NCBI RefSeq assembly: GCF_006376615.1
Contig: NZ_VEXQ01000005.1
Coordinates: forward strand, 124,001-188,000
Reading direction: 5' to 3'
From: Buttiauxella sp. B2
GTDB taxonomy: Bacteria > Pseudomonadota > Gammaproteobacteria > Enterobacterales > Enterobacteriaceae
Length of the DNA stretch: 64,000 nt
Each line of letters starts with the position of its first letter. Position 1 is the first letter of the stretch. The position numbers and the translations under genes are program-made. The notes beneath the pieces are model-generated. The model worked only from the letters and a program-made list of their open reading frames with translations. It searched no databases and was not told the DNA's origin. Positions 1-64,000 of this stretch are shown here, piece by piece.

Positions 1-606
1 TTCACGTTCGCGAACCAGATACGTTATCCCATAGAGTGCCACACGGCGATAATCGCCGATAATGCGACCGCGTCCGTAACCATCCGGTAAGCCAGTCAGT
101 ACTCCCGATTTACGGCAGCGCAGAATATCCGGTGAATAAACATCAAATACGCCCTGGTTATGTGTCTTACGCAACGAGGTAAACTGGTATTCGAAGTCTG
201 GATCCATTTCTCGACCATAAGCTTCAAACGAGCTTTTGATCATATTGATACCACCATAAGGATGCAGAGCGCGCTTCAACGGTTTATCCGTTTGCAAACC
301 TACAATCTTTTCATGCTCTTTGAGGATATAACCCGGCGCATGTGCGGTGATGGTCGTGGCAATATTGGTGTCGAAATCTACAGGCGCATGGGTGGCATTT
401 TCAATACGAATACCCTCCATCACCTTTTCCCACAGTTTTGTAGTTGCCGCCGTTGCTCCGGCTAAAAATGATTCATCACCTTCATATGGCGTATAGTTCT
501 GCTGGATAAAATCCCGAACATTAATTTTCTTTTTCCATTCATCGCCCGAAAATTGCTGCCAGGCATGGGAATAATTATCGTTGGTAATATCAATATCCAC
601 GTTCAT
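1..606 (-). CDS. tdcE: TdcE, 2-ketobutyrate formate-lyase / pyruvate formate-lyase 4 (partial, N-terminal 202 residues)
   Basis: Glycyl-radical enzyme that splits 2-ketobutyrate (and pyruvate) with CoA into propionyl-CoA (acetyl-CoA) and formate. The ATG at 606 opens a frame that runs to the window's left edge. The N-terminal pyruvate formate-lyase sequence is clear, including NYTPYEGDESFL near residue 39. The active-site cysteines and the C-terminal glycyl-radical loop lie outside the window. It is the last tdc gene visible, downstream of tdcD and separated from it by an ERIC element. PflB has the same N-terminal fold, so the choice of TdcE rests mainly on position behind tdcABCD. Confidence 0.9.
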   Translation of the reverse strand, partial: MNVDIDITNDNYSHAWQQFSGDEWKKKINVRDFIQQNYTPYEGDESFLAGATAATTKLWEKVMEGIRIENATHAPVDFDTNIATTITAHAPGYILKEHEKIVGLQTDKPLKRALHPYGGINMIKSSFEAYGREMDPDFEYQFTSLRKTHNQGVFDVYSPDILRCRKSGVLTGLPDGYGRGRIIGDYRRVALYGITYLVRERE

Positions 607-630
607 TACTTCGTCCTTCTGTAAATATGT

Positions 631-758
631 ATACACCCTAAATAATTCGAGTTGCAGGTAGGGAGCAAGGAAACAAATCTCCAGTCACTCACTGTAATAA
701 ATGACTGGAGTTTGTTAGTGAACTTAATACCTCTGCAACTTGAAATATGGCGGGTATA
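631..758. repeat. ERIC element between tdcD and tdcE
   Basis: A 128-bp element with ERIC ends (ATACACCCTAAATAATTCGAG on the left, read in part, and CGGGTATA on the right). The core has diverged from the usual ERIC core but keeps its fold: CTCCAGTCA at 679-687 pairs with TGACTGGAG at 702-710. It fills nearly all of the tdcD-tdcE gap and would be transcribed within the operon mRNA. Confidence 0.85.
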
Positions 759-760
759 AT

Positions 761-1969
761 TCAGGCGTATTCCGCAAATCGGCATTCTTTACCTAAGTGC
801 AGGGCATCAAGTGCAATCATTTTTTCTTCGTTAGTAGGAATCACAGCACAGACTCTCGGTGAGTTATCAGCTGAAATTATTCGCTCACCTATGCGGTTGG
901 GCTGATTGTTTCTATTAACATCCAGTTTAAAACCAAATACGTACAGGCGTTCGGTAACAAGTTGGCGAATGAGTATTGAATTCTCGCCAATACCTCCGGT
1001 AAAAATAACGCCATCAAAACGGTCCAACGAAGCCGCATGTGCACCAATGGTTCGGACAATACGATGAACAAAAGTTTTTATTGCCAATTGCGCACGCACA
1101 TCGTCGCTGTGCCAGGCTTTTTCCAGAGTGCGTAAATCTGAAGACAAACCTGAAAGCCCCAGTAACCCGGACTCTTTATTTACCACCTGTTCAAGGTCAT
1201 CGATAGATTGTCCCGTTTGACGGGCAAGCCAGGCCATCGCTCCAAAATCCACATCACCGCAACGTGTGCCCATGATCAAGCCTTCGAGCGGCGTCATGCC
1301 CATTGATGTATCGACACTTTCGCCATTTTGCACAGCACACACTGAAGCCCCATTTCCTAAGTGAGCAATCACTAACCCTGAATTTTCTACATCCAGGCTT
1401 AATAACTCACATGCCTGCTGAGCAACATAGCGATGCGAAGTACCATGGAATCCATAGCGGCGTACGCCATACTCTTCGAAATAACGATATGGCAAACCAT
1501 ACAGATAAGCTTCTGGCTTCAAGGTCTGGTGGAAGCTTGTATCAAATACTGCAACTTGTGGAACGTCAGGGAAACGTAGCCGCGCAGATTCCACCCCATG
1601 CAAATTGGCATAATTGTGCAGTGGGGCCAACGGTGAAACCTGCCTAATTTGTTCTATTACTTCATCCGTAATTAATGCCGACTCACTAAATAAAGAACCG
1701 CCATGTGCAATACGATGACCGACAAAAGCAACACTTTCAATTAAGTTTCTTTTTTCCAGTTCAGAGGATATTGCACTCAGTGCATCTTCATAATTCTGGC
1801 GAGCCAGAATAACTGGCTCTCCATCGTTAACGGTTAAAAATGCAAGGTCAGTATTAATGCCTTCACATATTCCGGATAAAAGAACATCGCAAGTTTCTGC
1901 ATCTAAAACTGAAAACTTTACCGAAGAAGAACCACAGTTAATCGTCAAAACCACAGGGTAATCATTCAT
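761..1969 (-). CDS. tdcD: TdcD, propionate kinase
   Basis: Transfers phosphate from propionyl-phosphate to ADP, the ATP-yielding last step of anaerobic threonine breakdown. The 402-residue length is that of the family. Acetokinase-family motifs are in order: [12 protein letters not shown] (9-20), GHRIAHGG (84-91), [10 protein letters not shown] (141-150), [10 protein letters not shown] (171-180), AHLGNGASV (202-210), and FTGGIGENS near 325. The gene lies between tdcC (36 bp upstream) and tdcE. AckA is the close paralogue; the tdc context makes TdcD the better call. Confidence 0.95.
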
Positions 1970-2005
1970 TTTTAAATTCCACTCATCCTGAGTAAATCGA
2001 AATAA

Positions 2006-3337
2006 TTAGAGTAACTTGTAGACAATATTAAGAATGGTCAGCAAACCAATGACGGTGACAAAAATGTTCTCAGGTCTACCTTTATATTTCGCCAGTGCAG
2101 GGGTTTTGCGAATTGCATACATCGGCAGCAAGCAAAGCAATGATGCAATAATCGGTGCACCCATAGCTTCAATTAAATCAAGAATGTTCGGATTGGCGTA
2201 TGCCACAACCCAGGTTGATCCCATGATGAAGACCATACTAATGAGGTTGAGTTTTCCGCCAGAAACTTTGGTTTTATCGCCCTTATAGCCAAATTTGAGG
2301 ATAAGTCCATTAAGCCCTTCCAGCGTGCCAAGATAGTGGCCGAAGAAGGATTTGAAAATAGCCACCAGAGCAATGATCGACGCGCCATATTCCAGCGTCG
2401 TCGCAAAAGTCGATTTTTCACCCGACATCGACGAGAAGTGGTTCGCCAGATAAGAGAGCACAGGGATGTTCTGCGCTTTAGCTTCGGCCATATTCTGCGG
2501 GGAAAGTGTGAACAGACAGCTAAAGGCAAAGAACATCACAACGGCAACCATCAACATGCTGGCGCGGGAAATGATTTTCGAACATTTATCTTCAGTAAAC
2601 TGTCGGCCAAAGTCCTTCTCGTACTCTTCACGCTTGGAAACGACAAAGGAAGAGACAATCGGCGAGAAGTTAAAGGAGAAGACCATAATAGAAATACCCA
2701 GCCATACCGTCACCAGAATACCGTCACTTCCGGTGAACGAAATATCACTCAGACTCACCTGTTCGACAACCGCGGAGTTCCAGTAAGGGACCAGTGACAC
2801 TGAAATCAAGATTAGGCAGGCAATGAATGGGAATACCAGATAGCTCATGACCTTGACCATCAGATCCTTGCCGAAGTAGATAACAAAAGCCATCAACAGC
2901 AACAAGAAGAGTGCCACCACACCACGGTTAAGCGGCATGAGCTGGAGTTGGTTCTCCCAGAAAGTCATGAACGTATTCGTTATCGTGACGCCATAAATCC
3001 ACAACAAAGGGCAGATGGCGAAAAAATACAGGAAAGTAATGACCACGCCGCCAGTCTTACCGAAATGCTCTTCTACCGTTTCAGTGATGTTTCCTGAAGG
3101 GTTGCTGCCGGAAAGACACAAACGCGCCAGAGCCCGGTGGCAATAGAATGCAATTGGGAAAGCGAGGAACAGCATAATCAATATTGGAACTAAACCGCCG
3201 TAACCTGCACGTATTGGGAAAAATAAAACTCCAGCACCAATGGCCGTACCAAATAAACCGAGTGTCCAGGTCGTATCAGATTTACGCCATTGCGATGTTA
3301 CTTCTTGGCCAATAAGAGTGGTATCTATATTACTCAT
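2006..3337 (-). CDS. tdcC: TdcC, threonine/serine:H+ symporter
   Basis: Inner-membrane importer of L-threonine and L-serine for the tdc pathway. It has 443 residues and about eleven hydrophobic helices, and opens with the cytoplasmic stretch [13 protein letters not shown] typical of the HAAAP (SdaC/TdcC) family. The ATG at 3337 is preceded by AAGGA (minus strand), which supports the start. It sits between tdcB and tdcD. An ERIC element separates it from tdcB, so transcription from the tdcA promoter must pass through that repeat. Confidence 0.95.
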
Positions 3338-3360
3338 AATTAAATTCCTTAAGTAATTTT

Positions 3361-3484
3361 ATATTCTAACTAATTCGAGTTTCAGGAAGGCGGCAAAGGA
3401 GTTATCACCCAGAAATTACTAAAGTAAGTGACTGGGTGAGCGCAAGCAACCAACACACATGCAACTTGAAATATTACGAATATA
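3361..3484. repeat. ERIC element between tdcB and tdcC
   Basis: About 124 bp carrying ERIC landmarks: TAATTCGAGTTTCAGG on the left, AAAGTAAGTGACTGGGTGAGCG at the centre-right (3421-3442, matching the ERIC2 primer region), and GCAACTTGAAATATTACGAATA on the right, in part. The outermost bases have drifted. It occupies almost the whole intergenic gap inside the tdc operon. Confidence 0.88.
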
Positions 3485-4474
3485 TCAAATATCCGCTGAG
3501 CCTGTGATTTGCGAAACACGAGAGAGATCAATATTCCCACCGGAGATAATACTTACCGTCTTGCGCCCTTTAATGTAATGATCCAACTTGCCGCTTAATA
3601 ATGCCGCAGTCGCTAATGCACCAGCACCTTCAGTGACCACTTTATTACGTTGGATAAGTGCCACCATACTATTGCGAATATCATCTTCGCTGACTAAAAC
3701 AATTTCGGTAACGAGTTTCTTCACTATTTCAAAAGTGAGTCTGCCAGGGCGAGAAACATCACAACCATCGGCTAAAGTACCAGTAGTACGATGTGCCATT
3801 AACTCACCTTTATAAAAAGATGAGGCCATGCCGTGTACGTTTTCTGCCTGAACACCGATAATATTGATTGTCGGGTTGATTGATTTAATGGCCAGAGCAA
3901 TACCAGCAATTAAACCACCGCCACCAATAGGAACAATAACGTTATCCACATCATATAAATCTTCAAGAATTTCGAGGCCAATAGTGCCTTGCCCGGCAAT
4001 AACTTTTTCATCGTCATACGGTGGGATGAAGATGCGCCCTTCCATCTCAACAATTTCGCTAACTTTGGCAATGGTGTCGTTGAAGTTATCACCATGCATC
4101 ACAACCTGTGCAGAGTAGTCGGTAGTGGCAGCGACTTTGGATTTAGGTGCACCATTTGGCATCACAACCTTGCCATTGATTCCCAGGATGGCACAGGAGA
4201 GCGAAACACCCTGCGCATGGTTACCTGCGGAACAAGCAACCACACCTTTTTTTCTCTCTTCTTCAGTTAAAGAACTGAGTTTATTAAAAGCACCGCGTAT
4301 TTTAAATGAACCTGTGCGCTGCATGTTTTCAAACTTCAGAAATATTTCACCCTTACAGCATTCGCTCAGATAATTAGATCGAGGCATGCCTGTTTTATAA
4401 ATATATCCAGTAAGTCTTTTTTTCGCTTCAAGAACATCAATAATAGTAACAGGAAGTTCATAGTCGATATGCAT
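3485..4474 (-). CDS. tdcB: TdcB, catabolic threonine dehydratase
   Basis: PLP enzyme that deaminates L-threonine to 2-ketobutyrate, the entry step of the pathway. It has 329 residues, as in E. coli. The Schiff-base lysine is K58 in GSFKIRGAF, and the phosphate-binding glycine loop [10 protein letters not shown] lies near 182-191. There is no C-terminal ACT domain, which separates the catabolic enzyme from biosynthetic IlvA; the E. coli enzyme is AMP-activated. Just downstream of tdcA (102 bp) in the same orientation. Confidence 0.96.
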
Positions 4475-4576
4475 GTAGACCTCTGCATTAAAAATAAAAT
4501 AAATATAGGGGAGATGACTATTTATTTAAATAATCATCTTAAATAAATTATATGCATTGTCGTTAACTAAACTAAG

Positions 4577-5515
4577 CTAAGCGACCTCAGTTAATTTATT
4601 AAATTGAAACTGGCTTCGTAGCGAATGTTTTTTTGCTAACTCGACTAATGTTGCGGCAGATCGGTTAATTCGATAGTTTTTAGACCACACGGCAGCATAG
4701 CGAGCTACAGGTAATTTATCTTTAACAGGAATTTTAATGAATTGGTTTGAACCGAATGGGGAAACCATATCTCGGGGAATAACCGTCAGGAAACCTGCAT
4801 TAAGAACAAGATTATAAATCGTCACTACAGAATCTGTTTTAACAATATTTTCGCTTTTGATATTGTTTTTTTGCAGTGTGGTAAGAAGCTCGCTGTAATA
4901 TCCCATTTCTGTTTGCGGCAACACCCATTGCTCATGGCTTAGTGCGTTTAGGGTTGTCGTTCCTTTGATTACCCGTGTCCGGTTTGCCACCAGAATAAAC
5001 TCTGATTCAAACAACTGTTCAATATGGAGATCTTGTAGCAGCATTTCATCGCTCAATGTCCCTATAGCAAAATCCAGGCGCCCATCGCGGATTGCAGGTA
5101 AGAAAGAAGAGAGTTGAGCTTCAAACATAGAAACCTGAGCCTGAGGGAAGAGCTCTTTGAATTCTTTCATCATGCCAGGCAAAAAAGTAAAGCCAATCAG
5201 AGAGGGATAACCAAATGATACGTCGACCACACTATTGCCGGTCATACGATTCATTTCGCTGCACAGATTCCTCAATTCACGGGTGATAGATTCAGAGTGA
5301 GTCAGTAGAACTTTACCCGCTTCAGTCAATTTTACACCGGTATTTTTTCTAATGATAAGTTCTAAGCCAAAATAGGTTTCCATCTCGCTAATAATCTTGC
5401 TGATTGCCGGTTGGGAAAGACCAAGTTGTTTTGCCGCAGAACCAAATGAGCCACTTCTGACAACTTCCTGGAATACCATCAGATGTTGTGTTTTTGGTAA
5501 CGTATTATTATCCAT
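4577..5515 (-). CDS. tdcA: TdcA, LysR-type activator of the tdc operon
   Basis: Transcriptional activator of tdcABCDEFG. The N-terminal LysR helix-turn-helix spans about residues 7-66 (LPKTQHLMVFQEV, then SFGSAAKQLGLSQPAISKI), followed by a LysR substrate-binding domain. I start it at the ATG at 5515 (MDNNTLPKTQ), giving 312 residues as in E. coli; a GTG four codons upstream (5527) is in frame but lacks support. It is the first gene of the operon, with a CRP-like site upstream. Confidence 0.94.
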   Translation of the reverse strand: MDNNTLPKTQHLMVFQEVVRSGSFGSAAKQLGLSQPAISKIISEMETYFGLELIIRKNTGVKLTEAGKVLLTHSESITRELRNLCSEMNRMTGNSVVDVSFGYPSLIGFTFLPGMMKEFKELFPQAQVSMFEAQLSSFLPAIRDGRLDFAIGTLSDEMLLQDLHIEQLFESEFILVANRTRVIKGTTTLNALSHEQWVLPQTEMGYYSELLTTLQKNNIKSENIVKTDSVVTIYNLVLNAGFLTVIPRDMVSPFGSNQFIKIPVKDKLPVARYAAVWSKNYRINRSAATLVELAKKHSLRSQFQFNKLTEVA

Positions 5516-5575
5516 GAAGCTCTGCACCCAAGTAACTTTCCATGCAGAAGATCATAACGAATTGCATAGCAGATG

Positions 5576-5597
5576 TTATGTGGCTTGACTCACAAAT
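5576..5597 (-). promoter_or_regulatory. Predicted CRP site of the tdcA promoter
   Basis: TGTGGCTTGACTCACA (5579-5594) matches the CRP consensus TGTGA-N6-TCACA with one mismatch. Read on the minus strand (TTTGTGAGTCAAGCCACATA) it closely resembles the CRP site known upstream of E. coli tdcA. This fits catabolite control of the operon. Confidence 0.75.
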
Positions 5598-5993
5598 ACT
5601 CGAAAGCTAATTGCATGAAAAACAAAAAAATAAAATAAAACCTTTAAAAACAATAAGTTATAAAAACACAATCTACCGTTAACATGACCAGTATCAACCT
5701 TGAATGCTCTGATAAAATTAAGTTATGGAGATAATTTAATCATATAACCAATAATAACCCGCTGTTTATACTGTTTTTTATAATAGCAAGAGAATATTTA
5801 TCTTAGGGAAATCAAATAAAACCATAACTATTTTTGTTATTTTTAAACAATAATTAATAATTCCGACGTTGCATTTTGATTAATTAATGAACTTAACCCA
5901 AGAATTATTCAGAAAATAAATAACAAACCAGCTGCGGAATTTCACTTTAAAATATAGAGATAAAACGATTGCGTTCTCATAATTAAATATAAA
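5598..5993. other. AT-rich intergenic region between tdcA and the fbaA terminator
   Basis: About 400 bp of strongly AT-rich sequence with many A and T runs. The E. coli tdc promoter needs CRP, IHF and TdcA/TdcR, so some of this may be a bent control region. I see no credible reading frame in it, and nothing recognisable as E. coli tdcR. Confidence 0.6.
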
Positions 5994-6022
5994 AAAAAGT
6001 CCGCGCGAGGCGGACTTTTCGA
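5991..6022 (-). terminator. Rho-independent terminator of fbaA
   Basis: AAAAGTCCGC (5995-6004) and GCGGACTTTT (6010-6019) form a 10-bp stem with a 5-base loop. Adjoining A residues on the plus strand give a T-run on the minus strand, just downstream of the fbaA stop. Confidence 0.9.
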
Positions 6023-6044
6023 TACATCACTTAGGAGGCAACAA

Positions 6045-7124
6045 TTACAGAACGTCTACTGCGTTCAGTTCTTTGAAAGCCTGCTCCAGGCGGGTGATCA
6101 TGGAAGTCTGTGCAGAACGCAACCATACGCGTGGATCGTAGTATTTCTTGTTCGGCTGGTCTTCACCTTTAGGGTTGCCCAACTGGCCCTGCAGGTAAGC
6201 TTCGTTAGCTTTGTAGTAGCTCAGAATACCTTCCCAAGTAGCCCACTGGGTGTCGGTATCGATGTTCATTTTGATAACACCGTAGCTCACGGAATCTTTG
6301 ATTTCTTGAGCAGTAGAACCGGAACCGCCGTGGAATACGAAGTTCAGGGAGTTGTGCGGCAGGTTGTGTTTCTTAGAAACATAATCCTGAGAATCGCGCA
6401 GGATAGTCGGGGTCAGAACCACGTTGCCTGGTTTGTAAACACCGTGAACGTTACCGAAAGAAGCCGCGATGGTGAAACGTGGGCTGATTTTGCTCAGCTC
6501 AGTGTACGCGTAATCAACGTCTTCTGGCTGAGTATACAGAGCAGAAGCGTCCATATGGCTGTTGTCTACGCCATCTTCTTCACCACCAGTACAACCCAGT
6601 TCAATTTCCAGCGTCATGCCGATTTTGGACATGCGAGCCAGATATTTAGAGCAGATCTCGATGTTTTCTTCCAGAGACTCTTCAGACAGGTCGATCATGT
6701 GAGAAGAGAACAGTGGTTTACCGGTAGCAGCGAAGTGTTTTTCACCCGCGTCTAACAACCCATCAATCCACGGCAGCAGTTTCTTAGCGCAGTGGTCAGT
6801 GTGCAGGATTACAGGCACGCCGTAATGTTCAGCCATCTGGTGTACGTGATGCGCGCCAGAAATAGCACCCAGGATTGCAGCCCCCTGAGGAACGTCAGTT
6901 TTCACGCCTTTACCAGCGATGAAAGCAGCGCCACCGTTAGAGAACTGAACGATAACGGGTGCTTTAACTTTCGCAGCGGTTTCCAGTACGGCGTTGATAG
7001 AATCGGTGCCTACGCAGTTAACTGCTGGCAGAGCAAAGCTGTTTTCTTTTGCTATCTGGAAAACTTTCTGTACGTCATCACCAGTGATCACACCAGGTTT
7101 TACGAAATCAAAAATCTTAGACAT
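6045..7124 (-). CDS. fbaA: FbaA, class II fructose-1,6-bisphosphate aldolase
   Basis: Zinc-dependent cleavage of fructose-1,6-bisphosphate to dihydroxyacetone phosphate and glyceraldehyde-3-phosphate. The ATG at 7124 (MSKIFDFVKPG) gives 359 residues, equal to E. coli FbaA; a longer in-frame extension to 7172 is unlikely to be translated. Class II motifs include LHTDHCAKK with the catalytic Asp and a zinc-binding His, ELGCTGGEEDGVD, and FHGGSGS. It follows pgk by 102 bp that contain a hairpin, so part of the epd-pgk transcript may end before it. Confidence 0.97.
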   Translation of the reverse strand: MSKIFDFVKPGVITGDDVQKVFQIAKENSFALPAVNCVGTDSINAVLETAAKVKAPVIVQFSNGGAAFIAGKGVKTDVPQGAAILGAISGAHHVHQMAEHYGVPVILHTDHCAKKLLPWIDGLLDAGEKHFAATGKPLFSSHMIDLSEESLEENIEICSKYLARMSKIGMTLEIELGCTGGEEDGVDNSHMDASALYTQPEDVDYAYTELSKISPRFTIAASFGNVHGVYKPGNVVLTPTILRDSQDYVSKKHNLPHNSLNFVFHGGSGSTAQEIKDSVSYGVIKMNIDTDTQWATWEGILSYYKANEAYLQGQLGNPKGEDQPNKKYYDPRVWLRSAQTSMITRLEQAFKELNAVDVL

Positions 7125-7189
7125 GTTTGGTTGTCCTGTATCGTCGGCCGTTAGAAAAAACGTTTGTGCCACCTAATACTTAGCAGCGG

Positions 7190-7221
7190 CAAAAAATCAA
7201 CGGGCAGGAAATCCTGCCCGT
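7190..7221 (-). terminator. Hairpin/terminator downstream of pgk
   Basis: CGGGCAGGA (7201-7209) and TCCTGCCCG (7212-7220) pair. The A-rich stretch at 7191-7196 gives a T-run on the minus strand. It probably ends or attenuates epd-pgk transcription before fbaA. Confidence 0.75.
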
Positions 7222-7226
7222 AATCA

Positions 7227-8390
7227 TTACTTCTTAGCGCGCTCTTCGAGCATCGCTACTGCTGGCAGTACTTTACCTTCCACGAACTCGAGGAATGCGC
7301 CGCCACCAGTGGAGATGTAGGAGATCTTGTCAGCAATGCCGAACAGGTCGATTGCTGCCAGAGTGTCACCGCCGCCTGCGATAGAGAATGCTTCGCTGTC
7401 TGCAATTGCATTAGCAACGATTTCAGTACCTTTACGGAAATTCGGGAATTCGAACACGCCAACCGGACCGTTCCACAGAATAGTTTTCGCATTCTTCAGG
7501 ATTTCAGCCAGTTGCTCAGCTGAAGCATCACCGATATCCAGGATCTGCTCGTCAGATTTCACATCGTTAACAGATTTCAGGGTTGCAGCAGCAGACTCAG
7601 AGAACTCAGTCGCAACACGAACGTCAGCTGGAACAGGGATATCACAGATAGTCAGCAGGCGTTTAGCTTCTTCAACCAAGTCTGCTTCGTACAGGGATTT
7701 ACCGACGTTGTGGCCTTGGGCAGCAACGAAGGTGTTCGCGATGCCACCACCAACAATCAACTGGTCAGCGATTTTGGACAGTGAATCCAGAACGGTCAGT
7801 TTGGTAGAAACTTTAGAACCGCCAACGATTGCAACCATTGGGCGAGCGGGGTTACCCAAGGCTTTGCCCAGAGCTTCCAGTTCTGCAGCCAACAGTGGGC
7901 CTGCACACGCAATAGGAGCAAATTTGCCAACACCGTGAGTAGAAGCCTGTGCACGGTGAGCCGTACCGAATGCGTCCATTACGAATACGTCGCACAGAGC
8001 AGCGTATTTTTTAGATAGGGTTTCGTCGTCTTTCTTTTCGCCTTTGTTAAAGCGAACGTTTTCCAGAACAACCAGCTCACCTGCAGCAATTTCAACGCCA
8101 TCGAGGTAATCTTTAGCCAGACGAACAGGAGAAGACAGTTTGTCTTTCAGATAGTTAACTACTGGCAGTAAAGAGTACTCTTCGTTGTACTCACCCTCGG
8201 TCGGACGACCCAAGTGAGACGTTACCATTACTTTAGCGCCTTGCTTCAGGGCTGCTTCAATGGTCGGCAAAGATGCGCGAATACGTGCATCAGACGTCAC
8301 TTTCCCTTCTTTAACTGGTACGTTCAGATCAGAACGGATCAATACACGCTTACCAGCCAGATCCAGATCGGCCATCTTAATTACAGACAT
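7227..8390 (-). CDS. pgk: Pgk, phosphoglycerate kinase
   Basis: Converts 1,3-bisphosphoglycerate and ADP to 3-phosphoglycerate and ATP. It has 387 residues, as in E. coli. Family motifs: RSDLNVPVK (18-26), [11 protein letters not shown] near 57, the nucleotide-binding GGGDTLAAI, and the C-terminal STGGGAFLE. It lies 49 bp after epd and before fbaA, the usual enterobacterial gluconeogenic/glycolytic cluster. Confidence 0.98.
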
Positions 8391-8439
8391 GGTGAACCCT
8401 CTCGTTGATTCTTAAAGTTTTGCAGGCGCATGAAACGCC

Positions 8440-9459
8440 CTACCTGAAACCACTTGCAGCCATGACTAACGTCGTGTCGAGCATTCGGTTAGCAAAGCCC
8501 CATTCGTTATCACACCAGACTAGAGTTTTAATCAGATGTTGCCCACTGACCCGGGTTTGCGTGCCATCAACAATGGCACTATGCGGATCGTGGTTAAAAT
8601 CAGTCGAGACCAACGGTAATTCCGTATAGTCAACTATACCATGAAATGAATCTCGCGCTGCTTTTTGCAGCAACAGGTTGACTTCATTGGATTTTACCGC
8701 ATCTCTCACAATGACACTTAAATCAATCGCGGTGACGTTAATCGTCGGAACTCGCACCGCAATCGCTTCAAAACGATCGTTGAATTTCGGGAAAATACGC
8801 GTAATCCCCGCCGCCAGACGCGTATCAACTGGAATGATCGACTGGCTGGCTGCACGGGTGCGTCGTAGGTCAGGATGATAAGCATCAATAACCTGCTGAT
8901 CGTGCATCGCTGAGTGAATCGTTGTCACAGTACCCATCTCAATGCCGTATGCATCATCAAGCAATTTTATGATAGGAATAATGCAGTTGGTGGTGCAGGA
9001 AGCATTCGAGACGATGCGGTGTTCGGCAATCACCTCTTCGTGGTTAACACCATAAACCACGGTAGCATCAAGATCGTTACCACCAGGATGCGAGAAGAGA
9101 ACCTTTTTAGCGCCGGCTTCCAGATGAGCGATACCGTCTGTGCGGGAACCAAATACACCGGTGCAGTCGAGCACTACATCAACGCCTAGCTCACGCCACG
9201 GCAACGCGGCAATCGTCGGCTCATGCAGCAAACGAACGGTATCTTCGCCGATCCAAAGTTGATCGCGCTCCTGACGAACGTCCCAGGCAAATCGCCCATG
9301 ACTGGTGTCGTACTTCAGCAGATGCGCCATGCCCGCAGCATCAGCCAATTCATTGATTGCTACGACGGTAATTTCCGCACGGCGACCGGATTCGTACAAA
9401 GCACGTACCACGTTGCGCCCAATGCGACCGAAGCCATTAATTGCGATGCGTACGGTCAT
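8440..9459 (-). CDS. epd: Epd, D-erythrose-4-phosphate dehydrogenase
   Basis: NAD-dependent oxidation of erythrose-4-phosphate to 4-phosphoerythronate, feeding the DXP-independent pyridoxal phosphate route. The ATG at 9459 ([16 protein letters not shown]) is preceded by AGGAGA on the minus strand and gives 339 residues as in E. coli; the frame extends to 9549 but without support. Rossmann motif NGFGRIGR (8-15) and active-site Cys155 in SNASCTTNC are present. GapA is a homologue, but position before pgk and overall sequence favour Epd. Confidence 0.96.
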
Positions 9460-9580
9460 ATCTCTCCTGCCAGAATCCCTGAAACTGAGTTGCTGACAGA
9501 GTAATCCAGCAACCGCCTGAGGGGAATCCTCGCACTCACGAAACTGCAATTGTTTGCTTAATTGTCGATTTATTAATCGA

Positions 9581-9594
9581 CTGAAACGCTTCAG
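9581..9594. promoter_or_regulatory. Predicted Cra (FruR) operator upstream of epd
   Basis: CTGAAACGCTTCAG is a near-perfect palindrome. Its reverse strand, GCTGAAGCGTTTCAG, fits the Cra consensus GCTGAAWCGTTTCA with one difference. It lies about 120 bp upstream of the epd start; Cra control of epd-pgk-fba is established in E. coli. The rest of the 9460-9775 gap shows nothing else I can name. Confidence 0.8.
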
Positions 9595-9775
9595 CTATGG
9601 TAAGCGAAACGAGGAATAAAGTGAACGTCATCCCTGATCAGCAAACCAATCTTCTGACGTATGTCACAAATTTGATGGAATAAATGCAACGTGATTCCAG
9701 CGATGGATGAATAATAGTCCGCTAAAATCGAAAATGATGGAAAACGGTAAGGTCGTATTACCGACCCCGCCGTAA

Positions 9776-10483
9776 TTAACAAAGGGAGTAGCCACCTTGC
9801 TCGCACATGCGCAACTGCACATCGGCAGACTGGCTATGATTCAATACACACAGCACATTTGGGCCGTCTGTAGCGTGGAAAAATTCCTCAGCCTGATCTC
9901 GTGTCAAGCCACCACGTATTTTTCTGCCAATTAAACGTTCGAAAAGCTGTTCGGGTGATGCGGAAATAAAGATTGAGTAATCGCAAAGTGAGCGCAAGGC
10001 CTGCCATTCAGGCTGATTGAGCAGCAACCAGTTACCTTCGACCACCACAATCGGTGCTTCCACTGCAATCGCGTTTTCGACAGGGTCATGCAGATTGCGG
10101 TCGTACTGTGGCCAGTAGCTGCCTGGTGTTTGCAAACTGCGCAACGCGTTAGTTAGCTTTTGCACATTAAATGTTTGCGGCGCACCTTTGTGCTGCTTGA
10201 GATTGTTCGCCAGCAAATACTCGTTGTAATGATGAAAACCGTCCATTGGCAAAGCCTGGATAGCGGGCAAAGTTTCATCCAGCGAACTCAGATATTCCCA
10301 AAATGACACCAGGGTAGATTTCCCTGTTCCCGGAGGTGCTGCGAGAAAGACCACCAACCGACGCCCCAGCGCTTTTTGCTTTTCAGCAAACAACGCCAAT
10401 AAAGGCTTATGTAACGATTCAACTTCATCATCTTTAAAACAGGCTTGCGTCTCTAACCCATTAATTATCAATGTGGTATTCAC
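9776..10483 (-). CDS. yggC: YggC, P-loop nucleoside/nucleotide kinase-family protein
   Basis: Function unknown; the fold is that of the uridine kinase/pantothenate kinase group. A Walker A motif APPGTGKST lies near residues 49-57, and MDGFHHYNEY and IVVVEGNWLLLNQ follow as in that superfamily, ending at about 235 residues (E. coli YggC is 237). Two starts compete: GTG at 10483 (8 nt after AAGGAG) or TTG at 10486. Both overlap the end of fumE/yggD by a few bases, implying translational coupling. Confidence 0.85.
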   Translation of the reverse strand: MNTTLIINGLETQACFKDDEVESLHKPLLALFAEKQKALGRRLVVFLAAPPGTGKSTLVSFWEYLSSLDETLPAIQALPMDGFHHYNEYLLANNLKQHKGAPQTFNVQKLTNALRSLQTPGSYWPQYDRNLHDPVENAIAVEAPIVVVEGNWLLLNQPEWQALRSLCDYSIFISASPEQLFERLIGRKIRGGLTRDQAEEFFHATDGPNVLCVLNHSQSADVQLRMCEQGGYSLC

Positions 10484-10989
10484 CAAACTAGCTCCTTCAA
10501 CAATGAAGTTACCGCCAGAGATAACGCTGTTTTCACCAGGCTGCCATAACGCGCTTCGGAATAGATTGAGAAGTCCGAATATTTCATGCTTTTTATCGCA
10601 TTAAAAAGTGTCGCGTTTTGGGTAATCGAATTCAGGTTCACAATAAAATCGTAAGTGACATCATCATGAAACTGAACGGTCTCTTTGCTGTGCTGCACAA
10701 AATCGCAAAATTGAGCAAAACAGGTAATGTCGGCATAAAGCCATTTATCCATTTTCCCCAGCGCGTAAATCAGGCGTAGCGCAACGTCGATATCATCAAG
10801 CGGCCCACTTCTGGCAAGCAACGGTTTAACAGCGTACTCAAGGATCTCTTCATCATTATCAACAAATAGCGAAGGTAAAAATTGCCGGATGCCGGAAAGC
10901 AAAATCTCGTGAGCGACGCTCATAAATGAGGCCAGCGAACTTTGCGCTTCTAGCCGTTCAAGCACATCATCTTCGTTCAATGCGGTCAT
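10480..10989 (-). CDS. fumE: FumE/YggD, MtlR-family protein
   Basis: 169 residues from the ATG at 10989, the same length as E. coli YggD, which has been renamed FumE for a fumarase activity; it belongs to the MtlR family by sequence. The block FLPSLFVDNDEEILEYAVK and GPLDDIDVALRLIYALGK are strongly conserved. The frame also has a TTG one codon upstream. It lies 15 bp after yggF and overlaps yggC. Its physiological role in this cluster is uncertain. Confidence 0.85.
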   Translation of the reverse strand: MTALNEDDVLERLEAQSSLASFMSVAHEILLSGIRQFLPSLFVDNDEEILEYAVKPLLARSGPLDDIDVALRLIYALGKMDKWLYADITCFAQFCDFVQHSKETVQFHDDVTYDFIVNLNSITQNATLFNAIKSMKYSDFSIYSEARYGSLVKTALSLAVTSLLKELVW

Positions 10990-11004
10990 CAATAGCTCAG
11001 TACA

Positions 11005-11976
11005 TTAGAGGTGATGTAGAGAGTCTATAATATTACAGGTACGCTCTATACCATTAATCAAGAGCGTCTGAGTGCGCACAACATCCCCTTCTTCTCGCAC
11101 ACCTTGCAGAATATCGCCCCCCGTAACACCTGTGGCAGAGAAGAGAACCTCATCGCTTTTGACTATTTCATCCAGGCTATAAATGCGGTTTATTTCTACC
11201 CCCATTTCGGCGCAACGACGCAATTCAGAATCAGCAATTTGACGATGTTCGGGTGATTCCCCTTTTGCCTGACAGAAATCCAACAGCTCAACCTGCATTT
11301 CTCCCCCTAGCGCTTTAACAGCGCAGGCAGAAATCACACCTTCTGGCGCACCACCGATGCTGTACATCACGTCATACTGATTTTCCAGCAGGCAAGTCAT
11401 GACACTTGCCGCAACATCTCCATCCGGCAGAGCCATGACTTTTACGCCAAGGCTTGTAGCCTGGGCTATCAGCTCCTGATGACGTGGCTTATCGAGTGTG
11501 ACCATTCGCAGCCGTTCAAGCGGTTTCCCCAGCGCCCTCGCAATATTTCGCAGATTATCCTCAAGCGAGGCAGCCAAATTAATGACACCTTTAGCCTTCT
11601 TACCGACCACCAGTTTCTTCATATACATGTCTGGTGCATGAAGCAAAGTGCCCACGGGCGCACAAGCCATCACCGCCAGTGCATTATTCTGCCCCATTGC
11701 CACCATACGAGTGCCTTCTATGGGATCAACCGCGATATCAATTTGCGGACTCTGGCCGTTACCTAACATTTCGCCTATAAACAGCATGGGAGCATGATCA
11801 ATTTCCCCCTCGCCAATGACAATTCTCCCTTGCATATCAATTTGATTAAGCGCATTCCGCATCGCCTGCACTGCAACTCCATCAATACGATTCTTGTCAC
11901 CGCAGCCGATGAGTGGCCAGGCAGCTAATGCTGCCTGTTCCGTGGTACGGAAAAAAGGATAAGCCAACGCTTTCAT
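11005..11976 (-). CDS. yggF: YggF, GlpX-type class II fructose-1,6-bisphosphatase
   Basis: Hydrolyses fructose-1,6-bisphosphate to fructose-6-phosphate (class II, Mn-dependent family). The 323-residue protein carries the GlpX metal-site motifs GEGEIDHAPMLFIGE and VDPIEGTRMVAMG, and SIGGAPEGV. A GAGGAAG Shine-Dalgarno precedes the ATG at 11976, which starts 2 bp after the yggP stop, so the two are almost certainly cotranscribed. It is a paralogue of chromosomal glpX; the neighbouring PTS and dehydrogenase suggest a dedicated sugar-phosphate role. Confidence 0.93.
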   Translation of the reverse strand: MKALAYPFFRTTEQAALAAWPLIGCGDKNRIDGVAVQAMRNALNQIDMQGRIVIGEGEIDHAPMLFIGEMLGNGQSPQIDIAVDPIEGTRMVAMGQNNALAVMACAPVGTLLHAPDMYMKKLVVGKKAKGVINLAASLEDNLRNIARALGKPLERLRMVTLDKPRHQELIAQATSLGVKVMALPDGDVAASVMTCLLENQYDVMYSIGGAPEGVISACAVKALGGEMQVELLDFCQAKGESPEHRQIADSELRRCAEMGVEINRIYSLDEIVKSDEVLFSATGVTGGDILQGVREEGDVVRTQTLLINGIERTCNIIDSLHHL

Positions 11977-11978
11977 AG

Positions 11979-13253
11979 TTAAGCTTCCTCTCCGATATCA
12001 ACACCAAAATGCGCTAATAAATACTTTTCTGCGGCCTCGTTCCATACACCATGTGTTTGCGCGATGAGTTCGGCGAGGTGGTGGAATAGCGGATCGGTTT
12101 TCCCAAGCTGTTCAAAATCAGTTAGCGCAGTCAGCGGCATTGTGACACCGTTATAAATCAGCTTTTTACCCCCCTGAATATTCGGAAGATTGAGCACCGT
12201 TTCAGGCACAGCATCCAGACCGCCGATATGGGTGACCATGAATGAAGGCTGAATTTTCCCCAGTGCCGAAAGTGCAATCGCCTCTTTCATGTCATCCGTT
12301 GAACCGCCAGAAGTTCCCACAATATGCGTACTACCGTAATGAACGTTGTAGAAATTAAATGGCACTTTAAAGTTCTTATCTGTCGGCCCAGCAAAGAAAT
12401 TAAGACAACCATCATCTGCAAGTAAATCGTCGCCAAGCTCAATAACAGAAGGCACAGCGGCATAGACGAATACATCATCAAAACCTGCGCCACCGGTCAT
12501 CTCACGTAATTCTTCAGCAGGGTTACTAAGCGACTTACTATTCACATAGATAAGTTCAATGCCTTTGCGAGCAGCCATTTCGACCGGCAACAGTTTTTGC
12601 GCTTGCGCCAGGCGAGCTTCATCAATATCCACTACCACAATTTTTCCCGGCTTAATATTACCGTTAATTGCATAATCAATAGCACCCATCCCCATTGGCC
12701 CTGCGCAGGCCAATAATGCCAAATTGCCACCGGCTTTAATTCCCATCCGGTGTTCATAGACATATTGAGTCGTGTGATAATTGGCTTTGTAAGCACCAAT
12801 GATACAGCACATTGGTTCGGCTAATGAAGCCGCAGCAAAATAAGATCCGTGATACGGCAAAACACAACCCAGATCGATTGCCTGTTTTGGGATAATCATA
12901 TAAGTGGCGTTGCCGCCAAAATATTCGTAGCTGTATCCTGCAGAATAACCGCTTGGCAATCCCATTGCCGGTTGCAGAACATAGCGTTGACCTTTTTTAT
13001 ACTCTGTGGTCAGATTTTTACCCACTTCCACAATGACACCGGCACATTCATGCCCGGTAATAACGGGATGATTCTCTAAATCATCAGGAACACGTTTATG
13101 TTCGCTAGCCAGTAATGCTGCTTTCCATGTCGATAAACAAACACTATCTGAAATTACGCTCACCAATAATTCATCATCGTTGATATTAGGTAATTCGAAT
13201 TCGCGGATGCGGACATCCCGCTTGCCATAAATGGCAGCAACTTTCGTTTTCAT
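11979..13253 (-). CDS. yggP: YggP, zinc-type medium-chain dehydrogenase
   Basis: 424-residue member of the medium-chain dehydrogenase/reductase superfamily. The catalytic-domain motif GHECAGVIVEVG lies at about residues 68-79, and the nucleotide-binding region has ALLACAGPMGMGAIDYAI. The substrate is not known; position between cmtA (11 bp upstream) and yggF points to oxidation of the sugar alcohol phosphate delivered by the Cmt PTS. That link is inference. Confidence 0.88.
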   Translation of the reverse strand: MKTKVAAIYGKRDVRIREFELPNINDDELLVSVISDSVCLSTWKAALLASEHKRVPDDLENHPVITGHECAGVIVEVGKNLTTEYKKGQRYVLQPAMGLPSGYSAGYSYEYFGGNATYMIIPKQAIDLGCVLPYHGSYFAAASLAEPMCCIIGAYKANYHTTQYVYEHRMGIKAGGNLALLACAGPMGMGAIDYAINGNIKPGKIVVVDIDEARLAQAQKLLPVEMAARKGIELIYVNSKSLSNPAEELREMTGGAGFDDVFVYAAVPSVIELGDDLLADDGCLNFFAGPTDKNFKVPFNFYNVHYGSTHIVGTSGGSTDDMKEAIALSALGKIQPSFMVTHIGGLDAVPETVLNLPNIQGGKKLIYNGVTMPLTALTDFEQLGKTDPLFHHLAELIAQTHGVWNEAAEKYLLAHFGVDIGEEA

Positions 13254-13264
13254 GTGAATCCTTA

Positions 13265-14650
13265 TTATTTAGTTTGCGCAGTTAATTCAGTAAACAGCAC
13301 ATCAAGTTTTGGGTCGCCAATATAGTTATTTATCAGCACCAAAGGTTTATTCGTCACGAGCTTCACACGCCCCTCCAGGCTTGCGTGAGTGACGATAATC
13401 TCGGCATGCTCAGGCACATTCTCAATAGAATAATGTTTAACTTCGGTTGTCATTCCTTGCTTCTCAAGGCGCTTACGGAAAGTCGTTGCCCCCATCGCAC
13501 TGGACCCCATACCCGCATCGCAAACAAAGGCCACCAACTTCACTGGCATGGTACCCCATGCGCCTTCTTGCTTCATCGTTTTCATGGCGCTCGCCGTCTC
13601 ATTGAAGCTGTCTTCTGCCTCGACTTCTTTACTACGGTCCATTTTCAGGATGAACGAGGTGATAACAAAAGACACGGCGGTTGCAACAGTCACACCTGCA
13701 ATGGTGGCAAAGAAGGAGCCGCGTGGTGTCAGTGCCAGATAAGCAAAGATGGAACCAGGACTTGGGCCAGCAACTAAACCTGCACCTAACAAATTGAAGG
13801 TATAAATCCCTGACATACCGCCCGCAATCATGGCAATCAGCGTGAGGGGTTTCATCAGCACATACGGGAAATAGAGTTCATGAATACCGCCCAGGAAGTG
13901 AATAATCATCGCGCCCGGTGCTGATTTCTTTGCCATTCCTTTGCCAAAAATCGCAAAGCCGAGCAACAAACCAAGCCCTGGTCCCGGATTCGACGCCACC
14001 ATAAAGAAGATGGACTTACCGGTATCTGATGCCTGCTGCATTCCTAACGGGTAATAAACACCTTGATCAATAGCATTGTTAAGAAAGAGTACTTTTGCCG
14101 GTTCATTTATCACAGACAGCAGCGGTAAATAACCGGTACTGACCAGCCATTCAATGCACTCTTTGACAAAGTTGTTGGCCACCAGCACCGCAGGGCCAAT
14201 AATCTCGAAGGCGAACAGGCAAAGCAGCATCCCCGCGATACCCAGCGAGAAGTTGTTAACCACCATTTCAAAACCGGCCGGGATACGCTTTTCGAGTTTG
14301 TTATCGATGAATTTGATAATCCAACCGCCGAGTGGCCCCATAATCATCGCACCGATAAACATCGGAATATCTGCACCGACGATAACTCCGATAGTACCAA
14401 TCCCACCCATTACAGCACCGCGTTTACCACCAACCAAATGACCGCCAGTAGAACCAATCATCACCGGCAATAAATAGGTGATCATCGGCCCGACTATTTT
14501 GGCAAAGTGCTCATTAGGCAGCCAACCGGTGGGAATAAATAACGCGGTAATAAATCCCCACGCAATAAAAGCGCCAATGTTTGGGATCACCATAGCAGTA
14601 AGGAATCCCCCGAATGCCTGGACTTTGGCTCGAGTTGATTTATTTTTCAT
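13265..14650 (-). CDS. cmtA: CmtA, mannitol-type PTS permease, EIICB components
   Basis: Membrane permease of the phosphotransferase system; the homologue in E. coli is cryptic. From the ATG at 14650 (MKNKSTRAKV) it has 461 residues (E. coli 462). The N-terminal two thirds are the EIIC domain, with HFLGGIHELYFPYV containing the conserved GGIHE. The C-terminal EIIB domain starts near residue 375, with the phospho-cysteine in CDAGMGSSAMG. It lacks a fused EIIA, which is encoded by cmtB 22 bp upstream. Confidence 0.93.
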   Translation of the reverse strand: MKNKSTRAKVQAFGGFLTAMVIPNIGAFIAWGFITALFIPTGWLPNEHFAKIVGPMITYLLPVMIGSTGGHLVGGKRGAVMGGIGTIGVIVGADIPMFIGAMIMGPLGGWIIKFIDNKLEKRIPAGFEMVVNNFSLGIAGMLLCLFAFEIIGPAVLVANNFVKECIEWLVSTGYLPLLSVINEPAKVLFLNNAIDQGVYYPLGMQQASDTGKSIFFMVASNPGPGLGLLLGFAIFGKGMAKKSAPGAMIIHFLGGIHELYFPYVLMKPLTLIAMIAGGMSGIYTFNLLGAGLVAGPSPGSIFAYLALTPRGSFFATIAGVTVATAVSFVITSFILKMDRSKEVEAEDSFNETASAMKTMKQEGAWGTMPVKLVAFVCDAGMGSSAMGATTFRKRLEKQGMTTEVKHYSIENVPEHAEIIVTHASLEGRVKLVTNKPLVLINNYIGDPKLDVLFTELTAQTK

Positions 14651-14672
14651 ATTTATCCTGACGAAAATAAGA

Positions 14673-15116
14673 TTACCCTTGAGCGATAATATCCACCAAC
14701 TGTCGCTCGGTATTTGCATTTAATAAAGCTTCAATCTGTGACTCTTCGCAAAATATTTCGCTTAATGCCTGAATAGCACCAATATGCTCATCAGAATCAG
14801 CGGCAGATAAACCAATTAATAATTTAACCGGTTCTTTACTCTCACCAAAGGCAACTGCATTTTTAAGTAACGTTAGAGACAACCCGGTTTTTACTGCTCC
14901 GCATTCTGGTCTGGCATGCGGCATTGCAATAAATGGAGCCAATATATAATACGGTCCTATTTCAAGTGTGGTTTTTTTAATGGAGTCAACGTAGCCTGAT
15001 GTGACATAGCCTTTTTTCAAAAGAACTTCCATTGAATAATCCACTGCCTGCTGCCAGTCCTCGGCGTTGTCCTTTATTGAAATGGAAGCATCAGGGAAAT
15101 AATCGATCAACCGCAT
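14673..15116 (-). CDS. cmtB: CmtB, mannitol-type PTS EIIA component
   Basis: Cytoplasmic phosphocarrier that receives phosphate from HPr and passes it to CmtA EIIB. It has 147 residues from the ATG at 15116, preceded by GAGGAAG at a good distance; a GTG two codons upstream is less likely because it overlaps that ribosome site. The phosphorylated histidine is in IAMPHARPE. It is the first gene of the minus-strand cmtB-cmtA-yggP-yggF-fumE-yggC run. Confidence 0.93.
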   Translation of the reverse strand: MRLIDYFPDASISIKDNAEDWQQAVDYSMEVLLKKGYVTSGYVDSIKKTTLEIGPYYILAPFIAMPHARPECGAVKTGLSLTLLKNAVAFGESKEPVKLLIGLSAADSDEHIGAIQALSEIFCEESQIEALLNANTERQLVDIIAQG

Positions 15117-15420
15117 ACTCACTTCCTCTTTTGTGTCGGGTACTTTTTATTTTAATTAAAGTATTCCTGTACAAAAAATAAATCAAATGAGGGGGCTCAG
15201 AGTCATTAACTCAACCGATAAAATATTTAATCTTTATTTTCAATTAGTTAATACATTAACCTTATAATTATTTGAATTGTCAATAGCGTTAATTTGACAC
15301 CAGTCACAGTTTAAATATTTATATTGCTATCAAATTTGTGACGATCATAACAATTAATCTATTGCCTGATTCTAAAAAAGCGATCTGAGAACTATTTGAA
15401 TGACCATTTTTGAACATTAA
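15117..15420. promoter_or_regulatory. Divergent control region cmtB / PPC-ECF operon, with CRP-like site
   Basis: AT-rich divergent intergenic region. TGTGACGATCATAACA (15337-15352) matches the CRP consensus with one mismatch in the two half-sites. An inverted repeat GTCAA/TTGAC (15279-15283 and 15294-15298) lies nearer cmtB. Both are candidates for cmt control; neither is proven. No gene seen here. Confidence 0.5.
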
Positions 15421-15450
15421 GAAGGAGCAACAGTTTATCTTAAAAGCGGG

Positions 15451-15563
15451 CTGGTGAGGATCGATTTCACTATGGCTGCGTTTTCCTGATTTGTATCAGT
15501 AATCACTCCGAACGATCCCCCTAGAATCTCACCACGTCCGAGTTCGGAGTAAACGAGTATCCC
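15451..15563 (+). promoter_or_regulatory. Candidate structured 5' leader (riboswitch-like) of the PPC-ECF operon
   Basis: Three pairings can be read directly. P1 is GGTGAG (15453-15458) with CTCACC (15528-15533), continued by GATCG (15459-15463) with CGATC (15513-15517). An inner hairpin is CTGAT (15486-15490) with ATCAG (15495-15499). ACTCCGAAC (15505-15513), inside the P1 loop, pairs perfectly with GTTCGGAGT (15542-15550) in the 3' tail. This is the topology of an H-type pseudoknot, and the tail contains GGAG just upstream of the start codon. It does not match TPP, FMN, cobalamin or lysine riboswitch sequences as I know them. Confidence 0.45.
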
Positions 15564-15992
15564 ATGACAACACGCCTGATATCCCCTGCGTCTCCCGCAC
15601 ATTTCTATGCATTGCGTTTGCTTCCCGGCCAGGAAGTTCTCAGCCAGTTACGCGATTTTATTCAACAACATCAGCTGCAGGCAGGCTGGATCGCGGGCTG
15701 TACCGGCAGCCTGACTGATGTAGCACTGCGCTACGCGGCTAAAGAAGAAACCACGTTGTTGAACGGTAAATTCGAAGTGACCTCGCTTAGTGGAACACTG
15801 GAATTAACCGGCGAACATTTACACCTTAGCGTTGCCGATAAAAATGGCAATTTGATCGGCGGCCATATGATGCCAGGTTGTACGGTGCGCACCACGCTTG
15901 AACTGATCCTGGGTGAGCTGACGTCTCTGTCGTTCAGTCGCCAACCCTGCCCCGCATCGGGTTACGAAGAACTGGTTGTCACATCCCGCTAA
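15564..15992 (+). CDS. PPC/DUF296 (PD1-like) domain protein
   Basis: 142-residue protein made almost wholly of a PPC (DUF296) domain. Features include the N-terminal RLLPGQEVLSQLRDFIQ, AGWIAGCTGSLTDVALRY, and the conserved HLHLSVADKNGNLIGGHM followed by PGCTVRTTLELIL. Bacterial stand-alone PPC proteins form trimers and are of unclear function; plant versions bind DNA. It is the first gene of a five-gene plus-strand operon with an ECF transporter, 23 bp before the S component. A metabolic or regulatory role tied to the transported compound is inference. Confidence 0.82.
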   Translation: MTTRLISPASPAHFYALRLLPGQEVLSQLRDFIQQHQLQAGWIAGCTGSLTDVALRYAAKEETTLLNGKFEVTSLSGTLELTGEHLHLSVADKNGNLIGGHMMPGCTVRTTLELILGELTSLSFSRQPCPASGYEELVVTSR

Positions 15993-16015
15993 TTTTCTTT
16001 AAAAATGAGGTCACT

Positions 16016-16594
16016 ATGGCTCGCCGCCAATTCTCAAGCCAGGCACTGGCATTAATTGTTATTTGTGTTGCCATCAATATGACGGGTGGGCAGATAGTCA
16101 GCATGCTCAAGCTACCTATTTTTCTCGATTCTATAGGCACTATTATCAGCGCCGTATTACTCGGCCCAGTCATCGGCATGTTGACCGGTTTACTAACCAA
16201 CCTGCTCTGGGGCTTACTGACCGACCCGATAGCCGCAGCCTTTGCCCCCATCGCCATGATTATCGGTTTAGTCGCCGGATGGATGGCGCGTTTGGGCTGG
16301 TTCAAAACCCTACCTAAAGTTATCGTCACCGGCATTGTGATTACTCTTGCAGTCACCGTTTCAGCCGTACCGTTGCGCACCTACTTATTTGCGGGTGTGA
16401 CGGGCAGTGGCGCAGATCTGTTTGTTGCCTGGATGCACACTATGGGCAAAGATCTGATGGAGTCAGTCGCTATCACGGTACTGGGTGCAAACCTGGTAGA
16501 TAAAATTCTGACGGCAATCATAGTGTGGGTTTTATTACGCCAACTGCCGTTGCGTACTCTGCGCCACTTCCCTGCTATGTCGGCTGTACGCTGA
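16016..16594 (+). CDS. ECF transporter substrate-binding (S) component
   Basis: 192-residue integral membrane protein with about five to six hydrophobic helices. LPIFLDSIGTIISAVLLGP and GMLTGLLTNLLWGL near residues 36-70 are typical of one S-component family. The ATG follows GAGGT at a normal distance. S components bind vitamins or related micronutrients and dock on the T-A1-A2 module encoded just downstream. I cannot assign the substrate. The stop codon touches the start of the next gene (TGAATG). Confidence 0.82.
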   Translation: MARRQFSSQALALIVICVAINMTGGQIVSMLKLPIFLDSIGTIISAVLLGPVIGMLTGLLTNLLWGLLTDPIAAAFAPIAMIIGLVAGWMARLGWFKTLPKVIVTGIVITLAVTVSAVPLRTYLFAGVTGSGADLFVAWMHTMGKDLMESVAITVLGANLVDKILTAIIVWVLLRQLPLRTLRHFPAMSAVR

Positions 16595-17302
16595 ATGCAT
16601 CCCTTTACATCCCTTACGCTATGGGGCCTGGCAGCCTGTTCCGCACTGCTGATGCCCACAGGAATTGGGTTAAATGTTTGTGCCGTTACGGCTTTTACCA
16701 GCTTGCTGGTGATTCGCGCCACACGCCATCGTGCGCGTTACGTGGCCTGGCTGATGTTGTCACTGGGTGCCGGCCTGTGGTTGATTCACGGTGGTTGGTT
16801 GGCGCACTGGTTTAACGGTCAGCCACGTGACCCAGCCCAGTGGACAATGGCCGTAACGCTTTGGATGCGAATTCTGACGATTGTTTCCACCTCGCAACTA
16901 TGGATGCAATTTGTGCCCGTGCGCCAGTTTATACGGGCACTTTTTGCTAGTCGTTTACCGCCAGGTCTCGCGTATCTGCTTTCGGGGCCACTGTTGGTCG
17001 TTGAACAGCTCAAACACCAGTTGTACACCATCCATGAAGCACAACGGGCGCGAGGTGTACCGCTGGATGGACGGTGGTATCAGCGCCTCCGGGCAATTCC
17101 GACGCTGATTGTTCCACTCACTCACAACGCGCTTAACGATTTGGCGGTACGTGGTGCGGCACTGGATATGCGCGCGTTTCGTCTGCATCGCAGGCGTACT
17201 ACGCTGTGGGCACCCAAAGACAGCATTTTCCAGCGAAATCTGCGCTATGGCATGGTGGTGTTGATGGCGGCAGAAGCAGGAGGGTGGATATGGTTACGCT
17301 AG
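16595..17302 (+). CDS. EcfT-type transmembrane coupling protein of an ECF transporter
   Basis: 235-residue membrane protein of the CbiQ/EcfT family. It has hydrophobic helices in the first ~130 residues. A cytoplasmic coupling region follows with the first arginine motif EAQRARGVPLDG and a second, less canonical NDLAVRGAALDMRAF. These helices transmit ATPase movement to the S component. It overlaps the next ATPase gene by 13 bp, so the complex is encoded as a tightly coupled unit. Confidence 0.85.
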   Translation: MHPFTSLTLWGLAACSALLMPTGIGLNVCAVTAFTSLLVIRATRHRARYVAWLMLSLGAGLWLIHGGWLAHWFNGQPRDPAQWTMAVTLWMRILTIVSTSQLWMQFVPVRQFIRALFASRLPPGLAYLLSGPLLVVEQLKHQLYTIHEAQRARGVPLDGRWYQRLRAIPTLIVPLTHNALNDLAVRGAALDMRAFRLHRRRTTLWAPKDSIFQRNLRYGMVVLMAAEAGGWIWLR

Positions 17303-17967
17303 AAGATTTTTGCTACCAACCGATGCACGGTAATTCGCCTCCACGCCGCTTAAATTTTAGTTATACACAACCTGGAGTAATAGCCATTATCGGTGGTAAT
17401 GGCAGCGGTAAGAGCACGATGGCACAACTACTCGCTGGATGGTATCCAGACTTTTTACCTGGCACGATTAGCGGTACTGGCAACTTGCTCGGTAATCCAA
17501 TCGGGCAGCTTTCGCTAACTGAACAGGCACAAACCATTCAGTTGGTACAGCAGTCGCCGTATCTACAGCTTTCAGGCTGTACGTTCAGCGTTGAAGAAGA
17601 GGTCGCATTTGGCCCTGAAAACCTCTGCCTGAATGAGCAGGAAATCCTTGCACGTATTGATATGGCGCTGGCATTCACTGACTGCCAGCCGCTGCGTCAC
17701 CGTCATCCCAGCACGCTATCTGGCGGCGAGGCTCAGCGCGTGGTAATTGCCTGCGCCCTGGCCATGAAACCAAAAATCCTGCTGTTGGATGAAACCTTCA
17801 GCCGCCTGACAGAACAAACAACACATCGCCTTCTTGAACGCCTTTCCAGTTGGGCAAATGCTGAAGGTGCGTTGGTTATTTTGTTTGCTCATAAACCTGA
17901 GCCGATGCTCAGCTATTGCCAACATGCATGGCAACTCCGAGCAGGAGAGTTGGTTTCATTATGTTGA
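17290..17967 (+). CDS. ECF transporter ATPase A1
   Basis: 225 residues from the ATG at 17290, which follows AGGAGG closely; longer in-frame starts lie inside the T gene. ABC motifs: Walker A GGNGSGKST near 39-47, Q-loop region LVQQSPYLQLSG, canonical signature LSGGEAQRV, Walker B ILLLDE, switch His in FAHKPE. The D-loop (FSRLTEQ) lacks the usual aspartate. It supplies the intact signature of the ATPase pair. Confidence 0.88.
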   Translation: MVTLEDFCYQPMHGNSPPRRLNFSYTQPGVIAIIGGNGSGKSTMAQLLAGWYPDFLPGTISGTGNLLGNPIGQLSLTEQAQTIQLVQQSPYLQLSGCTFSVEEEVAFGPENLCLNEQEILARIDMALAFTDCQPLRHRHPSTLSGGEAQRVVIACALAMKPKILLLDETFSRLTEQTTHRLLERLSSWANAEGALVILFAHKPEPMLSYCQHAWQLRAGELVSLC

Positions 17968-18626
17968 ATCTTGAAAACGTGGATTTTCGCTGGCCTCACG
18001 CGACACAACTCTGCTTGAAAGGGTTATCGCTAAACATTCAACCACAAGAGTGGGTGGCGTTATCCGGAGACAACGGTGCGGGTAAATCCACCTTGTTACG
18101 CTTGATGGCTGGGTTACTTTCCCCCTGCGCGGGAATAATTAAAGTTCAAGGACATACGCTTGCGCAACTAAAAGCAAAGCAACGGGCGGCCATTATCGGG
18201 GTATTATTTCAGGAAGCGGAGAACCAGGTTCTCCACAGCAAAGTGATTGATGAAGTCGCCTTCGGATTGCGTTTGCAAAAATTGCCATTGGATGAAATCG
18301 AACGTCGTACAACAGCAGCACTCACGTTGTGTGGCTTACTGGATGAAGCCCTGGCACATCCATTGGATTTACATGTAGCGCAACGACGCATGGTTGCTGT
18401 TGCTAGTCTGGAAGTAATGGCACCACCGCTGCTTCTGCTGGATGAGCCGAGCCGAGATTTTGACGAACACTGGTTGGGACTTTTTGAATCCTGGCTTGCC
18501 GTTTGCCAACGGCGTGGAACCACAATTCTTGCCATCAGCCACGATCAGGACTTTACCCATCGCCACTTTCCCAGAGTCATCCGGCTTGCCGAAGGTTCAA
18601 TAACAAGCGATGGTTCCCCTGCGTAA
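17961..18626 (+). CDS. ECF transporter ATPase A2, degenerate ABC signature
   Basis: 221 residues from the ATG at 17961, overlapping the A1 stop by 7 bp. Walker A GDNGAGKST, Q-loop VLFQEAENQV followed by EVAFGLRL, Walker B LLLLDEP and switch His AISHDQDF are all present. Where LSGGQ is expected the sequence reads LDLHVAQRR, so the signature is degenerate. In the A1-A2 dimer only the site formed by A2's Walker A and A1's signature would look fully canonical. Last gene before the tktA terminator. Confidence 0.87.
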   Translation: MLNLENVDFRWPHATQLCLKGLSLNIQPQEWVALSGDNGAGKSTLLRLMAGLLSPCAGIIKVQGHTLAQLKAKQRAAIIGVLFQEAENQVLHSKVIDEVAFGLRLQKLPLDEIERRTTAALTLCGLLDEALAHPLDLHVAQRRMVAVASLEVMAPPLLLLDEPSRDFDEHWLGLFESWLAVCQRRGTTILAISHDQDFTHRHFPRVIRLAEGSITSDGSPA

Positions 18627-18646
18627 ATCCTCAGTTAGATTCAGGC

Positions 18647-18680
18647 AAAAAAAACGGGCCGCCTGAGCGACCCGTTTATC
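18647..18680 (-). terminator. Terminator of tktA, possibly also used by the ECF operon
   Basis: AACGGGCCGC (18653-18662) and GCGACCCGTT (18667-18676) form a stem with one mismatch and a short CTGA loop. Eight A residues on the plus strand give a strong T-run on the minus strand, so tktA is the main user. It sits between the two converging units. Confidence 0.88.
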
Positions 18681-18693
18681 ATACGTACAGCAA

Positions 18694-20685
18694 TTACAGA
18701 ACTGCTTTAGCCTGTTTCACCACGTTTTCTACGGTGAAGCCAAACTCTTCGAACAACAGCTCAGCTGGTGCAGATTCACCGAAGGTGGTCATGCCCACAA
18801 CCGCGCCGTTCAGGCCAACGTATTTGTACCAGTAGTCAGCGATGCTGGCTTCGATGGCAACACGCGCAGCAACTGCTTTAGGTAACACTGCTTCACGGTA
18901 AGCTGGATCTTGTTTGTCGAATGCATCGGTAGACGGCATGGAAACCACGCGTGCTTTGATGCCTTCAGCAGACAGCTGATCCCAGGCTGCAACAGCCAGT
19001 TCAACTTCAGAACCGGTCGCGATCAAAATCAGTTCAGGCTGGCCTGCACAATCTTTCAGGATGTATGCGCCGCGAGCGATATCCGCCAGTTGCTGCTCAG
19101 TACGATCTTGCTGTGCCAGGTTCTGGCGGGAGAAGATCAGAGCGGTCGGGCCGTCGTGACGTTCTACTGCGTATTTCCACGCAACCGCTGATTCTACCTG
19201 GTCACACGGACGCCATGTGCTCATGTTTGGCGTCACGCGCAGGGCAGCAAGTTGCTCGACCGGCTGGTGAGTCGGGCCATCTTCGCCCAGACCGATGGAA
19301 TCATGGGTATACACCATCACCTGGCGTTGTTTCATCAATGCTGCCATACGCACCGCATTACGGGCATATTCAACAAACATCAGGAAGGTAGAGGTGTACG
19401 GCAGGAAACCACCGTGCAACGCGATACCGTTCGCAATTGCCGTCATACCGAATTCACGTACACCGTAATGGATGTAGTTACCGGCAAGATCTTCGTTGAT
19501 CGCTTTAGAACCAGACCAGATAGTCAGGTTAGAAGGCGCAAGATCTGCAGAGCCGCCGAGGAATTCAGGCAACATATGGCCGAATGCTTCGATGGTGTTC
19601 TGGGATGCTTTACGGCTGGCGATTTTTGCAGGGTTAGCCTGCAGGTTCGCGATGAACTCTTGCGCTTTAGCGGCAAAATCAGCAGGCATATCGCCTTTCA
19701 TACGACGGATGAATTCGGCTGCTTCTTGCGGGAAAGCTTTAGCGTAGGCAGCGAACTTCTCGTTCCATGCCGCTTCTTTCGCCTGGCCTGCTTCACGCGC
19801 ATCCCACTGAGCATAAATGTCTTGTGGGATTTCGAACGGCGCGTGTTTCCAGCCCAGCGCTTCACGGGTCAGCGCGATTTCTGCATCACCCAAAGGTGCG
19901 CCATGTGAATCGTGCGTACCGGCTTTGTTTGGTGAACCGAAACCGATGATGGTTTTGCACATCAGCAGTGAAGGTTTGTCGGTTACAGCTTTAGCTTCTT
20001 CAACAGCGCGTTTGATAGCGTCTGCATCGTGGCCGTCCACGCCGCGCACTACGTGCCAGCCGTAGGCTTCAAAACGTTTCGCCGTATCATCGGTGAACCA
20101 GCCTTCAACATGGCCGTCGATAGAAATACCGTTGTCATCATAGAAGGCAACCAGTTTACCCAGACCCAGCGTACCCGCCAGCGAGCAGACTTCATGGGAG
20201 ATACCTTCCATCATGCAGCCATCACCCATAAAGGTGTAGGTGAAGTGGTCAACGATGTCATGACCAGGACGGTTGAACTGTGCAGCCATAGTACGTTCAG
20301 CAATCGCCATACCTACGGCGTTCGCAACACCCTGACCCAGCGGGCCAGTTGTGGTTTCTACACCGGCGGTGTAGCCCACTTCCGGGTGGCCCGGAGTTTT
20401 GGAATGCAGCTGACGGAAGTTTTTCAATTCTTCAATCGGCAAGTCATAACCTGTGAGATGCAACAGGCTGTAAATCAGCATTGAGCCGTGGCCGTTAGAA
20501 AGAACGAAACGGTCGCGGTCAGCCCATGCAGGGTTCTGCGGGTTATGGTTCAGGAAATCGCGCCACAGGACTTCGGCAATGTCGGCCATGCCCATAGGGG
20601 CACCCGGGTGACCGGATTTGGCTTTTTGTACTGCGTCCATGCTGAGTGCACGAATAGCATTGGCAAGCTCTTTACGAGAGGACAT
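18694..20685 (-). CDS. tktA: TktA, transketolase 1
   Basis: Thiamine-diphosphate enzyme moving two-carbon ketol units in the non-oxidative pentose phosphate pathway. It has 663 residues, as in E. coli. Motifs: [19 protein letters not shown] (23-41), the ThDP/metal loop [12 protein letters not shown] near 154, and [15 protein letters not shown] near 407. It is monocistronic, convergent with the ECF operon and divergent from loiP. Confidence 0.97.
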
Positions 20686-20950
20686 TTTGACTCCAGATCG
20701 GATGGTTGAAGGTCACGCCTTGACTACTATGCGTAATGGGCTACGCCCAAAAAATTGCCATCAATGTACCGCAAGCCGTGTGCCATGTACATGGAGCATC
20801 CTTTTGTCTGGTTAAGAAATCTCTGGAACCTGCTCGCATGTTGCGCAAGTTACTGCGCGTGTCTGATTAACTTCTTTATACTAAAGCCGTAAGCCCGCTC
20901 TGCGCGGCTCAATCCCCCCTGAGAAGTTGTCACTAATTAAGGATATTGGC

Positions 20951-21709
20951 ATGAAATTGCGCCCAATTTTACTAAGCCTGAGCGTTGCCGCCCTACTGAG
21001 CGGTTGCCAGAACATGGATTCTAACGGCCTGCTGGCTTCCGGTGCGGAAGCATTTCAGGCGTACACATTAAGTGATGCACAGGTAAAAGATCTGAGTGAC
21101 AAATCCTGTGCCGAACTCGATAGCAAAGCGAGCATCGCTCCAGCCAGCAGCGAATATGCACAGCGCCTGACCAAAATTTCCGCTGCTCTGGGCGACAACA
21201 TCAACGGTATGCCAGTGAACTACAAGGTTTACGTCACTAAAGACGTGAACGCCTTTGCAATGGCTAACGGCTGTATCCGCGTTTACAGCGGTCTAATGGA
21301 CATGATGAACGATAACGAAGTCGAAGCCGTTATCGGCCATGAAATGGGCCACGTTGCTCTTGGTCATGTGAAGAAAGGTATGCAGGTCGCGTTGAGCACT
21401 AACGCTGCACGTGTTGCAGCGGCCTCAGCAGGCGGTGTGATTGGTAGTTTGTCGCAGTCTCAGCTGGGTGATTTAGGTGAAAAACTGGTAAATGCACAGT
21501 TCTCCCAGCGCCAGGAATCTGAAGCCGATGACTACTCGTATGATTTGTTAAGAAAACGCGGAATCAACCCAATTGGGCTGGCAACCAGCTTTGAAAAACT
21601 GGCTAAAGCGGAAGAAGGCCGCCAAAGCTCAATGCTTGACGACCACCCTGCTTCTGCCGAACGTGCGCAACATATTCGCGACCGTATGGCAGCAGATGGC
21701 TTGAAATAA
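20951..21709 (+). CDS. loiP: LoiP (YggG), outer-membrane lipoprotein metalloprotease
   Basis: M48-family zinc protease induced at low osmolarity in E. coli. The ATG at 20951 gives 252 residues. A lipoprotein signal ends at the lipobox LLSGC with acylated Cys19. The zinc site is HEMGH at 130-134, with the third ligand in ESEADDY. An upstream in-frame GTG (20927) would spoil the signal peptide. Divergent from tktA and convergent with speB across a GC-rich hairpin. Confidence 0.94.
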   Translation: MKLRPILLSLSVAALLSGCQNMDSNGLLASGAEAFQAYTLSDAQVKDLSDKSCAELDSKASIAPASSEYAQRLTKISAALGDNINGMPVNYKVYVTKDVNAFAMANGCIRVYSGLMDMMNDNEVEAVIGHEMGHVALGHVKKGMQVALSTNAARVAAASAGGVIGSLSQSQLGDLGEKLVNAQFSQRQESEADDYSYDLLRKRGINPIGLATSFEKLAKAEEGRQSSMLDDHPASAERAQHIRDRMAADGLK

Positions 21710-21712
21710 ATG

Positions 21713-21741
21713 CCTGGCCGCCCTTACTCAGGGCGGCCAAA
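21713..21741. terminator. GC-rich hairpin between loiP and speB
   Basis: TGGCCGCCCT (21715-21724) and AGGGCGGCCA (21730-21739) form a perfect 10-bp stem with a 5-base loop between convergent genes. It lacks a real T-run on either strand, so it may act as an mRNA-end stabiliser as much as a terminator. Confidence 0.6.
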
Positions 21742-21744
21742 ACA

Positions 21745-22665
21745 CTATTCGCCTTTTTTAGCAGCCTGGATGTAGAGCATTTCCAGAGCCAATGTCGCCC
21801 CTGCCAACGCAGTGATTTCAGATTGATCGTAAGCTGGAGAAACTTCCACTACATCCATACCTACGATGTTCAAATCTTTCAAACCGCGAACCAGCTTCAG
21901 AGCGCGATCGGTCGTCAAACCACCGATAACCGGCGTACCGGTACCTGGCGCAAATGCAGGATCCAGACAGTCGATGTCAAAGGTCAGATAAACAGGCATA
22001 TCACCCACAATCTGTTTCACCTGAGCCAGTACATCATCAACGGTACGATCATTGACCTGGCCTGCATCAAGCACGGTAAAACCGTTATCTTTGTCGAACT
22101 CAGTACGGATACCAATCTGCACAGAATGGTGTGGGTCGATCAACCCTTCGTTTGGCGCGGTGTAGAACATGGTGCCGTGGTCAAACTCGCAACCGTTCGC
22201 GTAGGTATCTGTGTGGGCATCAAAATGCACCAGCGCCATTTTACCAAAGTGCTTAGCGTGAGCGCGCAGCAGTGGCAAAGTCACAAAGTGGTCGCCACCG
22301 AAAGAGAGCATACGTTTACCAGCAGCCAGCAGTTTTTCGGCGTGGGCTTGCAGGCGCTCGCTCATATCACGCGCGTCACCGAAGGCGTAAACCAGGTCGC
22401 CACAGTCAACAACATTCAAACGTTCGCGCACATCAAAGTTCCACGGAAAGCGGTTGCCTTCCCATGCCAGGTTGGTAGAAACCTGGCGGATAGCCGCAGG
22501 ACCATGACGCCCACCCGCACGGCCAGAAGTTGCCGCATCAAAGGGCACGCCAGTGATAACCCAATCAGCATCGCTGTCGTATGGCATGAAGTTCAGTGGA
22601 AAACGTAAAAAACCGAAGGCATTGGATACCAGGGAGTTATCGTATTGATGGCCTAAGGTGCTCAT
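21745..22665 (-). CDS. speB: SpeB, agmatinase
   Basis: Hydrolyses agmatine to putrescine and urea, the second step of the arginine decarboxylase route. It has 306 residues, as in E. coli. Ureohydrolase manganese motifs are present: [20 protein letters not shown] and [14 protein letters not shown]. It follows speA but a strong terminator lies between them, so it probably has its own promoter as well. Confidence 0.96.
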
Positions 22666-22698
22666 TGTCTGACCTCGCGGTGGATAGTTGAAATTATG

Positions 22699-22745
22699 TC
22701 AAAAAAAATCCCTTCCGCGTCGTTAAACCCGACGAGGAAGGGACT
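22699..22745 (-). terminator. Terminator of speA
   Basis: TCCCTTCC (22709-22716) pairs with GGAAGGGA (22736-22743), with CGTCG/CGACG inside. Eight A residues at 22701-22708 become a T-run on the minus strand. Confidence 0.85.
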
Positions 22746-22858
22746 GGATGAATTCGCAGACTGCTTGTTGGCGCGGATTATCGCCGTAAATTCGTTCGGG
22801 TTCAATAGCGCAGAATTCATTCGCGTTTGGGCGAATAAACCTGCGCATCCGCTAATCC

Positions 22859-24835
22859 TTACTCATCTTCCAAATAAGTATAGCCGTACAATCCAGCCTC
22901 AAATTCTTCAAGGAACTGCTGCTGTAAACCTTCATCCAGATCAGTTTGTTTCACCTGGTCGCGGAAATGCTTCAGCAGAGTATTTGGATCAAGCTGTACG
23001 TATTGCAGCATATCCGCAACGGTGTCACCTTCATCAGAAAGCTCAACTTCTACGCTGCCGTCAGGGAAGACAAACACGTCAACCGCTTCGGTATCACCGA
23101 ATAGGTTGTGCATGTTGCCCAGAATTTCCTGGTATGCGCCAACCATAAAGAAGCCCAGCAGCGGCGGGTTTTCCGCATCGTATTCTGGCATTGGCATGGT
23201 GGTCGCAATACCGTCACCATCGATGTAGTGATCGATAGCACCGTCGGAGTCACAAGTGATATCCAGCAGCACAGCACGACGCTCAGGAACCTGGTTTAAC
23301 CCTTCAAGCGGCAGTACCGGGAACAGCTGATCGATGCCCCACGCATCCGGCATTGACTGGAACAGTGAGAAGTTGACGTAAATCTTATCCGCCATACGTT
23401 CTTGCAGTTCATCAATAATAGGACGGTGCGCACGGTTGCTTGGGTCCAGCAGGCGCTGGATTTCATGGCACATGCTCAGATAAAGCTGCTCCGCCCAGGC
23501 ACGTTCTTGCAAAGAGAAACTCCCTGCCGCATAGCCGGTGTGGATATCATGCAAATCAATCTGGCTGTCGTGCAACCATTCACGCAGCGAGCGGCGGTTG
23601 TTCGGCTCGTGCATTTCACCCCAGGTTTCCCACATGCTTTGCAGCGCACGTGGTGCGTCTTCAGCAGGAGCCGTTGGCGTAGTGTATTCGTTGCGTTCAA
23701 CACCGATGATGTTCGACACCAACACAGTGTGGTGAGCAGTAACCGCACGACCCGATTCGGTAATCACCGTTGGATGCGGTAAACCGTTTTCTTCACATGC
23801 ATCACCGATTGCCCAAATGATGTTGTTGGCGTATTCGTTCAAGCCATAGTTGACCGAACAATCTGACTGAGAACGCGTCCCTTCATAGTCCACGCCCAGA
23901 CCGCCGCCCACGTCGAAGCACTCAATGTTGACGCCCATCTTATGCAGTTCAACATAGAAACGAGCAGATTCACGAACGCCGGTTGCGATATCGCGAATGT
24001 TCGCCATCTGCGAACCCAAGTGGAAGTGCAGCAATTGCAAGCTGTCGATACGACCGGCTTCACGCAACATTTCAACCAGTTGCAGAACCTGAGTCGCCGC
24101 CAGACCAAATTTAGATTTTTCGCCGCCAGAAGATTGCCATTTGCCGGAGCCTTGTGACGCCAGGCGCGCACGCACACCAAGGCGTGGCACTACATTCAAA
24201 CGCTCAGCCTCTTCCAGCACAATGCGAATTTCTGACATCTTCTCGATGACCAGATAGACCTTATGGCCCATTTTCTCGCCGATAAGCGCCAGACGGATAT
24301 ATTCACGGTCTTTATAACCGTTACAGACAATCACCGAACGCGTCATGCCCGCATGCGCCAGCACAGCCATCAATTCAGCTTTAGAGCCAGCTTCAAGGCC
24401 CAGCGGTTCACCGGAATGAATCAAAGATTCAATGACGCGGCGGTGCTGGTTCACCTTAATCGGGTAAACGAGGAAGTAGTTGCCGTTATAACCGTAAGAT
24501 TCACGAGCACGTTTGAACGCGGCATTAATAGAACGCAGGCGGTGCTGCAAAATCTGCGGGAAGCAGAACAGTGCAGGTAAACGCTGCCCCTGTGCTTCAC
24601 GGGCTTTTACGAGCTCAGCAAGATCAACACGCGCCTCTGGGACATCCGGGTCCGGGCAAACGGTAATGTGACCTAATTCGTTGACGTCGTAATAGTTATT
24701 GCCCCACCAGGCAATATTGTAAGTACGCAGCATTTTGCTGGCTTCCTGGGAGCTCATGGCAACCTCCTGCATGGAGCGGTGTACATCCTGCTCGCCCACT
24801 GACGAACCCGAAACAGAAGAGATTTTGTCAGACAT
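22859..24835 (-). CDS. speA: SpeA, biosynthetic arginine decarboxylase
   Basis: PLP enzyme converting arginine to agmatine and CO2. The ATG at 24835 ([10 protein letters not shown]) gives 658 residues, as in E. coli, and has GAGG upstream. Motifs: PLP lysine in [18 protein letters not shown], and the phosphate-binding [14 protein letters not shown]. The start overlaps the end of yqgB by 8 bp, so yqgB and speA share a transcript. Confidence 0.96.
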
Positions 24836-24974
24836 GGCGAACCTCAAATTTATACGAATGTGCAAAACAGTTGACTACTATCGCAGGGGTATCCCGCAAT
24901 AACAACCCATTAACAGCGTGTAGCGGCAGCATAAGACGCTGACAGACAAACTGTGCGACCGGTTTCTTTTTCAT
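24828..24974 (-). CDS. yqgB: YqgB, small acid-stress-associated protein upstream of speA
   Basis: 48-residue frame from the ATG at 24974 (MKKKPVAQF). It keeps the two blocks shared with E. coli YqgB, MKKKPVAQ at the start and AIVVNCF near residue 33, while the middle and C-terminus differ and are a little longer. Its stop codon lies inside the first codons of speA. E. coli YqgB is reported to affect SpeA proteolysis; a similar role here is inference. No strong Shine-Dalgarno is visible. Confidence 0.8.
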
Positions 24975-25643
24975 ATCATTGTAAAACACGTTACCGAGCT
25001 CCGTAGGACGGGTCGGTGAAACCACGAGAATACTCCTGTCAAAGACAAGAGAGCCCTTGTTCAGTTATCACGGAGATCAATGACCAGCCCGAGAATCCTG
25101 AGAAGCGCCGAGATGGGTATAACATCGGCTGGAAAGTAGCATAGAGATGCAGGTTGCGAGGGGCATTTGCGCGACCAAGTTGGTCGTCAGATTTTGCGAG
25201 TTACAGCGGTTCATCAATCGTATCACCCCCACACACGCGGTTCAGGCGTGCGACAAGCCAAAGCTAAGATTTTTGCTCAACCCGGCTGGAAGTGGGCATC
25301 ACGAATAGAAAAATCGTGTGCTTGTTGAATGAGCCGCGCGCGCCGCTTTATACCGATAACAGACCATAATTGCAAAACAAAAATCCCTGGATTGCAAGGC
25401 TGTCGGTAAAATTTGCCACCTGAGTTTATTTGCTGAAACTTGCAGACGCAAAAATCACTGGTAATCTGATTAATGGATAACCTAGAATAGACGTCCAGAT
25501 GTTAATCCATCTATACCGATTAACTGTTAGACTGCCTGAAATTAAACCTGCGGCAAAAACTCCATAAATCAGTACATCGAACTGATGTGAGTGCCAATTA
25601 GCGGTAGTCTGCACTAACCTAATTCTCTTAGGGTGAATAAAAC
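24975..25643. promoter_or_regulatory. speA / metK divergent control region
   Basis: Long 669-bp gap without a convincing gene. It must hold the yqgB-speA and metK promoters. The MetJ boxes are listed separately. A perfect inverted repeat CGACCAA-G-TTGGTCG sits at 25172-25186, and CACGA/TCGTG near 25300-25317 can form a hairpin; I know no regulator for either. Confidence 0.55.
25489..25512 (+). promoter_or_regulatory. Predicted tandem MetJ boxes upstream of metK
   Basis: AGACGTCC (25489-25496) differs from the met box AGACGTCT at one base. The next two octamers, AGATGTTA and ATCCATCT, each match at five of eight positions. Tandem met boxes upstream of metK agree with known MetJ-SAM repression. 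Confidence 0.7.
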
Positions 25644-26798
25644 ATGGCAAAACACCTCTTTACGTCCGAGTCTGTATCAGAAGGGCATCCCGATAAAATC
25701 GCTGACCAAATCTCCGATGCGGTACTTGACGCAATCCTCGAACAGGATCCGAAAGCACGTGTAGCGTGTGAGACTTACGTCAAAACTGGCATGGTTTTGG
25801 TCGGTGGCGAAATCACCACCAGCGCATGGGTTGATATCGAAGAAATCACTCGTCAAACGATTCGTGAAATCGGTTACGTGCATTCTGATATGGGCTTTGA
25901 TGCCAACTCTTGTGCAGTATTAAGCGCTATCGGCAAACAGTCTCCGGACATTAACCAGGGCGTTGACCGCACCGACCCGCTGGAGCAAGGCGCGGGTGAC
26001 CAGGGTCTGATGTTTGGTTATGCGACCAACGAAACCGACGTGCTGATGCCAGCGCCAATCACTTACGCACACCGTCTGGTTCAACGCCAGGCTGAAGTTC
26101 GTAAAAACGGCACACTGAAATGGTTACGCCCGGATGCAAAAAGCCAGGTCACCTTCCAGTACGACAATGGCAACATTGTCGGTATTGATGCAGTTGTTCT
26201 GTCTACACAGCACTCTGAAGATGTGTCGCAAAAAGATCTGCATGACGCGGTCATGGAAGAGATCATTAAGCCGGTTCTGCCTGCTGAATGGCTGACTGCC
26301 AGCACCAAATTCTTCATCAACCCAACTGGCCGTTTTGTTATCGGTGGCCCAATGGGTGACTGCGGTCTGACGGGTCGTAAAATTATCGTTGATACCTACG
26401 GCGGCATGGCTCGTCATGGTGGTGGTGCGTTCTCCGGTAAAGATCCGTCTAAAGTTGACCGTTCTGCGGCGTACGCGGCTCGTTATGTGGCGAAAAACAT
26501 CGTTGCTGCGGGTCTTGCAGATCGCTGTGAAATTCAGGTTTCTTACGCAATCGGCGTGGCTGAGCCAACCTCTATCATGGTTGAAACCTTCGGTACTGAG
26601 AAAGTCTCTACCGAACAACTGACCCTGCTGGTGCGTGAGTTTTTCGACCTGCGTCCATACGGCCTGATCCAGATGCTGGATCTACTGCACCCAATCTACA
26701 AAGAAACCGCAGCATACGGTCACTTTGGTCGTGAGCATTTCCCTTGGGAAAAAACCGACAAAGCAGAATTGCTGCGTGATGCTGCCGGTCTGAAATAA
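25644..26798 (+). CDS. metK: MetK, S-adenosylmethionine synthetase
   Basis: Makes S-adenosylmethionine from methionine and ATP. It has 384 residues, as in E. coli. Motifs: [18 protein letters not shown] (12-29), the ATP-binding [12 protein letters not shown] near 117, and [19 protein letters not shown] near 258. Preceded by AGGGTG before the ATG. Monocistronic, with MetJ boxes upstream and its own terminator. Confidence 0.97.
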
Positions 26799-26819
26799 AA
26801 CCTACCAGTACACTAAACT

Positions 26820-26852
26820 TTAAAGGCCAGCGCTCTGCTGGCCTTTCGCTTT
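26820..26852 (+). terminator. Terminator of metK
   Basis: AAAGGCCAGC (26822-26831) and GCTGGCCTTT (26837-26846) form a perfect stem, followed by CGCTTTTC. Confidence 0.88.
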
Positions 26853-26914
26853 TCTATCCCCAGAACCATTCCCTGACCTTCCTGAAGTAATTTCGTCCCA
26901 GACAAGCAAAAGAA

Positions 26915-26930
26915 GTGAAAGCGGTTACAT
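26915..26930 (+). promoter_or_regulatory. Second (distal) gal-type operator upstream of galP
   Basis: GTGAAAGCGGTTACAT fits the GalR/GalS consensus GTGNAANCGNTTNCAC at all but the last specified position. Its centre lies 184 bp upstream of the proximal operator. Confidence 0.55.
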
Positions 26931-27088
26931 CTATGCTGATGGAGTGTTAATTAAGATTATTCTCCATGACAATAGCTTGTTGCTGCGCTAGTTACAAAAT
27001 CTTTCAGATTAGTCCTGATCGCTAGTTTTTGCTTTTATTTTACGCAAATAACTCACTGTTTTACATAATAAATTTAAACACACACTTC

Positions 27089-27116
27089 TTGACATTAGTG
27101 TAACCGATTACACTAA
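27089..27116 (+). promoter_or_regulatory. galP promoter with GalR/GalS operator
   Basis: AGTGTAACCGATTACACT (27097-27114) is a near-perfect gal operator. It overlaps a promoter whose -35 is TTGACA (27089-27094), so bound repressor would block polymerase. The stretch from 26853 to here is otherwise AT-rich and gene-free. Confidence 0.8.
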
Positions 27117-27198
27117 CGTGAGTTGTGTCACACAATTTCACGTCGCGTTAACCTACCCTTAAGTACAGGTAAAGTTACTAATTCAACTGGAGAGCATT

Positions 27199-28593
27199 AT
27201 GCCTGACATTAAAAAACAAGGGCGCTCGAACAAAAGCATGACCTTTTTTGTCTGTTTCCTTGCAGCCCTGGCCGGTTTGTTATTTGGCCTGGATATTGGC
27301 GTTATTGCCGGTGCATTACCGTTTATCGCAAAAGATTTCCAGATAACTGCACATCAGCAAGAGTGGGTTGTTAGCTCAATGATGTTCGGTGCAGCAGTCG
27401 GTGCCGTGGGTAGTGGCTGGCTGTCCTTCCGTATCGGACGTAAATACAGTCTGATGATTGGTGCCGTGCTTTTCGTTGCCGGTTCATTGTGTTCGGCTTT
27501 CGCACCCAATACCGAAATCCTGATTATTTCCCGCGTATTGCTGGGTCTGGCTGTGGGTGTTGCGTCTTATACTGCACCGCTTTATCTGTCCGAGATTGCA
27601 CCGGAAAAAATCCGCGGCAGCATGATCTCGATGTACCAGTTGATGATTACCATTGGTATTCTTGGCGCATATCTTTCCGATACCGCATTTAGCTACAGCG
27701 GCTCATGGCGCTGGATGCTTGGTGTTATCACCATCCCGGCGTTGATTTTACTGGTTGGCGTCTTTTTCCTACCGGACAGCCCACGCTGGTTCGCTGCGAA
27801 ACGCCGATTCCACGATGCTGAGCGCGTGCTAATGCGCCTGCGCGATACCAGTGCAGAAGCTAAACGTGAGCTGGAAGAAATCCGTGAAAGTCTGCAAGTT
27901 AAACAAAGCGGCTGGTCACTGTTTAAAGAAAACAGCCACTTCCGTCGTGCCGTATTCCTGGGTGTTCTACTGCAGGTGATGCAACAGTTCACCGGTATGA
28001 ATGTCATCATGTACTACGCACCGAAAATCTTCGAAATTGCTGGATTTGCCAACACCACGCAGCAAATGTGGGGCACCGTCATCGTTGGTCTTATCAACGT
28101 TCTGGCAACCTTCATTGCAATTGGCCTGGTGGACAGATGGGGCCGTAAACCAACGCTGGTGCTGGGCTTTATGGTTATGGCCGTTGGTATGGGTATTCTC
28201 GGCACAATGCTGCATGTGGGTATTCACTCCCAAGGCGCGCAGTACTTTGCCATCGCCATGTTGCTGATGTTCATCATTGGTTTTGCGATGAGTGCTGGCC
28301 CGTTGATTTGGGTCCTGTGTTCTGAAATTCAGCCGCTCAAAGGCCGTGATTTTGGTATCACTTGCTCTACAGCAACCAACTGGATTGCGAATATGATTGT
28401 TGGCGCAACGTTCCTGACGATGCTTAACACGCTGGGCAATGCGAATACCTTCTGGGTCTACGCGGCGTTGAACCTGTTCTTTATTGTTCTGACTCTGTGG
28501 CTGGTTCCAGAAACCAAACACGTATCTCTGGAACACATCGAACGTAACCTGATGAAAGGTCGTCGGTTACGTGAGATTGGTACTCACAACTAA
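27199..28593 (+). CDS. galP: GalP, galactose:H+ symporter
   Basis: Inner-membrane proton symporter for galactose and related sugars, 464 residues as in E. coli. It shows twelve hydrophobic helices and the sugar-porter signatures RIGRKYSLM (loop 2-3), [13 protein letters not shown] after helix 6, VDRWGRKPT (loop 8-9) and [13 protein letters not shown] at the C-terminus. AraE is a close homologue, but the position between metK and sprT and the gal operators support GalP. Confidence 0.95.
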
Positions 28594-28599
28594 GAATCA

Positions 28600-28630
28600 C
28601 AAGCCCCTCTTCTCAACCGAGAGGGGCTTG
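28600..28630 (+). terminator. Hairpin downstream of galP
   Basis: AAGCCCCTCT (28601-28610) and AGAGGGGCTT (28620-28629) pair perfectly. The T-run is weak, so read-through into sprT is possible. Confidence 0.7.
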
Positions 28631-28664
28631 CACCGTGCTTCGCCTCGCACTATTCTCTGCCGTT

Positions 28665-29180
28665 ATGAAATCTCCAAGACTCCCTATAGCTATCCAACAG
28701 GCCGTTATGCGCTGCCTGCGGGAAAAACTCCAGCAGGCAAACCTACACTTAGGCCGTAACTACCCGGAGCCGAAACTGGTTTATCAGCAGCGTGGTACAG
28801 CTGCGGGTACGGCGTGGATGGACAGCTACGAAATTCGTCTCAACCCCGTGTTGTTAATGGAAAATCAGCAGACTTTTATAGATGAAGTTGTACCGCATGA
28901 ACTGGCACACCTGTTGGTGTGGAAGCACTTTGGCCGCGTAGCACCACACGGCAAAGAGTGGAAGTGGATGATGGAAACCGTACTCGGCGTTCCTGCCCGC
29001 CGCACCCATCAGTTTGAAGTACAATCCGTGCGCAAAAATACCTTTCCTTATCGTTGCCTTTGCCAACTGCATCAACTCACCGTCCGCCGCCATAATCGGG
29101 TGGTTCGAGGCGAAGCGGAATATCGATGTGTGCATTGTGGTGACTTGCTAAAACCCGACGCTACAACTCACTGTAATTAA
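28665..29180 (+). CDS. sprT: SprT, zinc metallopeptidase-like protein
   Basis: SprT/Spartan-type protein of 171 residues from the ATG at 28665 (E. coli 165). The zinc-binding HExxH is in [17 protein letters not shown], and paired cysteines in YRCLCQ and YRCVHCGD form a C-terminal zinc ribbon. The frame extends ten codons upstream into the galP hairpin, which is unlikely to be translated. Its role in E. coli is poorly defined. Confidence 0.92.
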
Positions 29181-29272
29181 AAATATTAATCTAAAAGTTT
29201 CCTGATTTAGCTTATTGAATCCCAATAACGCTTCAAGTAGGGTGCGGGCATGTTTTAGTAAGGATTCTGGAA

Positions 29273-29980
29273 ATGTCTCGCAAATATATTTTGGTTGTTG
29301 CAGTTGTTGCAGCCCTCTCCTCTTTCTCCGCTTTTAGTAACGGTATCAATAGCTTTTCACAAGCCAAAGCGGCTGGCGTAAAGGTTAACGCCGATGCACC
29401 AGGCAGCTTCTATTGCGGATGCAAAATTAACTGGGAAGGTAAAAAAGGGGTTCCCGACCTTCAGTCCTGCGGCTACAAAGTACGTAAGAATGAAAACCGT
29501 GCATCACGCATTGAATGGGAACATGTCGTCCCGGCCTGGCAGTTCGGCCATCAACGTCAGTGCTGGCAAGATGGAGGTCGGAAAAACTGCGCCAAAGACC
29601 CGGAATATCGCAAGATGGAAAGCGATATGCACAACCTGCAACCTGCTGTAGGTGAAGTGAATGCTGACCGTAACAACTTCATGTACAGCCAGTGGAATGG
29701 TGGCGAAGGCCAGTACGGCCAATGTGCAATGAAAATAGACTTCAAAGAAAAGGCTGCAGAGCCACCAGCTCGTGCTCGTGGTGCTATCGCCCGCACCTAC
29801 TTCTATATGCGTGACCAATACCAGATAAACCTCTCCCGCCAGCAAACTCAGCTGTTTGAGGCATGGAATAAACAATATCCGGTCACAGCCTGGGAGTGTG
29901 AACGTGATGAGCGCATTGCCAAACTACAGGGCAATCATAACCCATACGTGCTACGGGCTTGCCAGGCACAAAACAGCTAA
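29273..29980 (+). CDS. endA: EndA, periplasmic DNA-specific endonuclease I
   Basis: Periplasmic endonuclease cutting double-stranded DNA, 235 residues. A signal peptide of about 22 residues ([21 protein letters not shown]) is followed by a cysteine-rich nuclease domain with the catalytic block [13 protein letters not shown] and [18 protein letters not shown]. Usual position between sprT and rsmE. Confidence 0.95.
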
Positions 29981-30080
29981 CCTACACTAGCGGCAATTGT
30001 TTAACACAGTGCTGCTTTTAATCCCCGCGCACCAAAGGCGTGGGGAAACGCCGGCCTTCAGAAACTGGACTCTAATTTTC

Positions 30081-30812
30081 ATGCGAATCCCCCGCATTCA
30101 TCACCCAGATTTACTCACCATCGGCCAGGATGTGGCACTTTGTGAAGATGCTGCTAATCATGTGGGCCGTGTGCTGCGCATGGGTGCAGGCCACGCACTG
30201 CAGCTATTTGACGGCAGCAATCAGGTCTTTGACGCAGAAATTGTGCAGGCTGATAAGAAAAGCGTCCGCGTAAAAATTCTTGCGGCGAACATTGATGACC
30301 GTGAATCGCCACTGCATTTGCATCTTGGCCAGGTCATGTCCCGCGGTGAGAAAATGGAGTTCACTATTCAGAAAGCCGTCGAACTCGGCGTGAATGTGAT
30401 TACACCTTTGTTTTCTGAACGCTGTGGCGTAAAACTGGATGCCGAGCGCTTGAATAAGAAGCTCTCGCAATGGCAGAAAATTGCTATTGCGGCCTGTGAA
30501 CAATGCGGTCGCAATATCGTACCGGAAATTCGCCCAGCAATGGACCTTGAAGACTGGTGTGCTGAAGTGGATAACAGTTTAAAGCTGAATCTGCATCCCC
30601 GCGCCAGCGCCAGCATCAACACTTTGCCGCAACCTGTTGAACGAGTTCGGCTGTTGATTGGCCCTGAAGGCGGTTTAACAGCTGATGAGATTGCCATGAC
30701 CGCACGTCATCTGTTTACTGATATTCTGTTGGGACCTCGCGTTCTACGTACTGAGACTACCGCGCTCACCGCCATTACCGCGCTACAAGTGCGATTTGGT
30801 GACCTGGGCTAA
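30081..30812 (+). CDS. rsmE: RsmE, 16S rRNA m3U1498 methyltransferase
   Basis: SAM-dependent SPOUT-family enzyme methylating U1498 of 16S rRNA. The ATG at 30081 ([10 protein letters not shown]) gives 243 residues, as in E. coli; the frame's earlier start at 29997 is not supported. The SAM-binding knot shows [13 protein letters not shown] and [15 protein letters not shown]. An N-terminal PUA-like domain precedes it. gshB starts 10 bp after its stop. Confidence 0.96.
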
Positions 30813-30822
30813 AGGAGAAAAA

Positions 30823-31770
30823 ATGATCAAGCTCGGCATCGTGATGGACCCCATCGCAAACATTAACATCAAGAAAGACTCCAGTTTTGCCATGCTGCTG
30901 GAGGCACAGCGCCGTGGTTACGAACTGCACTATATGGAAATGGCAGATCTGTATTTGATCAACGGTGAAGCGCACGCACGCACTCGCTTGGTTACTGTCG
31001 AGCAGAACTACGATAAGTGGTACGAATTTGGTAGCGAGCAAGATATCCAGCTTGCCGATCTCGACGTGATTTTGATGCGTAAAGATCCACCATTTGATAC
31101 TGAATTTATCTATGCGACCTACATTCTTGAGCGCGCAGAAGAGCAAGGCACACTGATCGTTAACAAACCGCAAAGCCTGCGCGACTGTAACGAAAAGCTA
31201 TTCACCGCCTGGTTTGCGGATTTGACTCCAGAAACTCTGGTAACGCGCAACAAAGCTCAACTTAAAGCGTTCTGGCAAAAACACGGCGACATTATCCTCA
31301 AACCGTTGGACGGTATGGGCGGCACTTCAATCTTCCGCGTTAAAGAAGGCGACCCTAACATCGGTGTCATTGCTGAAACGCTGACTGAACTCGGTAATCG
31401 TTACTGCATGGCGCAAAACTATCTGCCGGCGATTGTCGACGGCGACAAACGTGTTCTGGTCGTTGATGGCGAACCCGTACCGTACTGCCTGGCACGCATT
31501 CCGCAAGGCGGCGAAACCCGTGGCAACCTGGCTGCCGGTGGTCGTGGTGAACCGCGTCCACTGACAGAAAGCGACTGGGAAATTGCCCGCCGCGTTGGCC
31601 CTACGCTCAAAGCGAAAGGGCTCATTTTTGTTGGTCTGGATATTATCGGCGACCGCCTGACTGAGATTAACGTCACCAGCCCTACCTGTATCCGCGAAAT
31701 CGAAGCCGAATACCCGGTATCGATCACTGGTATGCTGTTTGACGCTATCGAAAATCGTCTGGCTAAATGA
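30823..31770 (+). CDS. gshB: GshB, glutathione synthetase
   Basis: ATP-dependent joining of gamma-glutamylcysteine and glycine to glutathione. The ATG at 30823 follows AAGGAGA and gives 315 residues (E. coli 316). ATP-grasp features are seen in LKPLDGMGGTSIFRVKEGD and in RIPQGGETRGNLAAGGRGE, followed by EINVTSPTC. A perfect hairpin (31777-31798) lies after the stop, without a T-run. Confidence 0.96.
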   Translation: MIKLGIVMDPIANINIKKDSSFAMLLEAQRRGYELHYMEMADLYLINGEAHARTRLVTVEQNYDKWYEFGSEQDIQLADLDVILMRKDPPFDTEFIYATYILERAEEQGTLIVNKPQSLRDCNEKLFTAWFADLTPETLVTRNKAQLKAFWQKHGDIILKPLDGMGGTSIFRVKEGDPNIGVIAETLTELGNRYCMAQNYLPAIVDGDKRVLVVDGEPVPYCLARIPQGGETRGNLAAGGRGEPRPLTESDWEIARRVGPTLKAKGLIFVGLDIIGDRLTEINVTSPTCIREIEAEYPVSITGMLFDAIENRLAK

Positions 31771-31867
31771 TCCTCATGAGCGGGACTCGTCCCGCTCAAT
31801 AGTGATAAACTGACTATTCTTCGCGCGTTAAATGCCGCTTTTTCAACCGGGACCATAACCTCTGACA

Positions 31868-32431
31868 ATGAATTTACAGCATCACTTTCTAATTGCCATG
31901 CCGGCGCTCCAGGACCCTTTGTTTAAGCGTGCCGTCGTTTATATCTGCGAGTACAACGACGAAGGCGCAATGGGGATAATCATTAATAAACCCCTCGAAA
32001 ACCTTCAGATTGACGGTGTTCTGGGAAAACTGAAAATCGAACCTGAACCTCGTGACCCAGCTATTCGCCTTGATAAACCAGTATTTATTGGTGGCCCACT
32101 GGCGGAAGACCGTGGTTTTATTTTGCATTCACCGCCAGACTGTTTCACATCAAGCATCCGCATTTCTGATGACACCGTGATGACCACTTCCCGCGATGTG
32201 CTCGAAACCATTGGCACCGCAAAGCAACCAGCGGATGTGATTGTCGCGCTCGGTTACTCTTCCTGGGAAAAAGGCCAACTGGAACAAGAGATTTTGGACA
32301 ACGCCTGGCTAACCGCACCAGCAGATGCATCCATTATTTTCCACACCCCAATTTCTGAACGCTGGCGTGAAGCCGCGAAATTAATCGGGATAGATATCTA
32401 TAATATGCCAAGTGAAGCGGGGCATGCTTGA
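31868..32431 (+). CDS. yqgE: YqgE, AlgH/UPF0301 family protein
   Basis: 187-residue protein of unknown biochemical function in the AlgH/UPF0301 family. Typical segments: [19 protein letters not shown] at the start, [12 protein letters not shown] near 37, and [15 protein letters not shown] near 73. Its stop overlaps the ruvX start (TGATG), and gshB lies upstream, the conserved enterobacterial order. Confidence 0.93.
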
Positions 32432-32850
32432 TGAGCAGTGGAACATTGTTATCCTTTGATTTCGGCACCAAAAGCATTGGTGTCGCCATTGGCCAACGCA
32501 TTACAGGTACCGCACGCCCATTGACTGCGATTAAAGCGCAAGATGGAACACCAGACTGGAACGTCATCGAGAAAATCCTTAAAGAGTGGCAACCTGATGA
32601 AGTCATCGTTGGCCTACCGCTCAATATGGATGGCACAGAGCAACCGCTCACCGCCCGCGCCCGTAAATTTGCTAACCGCATACATGGTCGTTTTGGTGTA
32701 AAAGTCTCTTTGCAGGATGAGCGTCTTAGCACCGTTGAAGCACGCGCAGGATTGTTTGAGCAAGGCGGTTTCCGCGCCCTGAACAAAGGCAGTATTGACT
32801 CAGCCTCAGCCGTTATCATTCTTGAAAGCTGGTTTGACTATAATCCGTAG
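32431..32850 (+). CDS. ruvX: RuvX (YqgF), Holliday junction resolvase-like / pre-16S rRNA nuclease
   Basis: RNase H-fold protein needed for 16S rRNA 5'-end maturation in E. coli. 139 residues from the ATG at 32431. The YqgF motifs are [14 protein letters not shown] with the first acidic residue, [11 protein letters not shown], and [10 protein letters not shown]; a final Asp is in [13 protein letters not shown]. Translationally coupled to yqgE. Confidence 0.94.
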
Positions 32851-32867
32851 TTAGGGTCATTCTCGTT

Positions 32868-33863
32868 TCACCCTCGGCATTGAGAGGGTGAAAGACATGC
32901 CATTAGCGCCGCCTCACTCTGAGCAAAACTCCGCATGCCATGCTGTTGCCCAGTTTGTATCAACCCTGGTAACTGATGTGTTTTTCCTTCACGTATAAGA
33001 CTTGCCACGGCGGGTGTATTCACCAACAGCTCATACAGCGCTACCCTTCCGCCGTTTGTGTCTGGCAGTAATTTTTGCGCCAGTACTGCGTTTAAGCTGC
33101 CAGCCAGTTGGCTGCGCACCATATTTTTCTCTTCAGCGGGAAAAACATCGACCAGCCGTTCCACAGCTTGCGCCGCACCGCGTGTATGAAGTGTCGCCAG
33201 TACCAGATGCCCTGTTTCTGCGGCAGTGAGCGCAAGACGTATGGTTTCGCTGTCACGCAATTCCCCCAGCAAAATCACATCCGGGTCTTCGCGTAGTGCC
33301 GCGCGTAAACCTGCGGCAAAAGAGCGGCAATGTTCACCAGGTTCGCGCTGCTGAATCAAACAACGTTTCGAGTGATGAACAAACTCAATGGGATCTTCCA
33401 GGGTAATAATATGCCCATCAAGTTGATGATTAAGATGATCCACCATCGCCGCAAGCGTGGTGGATTTACCGCTGCCAGTGGCACCGGTCACCAGAATCAG
33501 GCCGTCTTGAGATGCCAGTAATTCAGGAACTATCGCAGGCACGTTTAGCGCCTCGAGTTTTGGGCAATGAGAAGCCAGCAATCGTAAGGCGATTGAATAC
33601 CCTTGCCGCTGGCGAAAAGCATTAGCACGTAGCCGTACTCCCTCTTTGAGGGTAATAGCAAAATCTAACTGCCCAGCCGCTTCCAACTGTTCTCGTTGTT
33701 CGTTGGTAATCCAGGTATCCAGCAATGTTTCTGGCGCTGGTGCGCATTCAGGTAGAGGTTCAAGCCGTCCTTGCCTGCGCCAGCGAGCAGGAAGCTGTGC
33801 ACACAGGTGTAGATCAGAGGCGTTATGCTTTACACTAAGGGCCACAATTTCTTCGATATCCAT
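32868..33863 (-). CDS. yggR: YggR, PilT-family type IV pilus/secretion ATPase
   Basis: AAA-type ATPase of the PilT retraction family, 331 residues from the ATG at 33863 (E. coli YggR is 326). Walker A VTGATGSGKST, the Asp box LEDPIEFVH, Walker B ILLGELRD and the His box HLVLATLHTRGA are all intact. No other pilus genes are near, so its partner is unknown. Divergent from yggS with only 15 bp between the start codons. Confidence 0.92.
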   Translation of the reverse strand: MDIEEIVALSVKHNASDLHLCAQLPARWRRQGRLEPLPECAPAPETLLDTWITNEQREQLEAAGQLDFAITLKEGVRLRANAFRQRQGYSIALRLLASHCPKLEALNVPAIVPELLASQDGLILVTGATGSGKSTTLAAMVDHLNHQLDGHIITLEDPIEFVHHSKRCLIQQREPGEHCRSFAAGLRAALREDPDVILLGELRDSETIRLALTAAETGHLVLATLHTRGAAQAVERLVDVFPAEEKNMVRSQLAGSLNAVLAQKLLPDTNGGRVALYELLVNTPAVASLIREGKTHQLPGLIQTGQQHGMRSFAQSEAALMACLSPSQCRG

Positions 33864-33878
33864 ATCACTTTCCAACCT

Positions 33879-34583
33879 ATGAACGAGATAGCGCACAATC
33901 TGGCACAGGTTCAGCACAAAATCTTAGCGGCGACTGAACGCTGCGGCCGTGCTCCAGAAGAAGTTACATTGCTTGCAGTAAGTAAAACAAAGCCTGTAAG
34001 CGCCCTCGCAGAAGCGATTGCTGCCGGGCAGCGAGCTTTCGGTGAAAACTACGTGCAGGAAGGCGTGGACAAAATTCGTTACTTTGCTGAAAACGGTGAA
34101 GAAGCACTGGAGTGGCACTTTATTGGCCCATTGCAGTCGAACAAAAGTCGTCTGGTTGCAGAGCATTTTGACTGGTGCCACACCGTCGATCGTTTGCGCA
34201 TTGCAACCCGTTTAAGCGAACAGCGTCCGGTTGAACGGCCACCACTTAACGTGCTGATTCAAATCAATATCAGTGATGAACAAAGCAAATCAGGTATTGC
34301 ACTGAGTGAGCTTGAAACGCTTGCTTCGGATGTTGCCGCTCTGCCCGGTTTGGTATTACGAGGTTTGATGGCTATTCCTGCCCCTGAACCTGATTACGAG
34401 CATCAGTTAGCGGTTTGCCAGAAAATGGCAGCGGCTTTCGAGTTGCTCAAAAACCGCTATGCAACGGTTGATACGTTGTCCCTGGGCATGACCGATGACA
34501 TGGACGCCGCGATTGCCGCTGGCAGCACCATGGTGCGCATTGGAACCGCTATTTTCGGCGCGCGGGATTACTCCGCTCGTTAA
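33879..34583 (+). CDS. yggS: YggS, PLP homeostasis protein (PLPBP)
   Basis: Pyridoxal-phosphate-binding protein (COG0325/PROSC family) without known catalysis, involved in vitamin B6 and amino acid balance. 234 residues from the ATG at 33879, the E. coli length. The PLP lysine is in LLAVSKTKPVSA near residue 36; FGENYVQEGVDKI and SLGMTDDMDAAI follow. The frame's earlier start would run into yggR. First gene of yggS-yggT-yggU-rdgB-hemW. Confidence 0.95.
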   Translation: MNEIAHNLAQVQHKILAATERCGRAPEEVTLLAVSKTKPVSALAEAIAAGQRAFGENYVQEGVDKIRYFAENGEEALEWHFIGPLQSNKSRLVAEHFDWCHTVDRLRIATRLSEQRPVERPPLNVLIQINISDEQSKSGIALSELETLASDVAALPGLVLRGLMAIPAPEPDYEHQLAVCQKMAAAFELLKNRYATVDTLSLGMTDDMDAAIAAGSTMVRIGTAIFGARDYSAR

Positions 34584-34605
34584 TCATTAAATTTTGAGGA
34601 ACGCC

Positions 34606-35160
34606 ATGCTGACGTTGACTTTCCTGGTCAAAACACTGATTGAACTGTATGTGATGGTGCTGTTGATTCGCATCTGGATGCAGTGGTCGCGTTGTGATTT
34701 TTACAATCCTTTTGCACAATTTATCGTCAAAATTACTCAACCGATTGTCGGTCCACTTCGCCGCATTATTCCGTCCATCGGGCCGATTGATACTTCATCT
34801 TTGTTGGTGGCGTTTATCCTCGTCACACTGAAATATCCGTTGCTACTGCTGATTCAGGTAGGCGCTTTGTCTCTTGACCCTATGAACCTACTGGTCGGCC
34901 TGTTATCGCTGCTGAAGTCCGCAGGCTCACTGGTATTCTGGGTGATCATCATTCGTTCTCTGATGAGCTGGATTAGCCAGGGACGCAGCCCGGTAGAGTA
35001 TGTATTGATGCAACTGACTGAACCGATGATGGCACCTATTCGCCGTATTATTCCGGCCATGGGCGGCATTGATTTTTCCGCAATGGTGGTGATTTTAATT
35101 CTCTATATGCTGAATTATCTCGGTATGGATTTGTTCCCGGGGCTTTGGTATTTGCTGTGA
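34606..35160 (+). CDS. yggT: YggT family membrane protein
   Basis: 184-residue inner-membrane protein with two YGGT repeats, each a pair of helices with FxxPI-type segments: [20 protein letters not shown] and, in the second half, [20 protein letters not shown]. The ATG at 34606 follows TTGAGGA. Linked to potassium/osmotic phenotypes in E. coli; the molecular role is unknown. Its stop overlaps the yggU start. Confidence 0.92.
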
Positions 35161-35447
35161 GTGCAGTAAGCCAAACCGCAGATGGGCTGGTTTTACGGCT
35201 GTTTATTCAGCCTAAAGCCAGCCGCGATAGCATTATCGGGTTACATGGCGACGAGCTAAAAGTCGCCATCACCGCCCCGCCGATAGACGGCAAAGCCAAC
35301 GCTCATCTGGTAAAATATCTGGCTAAACAGTTCAAAGTCGCCAAAAGCCAGGTGTTGGTTGAAAAAGGTGAGCTAGGCCGCCATAAGCAAATTAAGATTA
35401 TCAACCCGCAACAAATCCCGACGGAAGTCGCGGCATTGCTTGATTAA
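35157..35447 (+). CDS. yggU: YggU, DUF167 family protein
   Basis: 96-residue DUF167 protein of unknown function. I use the GTG at 35157, which overlaps the yggT stop (GTGA) and gives [11 protein letters not shown], aligned with E. coli YggU; a TTG further upstream is less likely. Conserved block: [19 protein letters not shown] and PPIDGKAN. A single alpha/beta domain. Confidence 0.9.
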
Positions 35448-35475
35448 TTATCGAATTTCACAGGATTTTCTCATG

Positions 35476-36069
35476 ATGCAAAAAGTTGTCCTCGCGACGG
35501 GTAATGCCGGTAAAGTGCGTGAACTCGCTGATTTACTGAGCGATTTTGGCCTGGACGTTGTCGCGCAAACCGAATTAGGCGTGGAGTCTGCTGAAGAAAC
35601 TGGCCTGACGTTTATCGAAAATGCCATTCTGAAGGCTCGCCATGCGGCGCAAGCCACTGGAATGCCTGCCATTGCTGATGACTCCGGTCTGGCGGTTGAT
35701 GTGCTGGGCGGCGCTCCTGGGATTTACTCTGCACGTTTTTCAGGCGTTGATGCCACGGATCAACAGAATCTGGAAAAGCTGCTGGTTACACTGAAAGATG
35801 TGCCGGATGAACAGCGCAAGGCGCGTTTCCACTGTGTGCTGGTGTATATGCGTCATGCGGAAGATCCAACGCCACTGGTATGTCACGGAAGTTGGGAAGG
35901 CCAGATTACTCGCGAAGCAGCAGGTGCTGGTGGCTTTGGCTACGACCCAATTTTCTTTGTCCCAACCGAGGGCAAAACCGCAGCAGAACTCACTCGCGAC
36001 GAAAAACGTGCCATCTCTCACCGTGGACGAGCGCTAAAACTGTTACTGGAAGCAATGAAAAATGGCTAA
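35476..36069 (+). CDS. rdgB: RdgB, XTP/dITP diphosphatase
   Basis: House-cleaning nucleotide pyrophosphatase that removes dITP, XTP and dHAPTP. 197 residues from the ATG at 35476 ([14 protein letters not shown]), the E. coli length; another ATG lies one codon upstream (35473). Motifs: [11 protein letters not shown], the catalytic [20 protein letters not shown] and GFGYDPIF. Its end overlaps hemW by 8 bp. Confidence 0.95.
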
Positions 36070-37198
36070 TTTGCCACCACTGAGTCTCTATATTCACATC
36101 CCGTGGTGCGTGCAGAAGTGCCCCTACTGTGACTTCAATTCTCATGCACTTAAAGGCGACGTTCCACACGACGAGTATGTTGCCCACTTGCTGCGCGATC
36201 TGGGTAACGACGCGCCAATGGCACAAGGACGTGAAGTAAAGACCATCTTTATTGGTGGCGGTACACCTAGCTTGCTTTCAAGCGAGGCGATGCAAACGTT
36301 GCTCGATGGCGTGCGTGCACGTCTGCCGGTGGCCGCAGATGCAGAAATTACGATGGAAGCAAATCCAGGCACTGTCGAAGCCGACCGTTTTGTTGGCTAC
36401 CAACGTGCTGGTGTGAACCGTATTTCCATCGGTGTGCAGAGCTTTAGCGAGACAAAACTCAAACGTCTGGGCCGTATTCATGATTCTGGTGAAGCGAAAC
36501 GTGCGGCCAATCTGGCAAACGGATTAGGTCTGCGCAGTTTCAACCTGGATTTGATGCACGGCTTGCCGGATCAGTCGCTTGAAGAAGCGCTGGACGATTT
36601 GCGCCAGGCAATTGACCTCAATCCACCGCATCTTTCCTGGTATCAGTTGACGATTGAGCCGAACACCTTGTTCAGCTCGCGCCCACCCAAATTACCGGAC
36701 GACGACGCGCTGTGGGATATTTTCGAGCAAGGCGACAAATTACTTACCGCTGCGGGTTATCAGCAATACGAAACCTCAGCCTATGCAAAACCGGGGTATC
36801 AGTGCCAACACAACCTTAATTACTGGCGCTTTGGCGACTATCTGGGTATTGGTTGCGGTGCGCATGGCAAAGTGACGTTTGAAGACGGGCGTATTGCGCG
36901 CACCGCTAAAACACGCCATCCACGCGGCTATATGGAAGGGAAATATCTCGACCGCCAGCACGATGTGGAACAAGTCGACAAGCCGTTCGAGTTCTTTATG
37001 AACCGCTTCCGTTTGCTGGAAGCCGCACCACGCAATGAATTTAGCCGGTACACAGGGCTCGATGAGGCGGTGATTCGCGCGCAGTTAGATGAGGCGATTG
37101 CTAAAGATTACCTGGTAGAAACGCAAGAATACTGGCAGATAACCGAGCACGGTAAGCTGTTCCTGAACTCGCTGTTGGAGCTGTTTTTGGCAGAATAA
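36062..37198 (+). CDS. hemW: HemW (YggW), radical-SAM heme chaperone
   Basis: Radical-SAM family protein related to HemN, acting as a heme chaperone. 378 residues, as in E. coli. The iron-sulfur cysteines are in [13 protein letters not shown] (CxxxCxxC, residues ~14-23), followed by [10 protein letters not shown] and [11 protein letters not shown]. It is the last gene of this E. coli-like block; downstream the synteny breaks. Confidence 0.95.
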
Positions 37199-37200
37199 AT

Positions 37201-37230
37201 AGAAGGTGGATATTGGCTAATCCACCTTCT
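37201..37230. terminator. Bidirectional hairpin between hemW and setA
   Basis: AGAAGGTGGAT (37201-37211) and ATCCACCTTCT (37220-37230) form a perfect 11-bp stem between convergent genes. It also marks the junction of two blocks that are distant in E. coli. Confidence 0.75.
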
Positions 37231-37237
37231 ATTCAAC

Positions 37238-38416
37238 TTAAATATTCTTCACTCTACTGGTCAAAATCAGCGCCAGCACTGAAAGCCCGGCAATCAACCA
37301 GTACACTGAATGGTGCCCGAAACTCTCCGCCAGTGTCCCTTGTAAAACCCCAGCTAAAATCACGCCCGTCGAAATACTATTGGTAAATAGAGTGGTCGCT
37401 GAACCCGGTCTGCCGGGCATTAAATCCTGGAACCACAACATGCCGATACCGGCGACAATGCCAATGAATACCGCGTTAAATAGCTGCAGTAACAGCAGCG
37501 CCGTTCGGCTATGGAACAGAATCAGCCCTACGTAAAACAACACTCCAGCCGCAACCGCTATCACCATCATGCGGCGCTTTCCAAAACGTTTCACGTAGTA
37601 GCCCGCAAGGATCATCGCGGGGATTTCAAGCCCTGCCGCCGTTCCCATTAAAAGGCCAGCGAGTGACTCTGGCAGCCCTAAGTCACTGCTCACCCATAAC
37701 GGCATATCAATGATGTACATGGTGTTACAGGTCCACATCAACATCGATGCGATAAACAACATGCGTACATTTTTATCTTTCCAGCCGCTGACCTGAGTCA
37801 GCGCCACATCAGCAGGCTGTTCAATCCTGTTTACCGATGGGAGAGCGAAGAAAATTAGCGCCAGCGAGATAACGAATATCCCCGCAGCGATAAGAAACAT
37901 GGTGGTGAAGCCGTAATTTAGCGCCAGCATGAACGATAGCGGCGGGCCAATAACCCAGGCAAGCGACAACTGCGCACGCATTATCGAACTGAACATCACC
38001 ACTTCACGCGCGGAACTGTCGGCATATTCACGGGCAAGGGCAAAAATTTGCGGCATTGCCGTGTTAGCGATTGAAGCGAACATGACGCCAATGGTAATTA
38101 ACGTCAGATAATGGCGGTTAAAAGCGAACAAGATGCAGTTTGCCACGGCCATTGCACAGCAAACCATAATCAGCTTACGTCTGTCGCCCCGGCTATCTGA
38201 ACGTTTTGCCAGCATCAGGCTGACCATAATACCGGCTATTGCATTGACGGTGTAAAACAGCCCGACCCAGAACGGTCGCACTTGCACTTCACGCGTTAAA
38301 AACAGGCTAAGAGTGGGTGCCTGAAGTGCACCAGCAATCCCCATCATAAAAGCCACTGCCATAAATGCAGCGTATACCGGATTGAGGCGTCGTCCTTTTG
38401 TCAGAAACCAGGCCAT
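37238..38416 (-). CDS. setA: SetA, sugar efflux transporter
   Basis: Major-facilitator sugar exporter that relieves glucose-phosphate stress. The ATG at 38416 (MAWFLTKGRRLN) gives 392 residues, equal to E. coli SetA, and has AAGGA upstream; the frame's longer start runs through a short ERIC and is not credible. About twelve hydrophobic helices; KRSDSRGDRRKLIM is the loop 2-3 motif. It lies downstream of sgrS in the same direction, as in E. coli. Confidence 0.95.
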   Translation of the reverse strand: MAWFLTKGRRLNPVYAAFMAVAFMMGIAGALQAPTLSLFLTREVQVRPFWVGLFYTVNAIAGIMVSLMLAKRSDSRGDRRKLIMVCCAMAVANCILFAFNRHYLTLITIGVMFASIANTAMPQIFALAREYADSSAREVVMFSSIMRAQLSLAWVIGPPLSFMLALNYGFTTMFLIAAGIFVISLALIFFALPSVNRIEQPADVALTQVSGWKDKNVRMLFIASMLMWTCNTMYIIDMPLWVSSDLGLPESLAGLLMGTAAGLEIPAMILAGYYVKRFGKRRMMVIAVAAGVLFYVGLILFHSRTALLLLQLFNAVFIGIVAGIGMLWFQDLMPGRPGSATTLFTNSISTGVILAGVLQGTLAESFGHHSVYWLIAGLSVLALILTSRVKNI

Positions 38417-38466
38417 GCAATGAGATCCTTTTGCTCGAGCGGATGATAAATGTGCAAGCCGTCCAC

Positions 38467-38526
38467 TATACCCTAAATAATTTGAGTTACAGGCAACACC
38501 CCTACAGCTCGAAGTATGACGGGTAT
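38467..38526. repeat. Short, internally deleted ERIC between sgrS and setA
   Basis: About 60 bp carrying only the two ERIC ends: TATACCCTAAATAATTTGAG on the left and CTCGAAGTATGACGGGTATA on the right, with the core missing. Internally deleted ERICs are a known variant class. It abuts the T-run of the sgrS terminator. Confidence 0.85.
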
Positions 38527-38590
38527 AAAAAAGCCAGCAGTAATAATCTGCTGGCCAGGTGAACATCACCAATTCTCAGTCACACATGAT

Positions 38591-38716
38591 GTATACCCAA
38601 AATAATTCGAGTGGTGGGTAGGCGGCAAACTTACGAATCCCCAGGAGCTTACTAAAGTAAGTGACTGGGTGAGTAAGTGCAGCCAACACCCCCACAACTT
38701 GAAGTATGACGGGTAC
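38591..38716. repeat. ERIC element inserted inside sgrS
   Basis: Full-length ERIC: GTATACCCAAAATAATTCGAG (in part) on the left, GAATCCCCAGGAGCTTACTA and AAGTAAGTGACTGGGTGAGT in the core, and TTGAAGTATGACGGGTA on the right. Removing it joins CTCGCCGTA to ATCATGTGTG on the minus strand, closely matching E. coli SgrS (CTTGCCTGC-ATCATGTGTG). This fits insertion at a TA dinucleotide. Confidence 0.92.
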
Positions 38717-38722
38717 GGCGAG

Positions 38723-38884
38723 TTAGTGCTTCCCGGTCACTGGAGAGGTTATCTCCCACTGCATCAAGTCTTCGAGCACCCTCAGACGTTGCGCCGCTGT
38801 CAGGCGGGCCAGCCATCCAGCAGAAACACTTTGTGTTGCGGCAAAATACTGTTGATAAAACTTAACAACTGGCGACCGTTTCAT
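38723..38884 (-). CDS. sgrT: SgrT, small peptide encoded within SgrS
   Basis: 53-residue peptide from the ATG at 38884, preceded by GGAGG. E. coli SgrT (43 residues) blocks the glucose PTS transporter PtsG. Shared features: KFYQQYFAAT near residues 8-17, then LTAAQRLRVLEDLMQWE (28-44), matching the E. coli FYQHYFTAT and LSVPQRLTMLEGLMQW. This copy has an N-terminal extension (MKRSPVV) and a longer tail. The stop codon falls 6 bp before the ERIC insertion, so the peptide is intact. Confidence 0.9.
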   Translation of the reverse strand: MKRSPVVKFYQQYFAATQSVSAGWLARLTAAQRLRVLEDLMQWEITSPVTGKH

Positions 38885-38971
38885 ATACACCTCCTCGCTT
38901 TCATCGTTGATAATTATTGGCGTAATATGAGGAAAGTTAAATTGATGAGTTTCTGTCGGGAGTTCCTCTTT

Positions 38972-39085
38972 TCTACCCTTTAGCCGCTAGCGGCAAGAGA
39001 GGGAGTCCTCGAAGCTTACTTGAGTAAGTAACTGGGGTGAGTAAGTGCAGCCTACACCCCCGCAACTTGAAGGATGAAGGGTATA
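38972..39085. repeat. ERIC element ending at the sgrR start codon
   Basis: A partly decayed left arm (CTACCCTTTAGCCGCTAGC) is followed by a good core (GGGAGTCCTCGAAGCTTACT, AGTAAGTAACTGGGGTGAG) and right end GAAGGATGAAGGGTATA. The terminal A is the first base of the sgrR ATG. Confidence 0.85.
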
Positions 39086-40743
39086 TGTCGAGTGGTCGTC
39101 TGCAACAACAGTTCATCCGCCTGTGGCAATCCTATGAAGGCAAGCCGCAAGAAACGACGTTAAATGAATTGGCCGAACTGCTGAATTGTTCCCGCCGCCA
39201 TATGCGTACGTTACTCAGTGCAATGCAGGATAATGGCTGGCTAAGCTGGAAAGCTGAGGCCGGGCGTGGCAAGCGATCAAAGCTTGAATTTCTGTACACG
39301 GGCCTTGCGCTTCAGCAACAGCGAGCAGAGGATCTTCTCGAACAGGATCGTATTGATCAGCTGGTGCAGATCGTTGGAGATAAAGCCGCGGTGCGCCAGA
39401 TGCTAATTTCCCACCTCGGGCGCAGCTTCCGCCAGGGGCGGCATATTCTGCGCGTGCTTTACTATCGCCCACTGCTAAATCTTCTACCTGGGTCAGCATT
39501 ACGCCGTTCAGAAACCCATATTGCCCGCCAAATTTTCAGCGGGCTAATCCGTATAAATGAGGAAAATGGGGAACTGGAAGCGGATATAGCGCATCACTGG
39601 CAACAAATTTCCCCATTACATTGGCGTTTTTATCTTCGCCCAGGCATTCATTTTCATCATGGCCGCGAGCTGGATATGCTGGATGTGATGACATCATTGC
39701 AGCGTATTAATACGCTGCCGCTTTACTCGCACATCACGCAAATCACTTCGCCCACCGCCTGGACTCTGGATATCACCCTTTCACAACCAGACAAATGGCT
39801 TCCCTGGCTGCTTGGCTCCGTTAACGCGATGATTTTGCCACGTGAGTGGCAGACATTGAGCCATTTTGCCCGGCAGCCAGTGGGATCCGGCCCGTATTCT
39901 GTGGTGCGAAATAACAATAACCAGCTGAAGATTCAGGCTTACGACGATTACTTTGGTTATCGCGCACTGATAGATGAGGTGAATTTCTGGGTGCTGCCGG
40001 AAATTGGCGAGGAAGTCAGTTGCGCCGTGCAACTGTCCGGTATGCCAGACAGCGAAAAAGCCGTCGAAAGCCGCCTTGAAGAAGGGTGTTACTACATTTT
40101 ATTTGATTGCCGTTCAAAATCTGGAGGCAACGGTGAAGTGCGTCGCTGGCTCAGCCATGTTCTGGCACCTATTCATCTACTTTATAGTACGGGTGAACAA
40201 AACCAGCACTACTGGTTCCCGGCTTACGGTTTACTGCCACGCTGGCACCACACACGCCCACAGTCAGCGCTTGAGAAACCTGCCGGGCTTGAATCCGTGA
40301 CGCTGACGTTTTATCGCGATCATGTAGAACACCGGGTTATCAGTAAAGTCATGGAGAAGCTGCTGTCTCGCCATGGCATTAAACTTATCGTGCAGGAAGT
40401 CAGTTATGAGGAGTGGCATCAAGGTGATGCTGAGAGCGATATTTGGCTCAACAGCGCGAACTTCACCCTGCCGCTGGAGTTTTCACTCTATTCTCATCTT
40501 TATGAAGTGCCACTGATTCAAAAGTGTATTGCGATTGACTGGGAAACAGATACCCGTAAATGGCATAACGGAGAACTTTCTCTGCCCGAGTGGTGCCAGA
40601 AACGCGTTGAAAACAATGAAATTTTACCGTTAATCCACCACTGGCTGCGCATTGAAGGGCAGCGCAGTATGCGTGGCGTGAGAATGAACACATTGGGATG
40701 GTTCGACTTTAAATCCGCCTGGTTTGCGCCACCTGAACCGTAA
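39085..40743 (+). CDS. sgrR: SgrR, transcriptional activator of sgrS
   Basis: Activates sgrS when sugar phosphates accumulate. The ATG at 39085 ([15 protein letters not shown]) gives 552 residues (E. coli 551). An N-terminal winged-helix DNA-binding domain (to ~115; [17 protein letters not shown]) is followed by a solute-binding-protein-like domain. The frame is open back to 39037, but that part is ERIC sequence. The likely ribosome site AAGGA (39070-39074) lies inside the ERIC right end. Divergent from sgrS, convergent arrangement as in E. coli. Confidence 0.95.
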
Positions 40744-40782
40744 TCCTTTCGAAATATTCACAAAGTCACTACAATGCACGCG

Positions 40783-40872
40783 TTCTCAACGGGGTGCTAA
40801 GACGAAAGTCTGGCTGAGATAATACCCGTCGAACCTGATCCGGATAACGCCGGCGAAGGGATTTGGGGCTCA
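40783..40872 (+). promoter_or_regulatory. TPP riboswitch (THI box) of thiBPQ
   Basis: The THI-box core is plain: ACGGGGTGCT (40790-40799), GGCTGAGATAATACCC (40812-40827), GAACCTGATCCGGATAACGC (40831-40850) and GGCGAAGGGA (40852-40861). It ends about 45 bp before the thiB start and would shut off thiamine import when thiamine pyrophosphate is high. Confidence 0.96.
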
Positions 40873-40915
40873 ATTCTCAAAGTCCTTTGCCACCCCTAAT
40901 CCCAAGAGGTGCAAA

Positions 40916-41899
40916 GTGTTCAAAAAATTCCTGCCGTTACTGGCGCTCATCGCAGCCCCTGTTTTCGCAAAACCCCTGCTGACTGTTTACACCTATGACT
41001 CCTTCTCCGCCGACTGGGGTCCAGGCCCTGCGGTGAAAAAATCCTTCGAAGCTGACTGCAATTGCGAACTGAAATTCGTCGCACTGGAAGATGGTGTTTC
41101 TTTGCTTAACCGTCTACGAATGGAAGGTAAAAATAGCAAGGCTGATGTCGTTCTGGGCCTGGATAACAACCTGCTGGAAGCAGCAGCGCAAACCAAGCTG
41201 TTTGCACCGAGCAATGTGGATACAAGCGCTCTGAAAATCCCTGGCGGCTGGAATAACAACACCTTCGTGCCATTCGATTACGGCTACTTCGCCTTTGTGT
41301 ACGACAAAAACAAACTGAAAAACCCACCAAAAAGCCTGAAAGAACTGGTTGAAAGCGACCAAAAATGGAAGGTGATTTATCAGGACCCACGCACCAGTAC
41401 GCCAGGTCTGGGCCTGCTGCTGTGGATGCAAAAAGTGTATGGCGATAAATCGCCAGAAGCGTGGCAGAAGCTGGCGAAGAAAACCGTCACTGTCACCAAA
41501 GGTTGGAGCGAAGCCTATGGCCTGTTCCTGAAAGGAGAAAGTGATTTAGTCATGAGCTACACCACCTCTCCGGCGTACCACATTATTGAAGAGAAGAAAG
41601 ATAACTACGCGGCGGCGAACTTCAGCGAAGGGCATTATTTGCAGATCGAAGTCGCGGGCCGTTTAGCCTCCAGCAAACAACCTGAACTTGCTGAAAAGTT
41701 CATGAAATTCATCACTTCGCCTGGTTTCCAGGACACAATCCCAACCGGTAACTGGATGTATCCGGTTACTGATGTGAAATTGCCTGAAGGTTTTAACGGC
41801 TTAGTCAAACCGCAGACGACGCTGGAATACAGCGCCCAAGACGTTTCTAAACAACGCGCAAACTGGATCAGCGAATGGCAACGCGCAGTCAGCCGCTAA
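40916..41899 (+). CDS. thiB: ThiB, periplasmic thiamine/TPP-binding protein
   Basis: Delivers thiamine and its phosphates to ThiPQ. 327 residues from a GTG at 40916, preceded by AGAGGTG. Signal peptide MFKKFLPLLALIAAPVFA, cleaved before KP (as in E. coli). The mature part begins LLTVYTYDSFSADWGPGP. The end overlaps thiP by 25 bp. Controlled by the upstream TPP riboswitch. Confidence 0.96.
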   Translation: MFKKFLPLLALIAAPVFAKPLLTVYTYDSFSADWGPGPAVKKSFEADCNCELKFVALEDGVSLLNRLRMEGKNSKADVVLGLDNNLLEAAAQTKLFAPSNVDTSALKIPGGWNNNTFVPFDYGYFAFVYDKNKLKNPPKSLKELVESDQKWKVIYQDPRTSTPGLGLLLWMQKVYGDKSPEAWQKLAKKTVTVTKGWSEAYGLFLKGESDLVMSYTTSPAYHIIEEKKDNYAAANFSEGHYLQIEVAGRLASSKQPELAEKFMKFITSPGFQDTIPTGNWMYPVTDVKLPEGFNGLVKPQTTLEYSAQDVSKQRANWISEWQRAVSR

Positions 41900-43485
41900 T
41901 CCCCGGCTGGCTGTTCCCAGGGCTATTTGCTTCCACACTCGTGGTGGTTGTAGCCCTGGCGGCTTTTATAGCGCTGTGGTTTAACGCACCGCAAACTGAT
42001 ATCAGCGCGTTGGTGCTGGATAGCTATTTGTGGCACGTGCTGCGTTTCTCTTTCTGGCAGGCGTTTCTCTCGGCCATCCTTTCAGTATTCCCGGCGATCT
42101 TTCTTGCCAGGGCACTTTACCGCCGCCGTTTTCCTGGCCGATTAGCGTTATTGCGTCTTTGCGCCATGACGTTGGTTTTACCGGTATTAGTAGCCGTATT
42201 CGGTATTCTTACGGTTTACGGGCGCGAAGGTTGGCTGGCCTCATTGTGTGCCAGACTGGGATTCGAGTGGGCATTCTCGCCGTACGGTTTAAAAGGCATT
42301 TTATTAGCACATGTCTTTTTCAACATGCCGATGGCGACACGTCTTCTACTCCAGGCGTTAGAAAACATCCCCAGCGAACAACGCCAGGTTGCCGCACAGC
42401 TTGGAATGCAGGGGTGGAATTTCTTCCGTTTTGTCGAGTGGCCATGGTTGCGCCGCCAGATCCTTCCGTCTGCCGCGCTGATTTTCATGCTCTGTTTCGC
42501 AAGCTTTGCCACCGTGCTTTCTTTAGGTGGCGGGCCGCAAGCAACCACCATCGAACTGGCTATTTTCCAGGCGCTAAGTTACGACTACGATCCCGCTCGT
42601 GCAGCATTGCTCGCTTTGGTGCAAATGGTTTGCTGTTTGGGTCTGGTACTAATGAGCCAACGCCTGAGCAAAGCGATTCCTGTTGGTATCAGCCAAATGC
42701 AAGGCTGGCGTGACCCGCAAGATAACTTGCGCCGCAAACTGTGCGACGGGCTGTTAATTTCACTCGCACTGTTGCTGTTATTACCCCCACTTCTGGCAGT
42801 GATCATTGATGGTATCAATAGTGGATTTAACACGGTGTTGTCGCAGCCGATTCTTTGGCAAGCACTGTTCACCTCATTAAGAATTGCCGTGGGTGCCGGA
42901 TTAATCTGCGTGGTCATCACGATGATGTTGTTGTGGAGCTCACGAGAATTGCGCCTGCGGAACCGTGCATTAGCCGGCCAAGCGCTGGAACTGAGCGGCA
43001 TGTTAATTCTGGCGATGCCAGGTATTGTGCTGGCGACCGGCTTTTTCCTGCTGCTCAACAACACCGTAGGCTTACCGCAATCGGCAGATGGCATTGTGAT
43101 TTTCACCAATGCGCTGATGGCTATCCCTTACGCGCTGAAAGTACTGGAAAACCCAATGCTGGATGTCGCAGAACGCTATAACAAACTGTGCCAGTCGCTG
43201 AATATTAGCGGCTTAAACCGACTGCGCTACATTGAATTGCGTGCCCTCAAACGCCCACTGGCGCAGGCGCTGGCTTTTGCCTGTGTGCTGTCGATTGGTG
43301 ATTTTGGCGTAGTGGCGCTGTTTGGTAATGATGATTTCCGCACACTACCGTTTTATCTCTATCAACAAATTGGTTCATATCGCAGCCAGGATGGGGCCGT
43401 AACCGCCTTGATCCTGCTGATACTATGCTTTGTTTTATTCACATTGATTGAAAAACTTCCGGGACGCCATGCTAACGCTGACTGA
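41875..43485 (+). CDS. thiP: ThiP, thiamine ABC transporter permease
   Basis: 536-residue inner-membrane permease with two fused permease halves (about twelve helices). Each half has an EAA-like cytoplasmic loop: [16 protein letters not shown] in the first and [20 protein letters not shown] in the second. It overlaps thiB and thiQ, so the three subunits are translationally linked. Confidence 0.95.
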
Positions 43486-44167
43486 TGTAACCTGGCTATA
43501 TCACCATTTGCCGATGCGTTTTTCGATAAAGATTAACGCCGGAGAACGCGTTGCGGTACTGGGACCGAGTGGGGCGGGGAAAAGTACGCTGCTCAGTTTG
43601 ATTGCCGGTTTTCTGGCACCCGCCAGCGGGCGGATTATGCTGCATGGCGACGACCACACCCGTACCGCTCCGGCGCAGCGTCCGGTGTCGATGCTGTTCC
43701 AGGAGAACAATCTTTTCACGCATCTGACAGTGCGCCAGAACATTGGTTTGGGGCTCAATCCCGGGTTAAAACTCAATGCCGTGCAACAACAGCGCCTAAC
43801 AACGATTGCCAGCCAAATGGCGATTAGCGATTTACTCGACAGACTGCCATCGCAACTTTCCGGCGGCCAGCGCCAGCGTGTCGCCCTCGCCCGCTGCCTG
43901 GTGCGCGAACAACCTATTTTACTGCTGGATGAACCGTTCTCGGCGCTGGATCCGGCGCTGCGCCAGGAAATGCTCCAGTTGCTTGATGACCTGTGCCGCC
44001 TGCAACAGCTGACGCTGTTGATGGTTTCACACAGTATTGAGGATGCGGCGCGAATTGCGCAAAAATGCCTGGTGGTGGTCGACGGCCGTATCGCCTGGGA
44101 TGGTGACACGGCCACGTTATTGAGTGGAGAAGCCAGCGCCTCTGCACTGTTAGGTATCAGCCGTTAA
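43469..44167 (+). CDS. thiQ: ThiQ, thiamine ABC transporter ATPase
   Basis: 232 residues from the ATG at 43469, which overlaps thiP by 17 bp. Walker [10 protein letters not shown] near 32-40, Q-loop MLFQENNLF, signature [13 protein letters not shown], Walker [14 protein letters not shown] and switch SHSIEDA are all canonical. Its TAA shares bases with the yabI stop codon on the other strand. Confidence 0.95.
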
Positions 44168-44937
44168 GCGTGGCTGGTGAGCACTTTCCAAAGAATGCTG
44201 CGATAAATCGGCATTAACGGGTGCATTTGAATCGCAACAAAACTGCCCACTGCCAGCACAGCCATTAATGGCGCTAACCAATGCAACCGCGCACGTGGTA
44301 AGTACTGAGTTAAGCGGTCGGTGCTTGCTTTGCCGCTACGCCACCAGCGCCAGCAAAGCCACGCCGCCAGCCAGATAGCCAAAGCCACCAGCAGCAAAAG
44401 CCATTTAAAGCTGCTGCTTTGCATATCCGCAGGAATATCAATCGCCGCCCCCGCCAGAATCCCCGGTAAGAAATAGATAGGAGGCCAAAAGATACAGCCG
44501 ATAATATTCGGGATGATAAATTTAGAAACGGGGAGATCTAACATGCCTGCGACCATGGGTACCAGCGGGCGCGTCGGGCCAACAAAGCGGCCAACCAAAA
44601 TGGTAAACATGCTGTGCTGGTGTAACGCATGCTCGGTTTTATCCAGCAGCGCTTTGTTCTTTTTCATAAACGACCAGCGATGCAATGGCCCTTTAAAGCG
44701 TCCCCCAAGCCAGAACGAAATCCAGTCGCCCAGCAAACAACCGATAATCCCCGCAGCCCAGGCGTGATAAAACCCCACCTGGCCGCCGCCAATCAGCGCA
44801 CCAAGCCCCGCCATCATGACTGTGCCAGGAAGAATCAGCCCGACCAGCGCCAGTGATTCCAGAAAGGCCACCAGCATCACCGCAAAGAGCGAGTACGCCA
44901 CTGACTGAGTAATAAAGTGTTCCAGCAAAGCTTCCAT
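44164..44937 (-). CDS. yabI: YabI, DedA-family membrane protein
   Basis: 257-residue inner-membrane protein of the DedA superfamily, which is tied to proton-motive force and lipid carrier recycling. Family features: [17 protein letters not shown] near 36, [12 protein letters not shown] with the acidic membrane residue, and [16 protein letters not shown] with conserved arginines. The substrate of YabI itself is unknown. Convergent with thiQ, stop codons overlapping. Confidence 0.93.
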
Positions 44938-45018
44938 AAAGCATCCGTCGAGAAACGAGTGGGCGATTCTCCTGAGTGAGTATCAAGCCGTCAAGACATC
45001 ATTTGTATGAATCAATTA

Positions 45019-45146
45019 TAGATACTTAAGTCATTCTAGCTGTATCGCGGCGGCAAGAGAGCGAGTCCCGATGCGCTTACTAAAGCAAGTGATTCGGGTG
45101 AGCAAACGTAGCCAGCAAAGAAACTGCTTGAAGTACGAAGGGTATA
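45019..45146. repeat. ERIC element between yabI and araC
   Basis: Diverged ERIC of about 128 bp: TATAGATACTTAAGTCATTC on the left, GCGGCAAGAGAGCGAGTCCC and AAAGCAAGTGATTCGGGTGA in the core, and TTGAAGTACGAAGGGTATA on the right. Core changes are paired (GTCCCGATG with GATTCGGGT), so the hairpin is kept. It ends one base before the araC stop codon. Confidence 0.85.
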
Positions 45147-45147
45147 G

Positions 45148-45996
45148 TTATTCACAACCCGCACGAAACTCACTCGGGCTGGCGCCTGTACACTTCTTAA
45201 ATACGCGCGAGAAATAGAGCTGATCTTCAAAACCGACATTGCGACCTACGCTTGCAATTGGCATGCGGGTGGTGCTCAGCAACAGTTTTGCCTGAAGAAT
45301 ACGCTGATCCTCACGCCAGCTTAAAACGCTGACTCCAAGCTGCTGACGGAACAGATGTGACAACCGCGAAGGCGATAAACAAACATGCTGCGCGACGCTG
45401 GCAATATCAAAATGGTTGTCAGCCAGATGGTCGCTAATGTACTGACAGGCATCGCGGACACGGTTATCGAGCGGTGGATTAAGCGAGGCACTTAATACCT
45501 CCATTCGCCGCAACAGCAACTGCTCTAATAGGTTAATCGCCAGCAATTCTGCATAACGCCCTTCCGCCTGCCCGGCTTCAATAATTTGGCCAAACAGCTG
45601 GGAAAAACTTTGCTGATGAGCGTCATCCGGGCGGAAAAATCCGGTGTGAGCGAAGATAGGATCCCAGTTTAACCATTCCTGCCAATATGCCCGTGGGCGG
45701 AAGTATACCCACTGGTGATACCACTCTTTGCTGTCTGGAGCACGGCCATAGTGATGCACTTCCCCCGGAGGAAACAGCAATATATCGCCCGGGCGACAGA
45801 CGTAATTTTTCCCCTGGTTATTGATAACGCCTTCACCACGAACCGTTAAATTCAGAATGTAACCTTTCATCCCTAAAGGACGGTCGATGAAAAAATCCAG
45901 CGGCCCTTCGGCTTCAATTGGCGTTAGCCCCGCAACTAAATGGGCATTAAAAGAGTAACCCGGTAACAGGGGATCATTTTGCATTTCAGGCATCAT
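45148..45996 (-). CDS. araC: AraC, arabinose-responsive regulator
   Basis: Dual activator/repressor of araBAD. The N-terminal arabinose-binding cupin ([15 protein letters not shown], then [18 protein letters not shown]) is followed by a C-terminal pair of AraC helix-turn-helices ([20 protein letters not shown] and [19 protein letters not shown]). Two ATGs, 45996 and 45993, are possible. It ends at FRAGCE, lacking the 11-residue tail of E. coli K-12 AraC; I recall a similar short form in other enterics. Divergent from araB. Confidence 0.94.
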
Positions 45997-46215
45997 CAAG
46001 CTCGCTATTCAATTGGGATAACAGGAACAATTTGTCCATATCCATGTCACTCATCACCAGAGCCGTACTGTCGAAACAACAAACAGCCCGATTTTCATCA
46101 TAAAGCCGCAATTTACCTGAACCTATGCTTTTTATCTGGCAAGCGAAGGGATTTCTGAAGATAACCAAAGTGTTTATAAAAGTAGCAGAAATGTCCACAT
46201 CGATTATTTGCGGAG

Positions 46216-46299
46216 CGTCACACTTCTCAACGGAACAGCACATTTCTCCATAACTACAGCGAATACGACCTGACGGTTTTTCTGCATAAAAACTAATGT
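46216..46299 (+). promoter_or_regulatory. araBAD promoter with araI1/araI2
   Basis: AGCACATTTCTCCATAA (46237-46253) and AGCGAATACGACCTGACG (46258-46275) align with E. coli araI1 and araI2 in the same order and spacing. CTGACG (46270-46275) is the -35, and TAATGT (46294-46299) the -10 after an 18-bp spacer, as in E. coli. The remaining 45997-46215 should hold araO1 and a CRP site; I see TCACA at 46218-46222 as a half-site. Confidence 0.8.
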
Positions 46300-46334
46300 C
46301 ATTTCTATAGATAACCAGGTCAGGGAGTAAAACA

Positions 46335-48008
46335 ATGTCGATAGCACTGGGGCTCGATTTTGGTAGTGATTCCGTCCGCGCTTTAGCCGTAGATTGTGAA
46401 AACGGTACAGAGCTTGCGACAAGTGTTGAGTGGTATCCGCGCTGGCAGGAAGGACAATACTGCGATGCCGCCAACAATCAGTTTCGCCACCATCCTCGGG
46501 ACTACATTGAATCCATGGAACGGGCGGTAAAAACTGTTCTCGCCGAACTTACCGCCGAGCAACGCGCTCGTGTTTGTGGCATCGGTGTAGACAGCACTGG
46601 CTCAACACCCGCTCCCATTGATGCCAAAGGTAATGTGCTGGCTCTAAAACCTGAGTTTGCCGACAACCCCAATGCCATGTTTGTGTTGTGGAAAGACCAT
46701 ACCGCGGTTGAAGAAGCCGAAGCGATCACTCGCTTGTGCCATCAGCCAGGAAAAAATGACTATTCCCGCTACATTGGTGGCATTTATTCCAGTGAATGGT
46801 TCTGGGCGAAAATTCTGCACGTCACTCGCGCCGACCAAAAAGTGGCACAGGCCGCAGTATCGTGGATTGAACTGTGCGACTGGGTTCCTGCACTGCTTTC
46901 CGGCACCACTCACCCACAAGATATTCGCCGTGGACGCTGTAGCGCCGGGCACAAATCGTTGTGGCATGAAAACTGGGGCGGTCTGCCTCCGGCCAGCTTC
47001 TTTGATGAATTAGATCCGGTCATTAACCAGAGCCTGCCTTACCCAATGTTCAGTGAAACATGGACTGCCGATATTCCGGTGGGAAATCTTTCTGCTGAAT
47101 GGTCTGAACGCCTTGGCCTACCACAAAGCGTGGTGATTTCCGGCGGCGCGTTTGACTGCCATATGGGTGCTGTTGGAGCTGGCGCACAACCGAACACGCT
47201 GGTGAAAGTCATCGGCACATCAACCTGCGACATTCTCATCGCTGACAAACCGACCGTGGGCGACCGCGCAGTAAAAGGCATTTGTGGGCAGGTCGACGGC
47301 AGCGTGGTTCCTGATTTTATCGGCCTTGAAGCCGGGCAATCTGCTTTTGGCGATATGTACGCCTGGTTTGGCCGTGTACTTAGTTGGCCGCTGGAACAAC
47401 TGGCGCAACAGCATCCAGAACTGCGCGAGCAAATTAATGCTAGTAAGAAACAACTCCTTCCGGCACTCACTGAAGCCTGGGCAAAGAACCCCTCCCTTGA
47501 GCATCTACCTGTCGTGCTTGATTGGTTTAATGGCCGTCGCACACCGAATGCCAACCAACGGCTGAAAGGTGTGATTACCGATTTAAACCTGGCAACCGAC
47601 GCACCAGCGCTTTTCGGTGGGCTGATTGCCGCCACCGCCTTTGGTGCCCGCGCGATTATGGAATGCTTTACGGAACAAGGTATTCCCGTCACCAACGTGA
47701 TGGCTTTGGGCGGTATTGCGCGTAAATCGCCAGTCATCATGCAGGTGTGCTGCGATGTATTAAATCGCCCATTGCAGATTGTCGCCTCAGACCAATGTTG
47801 CGCATTAGGTGCTGCCATTTTTGCCTCCGTTGCCGCAGGCAAGCATGAGGATATCGCCCAGGCACAGCTTGCAATGGCGAGCCAAATCGAAAACACCTTA
47901 CAACCGATTCCTCAAAGTGCTGAGCGCTTTGAGCAGCTTTATCAACGCTATCAGCAATGGGCTGTCAGCGCGGAACAACACTATCTCCCTTCAGCCCTGA
48001 GCCATTAA
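46335..48008 (+). CDS. araB: AraB, L-ribulokinase
   Basis: Phosphorylates L-ribulose to L-ribulose-5-phosphate. 557 residues. FGGY-kinase features: the phosphate-1 motif [15 protein letters not shown] at the start, [13 protein letters not shown] near 80, and [15 protein letters not shown] near 455. The ATG at 46335 follows AGGGAG. araA begins 10 bp after the stop. Confidence 0.96.
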
Positions 48009-48018
48009 GGACAAGATA

Positions 48019-49521
48019 ATGAACATTTTTGAACAATATGAAGTGTGGTTTGTAATTGGTAGCCAGCATCTCTACGGTGCCGAAACGTTGCGTCAGGTAA
48101 ATCAGCACGCAGAGCAGGTGGTAAATGCACTGAATAAAGAAGCCAAGCTGCCGTGCAAACTGGTGCTCAAACCACTGGGGACAACCCCTGATGAAATTAC
48201 AGCTATTTGCCGCGATGCCAGCTACAACGACAAATGCGCCGGGATGGTGGTGTGGCTGCATACCTTCTCACCAGCCAAAATGTGGATCAACGGTCTAAGC
48301 ATTTTGACTAAGCCGCTGCTGCAATTCCACACCCAGTTCAATGCGCAGATCCCATGGGACAGCATGGATATGGACTTTATGAACCTGAATCAGACCGCTC
48401 ACGGCGGCCGTGAATTCGGTTTCATCGGCGCACGTATGCGCCAGCAGCACACCGTGGTGACGGGTCACTGGCAAGATCCGCAGGCTCATCAACGTATTGG
48501 TTCATGGATGCGCCTGGCGGTATCTAAACAAGATACCCGCCAGCTTAAAGTGGTTCGTTTCGGCGACAATATGCGTGAAGTCGCCGTGACTGACGGCGAT
48601 AAAGTGGCCGCACAGATGAAGTTTGGTTTCGCTGTTAATACCTACGCGGTAGGCGATCTGGTGCAGGTGGTTAATGCCGTCAGCGACGGCGACGTAAATG
48701 CCCTGGTCGACGAATATGAAAGCAGCTATCGCTTAACAGCCGCCGCGCAAGTTAACGGTGAAAAACGCCAGAACGTGATTGATGCCGCGCGTATCGAACT
48801 GGGTATGAAACAGTTCCTGGTCCAGGGCGGATTTAATGCTTTTACCACCACTTTTGAAGACCTGCACGGCCTGAAACAATTACCAGGTCTGGCAGTTCAA
48901 CGTCTGATGCAGCAAGGCTACGGCTTTGCGGGCGAAGGCGACTGGAAAACTGCAGCTCTGCTTCGCATCATGAAGGTGATGTCAACCGGTCTTGCGGGCG
49001 GCACCTCTTTCATGGAGGACTACACCTATCACTTCGAAAACGGCAACGATATGGTGCTCGGTTCCCATATGCTGGAAGTTTGCCCTTCTATCGCAGTGGC
49101 AGAAAAACCAATTCTCGATGTGCAGCATCTGGGGATTGGCGGCAAGGAAGATCCTGCACGGTTGATCTTCTCCACCAAAACCGGCCCTGCGCTCAATGCC
49201 AGCCTTATCGATCTCGGCGATCGTTTCCGCCTGCTGGTGAACTGTGTCGATACAGTCGAAGCACCGCATCAGTTGCCAAAACTACCTGTCGCTAATGCGT
49301 TGTGGAAAGCCCAGCCTGACCTGCCGACTGCATCTGAAGCGTGGATACTTGCAGGTGGTGCGCACCATACGGTGTTCAGCCAATCCCTGACGCTCGACGA
49401 TATGCGCCTGTTCAGCGAACTGCATGGTATCGAGCTGACTGTTATCGACAACGAGACTCGCCTGCCTGCGTTTAAAGATTCTCTGCGCTGGAACGAGGTT
49501 TATTACAGCTTTAAACGCTAA
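48019..49521 (+). CDS. araA: AraA, L-arabinose isomerase
   Basis: Interconverts L-arabinose and L-ribulose. 500 residues, as in E. coli. Typical segments: [13 protein letters not shown] (8-20), [17 protein letters not shown] near 117, and [15 protein letters not shown] near 305, which carries the metal-binding region. AAGGACAAG precedes the ATG. Confidence 0.97.
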
Positions 49522-49537
49522 TTCCCCTGTCTTGTTT

Positions 49538-49604
49538 GTAGGGCGGGTAAGCGTCGCGCACCCGCCGGTAAGGTGAAAGTGGTGGATGGCGCTTATCCAC
49601 CCTA
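49538..49604. repeat. REP/BIME-like double hairpin between araA and araD
   Basis: Two imperfect palindromes: GGCGGGT (49542-49548) with ACCCGCC, and GGTGGAT (49581-49587) with ATCCACC (49595-49601). REP-type structures also sit between araA and araD in E. coli. They likely stabilise upstream mRNA and lower araD expression relative to araBA. Confidence 0.7.
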
Positions 49605-49622
49605 TAAGACCAAGGATCCAAT

Positions 49623-50318
49623 ATGTTAGAAGATCTGAAACGCCAGGTGCTGGAAGCTAATCTCGCATTACCCAAACATAATCTGGTGACACTCACCTGG
49701 GGTAATGTCAGCGCCGTTGATCGTGAACGCGGCGTGTTAATCATCAAACCTTCCGGTGTCGATTACAGCATCATGACCGCAGAAGATATGGTGGTGGTGA
49801 GTTTGGAAACCGGTGAAGTGGTTGAAGGCGATAAAAAACCCTCTTCCGATACTCCAACTCACCGCTTGCTGTATCTGCAATTTCCACACATCGGCGGCAT
49901 TGTCCACACCCATTCCCGCCACGCAACTATTTGGGCGCAAGCTGGGCAATCAATCCCTGCAATGGGAACAACTCACGCAGATTACTTCTATGGCACCATT
50001 CCCTGCACTCGCAAAATGACCGATGAAGAGATCAATGGCGATTACGAATGGCAAACCGGCGAAGTAATTGTGAAAACTTTTGCTGAACGTGGAATAGATG
50101 CCGCACAAATGCCTGGCGTGTTAGTTCATTCCCACGGCCCATTTGCCTGGGGAAAAGATCCCGTCGATGCCGTACACAACGCTATCGTGTTGGAAGAAGT
50201 CGCCTATATGGGCATATTCTGCCGCCAACTCTCACCAGAATTACCTGATATGCAACAAACGCTACTGGATAAACATTATTTGCGTAAGCACGGTGCGAAG
50301 GCTTATTACGGGCAGTAA
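49623..50318 (+). CDS. araD: AraD, L-ribulose-5-phosphate 4-epimerase
   Basis: Converts L-ribulose-5-phosphate to D-xylulose-5-phosphate, feeding the pentose phosphate pathway. 231 residues, as in E. coli. Class II aldolase-like zinc motif [14 protein letters not shown], and [12 protein letters not shown] carrying another metal His; [14 protein letters not shown] at the start binds phosphate. Last gene of araBAD. Confidence 0.96.
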
Positions 50319-50321
50319 GCA

Positions 50322-50337
50322 CTGTATATAAAAGCAG
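50322..50337 (+). promoter_or_regulatory. LexA (SOS) box of polB
   Basis: CTGTATATAAAAGCAG matches the SOS consensus CTGT-N8-ACAG with one substitution and an AT-rich centre. It lies 57 bp upstream of polB (dinA), which is LexA-regulated in E. coli. Confidence 0.85.
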
Positions 50338-50394
50338 TAATCCCGCGCGAAGTGGTCTATAATCAGACCACTTTTCCATTTATGAGAACGCAGC

Positions 50395-52755
50395 GTGTCG
50401 CAAGCTCGTCAGGGGTTTCTGTTAACACGTCATTGGCGAGATTCCCCATTCGGTACTGAAGTAGAATTTTGGCTAGCAACGGACGATGGCCCAGTGAAAG
50501 TGTGCCTGCCGCGCCAGGAATCGGTAGCGTTTATCCCCCAATCCCAGCAATCCGAAGCTGCACGTCTGCTCGGCCGTGAAAGCCATTATCGCCTCACGCC
50601 GTTACCACTCAAAGATTTCCACCGTCAGCCTGTTTCCGGCCTTTATTGCCGCCAGCATCGTCAACTCATGCGCATCGAAAAACTGCTGCGTGATGGCGGT
50701 GTACGGGTTTATGAAGCGGATATTCGCCCGCCAGAACGTTTCTTGATGGAGCGTTTCATTACCGCTCCGGTCTGGTTTAGCGGTGAACCACAAAATAATG
50801 TTGTGATTGAAACCAAGCTGAAACCCGCACCGGACTATCGCCCACAGCTGAAATGGGTGTCATTGGATATCGAAACCAATCGCCACGGTGAGCTGTATTG
50901 CATCGGCCTGGAAGGTTGCGGGCAGCGTCACGTTTATATGCTTGGCCCGGAAAATGGCGATGCCAGCGGGCTGGATTTTACGCTGGAATATGTCGCCAGC
51001 CGCCCGCTGCTTTTAGAAAAACTTAATGCCTGGTTTGCCGAACATGACCCTGACGTGTTGATTGGCTGGAATGTGGTGCAATTCGACTTACGTGTGCTGC
51101 AGAAAATGGCTGATCGTTACCAAGTCCCGTTGCGTCTCGGGCGTGGTAACAGCTTGCTGGAATGGCGCGAGCACGGTTTTAAACAAGGAGTGTTCTTCGC
51201 GCAAGCTGCTGGCCGCGTGATTATTGATGGTATAGAGGCCTTGCGATCCGCATTCTGGAATTTCTCTTCTTTTTCTCTTGAGACAGTCTCACAGGAGCTG
51301 CTTGGTGAAGGCAAAGCAATTGATAATCCCTGGCAACGTATGGATGAAATTGACCGGCGCTTTGCCGAAGATAAACCAGCACTGGCGAGATACAACCTTA
51401 AAGACTGTGAGCTGGTGACACGGATTTTCCATAAAACGGAACTGATGCCGTTTCTGCTCGAACGGGCGACGGTCAATGGTTTGCCACTGGACAGGCACGG
51501 CGGGTCCGTCGCTGCATTTGGTCATCTTTATATACCGCGAATGCATCGAGCCGGTTACGTTGCACCAAACCTTGGAGAAGTGCCGCCACAAGCAAGCCCG
51601 GGCGGTTATGTGATGGATTCACGTCCTGGACTCTATGACTCGGTATTAGTGCTGGATTACAAAAGTCTTTATCCGTCGATTATTCGCACTTTTCTTATCG
51701 ACCCGGTTGGCCTGGTAGAAGGTATGGCGCATCCGGAACCCGAACATGCCGTTGACGGTTTTCTTGGAGCGCATTTTTCCAGGACGACTCATTGTTTGCC
51801 TGAAATCGTCGGGCAAATCTGGTCAGGTCGCGACCAGGCAAAACGCCACAACAATAAGCCGTTGTCACAAGCATTGAAAATCATCATGAATGCCTTTTAT
51901 GGTGTGCTGGGCACCAGTGCGTGCCGCTTCTTTGATCCTCGTCTTGCATCGTCGATAACCATGCGTGGGCATCAAATAATGCTGCAAACCAAAGCGTTGA
52001 TTGAAGCTCAAGGCTTTGACGTGATTTATGGCGACACAGATTCCACGTTCGTCTGGCTTAAAAAATCACATTCGGAAGAAGATGCCGCACGTATCGGCCA
52101 GCGATTAGTCGCCCATGTGAATGAGTGGTGGAAAACCCATCTGCAAGAAACTCAGCAATTGGACAGCAAGCTTGAGCTTGAGTTTGAGTCGCACTTTTGC
52201 CGTTTCCTGATGCCAACGATTCGCGGCACGGTTGAGGGTTCCAAAAAGCGTTACGCCGGAATGATTCAGGAAAATGGTCGGCAAAGAATGGTGTTTAAAG
52301 GGCTGGAAACTGTGCGCACAGACTGGACTCCGCTAGCTCAAGCGTTCCAACAAACACTTTATTTACGCGTATTCCGCAAAGAGCCATATCAAGATTTTAT
52401 TCGTGAAACCATCGCCAGTTTGATGGCCGGTGAACTGGATGAGCAGTTGATTTACCGTAAACGGCTGCGACGACCACTGAGTGAATATCAAAAAAATGTG
52501 CCACCGCATGTACGCGCTGCTCGCCTCGCGGATGAACATAATCAACGACTTGGCCGCCCAGCTCAGTATCAAAATCGTGGCACCATCAAGTATGTGATTA
52601 CCACCAACGGCCCTGAGCCGGTGGATTATCAAGAATCACCGCTGGATTACGATCACTACCTGACTCGCCAACTCCAACCGGTGGCTGAAGGAATTTTGCC
52701 CTTCCTTGAGGATGACTTTGCTACACTAATGACAGGGCAGTTGGGGTTATTTTGA
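50395..52755 (+). CDS. polB: PolB, DNA polymerase II
   Basis: SOS-induced family-B DNA polymerase with proofreading. 786 residues from a GTG at 50395 (E. coli 783). The 3'-5' exonuclease motif is [11 protein letters not shown] near 154-164. Polymerase motifs are DYKSLYPSI (region II, about 418) and VIYGDTDST (region I, about 543). Preceded by a LexA box and followed by an ERIC element. Confidence 0.97.
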
Positions 52756-52757
52756 GA

Positions 52758-52880
52758 AACTCTAAATAATTCAAAGTGCAACCAGGCGGCAAGGGAACGA
52801 ATCCCCTGGAGCTTACTAGAGTAAGTGACTAGGGTGAGTGAGTGCAGTCAACGCAGTTGCAATTTGAAGTATGACGAGTT
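52758..52880. repeat. ERIC element between polB and rapA
   Basis: About 123 bp with ERIC landmarks: CTAAATAATTCAAAGTGC on the left, GAATCCCCTGGAGCTTACTA and AGTAAGTGACTAGGGTGAGT in the core, TTGCAATTTGAAGTATGACG on the right. Both terminal TATACCC/GGGTATA arms have eroded. Confidence 0.88.
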
Positions 52881-53022
52881 GGTGACGAATGCGTTTCCTT
52901 CCAGTACCATAGCGCCCTCCTGAATCATCCTTAAATCTACTTTTGAGCTACCGCCCACTTTGCGCGCGGTCGTTTTACTATTGCCTGCAAATCTTAGTAA
53001 CTGATAATAGAGCCGAAATCTT

Positions 53023-55929
53023 ATGCCTTTTACACTTGGTCAACGTTGGATCAGCGATACAGAAAGCGAACTGGGACTGGGAACTGTGGTCGCTTTAGAC
53101 CCACGAATGGTAACCCTGCTCTACCCTGCCACCGGTGAAAATCGCCTGTATGCCAGAAATGACTCGCCTATCACACGCGTGATGTTTAACCCGGGTGATA
53201 CCGTCACCAGCCATGAAGGCTGGCAACTAAAAGTTGATGAAGTTAAAGAAGAAAATGGTTTGCTTGCCTACATCGGTACTCGTCTGGATACAGAAGAAGC
53301 CGGTACGATGCTGCGCGAAGTTTTCCTGGACAGCAAATTGGTGTTCAGTAAGCCACAAGACCGTCTTTTTGCCGGCCAGATTGACCGGATGGACCGTTTT
53401 GCCCTGCGTTACCGTTCCCGCGTTTACCAAAGCGAGCAGTATCGCCAGCCGTGGAGCGGCCTTCGCGGCATGCGCACCAGCCTGATTCCGCACCAGCTCA
53501 ATATCGCCCATGATGTGGGCCGTCGCCATGCGCCACGTGTATTGCTGGCTGATGAAGTAGGTTTAGGTAAAACAATTGAAGCCGGGATGATTTTGCACCA
53601 GCAACTGCTGGCGGGTAGTGCTGAGCGCGTGCTAATTGTGGTGCCAGAAACCCTGCAACATCAGTGGTTAGTTGAAATGCTCCGCCGCTTCAACCTGCGT
53701 TTCGCCCTGTTCGATGACGAGCGCTACGCCGAAGCCCAGCACGACAGTGATAACCCATTCGAAACAGAACAACTGGTTATCTGCTCGCTGGATTTTGTGC
53801 GCCGTAGCAAACAACGTCTTGAGCATCTGTGTGATGCCGAATGGGATTTGATGGTGGTCGATGAAGCTCACCATCTGGTGTGGAGCGAAAAAGCGCCAAG
53901 CCGTGAATATCAGGCTATTGAACAACTCGCCGAACACATTCCAGGTATCTTGCTGTTAACCGCAACACCTGAACAGCTTGGTATGGAAAGCCACTTTGCG
54001 CGTTTGCGTTTGCTGGATCCAAGCCGCTTCCACGATTTCGAGCAATTTGTTGAAGAGCAGCAGCATTATCGTCCAGTGGCTGATGCCGTTGCACTGCTGC
54101 TGGCCGGTAATCACCTGACCAACGATCAGCTGAACATGCTAAGTGAACTGATTGGCGAGCAGGATATCGAGCCTCTGCTGCAAACCGCGAACAGTGACCG
54201 TGAAGGCAGCAATGCGGCGCGCCAGGAACTGATTTCCATGCTGATGGACCGCCACGGCACCAGCCGCGTGCTGTTCCGTAACACACGTAATGGTGTGAAA
54301 GGCTTCCCGAAACGCGAACTGCATACCATCCGTTTACCTCTGCCGATGCAATATCAAACTGCGATTAAAGTCTCCGGCATAATGGCGGCGCGTAAGTCGG
54401 TAGACGAGCGTGCTCGCGACATGCTCTACCCTGAGCAGATTTATCAAGAATTTGAAGGCGATAGCGGTACATGGTGGAACTTCGACCCACGCGTTGAATG
54501 GTTGATGAGCTACCTGACCAGCCACCGCTCTCATAAGGTGCTGGTGATTTGTGCGAAAGCCGCCACCGCATTGCAGCTTGAACAAGTGCTGCGTGAACGC
54601 GAAGGTATTCGTGCAGCCGTGTTCCATGAAGGCATGTCGATTATCGAACGTGACCGCGCCGCAGCCTGGTTTGCCGAAGAAGATACCGGTGCCCAGGTGC
54701 TGTTGTGCTCCGAGATTGGTTCTGAAGGACGTAACTTCCAGTTCGCCAGCAATCTGGTGATGTTCGATCTGCCGTTTAACCCGGATTTGCTGGAACAACG
54801 TATTGGCCGTCTGGACCGTATCGGCCAGGCGCACGATATTCAGATTCATGTTCCATATCTTGAGAAAACCGCACAGTCCGTGCTGGTGAAGTGGTTCCAC
54901 GAAGGTCTGGATGCATTCGAGCACACTTGCCCAACCGGGCGTGCGATTTACGACAACGTGTATCCGCAACTGATTGAGTATCTGGCCGCGCCTGAAAATA
55001 CAGACGGTTTCGATGCGCTTATCAAGCAATGCCGTGAACAGCATGATGCGCTAAAAATTCAGCTCGAACAGGGCCGTGACCGCCTGCTGGAAATCCACTC
55101 CAACGGTGGCGAAAAATCACAAGCGCTGGCTCAGGCTATTTCTGAGCAAGATAACGACACTAATCTGGTGAGTTTCGCACTAAACCTGTTCGATATCGTT
55201 GGCATTAATCAGGATGACCGTGGCGACAATATGGTGGTGTTAACACCAGGCGACCACATGCTGGTACCAGATTTCCCGGGCCTTCCTGAAGATGGTTGCA
55301 CCATTACGTTTGAACGTGATGTCGCGCTGTCACGTGAAGATGCGCAATTTGTGACCTGGGAACACCCTATCATCCGTAATGGTCTGGATCTGATTCTTTC
55401 TGGCGATACCGGTAGCTGTGCGCTGTCTTTGTTGAAAAACAAAGCACTGCCAGTCGGAACGCTGTTGCTGGAGTTGGTGTATGTCGTGGAAGCCAAAGCG
55501 CCGAAACAGTTACAGCTCAATCGCTTCTTGCCGCCAACACCGGTTCGTATGTTGGTGGACAAAAATGGCACCAACCTTGCGGCTCAGGTCGAGTTTGAAA
55601 GCTTCAACCGCCAGCTCAGCACAGTGAATCGCCATACCGGTAGTAAGCTTGTGAATGCGGTTCAGTCTGACGTCCATGCCATTTTGCAACTGGCGGAAGA
55701 GAAAGTGGAAGCAGCAGCCCAGGTGTTGATTAAAGCTGCTCGTGAAGAAGCAGATGAGAAACTGAGTTCAGAACTTTCTCGCCTGGAAGCACTGAAAGCC
55801 GTTAACCCAAACATTCGTGATGATGAACTCGAAGCTATCGAAAGCAATCGTCAGCAAGTGTTGGAAAGCCTCGCGCAGGCTAACTGGCGACTGGACGCGT
55901 TGCGTCTGATTGTGGTGACACACCAGTAA
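53023..55929 (+). CDS. rapA: RapA (HepA), RNA polymerase recycling Swi2/Snf2 ATPase
   Basis: RNA polymerase-associated ATPase that promotes polymerase recycling. 968 residues, as in E. coli. Helicase motifs: [16 protein letters not shown] near 172-186, II VDEAHHL near 280, [12 protein letters not shown], and VI in the second RecA domain [12 protein letters not shown] near 595. N-terminal Tudor-like domain first. Own promoter expected in the gap after the ERIC. Confidence 0.97.
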
Positions 55930-56588
55930 TGATTATGGAACCCTATAACCCGCCGACCGAGCCCTGGCTGGTCATCCTTTATCAGGATGAGCACATTATG
56001 GTAGTCAATAAACCTTCGGGTTTGTTGTCCGTACCAGGACGACTGGATGAGCATAAAGACAGTGTGATGACGCGTATACAGCGCGACTTCCCGCAGGCTG
56101 AATCTGTACATCGTCTGGATATGGCGACTAGCGGCGTAATTGCTGTTGCGCTGACCAAAGCTGCAGAACGTGAACTGAAGCGCCAGTTTCGTGAACGTGA
56201 GCCGAAGAAGCAATATGTGGCGCGGGTATGGGGTCATCCTCAGCCAGAAGAAGGTCTGGTGGATTTACCGCTAATTTGTGACTGGCCGAATCGGCCAAAG
56301 CAGAAAGTGTGTTATGAAACCGGGAAAGCGGCGCAAACGGAATATCAGGTTCTGGAGTATGCGGCAGATAACACCGCTCGGGTGCAGCTAAAACCGATTA
56401 CCGGGCGCTCGCATCAATTACGTGTTCATATGTTGGCAATGGGTCACCCCATTCTGGGAGATCGCTTCTATGCGCCACCAGAAGCGCTGGCATTAGCGCC
56501 ACGCTTACAGCTGCATGCCGAAATGCTGACCATTACTCATCCTGAGTATGGAACGCCAATGACGTTCCGCGCGCCTGCTGACTTCTAA
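55929..56588 (+). CDS. rluA: RluA, dual rRNA/tRNA pseudouridine synthase
   Basis: Forms pseudouridine 746 in 23S rRNA and 32 in tRNAs. 219 residues, as in E. coli. The catalytic aspartate is in VHRLDMATSGVIAVA near residue 64; LKPITGRSHQLRVHM is also typical. The ATG shares its first base with the rapA stop (TAATG), so the two are coupled; a second ATG lies two codons in. Confidence 0.96.
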   Translation: MIMEPYNPPTEPWLVILYQDEHIMVVNKPSGLLSVPGRLDEHKDSVMTRIQRDFPQAESVHRLDMATSGVIAVALTKAAERELKRQFREREPKKQYVARVWGHPQPEEGLVDLPLICDWPNRPKQKVCYETGKAAQTEYQVLEYAADNTARVQLKPITGRSHQLRVHMLAMGHPILGDRFYAPPEALALAPRLQLHAEMLTITHPEYGTPMTFRAPADF

Positions 56589-56616
56589 AAAAAGCCTCTC
56601 AATCGAGAGGCTTTCC
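56589..56616. terminator. Bidirectional terminator between rluA and djlA
   Basis: AAAGCCTCTC (56591-56600) and GAGAGGCTTT (56605-56614) form a perfect stem with a 4-base loop. A-runs precede it, giving a T-run on the minus strand for djlA; the plus strand ends TTTCC. Confidence 0.88.
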
Positions 56617-56618
56617 TA

Positions 56619-57425
56619 TTATTTAAATCCTTTTGACGTCTTGATCAGATCATAAGCTTTCTGGATGTCCTGCGCCTTCTGCTTAGCCATCTCCATCATT
56701 TCTGGCGGCAAACCTTTCGCGACCAGTTTGTCAGGGTGATGCTCACTCATTAACTTACGGTACGCGCGCTTAATAGTGGTGGCATCATCACTACTTTTGA
56801 CGCCCAGCACATTACAAGCATCTTCAAGCGTTGGTCCACGTTGTTGCTGAAAACCACCCTGCGATTGGTTGTAACCACCACCGAACTGCTGGCCGCCTTC
56901 CATCATGCGTAAGAATTGATCAAACTGGATGCGTGAAATACCCAGCTCTTCCGCAATAACGTACAGCACTTCCCGTTCATTAGGATGAAGCGAACCATCA
57001 GCAAATGCCGCCTGAATTTGAATTTCAAGAAACATCCGAATCAGGTCAAAACGCCCAAAACATACGCTGCGTAACTGACGCATTTTTTCACGAAGTGGGT
57101 AACCATTCTCTTTACCGACACGAAACGCATGCTGAGCCGCGCTGCGTGCATCACCATGTAATTGCATACGATCCATTAATAGCGATGCAATCTGGATATC
57201 CGCTTCCGTTACACGACCTTTTGATTTGGTCAGATGGCCCATCACTTCAAATGTGGTACTAAAGAACAGTGACTGACGTTGTTGCTGGTTAGAAAACCAG
57301 GATTGACGACGGCTGCGCACCTTGTCGATGGCATGGCCAATCAGTAATCCTATAACCACGCCCCAGAAGCCACCGCCCATAATAAGTGCTATTGCGACAC
57401 CGAGTACTTTTCCCCAATACTGCAT
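56619..57425 (-). CDS. djlA: DjlA, membrane-anchored DnaJ-like co-chaperone
   Basis: Type III J-protein that stimulates DnaK at the inner membrane. 268 residues. A single N-terminal glycine-rich transmembrane helix ([20 protein letters not shown]) is followed by a TerB-like middle domain. A Q/G-rich linker ([15 protein letters not shown]) leads to a C-terminal J domain with the HPD triad in [11 protein letters not shown]. Divergent from lptD. Confidence 0.95.
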
Positions 57426-57608
57426 ATACTCCCCAAATCGTCATGCCGTCGGCTAGAATTTGCTTTATCATACCCGTCATTGACAGCAGTGCCTAACGGC
57501 AGACTGCTGAACGGACAGGATTAACACTAGCGCTGTGGTGATGAGTACGTTAGTCTCAGAAAGTTTGCCGACGCTAAGCCATTGATGATGGAACAACGAA
57601 TAACACGT

Positions 57609-59963
57609 ATGAAAAAACGTATTCCCACCTTGCTGGCCACCTTGATTGGCGCAGCGCTGTATAGTCAACAAGGTATGGCTGCCGATCTTGCTTCGCAGTG
57701 CATGCTTGGTATCCCAAGTTACAACCGCCCATTGGTTGAAGGGGATACCAACAATCTACCTGTTACTATAAATGCCGATCACGCAAAAGGAAATTATCCT
57801 GACGATGCGGTGTTTAGTGGCAATGTTGATATACAGCAAGGCAATAGCCGTCTGCTAGCTGATGAGGTTCTGCTGCATCAGAAGCAGGTTGAAGGCCAAC
57901 CCGATCCTGTTCGTACTGTCGATGCCGTTGGCAACGTACACTACGACGATAATCAAGTCATTCTAAAAGGCCCAAAAGCCTGGTCAAACCTGAATACCAA
58001 AGATACCAATGTTTGGAAAGGTGACTACCAAATGGTAGATCGCCAAGGGCGTGGTACTGCCGATTTGATGAAGCAACGTAGCGATAATCGCTACACCATT
58101 CTGGAAAATGGCACATTTACATCCTGTTTGCCGGGTTCGAATACCTGGAGCGTTGTGGGAAGTGAAGTAATTCAGGACCGGGAAGAAGAAGTCGCGGAAA
58201 TCTGGAATGCCCGTTTTAAATTGGGCCCGGTTCCGGTCTTTTATAGCCCTTACTTGCAGTTACCTATTGGTGATAAACGCCGTTCAGGCTTCCTGATCCC
58301 AAATGCGAAGTACAGCTCTAATAACGGTCTTGAATTCACGCTACCGTATTACTGGAACATTGCACCAAACTTTGATGCCACGATCACCCCGCACTATATG
58401 GAGCAACGTGGCACGCAATGGCAGAACGAATTCCGTTACCTGACCAAAGCGGGTGCGGGCATCATGGAATTCGACTATCTGTTGTCAGATAGCGAATACA
58501 AAGATGACACGGCTAAAAATCCTGAAGGGGATGAACGACGCTGGTTGTTCTATTGGAACCATAGTGGTGTGATGGACCAGGTGTGGCGTTTTAATATCGA
58601 CTACACCAAAGTCAGCGATCCAAGTTATTTTAATGACTTTTCCTCGCAATATGGTTCAAGCACCGACGGCTATGCTACGCAGAAATTTAGTGTTGGTTAT
58701 GCTGTTGAAAACTTTGACGCTACTCTAGCGACAAAGCAGTTCCAGGTCTTTGATTCCCAAAGTGGAAATAACTCATACAGTGCGCAACCGCAACTTGACC
58801 TGAATTATTATCAAAATGATGTAGGGCCGTTTGATACGCGTATTTATGGCCAGGCAGTACATTTCACCAACGTGAGTAGTGACCAGCCAGAAGCTACCCG
58901 TCTTCATATTGAACCGGTTATTAGTCTGCCGCTGTCAAATGGCTGGGCAAGTCTGAATACCGAAGCCAAATTGATGGCGACGCATTACCAGCAGACCAAT
59001 CTGGATACTTACAATGCAGCTAACCCGAACAATCAACTTGATGAATCGGTAAACCGTACCCTGCCGCAGTTCAAAATGGATGGTAAGCTGATATTTGACC
59101 GCGATATGGACTCTGCCGCAGGCTGGGCTCAAACGCTTGAACCACGCGTACAGTATCTGTATGTGCCATACCGCGATCAGAGCAACATCAACAATTACGA
59201 CTCTGCACTGTTGCAGTCTGACTACAACGGTTTATTCCGTGACCGTTCTTACGGCGGTCTTGACCGTATCGCATCCGCCAACCAGGTAACGACCGGCGTA
59301 ACCACGCGCATTTATGATGATGCAGCCGTTGAACGTTTTAACGTTTCGGTGGGTCAAATCTACTACTTCACGCAATCTCGTACTGGCGATGACACAATTA
59401 ATGGTGAAAAAAGTGACCAAACAGGGTCAGTGGTATGGGCTGGTGACACTTATTGGCGCATGACGGACCGTTGGGGTTTACGGGGTGGCTTGCAGTACGA
59501 TACGCGTCTGGATAACGTAGCGACCGGCAACGGTGTTATTGAATACCGCAAAGACAACGATCGTCTGGTGCAATTTAACTACCGTTACGCAAGCCCTGAA
59601 TATATTGGCGCTACAGTTTCTAACATCAATATTGATGCACCTCAGTACAAAAATGGCATCTCGCAAGTAGGGATGACAGCAAGTTGGCCGATTGTTGATC
59701 GTTGGTCTGTCGTTGGTGCATATTACTACGACACCAAGGCGCAACAAGTCGCTGACTCCATGCTGGCAGTGCAGTACAACTCTTGCTGTTACGCTATTCG
59801 TGTTGGTTACGAACGCAAAATTAACGGCTGGGAAAACGACCAAAGCAAATACGATAACGTAATTGGCTTTAACGTCGAGTTACGTGGCCTGAGTTCCAAC
59901 TACGGCCTGGGCACACAGCAAATGTTGCGTTCGAACATTCTGCCGTATCAGAGCTCGATGTAA
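57609..59963 (+). CDS. lptD: LptD, LPS-assembly outer-membrane protein
   Basis: Outer-membrane beta-barrel that inserts lipopolysaccharide with LptE. The ATG at 57609 ([14 protein letters not shown]) gives 784 residues; the signal peptide ends at GMA before ADLASQC. The four disulfide cysteines of the family are visible in SQCMLG, TSCLPG and NSCCYA. An OstA-like beta-jellyroll precedes the barrel. First gene of lptD-surA-pdxA-rsmA-apaG-apaH. Confidence 0.96.
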
Positions 59964-60018
59964 TTCACTTTGACTAGAATTAGCAACCCGCTTTGCGGCT
60001 AAGTAAAATGGAAAAAGT

Positions 60019-61311
60019 ATGAAGAATTGGAGAACGCTGCTCCTCGGTATCGTCCTGGCGACGAATACCTCTTTCGCGGCCCCACAAGTGGTCGACAAAG
60101 TTGCAGCAGTAGTGAATAACGGTGTGGTACTGGAAAGTGATGTTGACGGCATGATGCAGTCAGTTAAAACGGGTGCCCAGCAAGCTGGCCAGCAACTTCC
60201 TGATGATGCAACTCTGCGCCACCAGGTTCTGGAACGTCTGATCATGGACCAGATTATCCTGCAGATGGGTCAGAAGATGGGCGTCAAAGTGACAGACGAT
60301 CAGGTTGATAAAGCCATCGCAGATATCGCAGCCCAGAACAAGATGAGCATGGATCAGATGCGTAGCCGTCTGGCTTATGATGGCGTCAATTACAATTCTT
60401 ACCGTGCTCAGATCCGTAAAGAAATGACGATTTCAGAAGTACGTAACAATGAAGTTCGCCGCCGCGTTTCTATATTGCCGCAAGAAGTCGAATCTCTTGC
60501 TCAGCAAGTGGGTAGCCAAAACGACAGCAGCACCGAACTTAACCTAAGCCACATTCTGATTCCATTACCGGAAAACCCAACCTCTACTCAAGTAGACGAT
60601 GCGGAAAAACAAGCACGTGATATTACTTCACAAGCGCAAAACGGTGCAGATTTTGGCAAACTGGCAATCACCTACTCTGCTGACCAGCAAGCCCTGAAAG
60701 GCGGTCAAATGGGTTGGGGACGCATTCAAGAATTACCGTCTATTTTCGCTCAAGCTTTAACCACTGCGAAAAAAGGTGATGTCATTGGCCCGATTCGTTC
60801 AGGTGTCGGCTTCCACATTCTGAAAGTGAACGACCTGCGTGGCCAGAGTCAGAGTATTTCTGTGACTGAAGTCCACGCTCGCCATATTTTGCTGAAATCG
60901 TCCCCAATCATGAGTGACGATCAGGCACGCACTAAACTGGCGCAAATTGCTGCTGATATTAAAAGCGGTAAAACGACGTTTGCTGCCGCAGCAAAATCAT
61001 TCTCGGAAGATCCTGGTTCAGCAAACCAGGGCGGCGATTTGGGCTGGGCGACTACCGACATCTACGATCCTGCTTTCCGTGATGCGCTGTCAAAAATGCA
61101 CAAAGGTGAGTTGAGTGCACCTGTTCATTCCTCATTTGGCTGGCATTTGATTGAGCTTATGGATACTCGTAACGTTGATAAGACTGATGTTGCGCAAAAA
61201 GATCGTGCATACCGTATGCTGTTCAACCGTAAGTTCTCAGAAGAAGCGCAGACCTGGATGCAGGAACAACGAGCATCCGCTTACGTGAAAGTTATAGGTA
61301 GCAATGGTTAA
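60019..61311 (+). CDS. surA: SurA, periplasmic chaperone/peptidyl-prolyl isomerase
   Basis: Escorts outer-membrane proteins, including LptD, across the periplasm. 430 residues (E. coli 428). Signal peptide [20 protein letters not shown], then the chaperone N-domain ([19 protein letters not shown]). Two parvulin domains follow, with [13 protein letters not shown] and [15 protein letters not shown]. It overlaps pdxA by 8 bp. Confidence 0.96.
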
Positions 61312-62293
61312 TATCCATCGAGTGGTCATCACTCCCGGCGAACCTGCCGGGATTGGCCCCGACCTGGTCATCGCGCTGGCGCAGCGCGATTGGCCCTTAG
61401 AACTGGTTGTCGCTGCTGCGCCAGAACTCATCCAGGAACGAGCTGCCCTCCTCGGCCTTCCTCTCAAGCTTAAAACGTATCAACCCGGTACACCCGCAAC
61501 CCCGCAAACTGCTGGCACACTTACCGTTCTCCCCATCAAATTACGCACCCCTGTGATCCCAAGGCAGTTGGATGTGAAAAACAGCGAGTACGTAGTGGAA
61601 ATGCTGGCTCGCGCTTGCGATGGCTGCATTAGTGGCGAATTTGCCGCACTTATTACTGGGCCAGTGCACAAAGGTATCATTAACGACGCTGGAATCCCGT
61701 TTATCGGCCATACCGAGTTTTTCGAAGAGCGATCTCACAGTAGAAAAGTCGTCATGATGTTGGCGACCGAAGAACTGCGCGTGGCGCTGGTGACAACACA
61801 TCTGCCCTTAAAAGCCATTAGTGACGCAATAACGCCAGATTTATTACGCCAGATAATCACCATCCTGTATCATGACCTGCAAACCAAGTTTGGTATCGCG
61901 CAACCGCACGTGCTGGTTTGTGGCCTGAACCCCCATGCAGGGGAAGGTGGCCACATGGGCACTGAAGAGATTGATACTATCATTCCAGTACTGAATGAAA
62001 TGCGTGGTCTGGGGATGAATCTTTCTGGCCCACTACCGGCAGATACACTGTTTCAGCCTAAGTATCTCGATAACGCCGACGCAGTACTGGCGATGTACCA
62101 CGATCAAGGCTTGCCGGTACTCAAATACCAGGGCTTTGGCCGTGCGGTCAATATCACGCTAGGCTTACCTTTTATCCGCACTTCGGTTGACCATGGAACC
62201 GCGCTAGAACTAGCCGGTCAGGGGAAAGCCGAGGTCGGCAGTTTTATTACGGCGCTTAATCTCGCCATCAAAATGATTGTTAATACTCAATGA
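61304..62293 (+). CDS. pdxA: PdxA, 4-hydroxythreonine-4-phosphate dehydrogenase
   Basis: Fourth-stage enzyme of pyridoxal phosphate synthesis, acting downstream of Epd. 329 residues, as in E. coli. Motifs: [17 protein letters not shown] at the N-terminus, the metal-binding His in [21 protein letters not shown], and [12 protein letters not shown]. It overlaps both surA and rsmA. Confidence 0.96.
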
Positions 62294-63114
62294 ATACTCG
62301 TGTCCACCAGGGCCATTTAGCCCGTAAACGTTTTGGACAAAACTTCCTTAATGACCAGTTCGTTATCGACAGTATTGTCTCTGCTATTAATCCACTAAAA
62401 GGCCAGGCGATGGTTGAAATCGGCCCTGGCCTCGGTGCGTTAACCGAGCCTGTGGGTGAACGCCTGGATGAAATGACCGTCATCGAACTGGACCGCGATC
62501 TTGCAGCCCGTCTGCAAACGCACCCGTTCCTGGCTCCAAAGCTGACGATTTATCAGCAAGATGCTATGACGATGGATTTTGGAGAGCTTTCGCAAAAAAT
62601 CGGCCAACCGTTGCGCGTATTTGGCAACCTGCCGTATAACATCTCCACGCCATTAATGTTCCATCTGTTTAGCTATACTGATGCCATTGCTGACATGCAC
62701 TTTATGCTGCAAAAAGAGGTGGTAAACCGTTTAGTGGCTGGCCCTAACTGTAAAGCGTATGGTCGTTTAACCGTCATGGCGCAGTATTATTGTAATGTGA
62801 TCCCAGTGCTTGAAGTGCCACCAACAGCCTTCACACCTGCACCAAAGGTTGACTCAGCCGTTGTGCGCCTGGTCCCACACGCAGTAATACCGAACCCAGT
62901 TAAAGACCTGCGTGTATTAAGCCGCATCACTACTGAAGCGTTTAATAAGCGCCGCAAAACGATTCGTAACAGCCTTGGTCATCTGTTCAGTGCAGAAGTG
63001 ATGGCGGAGCTGGGAATCGATCCAACCTTGCGTGCTGAGAACATCTCAGTCGCACAGTATTGCCAACTGGCAAACTATTTGGCTGATAACCCGCAGCAGC
63101 CGAAGGAGAGTTAA
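62290..63114 (+). CDS. rsmA: RsmA (KsgA), 16S rRNA m6(2)A1518/A1519 dimethyltransferase
   Basis: Dimethylates two adjacent adenines near the 3' end of 16S rRNA. 274 residues. SAM motif I is [14 protein letters not shown] near 38-51; motif IV is FGNLPYNIS near 112. The ATG overlaps the pdxA stop by 4 bp (ATGA). Confidence 0.97.
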
Positions 63115-63116
63115 CG

Positions 63117-63494
63117 ATGTTAAATTCGCCCCGCGTATGCATTCAGGTACAAAGCGTTTATATCGAATCACAGTCCTCCCCGGAGAACGAACGTTTCGTC
63201 TTTGCTTATACCGTCACCATCCGTAACCTGGGGCGAACACCGGTGCAATTGCTTGGCCGTTATTGGCTTATCACCAATGGTAACGGCCATGAAACTGAAG
63301 TTCAGGGTGAGGGCGTGATTGGCGTCCAGCCTCATATTGAACCGGGCAACGAATACAGCTACACAAGCGGTGCTGTTATTGAAACACCGCTTGGTACCAT
63401 GCAAGGCCATTATGAAATGGTCGACTCTCAGGGCGATGCTTTCCGTGTCGCTATTCCCGTATTCCGTCTGGCTATCCCAGCCTTCATTCACTGA
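63117..63494 (+). CDS. apaG: ApaG, FN3-like domain protein
   Basis: 125-residue ApaG (DUF525) protein with a fibronectin-III-like beta fold. Its precise role is unknown, though mutants affect cobalt resistance and magnesium efflux in Salmonella (CorD). Family segments: [20 protein letters not shown] and [20 protein letters not shown]. It sits 2 bp after rsmA and 4 bp before apaH. Confidence 0.94.
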
Positions 63495-63498
63495 TACG

Positions 63499-64000
63499 AT
63501 GTCTACATACCTGATTGGTGACGTTCACGGTTGTTATGATGAACTGGTCGCCCTACTGCAACAGGTTGAATTTACACCTGGCAAAGATATTTTATGGCTT
63601 ACGGGCGATCTCGTCGCGCGTGGACCTGGTTCGCTTGAAGTGCTGCGCTACGTGCGTGGGCTTGGTGATAGCGTGCGTATTGTGCTCGGCAATCATGATC
63701 TGCATTTACTGGCGGTTTATGCAGGCATTAGCCGCAATAAACCGAAAGATCGCGTATCTCAATTGCTTGAAGCACCTGATGCAGACGAACTGCTGAACTG
63801 GTTACGTCGCCAGCCTCTACTTCAGGTTGATGAAAAGAAAAAGCTAGTGATGGCTCACGCAGGTATTACACCACAATGGGATTTGAGCACCGCTTTAGCC
63901 TGTGCACGTGATGTCGAAGCGGTGTTATCAAGCGACAGCTATCCTTTATTCCTCGATGCCATGTATGGCGATATGCCAAATAACTGGTCACCAGAGCTCT
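63499..64000 (+). CDS. apaH: ApaH, diadenosine tetraphosphatase (partial, N-terminal 167 residues)
   Basis: Symmetric Ap4A hydrolase that also removes Np4 caps from RNA. The frame starts at the ATG at 63499 and runs off the right edge. The phosphoesterase motifs [26 protein letters not shown] and [11 protein letters not shown] are all present, together with [11 protein letters not shown]. Last gene of the lptD-apaH series. Confidence 0.96.

Follow-up and report, generated by a model that had tools for sequence, protein, structure and literature searches.

A complete ERIC element between the sgrT frame and the ptsG-pairing seed of SgrS in a Buttiauxella genome

Introduction

SgrS is a standard model of a dual-function RNA. 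The locus described here raises the question of what becomes of such an RNA when a mobile repeat comes to lie between its two halves. In the window (the whole stretch of 64,000 nucleotides from contig NZ_VEXQ01000005.1 of Buttiauxella sp. B2 that was analysed), an ERIC element is located between the stop codon of sgrT and the ptsG-pairing seed of SgrS. A first-pass annotation had pointed out this insertion and had proposed that the added hairpin could change RNase E cleavage and Hfq access or allow a shorter, seed-only RNA. We found that the insertion, the two preserved halves, the empty sites in sister species and, in models, the hairpin are borne out, but altered access of the seed and a new promoter for a seed-only RNA are not. 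The independent ERIC insertions in SgrS of other genomes are a result beyond that annotation.

The size of SgrS is known to vary among enteric bacteria, in agreement with what the annotation had mentioned, and 5' truncation, loss of sgrT and a start-codon mutation have been described (PMC4021124). In the literature searched, which lay mostly outside subscription papers and did not cover the 2009 survey of SgrS homologs, we found no report of an ERIC inside sgrS and no paper on SgrS in Buttiauxella.

Results

The Rfam covariance model RF00534 matched the minus strand of the window at 38526-38905 with 65.7 bits (gathering score 37, E 1.7e-16), giving an SgrS of about 380 nt, compared with 228-261 nt for the matches in 11 other Buttiauxella. 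The neighbours are those of sgrS in E. coli according to the annotation of their matches, in the order sgrR-sgrS-setA: an SgrR equivalog (1040 bits) begins at 39085, and a member of a sugar efflux transporter subfamily (540.7 bits), named setA by its position, is encoded at 37241-38416. An intact sgrS elsewhere in the genome had been named at first as the finding that would speak against this reading, and the Rfam SgrS search of the assembly (75 contigs) detected sgrS only once. A plasmid copy was not found either, as none of the 292 matching records (0/292) had a place covering 80% of the locus query. In the surroundings of the locus, a TPP riboswitch (68.6 bits) was found at 40780-40879 upstream of thiB. 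On the other side, at 33825-38416, the transporter gene is followed by hemW and by genes whose translations resemble rdgB, yggU, yggT and yggS, whereas in E. coli the leu genes follow.

All the recognised parts of SgrS were found on the minus strand. A promoter-like site, TTAACT-16-AATAAT, lies at 38913-38940, a few bases ahead of position 38905, where the RNA begins; it came from a consensus scan of 38400-39200 that gave 2 sites (1.0 on average in shuffled sequences), and its -10 region is 1 of 16 bases off the motif used in the survey below. The sgrT frame of 53 codons, with the ribosome-binding site GAGGAGGT upstream, occupies 38723-38884, intact and exactly where it had been placed before. 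The ptsG-pairing seed GTGTGACTGAGAATT is at 38571-38585, identified by sequence, Rfam alignment and the survey, and is followed by the small stem-loop GGTG..CACC at 38558-38570, part of the Hfq-binding module and with a role known from E. coli (PMC7870926), and by a Rho-independent terminator with a T run at 38527-38556. Folds and the terminator scan, which delimited 38532-38556, showed the small stem-loop and the terminator with its U tail in the window SgrS. The seed and terminator previously assigned to 38590-38527 are indeed present there, together with the stem-loop. Judged by sequence, every one of these parts, from promoter to terminator, is intact in the window.

The NCBIfam models gave no match to sgrT, and relatives of it are encoded at nine loci of the genome contigs searched, seven of them in Buttiauxella, with 81-86% identity. 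Between the window and the nearest sister species, G009, 44 codons of sgrT hold 4 synonymous and 2 nonsynonymous differences, a dN/dS of 0.14 that is drawn from six differences only.

The ERIC occupies 38594-38715 on the minus strand (122 bp, both terminal TA included), as delimited by the ERIC profile, BLAST and the comparison of the flanks with G009. The profile, which was seeded with this same element, matched at 38715-38595 with 116.6 bits (E 1.8e-34), and dispersed ERIC copies in congeners match the element at up to 96% identity in BLAST. The earlier description of a complete ERIC of 126 bp at 38591-38716 thus holds for the element but not for its bounds, which take in a few flank bases. 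On one side 7 nt separate the element from the sgrT stop codon, on the other 8 nt separate it from the GTGTGAC seed, and its insertion has lengthened the locus by about 120 bp net. While the empty site in G009 reads ACTAACTCACC-TATACATG, the filled site in the window reads ACTAACTCGCCG-TA-[ERIC]-TA-TACATCATG, its left flank being longer by a single G and its right flank by three bases. The additional G on the left aside, the comparison is consistent with duplication of a TA target, in agreement with the proposal of insertion at a TA between two preserved halves. The comparison of empty and filled sites that had been suggested at the same time showed no ERIC at this linker site in any of the 11 other Buttiauxella species compared (11/11 empty). 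The spacing from the sgrT stop to the seed is 11-13 nt in 10 of these; in the remaining one, G008, the sgrT frame is altered and longer and overlaps the seed by 10 nt.

Near-full ERICs number 15 in 464 kb of the window's own genome, or about 32 per Mb. The window contains 6 of them and a further 400 kb the other 9, and all 15 are for the most part clear of ORFs with at least 120 aa. While the ERIC match itself is not in doubt, its position is less surprising, as ERICs are so dense and intergenic in this genome, and it is not unlikely that an ERIC lands in some regulatory RNA. At a density of 1.9e-4 near-full elements per base of noncoding sequence, a figure to which the window contributes 6 of the 15, about 0.07 ERICs would be expected over 12 Buttiauxella genomes in a 30 bp spacer and 0.58 in 252 bp; 2 were observed, in the window's own genome (G000) and in G008. 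We make no claim that SgrS is a hot spot for ERICs, as the target length was picked after the fact.

Other ERIC sequences flank sgrS. A second ERIC (38983-39083, minus strand, 83.2 bits) is in the sgrR leader directly before the sgrR ATG at 39085, between this ATG and the likely ribosome-binding GGGAG known from sister species, and a GTG start at 39037 encoded by this ERIC could lengthen SgrR by 16 residues. An ERIC remnant (38474-38525, minus strand, 31.3 bits) directly follows the SgrS terminator. Several Buttiauxella sisters have ERIC remnants of various length after the SgrS terminator, and G002 has a full ERIC there (L010:1376-1498).

In the predicted minimum free energy (MFE) folds, the ERIC forms a separate hairpin within the window SgrS, and the structures of the 5' and 3' parts do not change when only its flanks are left in place, so that the long added hairpin of the first-pass annotation is recovered in the models. 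Altered access to the seed is not supported by the models: the unpaired probability of the seed core in the window (0.77) is close to that in the empty G009 (0.78), with a median of 0.68 over 96 SgrS, among which the window ranks 66th counting from the most closed. Occlusion of the seed by the ERIC is likewise unsupported. The value of 0.77 comes from a fold that ends at the terminator; one that ran slightly past it at the 3' end gave a seed openness of 0.64 with the ERIC and 0.59 with the flanks only. The small stem-loop is somewhat less certain in the window, with a pair probability of 0.78 compared with 0.99 in G009. In E. coli, the 3' part alone (SgrS-S) is described as a minimal functional region (PMC5558911), and the two 3' stem-loops matter for Hfq and for stability (PMC7870926). 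The window ERIC is entirely upstream of the part that corresponds to SgrS-S.

The seed itself differs in one base that is shared by most of the genus. Counting the window, 11 of 12 Buttiauxella have an A in place of the usual U at 38574 or the equivalent base, and only G009 has the U; the position is E. coli 179 in our own numbering from the 168-187 range in PMC7870926, and the change costs one pair with ptsG. The best predicted duplex of the window seed with its own ptsG leader has -16.5 kcal/mol and is at an upstream site, compared with -15.2 in a stretch that contains the usual ptsG site but lacks the upstream one, and with -19.9 for a G009-type seed on the same leader. When the ptsG locus was scanned in 218 segments, the lowest energy was found in the leader segments, with the best duplex at the upstream site and one usual pair lost. 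Because of the A-for-U change and the weaker duplex energy (-16.5 vs -19.9), these models suggest that ptsG control may be weaker across Buttiauxella, whether an ERIC is present or not.

ERICs in SgrS are not confined to the window. We searched 392 genomes of the family and obtained an SgrS match in 194; the survey comprised 160 species, with sgrS from 154 of the 194 and from six further Buttiauxella, while the remaining 40 matched genomes were mostly at the weak end of the matches. The 198 genomes with no SgrS match might include broken copies, and an ERIC within the seed or the terminator could evade a family search. Our own rule recognised an sgrT frame in 110 of the 160 species, which the gap counts cover: the gap from the sgrT stop to the seed was -10 to 56 nt (median 14) in 108 species, while the window has 137 and G077 has 136. 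For the distance from promoter to seed, we left out 27 of the 160 species with more than 4 seed mismatches and allowed 6 of 16 mismatches in the promoter match; the distance was obtained in 132 of the 133 species, with a median of 210, and the four longest distances (316-343) belong to the ERIC carriers G000, G008, G077 and G176.

Over the 160 species and a whole-genus check, ERICs entered SgrS in five or six events, each at a spacer: in the 5' leader by the sgrT ribosome-binding site, in the linker between sgrT and the seed (twice, in opposite orientations), and in the loop of the small stem-loop that takes part in Hfq binding. The second linker insertion is that of G077, from another genus, whose ERIC has the orientation opposite to that in the window; an empty congener is missing because only one genome represents that genus. 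In the leader of G176, the ERIC is followed by a second ribosome-binding site and is absent in the three congeners compared (G270, G337 and G396). In G008, the ERIC separates the ribosome-binding site GAGGAGGT from the sgrT ATG, an arrangement of a hairpin between ribosome-binding site and start codon for which we found no paper in the literature searched. When the leader piece of G008 was folded, GAGGAGGT was open and near the ATG, while in the fold of the whole RNA it was partly paired. The sgrT of G008 has a dN/dS of 0.63 to G009 and an altered C-terminus, and by its sequence looks relaxed. As this relaxed-looking frame has its ERIC at the ribosome-binding site, not every ERIC insertion appears to be neutral.

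In the small stem-loop, a full ERIC (99 bits) fills the loop in G234, and the sole congener surveyed, G118, has no ERIC there. The openness of the G234 seed is 0.41 compared with the median of 0.68, and the stem is missing from the MFE fold of the whole RNA. Every species surveyed of another genus, g2, also has a long SgrS (20/20, 304-415 nt, matches of 124-156 bits) with extra sequence within the GGTG..CACC loop (20/20). A near-full-length match to the ERIC profile was found in 7 of the 20 (E 2e-25 to 8e-23; 2e-18 to 3e-16 with the other profile), and another five matched at the left end (E 2e-5 to 3e-3). Among the other eight, one matched weakly over the right part (E 0.009), while the rest were assigned by position and a shared right junction only; all these E-values apply to a search set of 20 short sequences. 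Because the G012 allele, used as a query for the loop insert, gave only short partial matches outside sgrS, the ERIC identity of the g2 insert rests on the full-length alleles. Going by its distribution and sequence, the g2 insert is old and retained. The GGTG/CACC stem was kept and extended in 20/20 species when the 3' segment was folded alone, but was kept in only 11/20 in the MFE folds of the whole RNA, and we therefore do not regard the stem as conserved across all of g2. The predicted seed openness was 0.31-0.57 in the five g2 species scored, below the median of 0.68; loop inserts, in g2 as in G234, thus accompany a lower predicted openness of the seed. With the same loop and a similar right junction, G234 and g2 may go back to one shared insertion, hence the count of five or six events. 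A palindrome of another kind occupies the loop of the SgrS small stem-loop in G095 (L040), which is outside g2, and genera g65 and g118 have extensions of 10-13 nt at this loop.

In five SgrS of the empty type, spacers hold 11-30% of the TA dinucleotides (mean 18%). If all TA were equally likely as targets and every insertion visible, the probability of finding six of six events in spacers would be 3e-5 at the mean fraction and 7e-4 at the highest, and that of five of five would be 0.0024 at the highest. For the events upstream of the seed, the probability that four of four are outside the sgrT frame is at most 0.004. The spacer-only positions support a constraint on SgrS but fall short of proof, because insertions in the seed or terminator may evade the family search.

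Discussion

We propose, with a probability of about 70%, that a complete ERIC MITE transposed into a TA of the spacer between sgrT and the seed, and that the SgrS of the window still works, the ERIC being a near-neutral, self-folding insert. The ERIC would be co-transcribed within an SgrS of roughly 380 nt and its RNA would fold on itself as an independent hairpin, so that the sgrT mRNA part and the 3' part with the seed and the Hfq-binding module would function much as before. SgrS would tolerate an ERIC because its modules are separable and linked by spacers, and in the survey ERICs were found only at the leader, the sgrT-seed linker and the loop of the small stem-loop. We consider more tentatively, and as doubtful, a further step in which these insertion-tolerant joints are places where ERICs repeatedly became structural parts, the g2 ERIC serving as a working extension of the Hfq-binding stem-loop and the window ERIC as an insulating hairpin or a cleavage joint between the peptide and base-pairing halves.

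A ribosome at the sgrT stop codon might hinder folding of the left arm of the ERIC and thereby expose a site for RNase E in the right arm, which is AU-rich; cleavage there would release a short 3' RNA with the seed and Hfq-binding module while the sgrT half decays. An orientation-dependent model of this kind has been published for ERICs located 3' of Yersinia genes (PMC10969869, PMC2229807), the window ERIC begins 7 nt after the stop and ends 8 nt before the seed, and in E. coli the 3' portion is reported to function alone (PMC5558911); RNase E cleavage may be altered at the window ERIC. However, masking of the left arm, as a crude model of the ribosome at the sgrT stop, raised the openness of the right arm from 0.43 to only 0.48-0.57, and since the right arm is barely opened, the model backs such a switch weakly. 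The G077 ERIC, moreover, has the opposite orientation in the same linker, and we consider a processing switch unlikely.

That the ERIC attenuates or kills SgrS, leaving an early relic that still looks conserved, would suit an insertion found in 1 of the 12 Buttiauxella species compared, the weaker ptsG pairing across the genus, and the two further ERIC sequences in the flanks of sgrS. But all the SgrS modules are intact, the dN/dS of sgrT to G009 is low (0.14), and SgrS still matches strongly (124-156 bits) in 20/20 g2 species, which all keep a long insert; such decay is thus very unlikely. As for the TATAC just before the seed, at the right end of the ERIC, the scan found no sigma-70-type site there on the minus strand, and the sole minus-strand site in 38400-39200 is the normal sgrS promoter, so that a promoter for a seed-only RNA at this end is hardly credible. 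With near-neutral insertion preferred, the SgrS of the window would still have both functions.

The natural insertions reveal joints of SgrS that can be stretched by 100 nt or more with its parts still recognisable. The alleles at hand, with empty and filled sites, two orientations and three positions, offer a means to test the coupling between the peptide and base-pairing functions, and alleles of the g2 and G234 type bear on how Hfq copes with a small stem-loop that carries a long insert. The insertions also bear on how mobile repeats join core regulatory RNAs.

The window locus shares with the SgrS of E. coli and other enterics the sgrR-sgrS-setA order, sgrT, the seed, the small stem-loop and the terminator, but has a complete ERIC in the linker, whereas the accessible part of PMC4021124 describes no repeat insertion. 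It resembles the co-transcribed ERICs of Yersinia in that an ERIC with TA ends and hairpin-forming RNA lies beside a coding sequence (PMC10969869, PMC2229807); however, the Yersinia elements, as described in those texts, act on mRNAs, while the window ERIC separates the two halves of a regulatory RNA with dual function. A further parallel is that of the Rickettsia palindromic elements in the tmRNA and M1 RNA genes, where a mobile palindrome is likewise found in the gene of a structured RNA with a possibly neutral effect (PMC2229807). Those are another repeat in other RNAs, whereas SgrS, one trans-acting regulator, has several separate insertions at the borders of its modules.
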